DNA from: Microcoleaceae cyanobacterium UBA11344
GTDB taxonomy: Bacteria > Cyanobacteriota > Cyanobacteriia > Cyanobacteriales > Microcoleaceae
Direction: 5' to 3'
DNA: 11,912 bases
Assembly: GCA_003483675.1 (NCBI GenBank)
Contig: DMYK01000059.1
Location: 1 to 11,912, forward strand
In this document: positions 1 to 11,912 of the stretch, piece by piece
Position numbering within the stretch: position 1 is the stretch's first letter
Layout of the letters: the number at the start of each line of letters is the position of its first letter
The notes under the pieces: model-generated
Database searches by the model: none
The model's input: only the letters and a program-made list of their open reading frames with translations
What the model was told of the DNA's origin: nothing
Program-made: the position numbers and the translations under genes

Positions 1-24
1 TCACGTTCCGTTCTGAAGGAGAGG

Positions 25-44
25 TAGGAGTGGCAACGCTCCTA
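25..44. repeat. Hairpin with GCAA tetraloop at the left edge
   Basis: TAGGAGTG (25-32) pairs with CGCTCCTA (37-44), with one G-T pair, around a GCAA loop of the GNRA type. It lies in a non-coding stretch (1-215) that also has a C-run near 72-78 and T-rich tracts. No T-run follows it directly, so it is not a clear terminator. It may be a dispersed palindromic repeat. Nothing else in 1-215 can be supported as a gene. Confidence 0.5.
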
Positions 45-215
45 TCGACTCTAACTTTATTATATTATATTCCCCCCCACGCACCGCCCTAACATTTTGT
101 TTTTTGTTTTGTGGTGCTATTCTTTTATAACCATTTTTTAAATCGCTTGTCAAGTACCTGTAACAATTCTTTACATTAAGCGATCGCCAAACAACCACAT
201 CAGCAACAAGCACGC

Positions 216-461
216 TTAAGAGACGTAATGCACCCAAAATTCATCATCATAAGCACACTTGCGTATTATCAATTCGTAGCTGTAATGCAAGGCCTTTCCC
301 GTGGCTTCAGTATCGTAGCCACTCTCAAACCACTCGCCGTATGGATCTTGTACAAAAAATCCCTCATTATCAAAGCCGATTAGCACGATAATATGTCCGG
401 CCGCCGTAAAGTATCCGTGAATAATACAGGGATTATCGGCGCTTAAGTGGGCCGTGAACAA
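216..461 (-). pseudogene. C39-like cysteine peptidase, C-terminal remnant cut by an IS element
   Basis: This minus-strand reading frame ends at a TAA at 216-218. It encodes the C-terminal half of a protein resembling the cyanobacterial peptidase C39-like family (papain-like fold, double-glycine-type peptidases). The visible family signature is HGYFTAAGHIIVLIGFD, which carries the catalytic His in GHIIV. It is followed by VQDPYGEWF, which carries the third catalytic residue (Asp/Asn region), then LHYSYELI and a WVH tail. The N-terminal half with the catalytic Cys is absent. Upstream on the coding strand the reading frame runs straight into the right-end hairpin of the adjacent IS200/IS605 element at about 464, and there is no credible start codon (the first possible one is a TTG at the junction). 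The fragment should be inactive. Family assignment is by motif recognition and is fairly secure; the physiological substrate is unknown. Confidence 0.72.
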
Positions 462-463
462 AC

Positions 464-488
464 CTAACGGTCAAGGTCGTACCGTTAG
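464..488. repeat. Right-end subterminal hairpin of the IS200/IS605 element
   Basis: CTAACGGT (464-471) and ACCGTTAG (481-488) form an 8-bp stem around a 9-nt loop. It sits 52 nt beyond the tnpB stop codon and next to the truncated peptidase reading frame, where IS200/IS605 elements carry the imperfect hairpin bound by TnpA as single-stranded DNA. The exact cleavage point cannot be fixed from the sequence; it should lie a few bases toward lower coordinates, around 455-463. In active relatives the tnpB 3' end plus this right end also encodes the TnpB guide RNA (reRNA/omegaRNA). Confidence 0.6.
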
Positions 489-540
489 ACCGCAGGCTTC
501 TTTTTCCCTTTTTTGCAAGGGCTTTTTTGAGTGACGAAGT

Positions 541-1897
541 TCAAGAGCCACTTTCATAATTCAGACCAATTCTTTTGATCAGCTTGGCTGAATTTTCATC
601 TCTATCCAAAGACTCCCCGCATTGACAAGAATGCCATCGGTCTGACAATTCTTTCGGCACTTTATTGAGGCAATGACCACATTGTTGAGAAGTTCCTTTC
701 GGGTCAACAAATAGAACACTTTTACCTAATTTCCAAGCCCCATAAGAACAGTAGCGAATTGACCATGAGAGGCATCAAGCATTGATTTATTCAAGCCACT
801 TTTAGCTGCTTGACCATTTGGCCAATAAATCAAGTTGCCATTCTCAATATCTGTCTTGACTTGAGCAAGTCTAGTTAGATTTTTGAGACTTAAATCTTCC
901 AGGATTAAAACATCACATTTGTCAAATAACTTATGTGCTGTTTTGAACTGAAAATCTAGTCTAGCTCTAGCTACAAATTGGTGAAGTTTAGAAATTTTAC
1001 TCTTGATAATCTGCCCAGGTTTAGACCCCTTAATTCTATTAGCTAGTTTCGCCTGAAGTCTTGCTAATTTCTCGGCAGACTTTCTGAAGAATCTAGGGTT
1101 TTCAATTCTTTCGCCATTGGAAAGGTCAACGTAATTAGTGATTCCCAAATCAATACCAAGAGTGTTTTCGTCAGTCGGTTGAATTTCTACAACCGTTACA
1201 GGAACTGTTTTGTCTTCTAGTGTTAGGGAAATATACCACCGAGGAGCTTCTCTGATAACTGTTCCCGTCTTAACTTTGAATCCTGTTGGTATTGAACGAT
1301 GGAAAACCATCGGTACTTGACCTATTTTGGCGAGGTCAATACAAATCCGATTTTGCTCATCCTTGATAATGTTTAAATTATCAAGTTGTGGGTAAGTGAA
1401 AGATTTGTAATAGTGGAAACCTTTAAACCGAGGTTTTCCCCTACGATTACCATTCTTGTCGGGTGTTGTGAAATTTGAAAAAGAAGTTTCCACTCGGTTA
1501 ACTACAGCAAAACCTGAGAATCCAAGTTCTTGTATTCAGGAAATAGTTTCTTGGTATTTTTCAAGTCAGATAACTGTACATTCAACCATTGCACATACCC
1601 GCCATCAATGTTGGAAAAAATATCCCCTTTTTTTGTTATGGTATTGCCATTTTCATCCTTTTTTCTACCGTCTCTAGTTTGTATCCTCGTTAGAGGAATA
1701 TTCTTGTAAATTTCCTCAAGGGGGACTATCGACACGGTTAAAGGACAGGAATTGATAGGTGTTCTAGTTGATTCCCACCACCTAAACCTTTCCCCTAATC
1801 GGTAATTGTATTGTCTTCGGCAAAGTTCTAAATGAGCCGATATCGTTACAAGTTGGGCTTTTGTGGGTTTGAGGCGGTATTTGTACGTTAGTTGCAT
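541..1897 (-). pseudogene. tnpB: TnpB RNA-guided nuclease of the IS200/IS605 element, two frameshifts
   Basis: The family start is MQLTYKYRLKPTKAQL, with its ATG at 1895-1897; the upstream extension of the frame is spurious. Segment one runs to about 1502. Segment two (about 1493-726) resumes at VVNRVETSFSNF and carries KPRFKG, RuvC-I GIDLGITNYVDL and RuvC-II LILEDLSLKN. A second frameshift near 735-750 moves the C-terminus into another frame, where I read VLFVDPKGTSQQCGHC, then WHSCQCG and DRDENSAKL (RuvC-III Asp), ending at the TGA at 541-543. All three RuvC acidic residues can therefore be found, but not in one frame. The zinc ribbon is also odd: the second half is C-x-C (CQC) instead of the usual C-x2-C. 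The rebuilt length, about 450 residues, suits a full-length TnpB. In living relatives TnpB is an RNA-guided DNA endonuclease that cuts the donor site after excision. Confidence 0.88.
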
Positions 1898-1974
1898 TGA
1901 AAACTTCCTTTTTTTCGACCTTTTTACAGTATAGTTGGCGTAGGTCAAAAATGCAACACTGAAAAAAAAGAAAT

Positions 1975-2277
1975 ATGAAAGACGATTTTGTATCAAGCGC
2001 TCGGTCGGTTTCAGACATTAAAGCTCATCTAGTTTTATGTACCAAATATAGACGCAAAGAGTTTAATACTGAGATGCTGGCTAGACTCAAGGAAATATTC
2101 GCCGATCTGAGTGAAAAATGGTCGTGCAAACTCATAGAGTTTAACGGTGAAGAAGACCATATCCATTTACTATTTCAGTATTATCCGCAGATGGATTTGT
2201 CAAATTTGTTTACTACGATCGCAAATCTGGTCGGATTTTTGGTGAACGTCCAACGGGCGATCGGTCGAAAAACGTAG
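1975..2277 (+). pseudogene. tnpA: TnpA HUH transposase of IS200/IS605, C-terminally truncated
   Basis: The frame starts at ATG 1975 with MKDDFVSSARSVSDIKAHLV, a typical IS200/IS605 TnpA N-terminus, followed by TKYRRKEF, LIEFNGEEDHIHLLFQYYPQ and MDLSNLFTTI. HIH in DHIHLL is the metal-binding HUH motif. After about residue 82 (near 2222) the family continuation (the SSR.. helix, the SYF region and the final helix with the catalytic Tyr) is missing; the last 18 codons are read from an unrelated sequence in the wrong frame. The protein is therefore expected to be dead, because the tyrosine that forms the 5'-phosphotyrosine link is lost. It is divergent from tnpB, as in IS605. Confidence 0.85.
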
Positions 2278-2636
2278 TTTGCTTCCAAAGTAAATGGGAA
2301 TTTCAAGTCTATCAAGCGATTAAAGAGTATTACTCGGATGATTCGATTGAGTTGCAATACCCGATTCAGGTAAAGTCTTTGACGTTACATTCTGCGTCGA
2401 TTACATATTGCGACTTCCAGATTGAATTAGCAAACAAACAAAATCTCTTCGTTGCAGCAAAAGAAAAAATGACTCCAGAAGCTTTATTGAAATTAAAGTT
2501 GTTGGAAGTTGTTTTCCCTGAATATCGCGATCACTTGATTATTGTCTCTCAACTTCCGCAATACTATTTTGGGAAGCGATTTCCGCCATCGCTAAATTTG
2601 GCGCAATTTATAAAGAGATTGCCATATGACAGGTAA
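2223..2636 (+). pseudogene. PD-(D/E)XK nuclease-like remnant (TnsA-like), 5'-truncated
   Basis: The open frame ending at TAA 2634-2636 gives a continuous protein-like sequence from about 2223 (KSGRIFGERPTGDRSKN) but has no ATG or GTG before 2352, so the start was lost at the junction with tnpA. The motif order is SKWEFQVYQAI (acidic residue in helix 1), QYPIQV, YCDFQIE (Asp of the core beta strand) and LFVAAKEKMTPEALLKLKLLE. This order matches PD-(D/E)XK endonucleases such as Tn7 TnsA (Glu, Asp, then (E/Q)-x-Lys). The (E/Q)-x-K position reads A-A-K, so one catalytic acidic/polar residue appears replaced by Ala. The downstream gene overlaps it by 11 bp. Fold assignment is from motif spacing only and is an inference. 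The remnant is probably inactive. Confidence 0.5.
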
Positions 2637-3047
2637 CACAAAATCAATAGAAAGTGATGTTTTTGAGTCTATTCACTGGACATCTATCCAGTTACCTGGA
2701 TTACGCAGTATGCCAAAGGGTATATTGGATGGACAGATAAAGGTAGTTCAAAAAGTTCTGTTTTTGAATGAATCCATTAGGAATAACAAAAGGCATCCAG
2801 AAGTTGTTGTTTATGACAATGACTTTATCAAATACTTGTTGTTTACGACCATTTCAAGCATTATTACCGATTCTTTGATTCGTTCATCAATCAAGATGAC
2901 CGTTATCTTCTTGAGTCCGAACTTCAAAGAGTCAATGCAATTTTGACTGAAGATTTGTCTAACTCAATCAATGAAGCCGTACAAGTTTGGAGGACAAATT
3001 TGTTAGGATTTAGCGAATTGGGAGTCACTTTGGGATTGACACAATAA
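2626..3047 (+). pseudogene. Unknown gene, overlapping the nuclease frame and frameshifted
   Basis: ATG 2626 lies inside the end of the nuclease-like frame (11-bp overlap), which suggests translational coupling in one transcript. The first frame runs to 2946. Its last 25 or so codons lose protein character, while the other frame becomes protein-like from about 2830 (YDHFKHYYRFFDSFINQDDR) and continues through LLESELQRVNAIL and NEAVQVWRTNLLGF to a TAA at 3045-3047. One indel around 2815-2860 would join them into about 140 residues. I see no X-XXY-YYZ slippery heptamer there, so decay or a sequencing error is more likely than programmed frameshifting. I do not recognise the family. Mixed hydrophobic and charged composition, with no signal peptide or membrane segment. 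Confidence 0.55.
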
Positions 3048-3189
3048 ATTATATGCAAAGCTTACAAGTTTAAGTTTGCAGACAAGAACCACTTGGTTAA
3101 AAGGGGTAGTCTAGTTGTATAGCGTGACTGACGTGAGTTTGCACAAATCACACCGTCCTAGACGTAGAAAGGGTGACCACAACTAACTT

Positions 3190-3221
3190 AAGAATAAGAC
3201 CTTACGTAAGACTTTATTCTT
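3190..3221. promoter_or_regulatory. 32-bp interrupted palindrome upstream of the 252-residue gene
   Basis: The layout is AAGAATAA (3190-3197), a 3-nt spacer, the self-complementary CTTACGTAAG (3201-3210), a 3-nt spacer, and TTATTCTT (3214-3221). The outer arms are perfect reverse complements and the whole is symmetric about 3205/3206. It lies 23 bp before ATG 3245, just upstream of the AGGAG ribosome-binding site (about 3235-3239), in the only sizeable gap (3048-3244) inside the gene series. The position and two-fold symmetry fit an operator for a dimeric or tetrameric repressor. The ribbon-helix-helix-like protein of the same series is a possible partner, but this is inference. Confidence 0.5.
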
Positions 3222-3244
3222 GAGTAACAACAATAGGAGTAAAC

Positions 3245-4003
3245 ATGACAATCAACTTTTCAACAAACAAAGACGGCATTAGCTCTTTGTATGTCAATTA
3301 CGAATCATTGAGCAATAGCGATTCTATTTACTGGGATGAAGCAGTAATTTTTCGAGATGAGGACAAAATTACAATCTTTGGGATTATTTCTAGCGCATCA
3401 CGGGGTGTAGTTAGTTATAAGGATCGGAATTGGAGGCCAGATTTTCAAGAATGTACTTTGAAAATTTACGCTAAAAAGAAGTCACAATGGGATACTGCTA
3501 GCAGTAAATTTATTACTGTCGATGTAGGTAAGGAAGAAGCTCACCTTTACTTGGTACTGTTAACAATACAAACGACTAACAGTAATAACGCAGTATTAAG
3601 AGGGCCTCTTAATCCCTGGTTAAACCCATTTTTCTGGGATGTGAATTTATCAGATCCTGCAAGCGATCATATTGGTGAACAGTTCGTAAAACAACTTCAT
3701 CAGCTCACGTTGCATCCAAATCCGTCAAGACTGTCGGTTACGCAAATTCAGCCACAGGAAGCAAGCGTCAAAAAGTTAGGTGGTGGCGGTAATTGGGCAA
3801 AGGGAGAGACAGAATTAGAAAGACTTATTGTGAGATCACAATATCTAGAATCTCAGGGGACCCTTATTTTCGATTACAAATCGTTGTACGACTTGGCCTC
3901 TCAGATTGAAGCAATGAAAAATGAACCGACAACACCTGATATACTGCTCTGCCGTACAATGGACACTCTGTTGGAATTGATAAAAATTATCATGGGTAAT
4001 TAA
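3245..4003 (+). CDS. Hypothetical protein, 252 residues, in the accessory island
   Basis: ATG 3245 follows a good AGGAG at about 6-nt spacing, and the frame is open for 252 codons to TAA 4001-4003, the longest intact frame of the island. I do not recognise the family. The N-terminal half alternates short hydrophobic beta-like segments (AVIFRDEDKITIFGII, HLYLVLLTIQT). A middle stretch is rich in Pro, Trp and Asn (NPWLNPFFWDV). A GGGG linker lies near residue 180, followed by an amphipathic, probably helical C-terminus (ELERLIVRSQYLESQ to TLLELIKIIMGN). There is no signal peptide or transmembrane helix, so it is likely cytoplasmic. The ATPase gene starts 3 nt after its stop, implying co-transcription and possibly a shared task. 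A 32-bp palindrome precedes it. Confidence 0.75.
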   Translation: MTINFSTNKDGISSLYVNYESLSNSDSIYWDEAVIFRDEDKITIFGIISSASRGVVSYKDRNWRPDFQECTLKIYAKKKSQWDTASSKFITVDVGKEEAHLYLVLLTIQTTNSNNAVLRGPLNPWLNPFFWDVNLSDPASDHIGEQFVKQLHQLTLHPNPSRLSVTQIQPQEASVKKLGGGGNWAKGETELERLIVRSQYLESQGTLIFDYKSLYDLASQIEAMKNEPTTPDILLCRTMDTLLELIKIIMGN

Positions 4004-4006
4004 ATT

Positions 4007-5175
4007 GTGACAAACACAGAATCGAGCGTTGATACTGAAATAGCAAAATTTACTATTAACGACTTCGCTAAACTGATGAATGTTGAAGATGACAGTAGTA
4101 TTAATCTAGTCAATACTACTGTCGCAATTGGCTCTAGTGTCACTAATTGCTTGCAGAGTGTAACAAAGGGATTAAAGAGTTGGGAGTATAAATTTATCGC
4201 ATCCTACGCGCTTATACCTTCCGTACTCTGTCACGTTTTACCGATCGTACAAATGGACAATCTGGTTGTGGTAAGTCTCAATTGTTAATCGCAATTTCAC
4301 ATCTCACGAAGTATCAGATTATAAGCGGGCAGAGTACGGGGGCTAGCCTAAAAAATCACATTAATGTGATTCGATGGGTTGACCCTGAATCAAAAAAGAA
4401 GGAGAAAAATTGTCTCCTCTTGATAGACAATTTGAAGGAGGATTGCTTTAAGAAAGAAGAGTATTTGAGTTCTTTCTTAAATGGTTATAACAGATTAACC
4501 GATCGGACTTATATCAGTAACGGCAGGGGTGAAAATATCGAGTTCAGAACATTTTCGGGCAAAATTTACACAACAATCTGGGAAAATACGAGTACGGAAT
4601 TAAAACGACGGACAATTTCTATCAAGGGAAACAAGACTGATAAACTGAGTGAAATTCTTGATGTCGAAGATATTAAGTGGTCGTTATTTCGCAAAAAAAA
4701 AATTAATTTTTGGGAGGATGAGGATAATTGGACAACTTTTGCAAAGAACCGAAAGCTGTTTTTAGAACATCAGAAGCCTGGAGGATCAAAAGAGCTCTGG
4801 TTACTCTTACGAGACGTAATGGCGACTGGATTAACAGTTGGTGTCTGGGACACAATAGAGTCTTGTGTTGATGAGACTTTTGAGTGGTTAACTTATTCTT
4901 TAAAGCCTCGTCAATCCTTGTTAGAAGCTTTGCTAGTGTTAGCTTGAGAGCGTGAACTGGGGTTTACTAGAAATCCCTGGGAACTCCTTGCGTCCTCTGT
5001 TCAAGTGCAAGTTTCTCCACGGGCCATTCAAATCGCGATCGACGATGGCATTAAAGATGGCTTGATAGAGAAACCTCAAGTTACAGAGGTTCAGCAAATT
5101 TTATCAAAACTAGGTTTCGCACCCGGCAAAAAAGAAGGAGTATTAGGGTATATATTCAAAACAATGAAAAGTTAG
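4007..5175 (+). pseudogene. P-loop ATPase/helicase-like gene of the island, frameshift plus in-frame TGA
   Basis: GTG 4007 starts a frame that is protein-like to about IASYALIPSV (near 4220). The continuation lies one frame away: RFTDRTNGQSGCGKSQLL carries a Walker A motif (GQSGCGKS, about 4255-4278). LLLIDNL (about 4414-4434) is a likely Walker B. FRTFSGKIYTTIW followed by LKRRTISIKG resembles a sensor-1/arginine-finger stretch of cyanobacterial AAA-type or superfamily 3-like ATPases. The frame stops at TGA 4945-4947, but the same frame stays protein-like beyond it (ERELGFTRNPWELLASSV, SPRAIQIAIDDGIKDGLI, SKLGFAPGKKEGVLGYIFK) to a TAG at 5173-5175, and reads like a C-terminal winged-helix-type region. 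The intact ancestor would be about 390 residues. A role in element replication or target selection is inferred only from context. Confidence 0.65.
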
Positions 5176-5185
5176 GAGTGATCTC

Positions 5186-5446
5186 TTGATACATATGTTG
5201 GATTACCTATTATTGGCTCCAGAGGATACCGCTAAATTCAAGACACAAGTCGCCAAACAATTTTTGTCGGGGTCACATACTTTAATCGAGTTTGGCTACT
5301 TTTTTGATTGGCTTAGCGATGAGTTGGCAGTGGATGATGATGATTTTATTGAGGAGTGGTCAACATCAGGCACTAGAGAGTTTAAAACTAGATTATTGTC
5401 TCTCTCAATCCTACAGTATTCTGAATCATTACGAACAACAACCTAG
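5186..5446 (+). CDS. Hypothetical acidic protein, 86 residues
   Basis: An AGGAG at 5174-5178 favours the TTG start at 5186 (7-nt spacing) over the ATG at 5195 (16 nt); either gives almost the same protein. It begins 10 nt after the last stop of the ATPase remnant, so it belongs to the same transcript. The sequence has a helical N-terminus (LDYLLLAPEDTAKFKTQVAK), a hydrophobic aromatic stretch (FGYFFDWLSDEL) and an acidic run (AVDDDDFIEEW). There is no signal peptide, membrane helix or family I recognise. Small acidic partners of ATPases or nucleases occur in mobile elements, but no function is claimed. Confidence 0.55.
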   Translation: MIHMLDYLLLAPEDTAKFKTQVAKQFLSGSHTLIEFGYFFDWLSDELAVDDDDFIEEWSTSGTREFKTRLLSLSILQYSESLRTTT

Positions 5447-5499
5447 TTTAGTCTAGTCCGGGATGACTTTAAACTATCTCAAATTCCAAAAGAAAAACG

Positions 5500-5859
5500 A
5501 TGAGTAATATCAAGACACAAAAAAATTCAGATTATAATCGCAGAGGCAGAGCCAAGAAAATAGCCGACAATATCGACAGAATTCAAGAAAAAATTGATGG
5601 TTTAAAGCCATCAATAGAATGTGTTTCGCATACTACCAAAGAAGGCGAGTTGCTGGCATTTATAAATTCCGTAAATCTTGCTTTGGAAAAAATCAATCTA
5701 CGTATTGATGAGTTAGCTTTTGCGATACTTACTCTAGAACGAGCAGGAGACAATCGAACTGGAGCTATAGGTGCTCACAACCAACTCGTTAATTCAGTTG
5801 AAAATCTTGGAAATTCAGTCTGCAATTTTGCGGAATCAGTCGGCGAATTTGTGGAGTAA
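5500..5859 (+). CDS. Hypothetical helical/coiled-coil protein, 119 residues
   Basis: ATG 5500 begins a frame to TAA 5857-5859, preceded by an A-rich sequence with only a weak ribosome-binding site. The N-terminus is basic (KNSDYNRRGRAKK). The body has heptad-like spacing of Ile and Leu (IADNIDRIQEKIDGL, NLALEKINLRIDELAFAIL), suggesting an oligomerising coiled coil. The end repeats an amphipathic pattern (VNSVENLGNSVCNFAESVGEF). The basic N-terminus and coiled coil would suit a nucleic-acid-associated or structural protein. I do not recognise the family. Confidence 0.6.
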   Translation: MSNIKTQKNSDYNRRGRAKKIADNIDRIQEKIDGLKPSIECVSHTTKEGELLAFINSVNLALEKINLRIDELAFAILTLERAGDNRTGAIGAHNQLVNSVENLGNSVCNFAESVGEFVE

Positions 5860-5865
5860 TTCACT

Positions 5866-5979
5866 GTGGGCCTACTTGATACTGTCGGCCTGAACCGCCT
5901 CTCTAGTGAACAATGGCAAGTGAGCCAGATAATTCTTGTTAGCGATGACGACAAATTAGAGCCTGACAAGCTTCTATGA
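5866..5979 (+). CDS. Possible small ORF, 37 residues, ATGA-coupled to the next gene
   Basis: GTG 5866 opens a frame of 37 codons ending at TGA 5977-5979, which overlaps the ATG of the next gene in an ATGA arrangement. It fills the otherwise empty gap after the 119-residue gene, and a GGAG lies about 10 nt upstream, within the previous gene. The product would contain LNRLSSEQWQVSQIILVSDD and an acidic tail, with no recognised family. The overlap geometry favours a real, translationally coupled ORF, but the short length leaves chance as a serious alternative. Confidence 0.3.
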   Translation: MGLLDTVGLNRLSSEQWQVSQIILVSDDDKLEPDKLL

Positions 5980-6239
5980 TGATGGCAATAAAGACTGTTT
6001 ACGATATCGCTCAATCAGAATTGGATAAACGATTAACCGCGATTGAAGAAAGACTTGCTAAAAAACCTAAGCGAATTAGGAAGAATCCTACTATCGCTTT
6101 CGAGTTAAATCAGGAACTCTACGATGAGCTTACAAAGGCAATTTCTGACTTTAAACTGGAAAATCGCAGTCAATTAATGCGATCGATAGTCCGAAGATGG
6201 CTAACTATCGATAAGTCTAATGATGAGATTGAATTTTAG
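5976..6239 (+). CDS. Small ribbon-helix-helix-like DNA-binding protein
   Basis: Three successive in-frame ATGs (5976, 5979, 5982) begin an 87-codon frame ending at TAG 6237-6239. Residues about 15-35 form a charged helix (LDKRLTAIEERLAKKPKRI). From about residue 38 the pattern IAFELNQELYDELTKAISDF then ENRSQLMRSIVRRWL fits a MetJ/Arc-type fold: a short beta strand, helix A and helix B, the second starting at NRSQ. Such proteins bind DNA as dimers and often autoregulate mobile-element or toxin-antitoxin operons. It is the last gene of the plus-strand series, just before a strong terminator. It could act as repressor of the island (for example at the palindrome near 3190) or as a recombination directionality or relaxosome factor. 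Fold assignment is from pattern only. Confidence 0.6.
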   Translation: MMMAIKTVYDIAQSELDKRLTAIEERLAKKPKRIRKNPTIAFELNQELYDELTKAISDFKLENRSQLMRSIVRRWLTIDKSNDEIEF

Positions 6240-6307
6240 GTAGAGGATTGTATTCTATATGTGTGTACAATTCGATTGATGTAAATTAGCGTCAGGTCGG
6301 GACGTAC

Positions 6308-6351
6308 AAAAAAAATAACCTTTAGAAATTAATCTAAAGGTTATTTTTTTT
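6308..6351. terminator. Strong bidirectional rho-independent terminator
   Basis: TAACCTTTAGA (6316-6326) and TCTAAAGGTTA (6333-6343) form a perfect 11-bp stem with a 6-nt loop. Eight T (6344-6351) follow it and eight A (6308-6315) precede it, so it works on both strands. It separates the plus-strand gene series ending at 6239 from the convergent integrase gene ending at about 6380. Confidence 0.93.
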
Positions 6352-6379
6352 GTAAATAAAGCCTTAAATAAGAGCTTAT

Positions 6380-7872
6380 TTACTTCAGTTTGTCTAGTAT
6401 ATCCTGAATAGTGATACTGTAAATTTCAGCTACGAGAGCGATCGCTGGTCGCACTACTCTATTATGATTAACGTCACAGAGTGATCAACATCTAGATAAT
6501 GTTTGAGGATAACATCGACGCTATTCTCACAACAAGCGGCTAGCAGTGCCAGTGCTGACGAATTCTCCTTGTTGGCCCACGCCGTCAAGGTAATGAAAGT
6601 GTGCCTGGTATGATAGGGGGATAGGTAAGTATTCAACTTGCCGTCCTCTATCAGCCGGGTTACAACTCCGGGGTAGGGGACGGTTTTATTTTTTCTTGTC
6701 TTTGTAAATCCCAACCACAGAGCACCTTGTAACGCGCTGCTATAAGTCCGACCATTTTCTTGTTTAAACACTAAGTCTTTAAGCTTAGTATCATCAGGTT
6801 GAATCCGTTTTAACAATTCTGTTAAACGCGGGTAAAGGAAAAATTGTCTGATGCCGTTGTTCTTGGTGACTTTCACGTCCTTGATAGATGCTGAGTAACT
6901 TTTATTAAACCAGATAAAGTCAAATCTGACGTTATTCCATACCAGAGCAAAAGCTTCACCGGGACGGCAACCAGTCAAGAACAAGAATTCAATAAGCGGT
7001 GCTATTTGACGATCGCTCGCCTGATCAGACTCATAGAATGCCTTGATGATAATGTCGCGTTATTGCGCTGTAAAAGCGCGCTTGTCACTCTCTAAAGCAT
7101 CCTCTGATTGAGCGTCCCGCACCTCCCACCACTTCCAGATTTCCCCGTCACTCATGACGACCGGTTTGTATTTGTCACGGGGATCAGGTTGGTCTTGTTT
7201 CAAGTTTTGAAACGGGTTAATGGTAAGCTTGATTTTGCCTTGACTTTGAGCGCGTAAGAACGCTTCATTGAGTGAAAAAATCAAGGTGGATTTTAGACCC
7301 GGTGTCAGAATTATTTTGTCTACTAATTCTGAGTTATCAACACTCAATGCTTGATCCCAAACACTGTTACCAGTATCTGAGAATATATGGGTTTTCTGAT
7401 CCCATTTAAGACCTTTAAGAGCGTTGGGGTACGTCACTAAATATCGTAGTTTAAACGTACTTGCCTCAACCTGAGTCTCTTTCCATACCAGATAGTCCTC
7501 CCACATAGCACCAACAGTCATTTCTGGCTCAACCTGCTTTGTACCAGGCAATTGTAGTACATCGCCCAACTTGGCATACTTGGCGCTACCGATGCCGTAC
7601 TTAGCAAGAGTGGGGTCAAACAGTTTGAGCCACTCAGGGTGATCGAGATCGGCTTCCATTGCGATCGCAATTTGTAAGGCACGCTTCCGGTCCTCTGGAT
7701 TGTTGCTAAAACCGTGCTTACCTAAAAAAAAGCACTTTTGCTTTTTAGGAGCCTTACCATCCAAAATTGCCCACAATGGGTTATGTCGGATCGGGAAACG
7801 TAGTGCTAGTTGATTTCGGTCATGGAAAACTGCAATGTCACAGCAGCGCTCGGTTTCCTGAGATTTTTGCAT
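6380..7872 (-). pseudogene. Tyrosine recombinase (phage-type integrase), nonsense codon and 3' frameshift
   Basis: ATG 7870-7872 begins a frame with an N-terminal arm-type region of the cyanobacterial integrase kind, including FDPTLAKYGIGSAKYAKLGD. It is interrupted by TAA at 7060-7062 (after KRAFTAQ) and continues in the same frame through LIEFLFLTGCRPGEAFALVW (catalytic Arg I), then YHTRHTFITL (the H-x-x-R box, with Tyr at the first position) and VDVILKHYLDVD (nucleophilic Tyr at codon 6496-6498). Shortly after that the frame ends at TAG 6454-6456, while another frame reads RPAIALVAEIYSITIQDILD to a TAA at 6380-6382, so a second lesion near the 3' end is likely. The intact length would be about 495 residues. 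All catalytic boxes are visible, so decay is recent. Integrases of this family insert elements by site-specific recombination. It marks one edge of the island and faces the terminator. Confidence 0.85.
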
Positions 7873-7880
7873 AATATGTG

Positions 7881-7893
7881 GCCTGTAACAGGC
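7881..7893. promoter_or_regulatory. 13-bp palindrome just upstream of the integrase start
   Basis: GCCTGT, a central A, then ACAGGC form a perfect 13-bp dyad 9-21 nt upstream of the integrase ATG (minus strand). It lies where a ribosome-binding site or operator would be; no other purine-rich ribosome-binding site is visible. It could be an autoregulatory operator or an mRNA hairpin that limits integrase translation. A pair of direct repeats TACTAGA (7915-7921 and 7926-7932, 11-bp period) follows further upstream. Confidence 0.35.
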
Positions 7894-7982
7894 ACTCTTA
7901 TCGAGGTTCAGTTGTACTAGACGATTACTAGATATTAAATGTTAAGCACTTAATTCAAGTCGATCGCATAGTATGAATTCAA

Positions 7983-8175
7983 TATAGGATGGATTTTCCG
8001 CAGATGTGTGCTGGTTTACGGGATGCCGCTTAAAGCTGTGATTCACGAAAAATTTGGTGACGGGATTATGAGTGCGATCGATTTTACTTTGGATGTGGAG
8101 AAAGAAGCGGACCCGAATGGCGATCGGGTAAAAATAATTATGTCGGGAAAATTTTTGCCCTACAAAAAATGGTAA
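7983..8175 (+). pseudogene. cynS: Cyanase (cyanate hydratase) 3' remnant
   Basis: From about 8004 the frame reads [20 protein letters not shown], then [20 protein letters not shown] and a GKFLPYKKW end at TAA 8173-8175. This is the C-terminal third of cyanase, the enzyme that turns cyanate and bicarbonate into ammonia and carbon dioxide. The catalytic Ser of the GIMSAIDF segment is present. The Arg and Glu of the YRFYE segment should lie just upstream; there the DNA at 7983-8003 still resembles a YRFYEMLLVYG coding sequence but is scrambled by small indels. No earlier part of the gene is visible, so the active decamer cannot be made. The loss of the 5' part coincides with the edge of the integrase-bearing island. 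Confidence 0.85.
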
Positions 8176-8258
8176 GCCAGCTTTTCCAGGTAGAAAGCAG
8201 AATTTTTTGAAGGAATATTTTTTTGAAGGGATCAGTCGGAATTTTTGATTTTTATTTC

Positions 8259-8300
8259 TGACTAATGACTAACGACTGATGACTAATAACTAATGACTAA
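8259..8300. repeat. Six heptamer tandem repeats (TGACTAA type)
   Basis: Six consecutive 7-mers fill the interval exactly: TGACTAA, TGACTAA, CGACTGA, TGACTAA, TAACTAA, TGACTAA. Short tandemly repeated heptamers of this sort are characteristic of intergenic DNA in filamentous cyanobacteria. They lie between the cyanase remnant and clpX, about 155 nt upstream of the clpX start. Confidence 0.9.
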
Positions 8301-8443
8301 GGCCTCAAAAGTGTTAACTTAGAGACAGATCGCGAAGCTGGAGTGGCTTGGGTGTCCGATCGCCAAACCTGACGAAAGAAAAGAACAATGTTCGATCGCG
8401 CCAAAACTCCCTCAGTCGAAATAGACAACCGCAACTGTAAATT

Positions 8444-8449
8444 AAGAGG
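8444..8449 (+). promoter_or_regulatory. clpX ribosome-binding site
   Basis: AAGAGG, 5 nt before ATG 8455, fixes the clpX start. The leader from 8301 to 8443 contains several GATCG sites (for example near 8360 and 8394) but no promoter that I can call with confidence and no other gene. Confidence 0.6.
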
Positions 8450-8454
8450 CAAAT

Positions 8455-9837
8455 ATGTCAAAATATGACTCCGATCTAAGATGCTCCTTTTGCGGCAAGT
8501 CGCAGGAGTACGTCCGCAAGTTAATAGCTGGGCCCGGCGTGTACATTTGCGATGAATGCGTCGAATTGTGCAATGAAATTTTAGAAGAGGAGTTCTTTGA
8601 CGCTGGAAAAACAGTCGCTCAACAGGTTCCCCAGTCAGAGATTCAAGAGCCTCAAGGACAAAAAACGCGACGCCAGGGTCGATCGAACAAATCCAAAATC
8701 ACTTTAGCTAAAATTCCCAAACCCACTGACATTAAACAGCATTTAGACAACCACGTCATCGGTCAAAACTCAGCAAAAAAAGTCCTTTCTGTAGCAGTTT
8801 ACAACCACTACAAGCGCTTAAGCGTTGACCAAGCCAAAGATAGCGGCAAATCTTCCCCAGACAGCGATGTGGAACTGCAAAAGTCCAACATCATGCTAGT
8901 GGGGCCGACTGGTTGTGGCAAAACTCTGTTAGCGCAAAGTTTGGCGCAAATGCTAGAAGTGCCCTTTGCGGTAGCCGATGCAACGACGCTGACGGAAGCA
9001 GGCTATGTCGGCGACGACGTAGAAAATATCTTGTTGCGGCTTTTGCAAATGTCAGATTTTGATGTCGAAGCGGCGCAGCGCGGCATTATTTATATTGATG
9101 AAATTGACAAAATTGCTCGCAAAAGCGAAAACACTTCGATCACGCGGGATGTATCAGGAGAAGGGGTGCAGCAAGCGCTGCTAAAAATGTTGGAAGGAAC
9201 GGTGGTTAACGTACCTCCGCAAGGCGGCCGCAAGCATCCTTACCAAGATTTTATTCAAGTTGACACGAGCAAAATTCTATTTATTTGTGGCGGTGCTTTT
9301 GTCGGTTTGGAAAAGATAGTTGAACAGCGTTTGGGTAAAAAATCCTTGGGCTTTATTCAGCCTGTTGAAAGCGACAGCAACTCAACATTGCCGGCGAAAG
9401 ATAAGCGGGCGGCAGATATTTTGCAGCAAGTACAAGCCGATGATTTAGTGAAGTTTGGTTTAATTCCTGAATTTGTCGGGCGGATACCTGTAGTGACGGT
9501 GATTTCGCCGCTGGATGAGGCAGCTTTGATGCAGATCTTGACTGAGCCTCGCAATGCGCTGGTGAAGCAGTATCAAAAGCTGTTGAATATGGATAGTGTG
9601 GAGTTGGAATTTGAGCCGGAGGCGCTGCGGGCGATCGCCCGCGAAGCTTACCGCCGCAAAACAGGTGCCAGAGCTCTCCGCAGCATTTTAGAGGAGTTAA
9701 TGCTCGATGTCATGTACGAGTTGCCTTCTCGCAAGGATGTAGCTAACTGCAAAATTACTGCTGAAATGGTCGAGAAGCGATCGACTGCTGAATTGCTGTG
9801 GCATCCGGCTTGGCGCAAACAGCACGAAACTGCATAA
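8455..9837 (+). CDS. clpX: ATP-dependent Clp protease ATP-binding subunit ClpX
   Basis: ClpX is the hexameric AAA+ unfoldase that recognises tagged substrates and feeds them into ClpP in the cytosol. The 460 residues contain the N-terminal C4 zinc-binding domain (C10, C13, C32, C35), a variable linker (about 50-90), Walker A GPTGCGKT (150-157), the pore-1 loop GYVG, Walker B YIDEID (Asp215/Glu216 region), the RKH loop ([10 protein letters not shown]), and the ClpP-docking loop, here LGF (298-300) rather than IGF. Sensor and C-terminal small-domain motifs ([24 protein letters not shown]) are complete. Length is slightly above the common 420-450, owing to the linker. In many bacteria and cyanobacteria clpX follows clpP, but here the upstream sequence is a heptamer repeat and a broken cyanase gene, so clpX appears to have its own promoter. 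Confidence 0.97.
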
Positions 9838-9847
9838 TTTGTAATCT

Positions 9848-9872
9848 GTAAGGTGCGCAATGCGCACCCTAC
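9848..9872. repeat. GTGCGCAATGCGCAC palindrome downstream of clpX
   Basis: GTAAGGTGCGCAATGCGCAC followed by CCTAC forms a near-perfect long hairpin starting 11 nt after the clpX stop. It is the same unit as the array at 10572-10695, so it is a dispersed palindromic repeat, and it may also act as a transcript-end hairpin for clpX. There is no long T-run after it. Confidence 0.85.
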
Positions 9873-9931
9873 AAATTACTAAACAAGCCCCCAGATTGAT
9901 CCGTGAGGTAGCTTTCGCTTTCTCCAATCCA

Positions 9932-9966
9932 AAATCTCAAATCTCAAATCTAAAATCTAAAATCTA
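9932..9966. repeat. Five heptamer tandem repeats (AAATCTM type)
   Basis: Consecutive 7-mers AAATCTC, AAATCTC, AAATCTA, AAATCTA, AAATCTA, followed by a degenerate AAATTGA. This is a second, unrelated heptamer array of the cyanobacterial intergenic kind. It directly precedes the cobalamin riboswitch leader. Confidence 0.85.
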
Positions 9967-9999
9967 AAATTGATTGGTCGCAAGTGTGGTAAGATTTGG

Positions 10000-10130
<131 letters not shown>

Positions 10131-10161
10131 ACTCACTTTTGAACGCATCTGCGAGGTACGG

Positions 10162-10572
10162 ATGATGGATGGAATTAATGCGACTGTACGAAATAAACAC
10201 AATTTATTTGTTTGCACTGCTTGCGCTAGTGTTTGGAAAAACGGCAAGCGATCGGGCAAAAGCGGCGGTCAACAATTCATGGAAGACTTGTCGCAACTAG
10301 CTAAAGATTGGGAATTATCCGATGAATTTGATATTCAAGAAGTAGAGTGCATGAGTGCTTGCAGTCACTCTTGTGCTGTGTCTTTTGCTGCTGCTGGAAA
10401 ATACACTTATCTGTTTGGTGATTTGCCTCCCAATGAAGCTGAAAGCGTCGAGGCTGTGCTTGAATGCGCGAGTCAATACTATGCTAAATCGGATGGTTTG
10501 TTGCCCTGGTCTGATCGTCCTCAAGCTCTGAAAAAAGGCGTTTTAGCGAAAATCCCCCCGCTGCAAAATTAG
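10162..10572 (+). CDS. DUF1636 family putative metal-binding protein
   Basis: 136 residues of the DUF1636 family, small predicted metal-binding, ferredoxin-like proteins that occur with cobalamin synthesis and cobalt-uptake genes. Cysteines are arranged as FVCTACAS (C18, C21) and VECMSACSHSC (C63, C67, C71), resembling a thioredoxin-like [2Fe-2S] or metal site. No signal peptide or membrane helix, so cytoplasmic. ATG 10162 is followed by a second ATG at 10165; GAGG at 10153-10156 suits either. A B12 riboswitch lies directly upstream and a CobW GTPase gene follows after a repeat array (150-nt gap). A role in cobalt handling for B12 synthesis is likely from context, but the reaction is unknown. 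Confidence 0.88.
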   Translation: MMDGINATVRNKHNLFVCTACASVWKNGKRSGKSGGQQFMEDLSQLAKDWELSDEFDIQEVECMSACSHSCAVSFAAAGKYTYLFGDLPPNEAESVEAVLECASQYYAKSDGLLPWSDRPQALKKGVLAKIPPLQN

Positions 10573-10695
10573 TAGGGTGCGCAATGCGCACCCTACCGCT
10601 AATTTTCTGGTGCGCAATGCGCACCTTACCGCTAATTTTCTGGTGCGCAATGCGCACCCTACCCGCTGAAGAATGGTGCGCATTGCGCACCCTAC
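10572..10695. repeat. Array of four GTGCGC palindromes spaced 33 bp apart
   Basis: Palindromes centred on GTGCGCAATGCGCAC occur at 10576, 10609, 10642 and 10675 (start of each GGTGCGC), an exact 33-bp period. The first is extended to GTAGGG...CCCTAC (10572-10596). Copies 1-3 share the spacer CGCTAATTTTCTG, while copy 4 has the core GTGCGCATTGCGCAC, the reverse complement, and a different spacer. The array fills the gap between the DUF1636 and cobW genes. In RNA it would form strong hairpins and could protect or attenuate the transcript. A fifth copy lies downstream of clpX. Confidence 0.95.
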
Positions 10696-10722
10696 AGTAC
10701 ATCTAAACCTGAGAAAAATTTA

Positions 10723-11757
10723 ATGCACAAAATTCCTGTTACAGTCATCACTGGCTTTTTAGGTAGCGGCAAAACTACCGCAATTCGCCACTTATTGCAA
10801 AACAATCAAGGCCGCCGCATCGCAGTTATTGTTAATGAATTTGGCGAAATAGGTATCGACGGAGAACTGTTGCGTGATTGCCAAGTTTGCGATGATGAAG
10901 GAGATGCGATTACCAACATTGTAGAACTCACAAATGGCTGTCTTTGCTGCACTGTTCAAGAGGAATTTTTGCCCACAATGCAAGAATTATTAAAGCGTCG
11001 ATCGCAAATTGATTGTATTCTCATCGAAACTTCTGGACTCGCACTCCCTAAACCTTTAATTCAAGCTTTTCGCTGGCCGGAAATTCGCACTGGTGCTACC
11101 GTAGACGGTGTGGTGGCTGTAGTGGATTGTGAAGCCGTTGCTAGCGGTACTTTTGTGGGCGATATTGATGCTTTGATGGCACAGCGGCAGGCTGATTCTA
11201 GTTTAGATCACGAGACACCGATCGAGGAATTGTTTGAAGACCAGTTGGCTTGTGCTGATCTGGTACTGTTGACTAAGGTCGATCGCGTGGATGATGAAAC
11301 TCGCCACAAAGTCCAAACTTGGTTGCAGCAAGAATTACGCCCTAGTGTTAAAATTGTCCCTTGTAAGGGTGGCGAAATTAACCCTGATGTGTTATTGGGA
11401 TTTAATGCGGCAGTTGAGGATAATTTGGAATCTCGGCCGAGTCACCACGACACCGAGGAAGAACACGAACATGATGATGATATTACCTCAACTTATTTTA
11501 TTGCCGATCGCCAATTTGAACCTGAAGATTTGGTAAAAAAACTGCAATCATTGATGCAAAGTCAAGAAATCTATCGGATTAAAGGGTTTGTGGCTGTTCC
11601 CAAGAAACCGATGAGGATGGTGTTGCAGGGTGTGGGTTCGCGCATCGAACATTTTTACGATCGCCCTTGGGAACCTTCCGAACTGCGGCAAACAAAATTG
11701 GTGTTCATCGGTCGAGAACTCGATCGCGATCGAATTGCAGCGATAATTGGCAATTAA
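10723..11757 (+). CDS. cobW: CobW/COG0523-family GTPase (metallochaperone)
   Basis: 344 residues of the G3E GTPase family. Walker A is GFLGSGKT (11-18), the metal-binding CxCC motif is GCLCC (C73, C75, C76), and the switch-like ETSG (102-105) and nucleotide-specificity TKVD (184-187) are present. A His/Asp/Glu-rich insertion (241-253, HHDTEEEHEHDDD) is the usual metal-collecting loop. The C-terminal CobW_C domain runs from about 258 (STYFIADRQFEPEDL) to the end. Family members deliver cobalt, zinc or similar metals to client enzymes. The shared B12 riboswitch leader with DUF1636 supports a cobalt/cobalamin role; a zinc role is the main alternative, because zinc-responsive relatives look alike. 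Start ATG 10723 fits the family N-terminus; no strong ribosome-binding site is visible. Confidence 0.93.
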   Translation: MHKIPVTVITGFLGSGKTTAIRHLLQNNQGRRIAVIVNEFGEIGIDGELLRDCQVCDDEGDAITNIVELTNGCLCCTVQEEFLPTMQELLKRRSQIDCILIETSGLALPKPLIQAFRWPEIRTGATVDGVVAVVDCEAVASGTFVGDIDALMAQRQADSSLDHETPIEELFEDQLACADLVLLTKVDRVDDETRHKVQTWLQQELRPSVKIVPCKGGEINPDVLLGFNAAVEDNLESRPSHHDTEEEHEHDDDITSTYFIADRQFEPEDLVKKLQSLMQSQEIYRIKGFVAVPKKPMRMVLQGVGSRIEHFYDRPWEPSELRQTKLVFIGRELDRDRIAAIIGN

Positions 11758-11774
11758 TCACCCACGCTGACCTC

Positions 11775-11810
11775 AGAAACCGGGTTTCTAGCCCCAGGCG
11801 CCAGCCCTGG
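11775..11810. terminator. Hairpins downstream of cobW
   Basis: AGAAACC (11775-11781) pairs with GGTTTCT (11783-11789), and CCAGG (11794-11798) can pair with CCTGG (11806-11810). The first is an interspersed palindrome of a type common in this cyanobacterial group. Together they could end the cobW transcript 18 nt past its stop, but the T-tract is poor, so a dispersed repeat is an equal reading. Confidence 0.4.
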
Positions 11811-11839
11811 TTAAAAACTCTTAACATTTTTTGAAATTG

Positions 11840-11869
11840 TTGGCGCTGTCAGCAAGTCTGGTGTACAAT
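11840..11869 (+). promoter_or_regulatory. Promoter for the gene at the right edge
   Basis: TTGGCG (11840-11845) and TACAAT (11864-11869), preceded by TG, are separated by 18 nt and match sigma-70-type -35 and extended -10 boxes. The expected start of transcription falls inside the dyad at 11872-11886. A second TACAAT at 11890-11895 is a possible alternative -10. Confidence 0.5.
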
Positions 11870-11892
11870 AGCGATAATGGTTATCATTGTAC
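11863..11892. promoter_or_regulatory. Fur/Zur-type operator candidate
   Basis: CGATAATGGTTATCA (11872-11886) matches the 7-1-7 Fur-family core TGATAAT-N-ATTATCA at 12 of 14 positions. The dyad extends outward into GTACAAT (11863-11869) and ATTGTAC (11886-11892), with a 3-nt asymmetry on the left. It overlaps the transcription start region of the promoter, so a bound repressor would block initiation. Whether the regulator is Zur, Fur or another member cannot be told from the sequence; a CobW-family neighbour makes a metal regulator plausible. Confidence 0.5.
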
Positions 11893-11909
11893 AATAATCG
11901 AGGTAAAGT

Positions 11910-11912
11910 ATG
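11910..11912 (+). CDS. Start codon of the next gene, cut by the window edge
   Basis: ATG at the last three bases, preceded by GAGG (11900-11903) at a 6-nt spacing and by a promoter with a Fur/Zur-type dyad. The product cannot be read. Candidates from context are a metal transporter, a metal-independent paralogue or a cobalamin gene such as cobN, but this is a guess. Confidence 0.5.

Follow-up and report, generated by a model that had tools for sequence, protein, structure and literature searches.

A probable decayed member of an apparently undescribed family of cyanobacterial integrative elements

We analysed a stretch of 11,912 bases (the window; bases 1-11912 of a 16,256-base contig from a genome of 4.78 Mb that is 75% complete). 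Very probably, and as the best explanation of its content, it contains what is left of an integrative element belonging to an apparently undescribed cyanobacterial family. From left to right, the window contains a peptidase-like fragment, an IS605-type element, an operon, a hairpin, an integrase gene on the reverse strand and a cut cyanase gene (Table 1). An earlier sequence-only reading had proposed a dead integrative element of cyanobacteria, and this is borne out by the recurrence of the gene set, better preserved, in repeat-flanked elements with an integrase at one end. Family profiles were built from 15 of 26 related loci outside the window; they matched the window integrase at 4e-40, the ATPase at 3e-37, the 252-aa protein at 1e-13 and the nuclease at 1e-7, and the best match among 50 shuffled windows was 6e-4. 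The locus closest in kind, G743, comes from the same family as the window host and carries an integrase followed by the small protein (F2), the nuclease (F3), the 250-aa protein (F1) and the ATPase (F0) within ~7.4 kb, between genes that by eye are mutM-like and mdh-like. On the basis of these profile matches, of G743 and of the ATPase tree, the membership of the operon in the family is firm, whereas that of the integrase is likely, given its position and orientation and the presence of solo integrases in the same genome.

Table 1. Features of the window, with strand and supporting evidence (F0 to F4 and F41, family profiles)
Feature	Position	Strand	Evidence
Host gene fragment, C39-peptidase-like by eye, cut by IS	216..461	-	ORF list
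IS605-type element	462..2226	.	ORF list and PF01797
Broken tnpB of the IS605-type element	726-1996	-	label by eye
Truncated tnpA of the IS605-type element	1975-2226	+	PF01797 positions 1-74 of 121, E 3.3e-21
PD-(D/E)XK-type nuclease gene, joined at its 5' end to tnpA	~2205..2636	+	F41 3.7e-9, F3 1.1e-7
Frame-broken ORF, 106-aa piece 2626-2946	2626..3047	+	F2 profile only 0.1
252-aa core protein, family F1, frame open	3245..4003	+	F1 profile 1.3e-13
MCM-like AAA+ ATPase pseudogene	4007..~5172	+	F0 profile 3.1e-37; pieces 4007-4288, 4282-4947, continuation to ~5163
86-aa ORF	5186..5446	+	no relatives found (Pfam, PHROG, other family profiles)
119-aa coiled-coil-like ORF	5500..5859	+	weak family matches, best 0.037
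87-aa ribbon-helix-helix-like ORF	5976..6239	+	weak profile matches
Perfect inverted repeat, terminator-like	6305..6354	.	22-bp perfect inverted repeat
Tyrosine integrase pseudogene, one in-frame stop 7060-7062	6457..7872	-	F4 4.2e-40 and 1.7e-5 (two pieces)
Host cyanase gene, C-terminal fragment	8009..8172	+	PF02560 3.3e-27

All genes of the operon, from the nuclease-like to the ribbon-helix-helix-like one, lie on the plus strand, in agreement with the one-directional series described before. E...D...E-x-K is the catalytic motif of PD-(D/E)XK nucleases. In an alignment of 12 rows it was complete in 11, the exception being the window copy, which retains the first Glu and the Asp and has Ala in place of the Glu of E-x-K. 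The window nuclease also matched the Pfam family DUF1064 at 0.0017, under the cut-off of that family. The 106-aa ORF is possibly the small 'HWSEL' partner protein, to which it is similar by eye (3% in hhalign), and the 252-aa protein is 59% identical to P0002; a search of 5.8 billion proteins returned two matches to it, including the window's own. The predicted model of the 250-aa protein was poor (pLDDT 62; best PDB match E 0.13), so that a DNA-binding role for it is a guess. The 106-, 86-, 119- and 87-aa ORFs found no convincing match among 39 family profiles, and the weak matches of the 87-aa ORF were to RHH_1 (0.18), a NikR-type profile (0.0058) and a PHROG integrase profile (0.0034). The series had been described as closed by a strong terminator. 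A hairpin is clearly present, with -26.8 kcal/mol and a z of -7.4 for bases 6296-6366 and none of 200 shuffles equally good; being long and A/U-rich, with a U run, it departs from the GC-rich consensus of terminators and is missing from the output of the consensus scan.

In the window, the reading frame of the ATPase gene is broken in the P-loop region, near 4250, and an in-frame TGA at 4945-4947 interrupts it again; its C-terminal part continues beyond this stop. P0003, a cluster representative from three contigs, is near-identical to it, has an unbroken P-loop and ends where the window ATPase has its stop. A search of 5.8 billion proteins with an ATPase piece gave 14 matches, including the window's own; the named relatives were Microcoleus, so that the host is probably a Microcoleus-like, filamentous cyanobacterium. 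The ATPase was not found in any of the 28 other genomes of the genus. In the ATPase tree, nine Microcoleus-type proteins, with P0003 standing for the window, formed one group (100/100) on a long branch. The predicted structure of a relative, P0012, had MCM helicases at the top of the structural matches listed, suggesting that the ATPase resembles MCM/SF3-type helicases, with an AAA+ core in the MCM arrangement; Pfam MCM gave no match in the four ATPases scanned. We read the C-terminal part as a winged helix.

Two truncated genes had been said to flank the series, and its right edge had been put at 7893. The cyanase gene is indeed cut; the left edge is the fusion to the truncated tnpA, which ends at 2226, and not an element end. 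To the right, the best matches in all 28 other genomes of the genus began at query position 136, 137 or 141, that is, at window position 8008, 8009 or 8013, within the cyanase gene; because homology starts there, the junction lies at ~8009 (+/- four bases) rather than at 7893. The left end is lost, and the repeat search found no flanking direct repeats (att sites) in the window. Outside the element, the query stretch 309-440 in the peptidase-like region had several matching places in relatives from the genus, a cobalamin riboswitch (RF00174, 47.2 bits) at 9992-10139 precedes what by eye are a small ORF and a CobW-type gene, and a 33-base repeat with the palindromic core GGTGCGCAATGCGCACC occurs five times at 9852-10707, between host genes.

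Relatives in other cyanobacteria were sought through the ATPase. A profile of the Microcoleus ATPases matched 5 of 386 genomes of the phylum, that of the window included, and the neighbourhoods of these matches had a conserved gene order. With a wider profile, matches were obtained in 19 of 217 genomes of one family, several of them weak (E above 1e-9), and in 39 of 388 genomes of the order, 11 of them weak (E above 1e-9, over short stretches and in some cases with more than one stop); the loci examined are a part of these family-level and order-level matches. The broadest protein search yielded at least 62 proteins at E 1e-5 or better, nearly all 'hypothetical', and was incomplete, because Microcoleus proteins known from the search with the ATPase piece were missing from it. 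An organism name is attached to 12 of the 62, all of which we take to be cyanobacterial. Ten loci came from Atlanticothrix, Nostoc linckia, Komarekiella, Mastigocoleus (two contigs), Calothrix (two), Dulcicalothrix, Rivularia and Richelia.

The earlier suggestion to look for the same gene order in cyanobacterial genomes gave a positive answer: in the comparison set of 26 loci, picked by their ATPase match and not all independent, because several are copies within one genome, the core order F2, F3, F1, F0 was present in 17. F1 fell short of 1e-3 in G182, G782a and G782c; G782b, G782d and G198 were incomplete, the last (L022, counted among the 26) being a locus close to the end of a contig where, apart from the ATPase, there is just a fragment of F2; and G548a, G548b and G526 had related genes in a different order. 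Six of the ten loci added after the profiles had been built, representing five of six genomes, had all four core genes in order. The two G236 copies were 98% identical over 12.5 kb and the two G720 copies 98.7% over 15.1 kb. The one-contig genomes G782 (L128-L135) and G720 (L136-L139) each had four ATPase matches; long stretches of the copies compared agreed at 98-99% identity, and in G782 the differences between copies were mosaic. G548 and G526 (L066-L068) are more distant and represent a third type of element: their ATPase has ~485 aa, and the genes for the nuclease and the small partner come after it, in a different order.

Integrases of the window family (F4) were found in 8 of the 26 loci, always on the same side and strand. 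A second integrase-like group occupied the F4 side in five more loci (G579, G453, G608, G795 and G653); it is linked to known integrases through G579 (1.2e-13), G608 (1.3e-6) and, weakly, G653 (0.002), and the genes of G795 and G453 had no family match of their own. Direct repeats of 16-65 bp were found in 7 of the 26 loci: 48 bp at tRNA-Thr in G182, 65 bp at tRNA-Gly in G795, 27 bp at tRNA-Leu in G608, 22 bp in G236a, 18 bp in G236b, 24 bp in G469, and 16 bp in G579, where the repeat lies 128 bases before the integrase-like gene and, alone, could be chance. The elements delimited in this way measure 9-23 kb, and some of the relative copies are seemingly intact. The G346 element splits a MarR-like gene. 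Tandem 7-mers in G743 were left out of the repeat count, no clear end repeat was seen in G653, G720 and G782, and none was found in G436. The repeats of G453 and G475 were rejected as element ends, and a tRNA-Leu near the right end of G453 had no second copy within the stretch examined. A 485-aa gene of G475 was rejected as an integrase; it encodes a DDE transposase, stands at the place expected for the integrase and is read as an IS. On contig C305 of G579 (L064/L065/L103, Richelia-like), a broken serine recombinase is found directly beside an N-terminal piece of nifH, and a second nifH fragment lies ~25 kb off, beside another serine recombinase, with the family element in between (names by eye). 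This arrangement reflects either interruption elements or an assembly error, and G579 was rejected as a nifH element, since the element lies between the fragments, the serine recombinases are broken or separate, and an assembly error is possible.

The two pieces of the window integrase lie in one frame, divided by the in-frame stop; the C-terminal one matched a PHROG integrase at 4.3e-17, and the pieces are 51% and 43% identical to the G743 integrase. The window gene thus is a tyrosine integrase that faces the operon, as had been noticed, but this is no rule of the family: in the eight relatives the F4 integrase is found at the opposite side of the operon and has the same orientation as the operon genes, whereas in the window it lies on the 3' side, inverted. 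Because of this difference, the pairing of operon and integrase in the window is probable, not proven. It is conceivable, if unlikely, that only the operon is a relic of the family and that the adjoining integrase is an unrelated solo remnant, brought there by accident. Besides the inverted position, this would fit the GC content, 0.44 (near host) at 7001-8000 versus 0.37-0.39 at 2001-7000, and the fact that short contigs of the same genome carry two related integrases but not the module, an intact one on C153 and a broken one on C605. Against it, G743 joins the related integrase to the same module, and window-family integrases accompany the eight relatives. The solo integrases at L007:5667-7094 and L006:3794-5266 have 75% and 71% DNA identity to that of the window. 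Upstream of the window integrase and of its intact sister, the sequence CTATATTGAATT is shared (window 7976-7987; L007 ~5549-5560); lying ~105-120 bases before the integrase start, it is a possible remnant of an attachment site. At L006:5779-10152, small genes and one for a CHC2-like zinc-finger protein come after a second integrase, by eye another type of integrative element.

The picture that emerges for the family is the following. In better-preserved relatives, an integrase gene lies at one end of a 9-23 kb element that is bounded by direct repeats, and its product would insert the element at the 3' end of a tRNA gene or elsewhere. The shared operon, encoding the small protein, the PD-(D/E)XK nuclease, the 250-aa protein and the MCM-like AAA+ ATPase, may copy the excised circle, with the helicase unwinding, the nuclease nicking or resolving and the 250-aa protein perhaps serving as the DNA-binding partner. 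In the window, the IS605-type element and deletions would have taken the left end, and stops and frame breaks would have inactivated the remaining genes.

Larger members carry a second, divergent block that resembles structural, lysis or adhesion genes, and for this reason the family may consist of temperate viruses or satellites. We tentatively suggest, as a possibility that falls somewhat short of probable, that the relatives form an undescribed family of small cyanobacterial viruses of the temperate kind, or of satellites, which replicate with an MCM-like helicase, have virion proteins that escape recognition and are absent from current virus catalogues, and that mobile DNA of this kind gave rise to the gene-interrupting elements of filamentous cyanobacteria. 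That the larger relatives are ordinary tailed prophages, merely divergent, seems rather improbable. Endolysins in the close relatives G475 and G469 (PHROG 2.1e-49 and 4.4e-48), a F5/8-type C protein of G236 with PHROG tail-protein (6e-5) and virion-structural (0.0027) matches, a further virion-structural match at 0.16 and long coiled coils, tape-measure-like by eye, would agree with it; however, no terminase, portal or major capsid (HK97) protein was found among the structural-block proteins scanned from G236, G346, G432 and G548, the delimited elements are just 9-23 kb long, and 50,697 phage records contained no match for two ATPases and two long structural-block proteins.

An anti-phage defence island of nuclease, ATPase and partner proteins is very unlikely: nuclease plus ATPase is a frequent defence layout and the window nuclease had one weak PADLOC match (PD_DExK, 0.0029), but at a threshold of 0.01 PADLOC gave nothing for 9 of 10 proteins, and the module recurs in repeat-bounded elements, some with structural-like and endolysin genes. 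The remnant of a Tn7-like or CAST-type transposon, with a TnsA-like nuclease and a TnsC-like ATPase, is hardly credible and was rejected on the model and domain evidence: the nuclease does adjoin the ATPase, and Tn7-like CAST elements are present in cyanobacteria, but none of four nucleases contains a Pfam TnsA domain, the ATPase model is MCM-like, the set looks like a replication module, the relatives have integrases and repeats at tRNA sites, and the one DDE gene in the place of an integrase is the presumed IS of G475. No DDE transposase of the TnsB kind was found among the 10 window proteins scanned against Pfam.

Named prophages, plasmids and transposons gave no match in the searches made. 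Two ATPases and the window operon DNA had none among 72,556 plasmids, and five queries had no family match in the IMG/VR viral contigs, where sensitivity is limited because the search needs short exact patterns; a scan of genome contigs with A1 gave no family match either. Pfam returned nothing over cut-offs for four ATPases and four 250-aa proteins, PHROGs nothing below 0.01 for the G236 ATPase, the window ATPase piece and the window 252-aa protein, and PDB sequence searches with the three core profiles weak matches only (ATPase 0.025, unrelated names; nuclease 0.018, Bax1 endonuclease; 250-aa protein 0.1). In the literature, including the parts covered of PMC10187409, PMC5894146, PMC5862659 and PMC4874684, no description of the family was found. 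The idea of a distinct family is supported in that the elements are apparently undescribed so far, but not on its original ground, the partnership of a TnsA-like nuclease with an ATPase. Dozens of 'hypothetical' cyanobacterial proteins are brought together as products of a single family of mobile elements, some copies of which are delimited and seemingly intact, and which supplies putative replication genes unlike those in the databases searched.

Among known systems, Tn7-like and CAST elements share with the family a PD-(D/E)XK nuclease beside an ATPase; unlike them, the family has no TnsA match, its ATPase is MCM-like and an integrase replaces the DDE transposase. The MCM- or SF3-like helicases of mobile elements, such as NrS-1, PriRep1 and the bacterial MCM covered in part of PMC5862659, have a fold like that of the ATPase model, whereas the family ATPase has ~400 aa, no Pfam MCM match and no recognised primase domain. 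Tyrosine-integrase islands, satellites and proviruses (such as tycheposons and PICMIs), as described in the parts of the sources covered, resemble the family in their end integrase, direct repeats and the use of tRNA 3' ends among the targets, and differ from it in the core, which in the family is an MCM-like ATPase, a PD-(D/E)XK nuclease and a 250-aa protein without a phage or plasmid relative in the searches made. The heterocyst interruption elements (nifD, nifH, hupL) are likewise cyanobacterial and bounded by direct repeats, and 52 of 100 of their recombinase genes are of the tyrosine type (PMC4874684, in the part covered). The likeness may extend to G346, which splits a gene, and to G579, between nifH fragments; unlike the interruption elements, the family is also found at tRNA genes, and it has a shared, presumed replication module, which the covered part of PMC4874684 does not mention for them. 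That part of the same source calls the origin of the interruption elements unclear and mentions a proposal that they are viral remnants; the family bears on the question, left open there, of whether a viral origin applies to the elements interrupting cyanobacterial genes.
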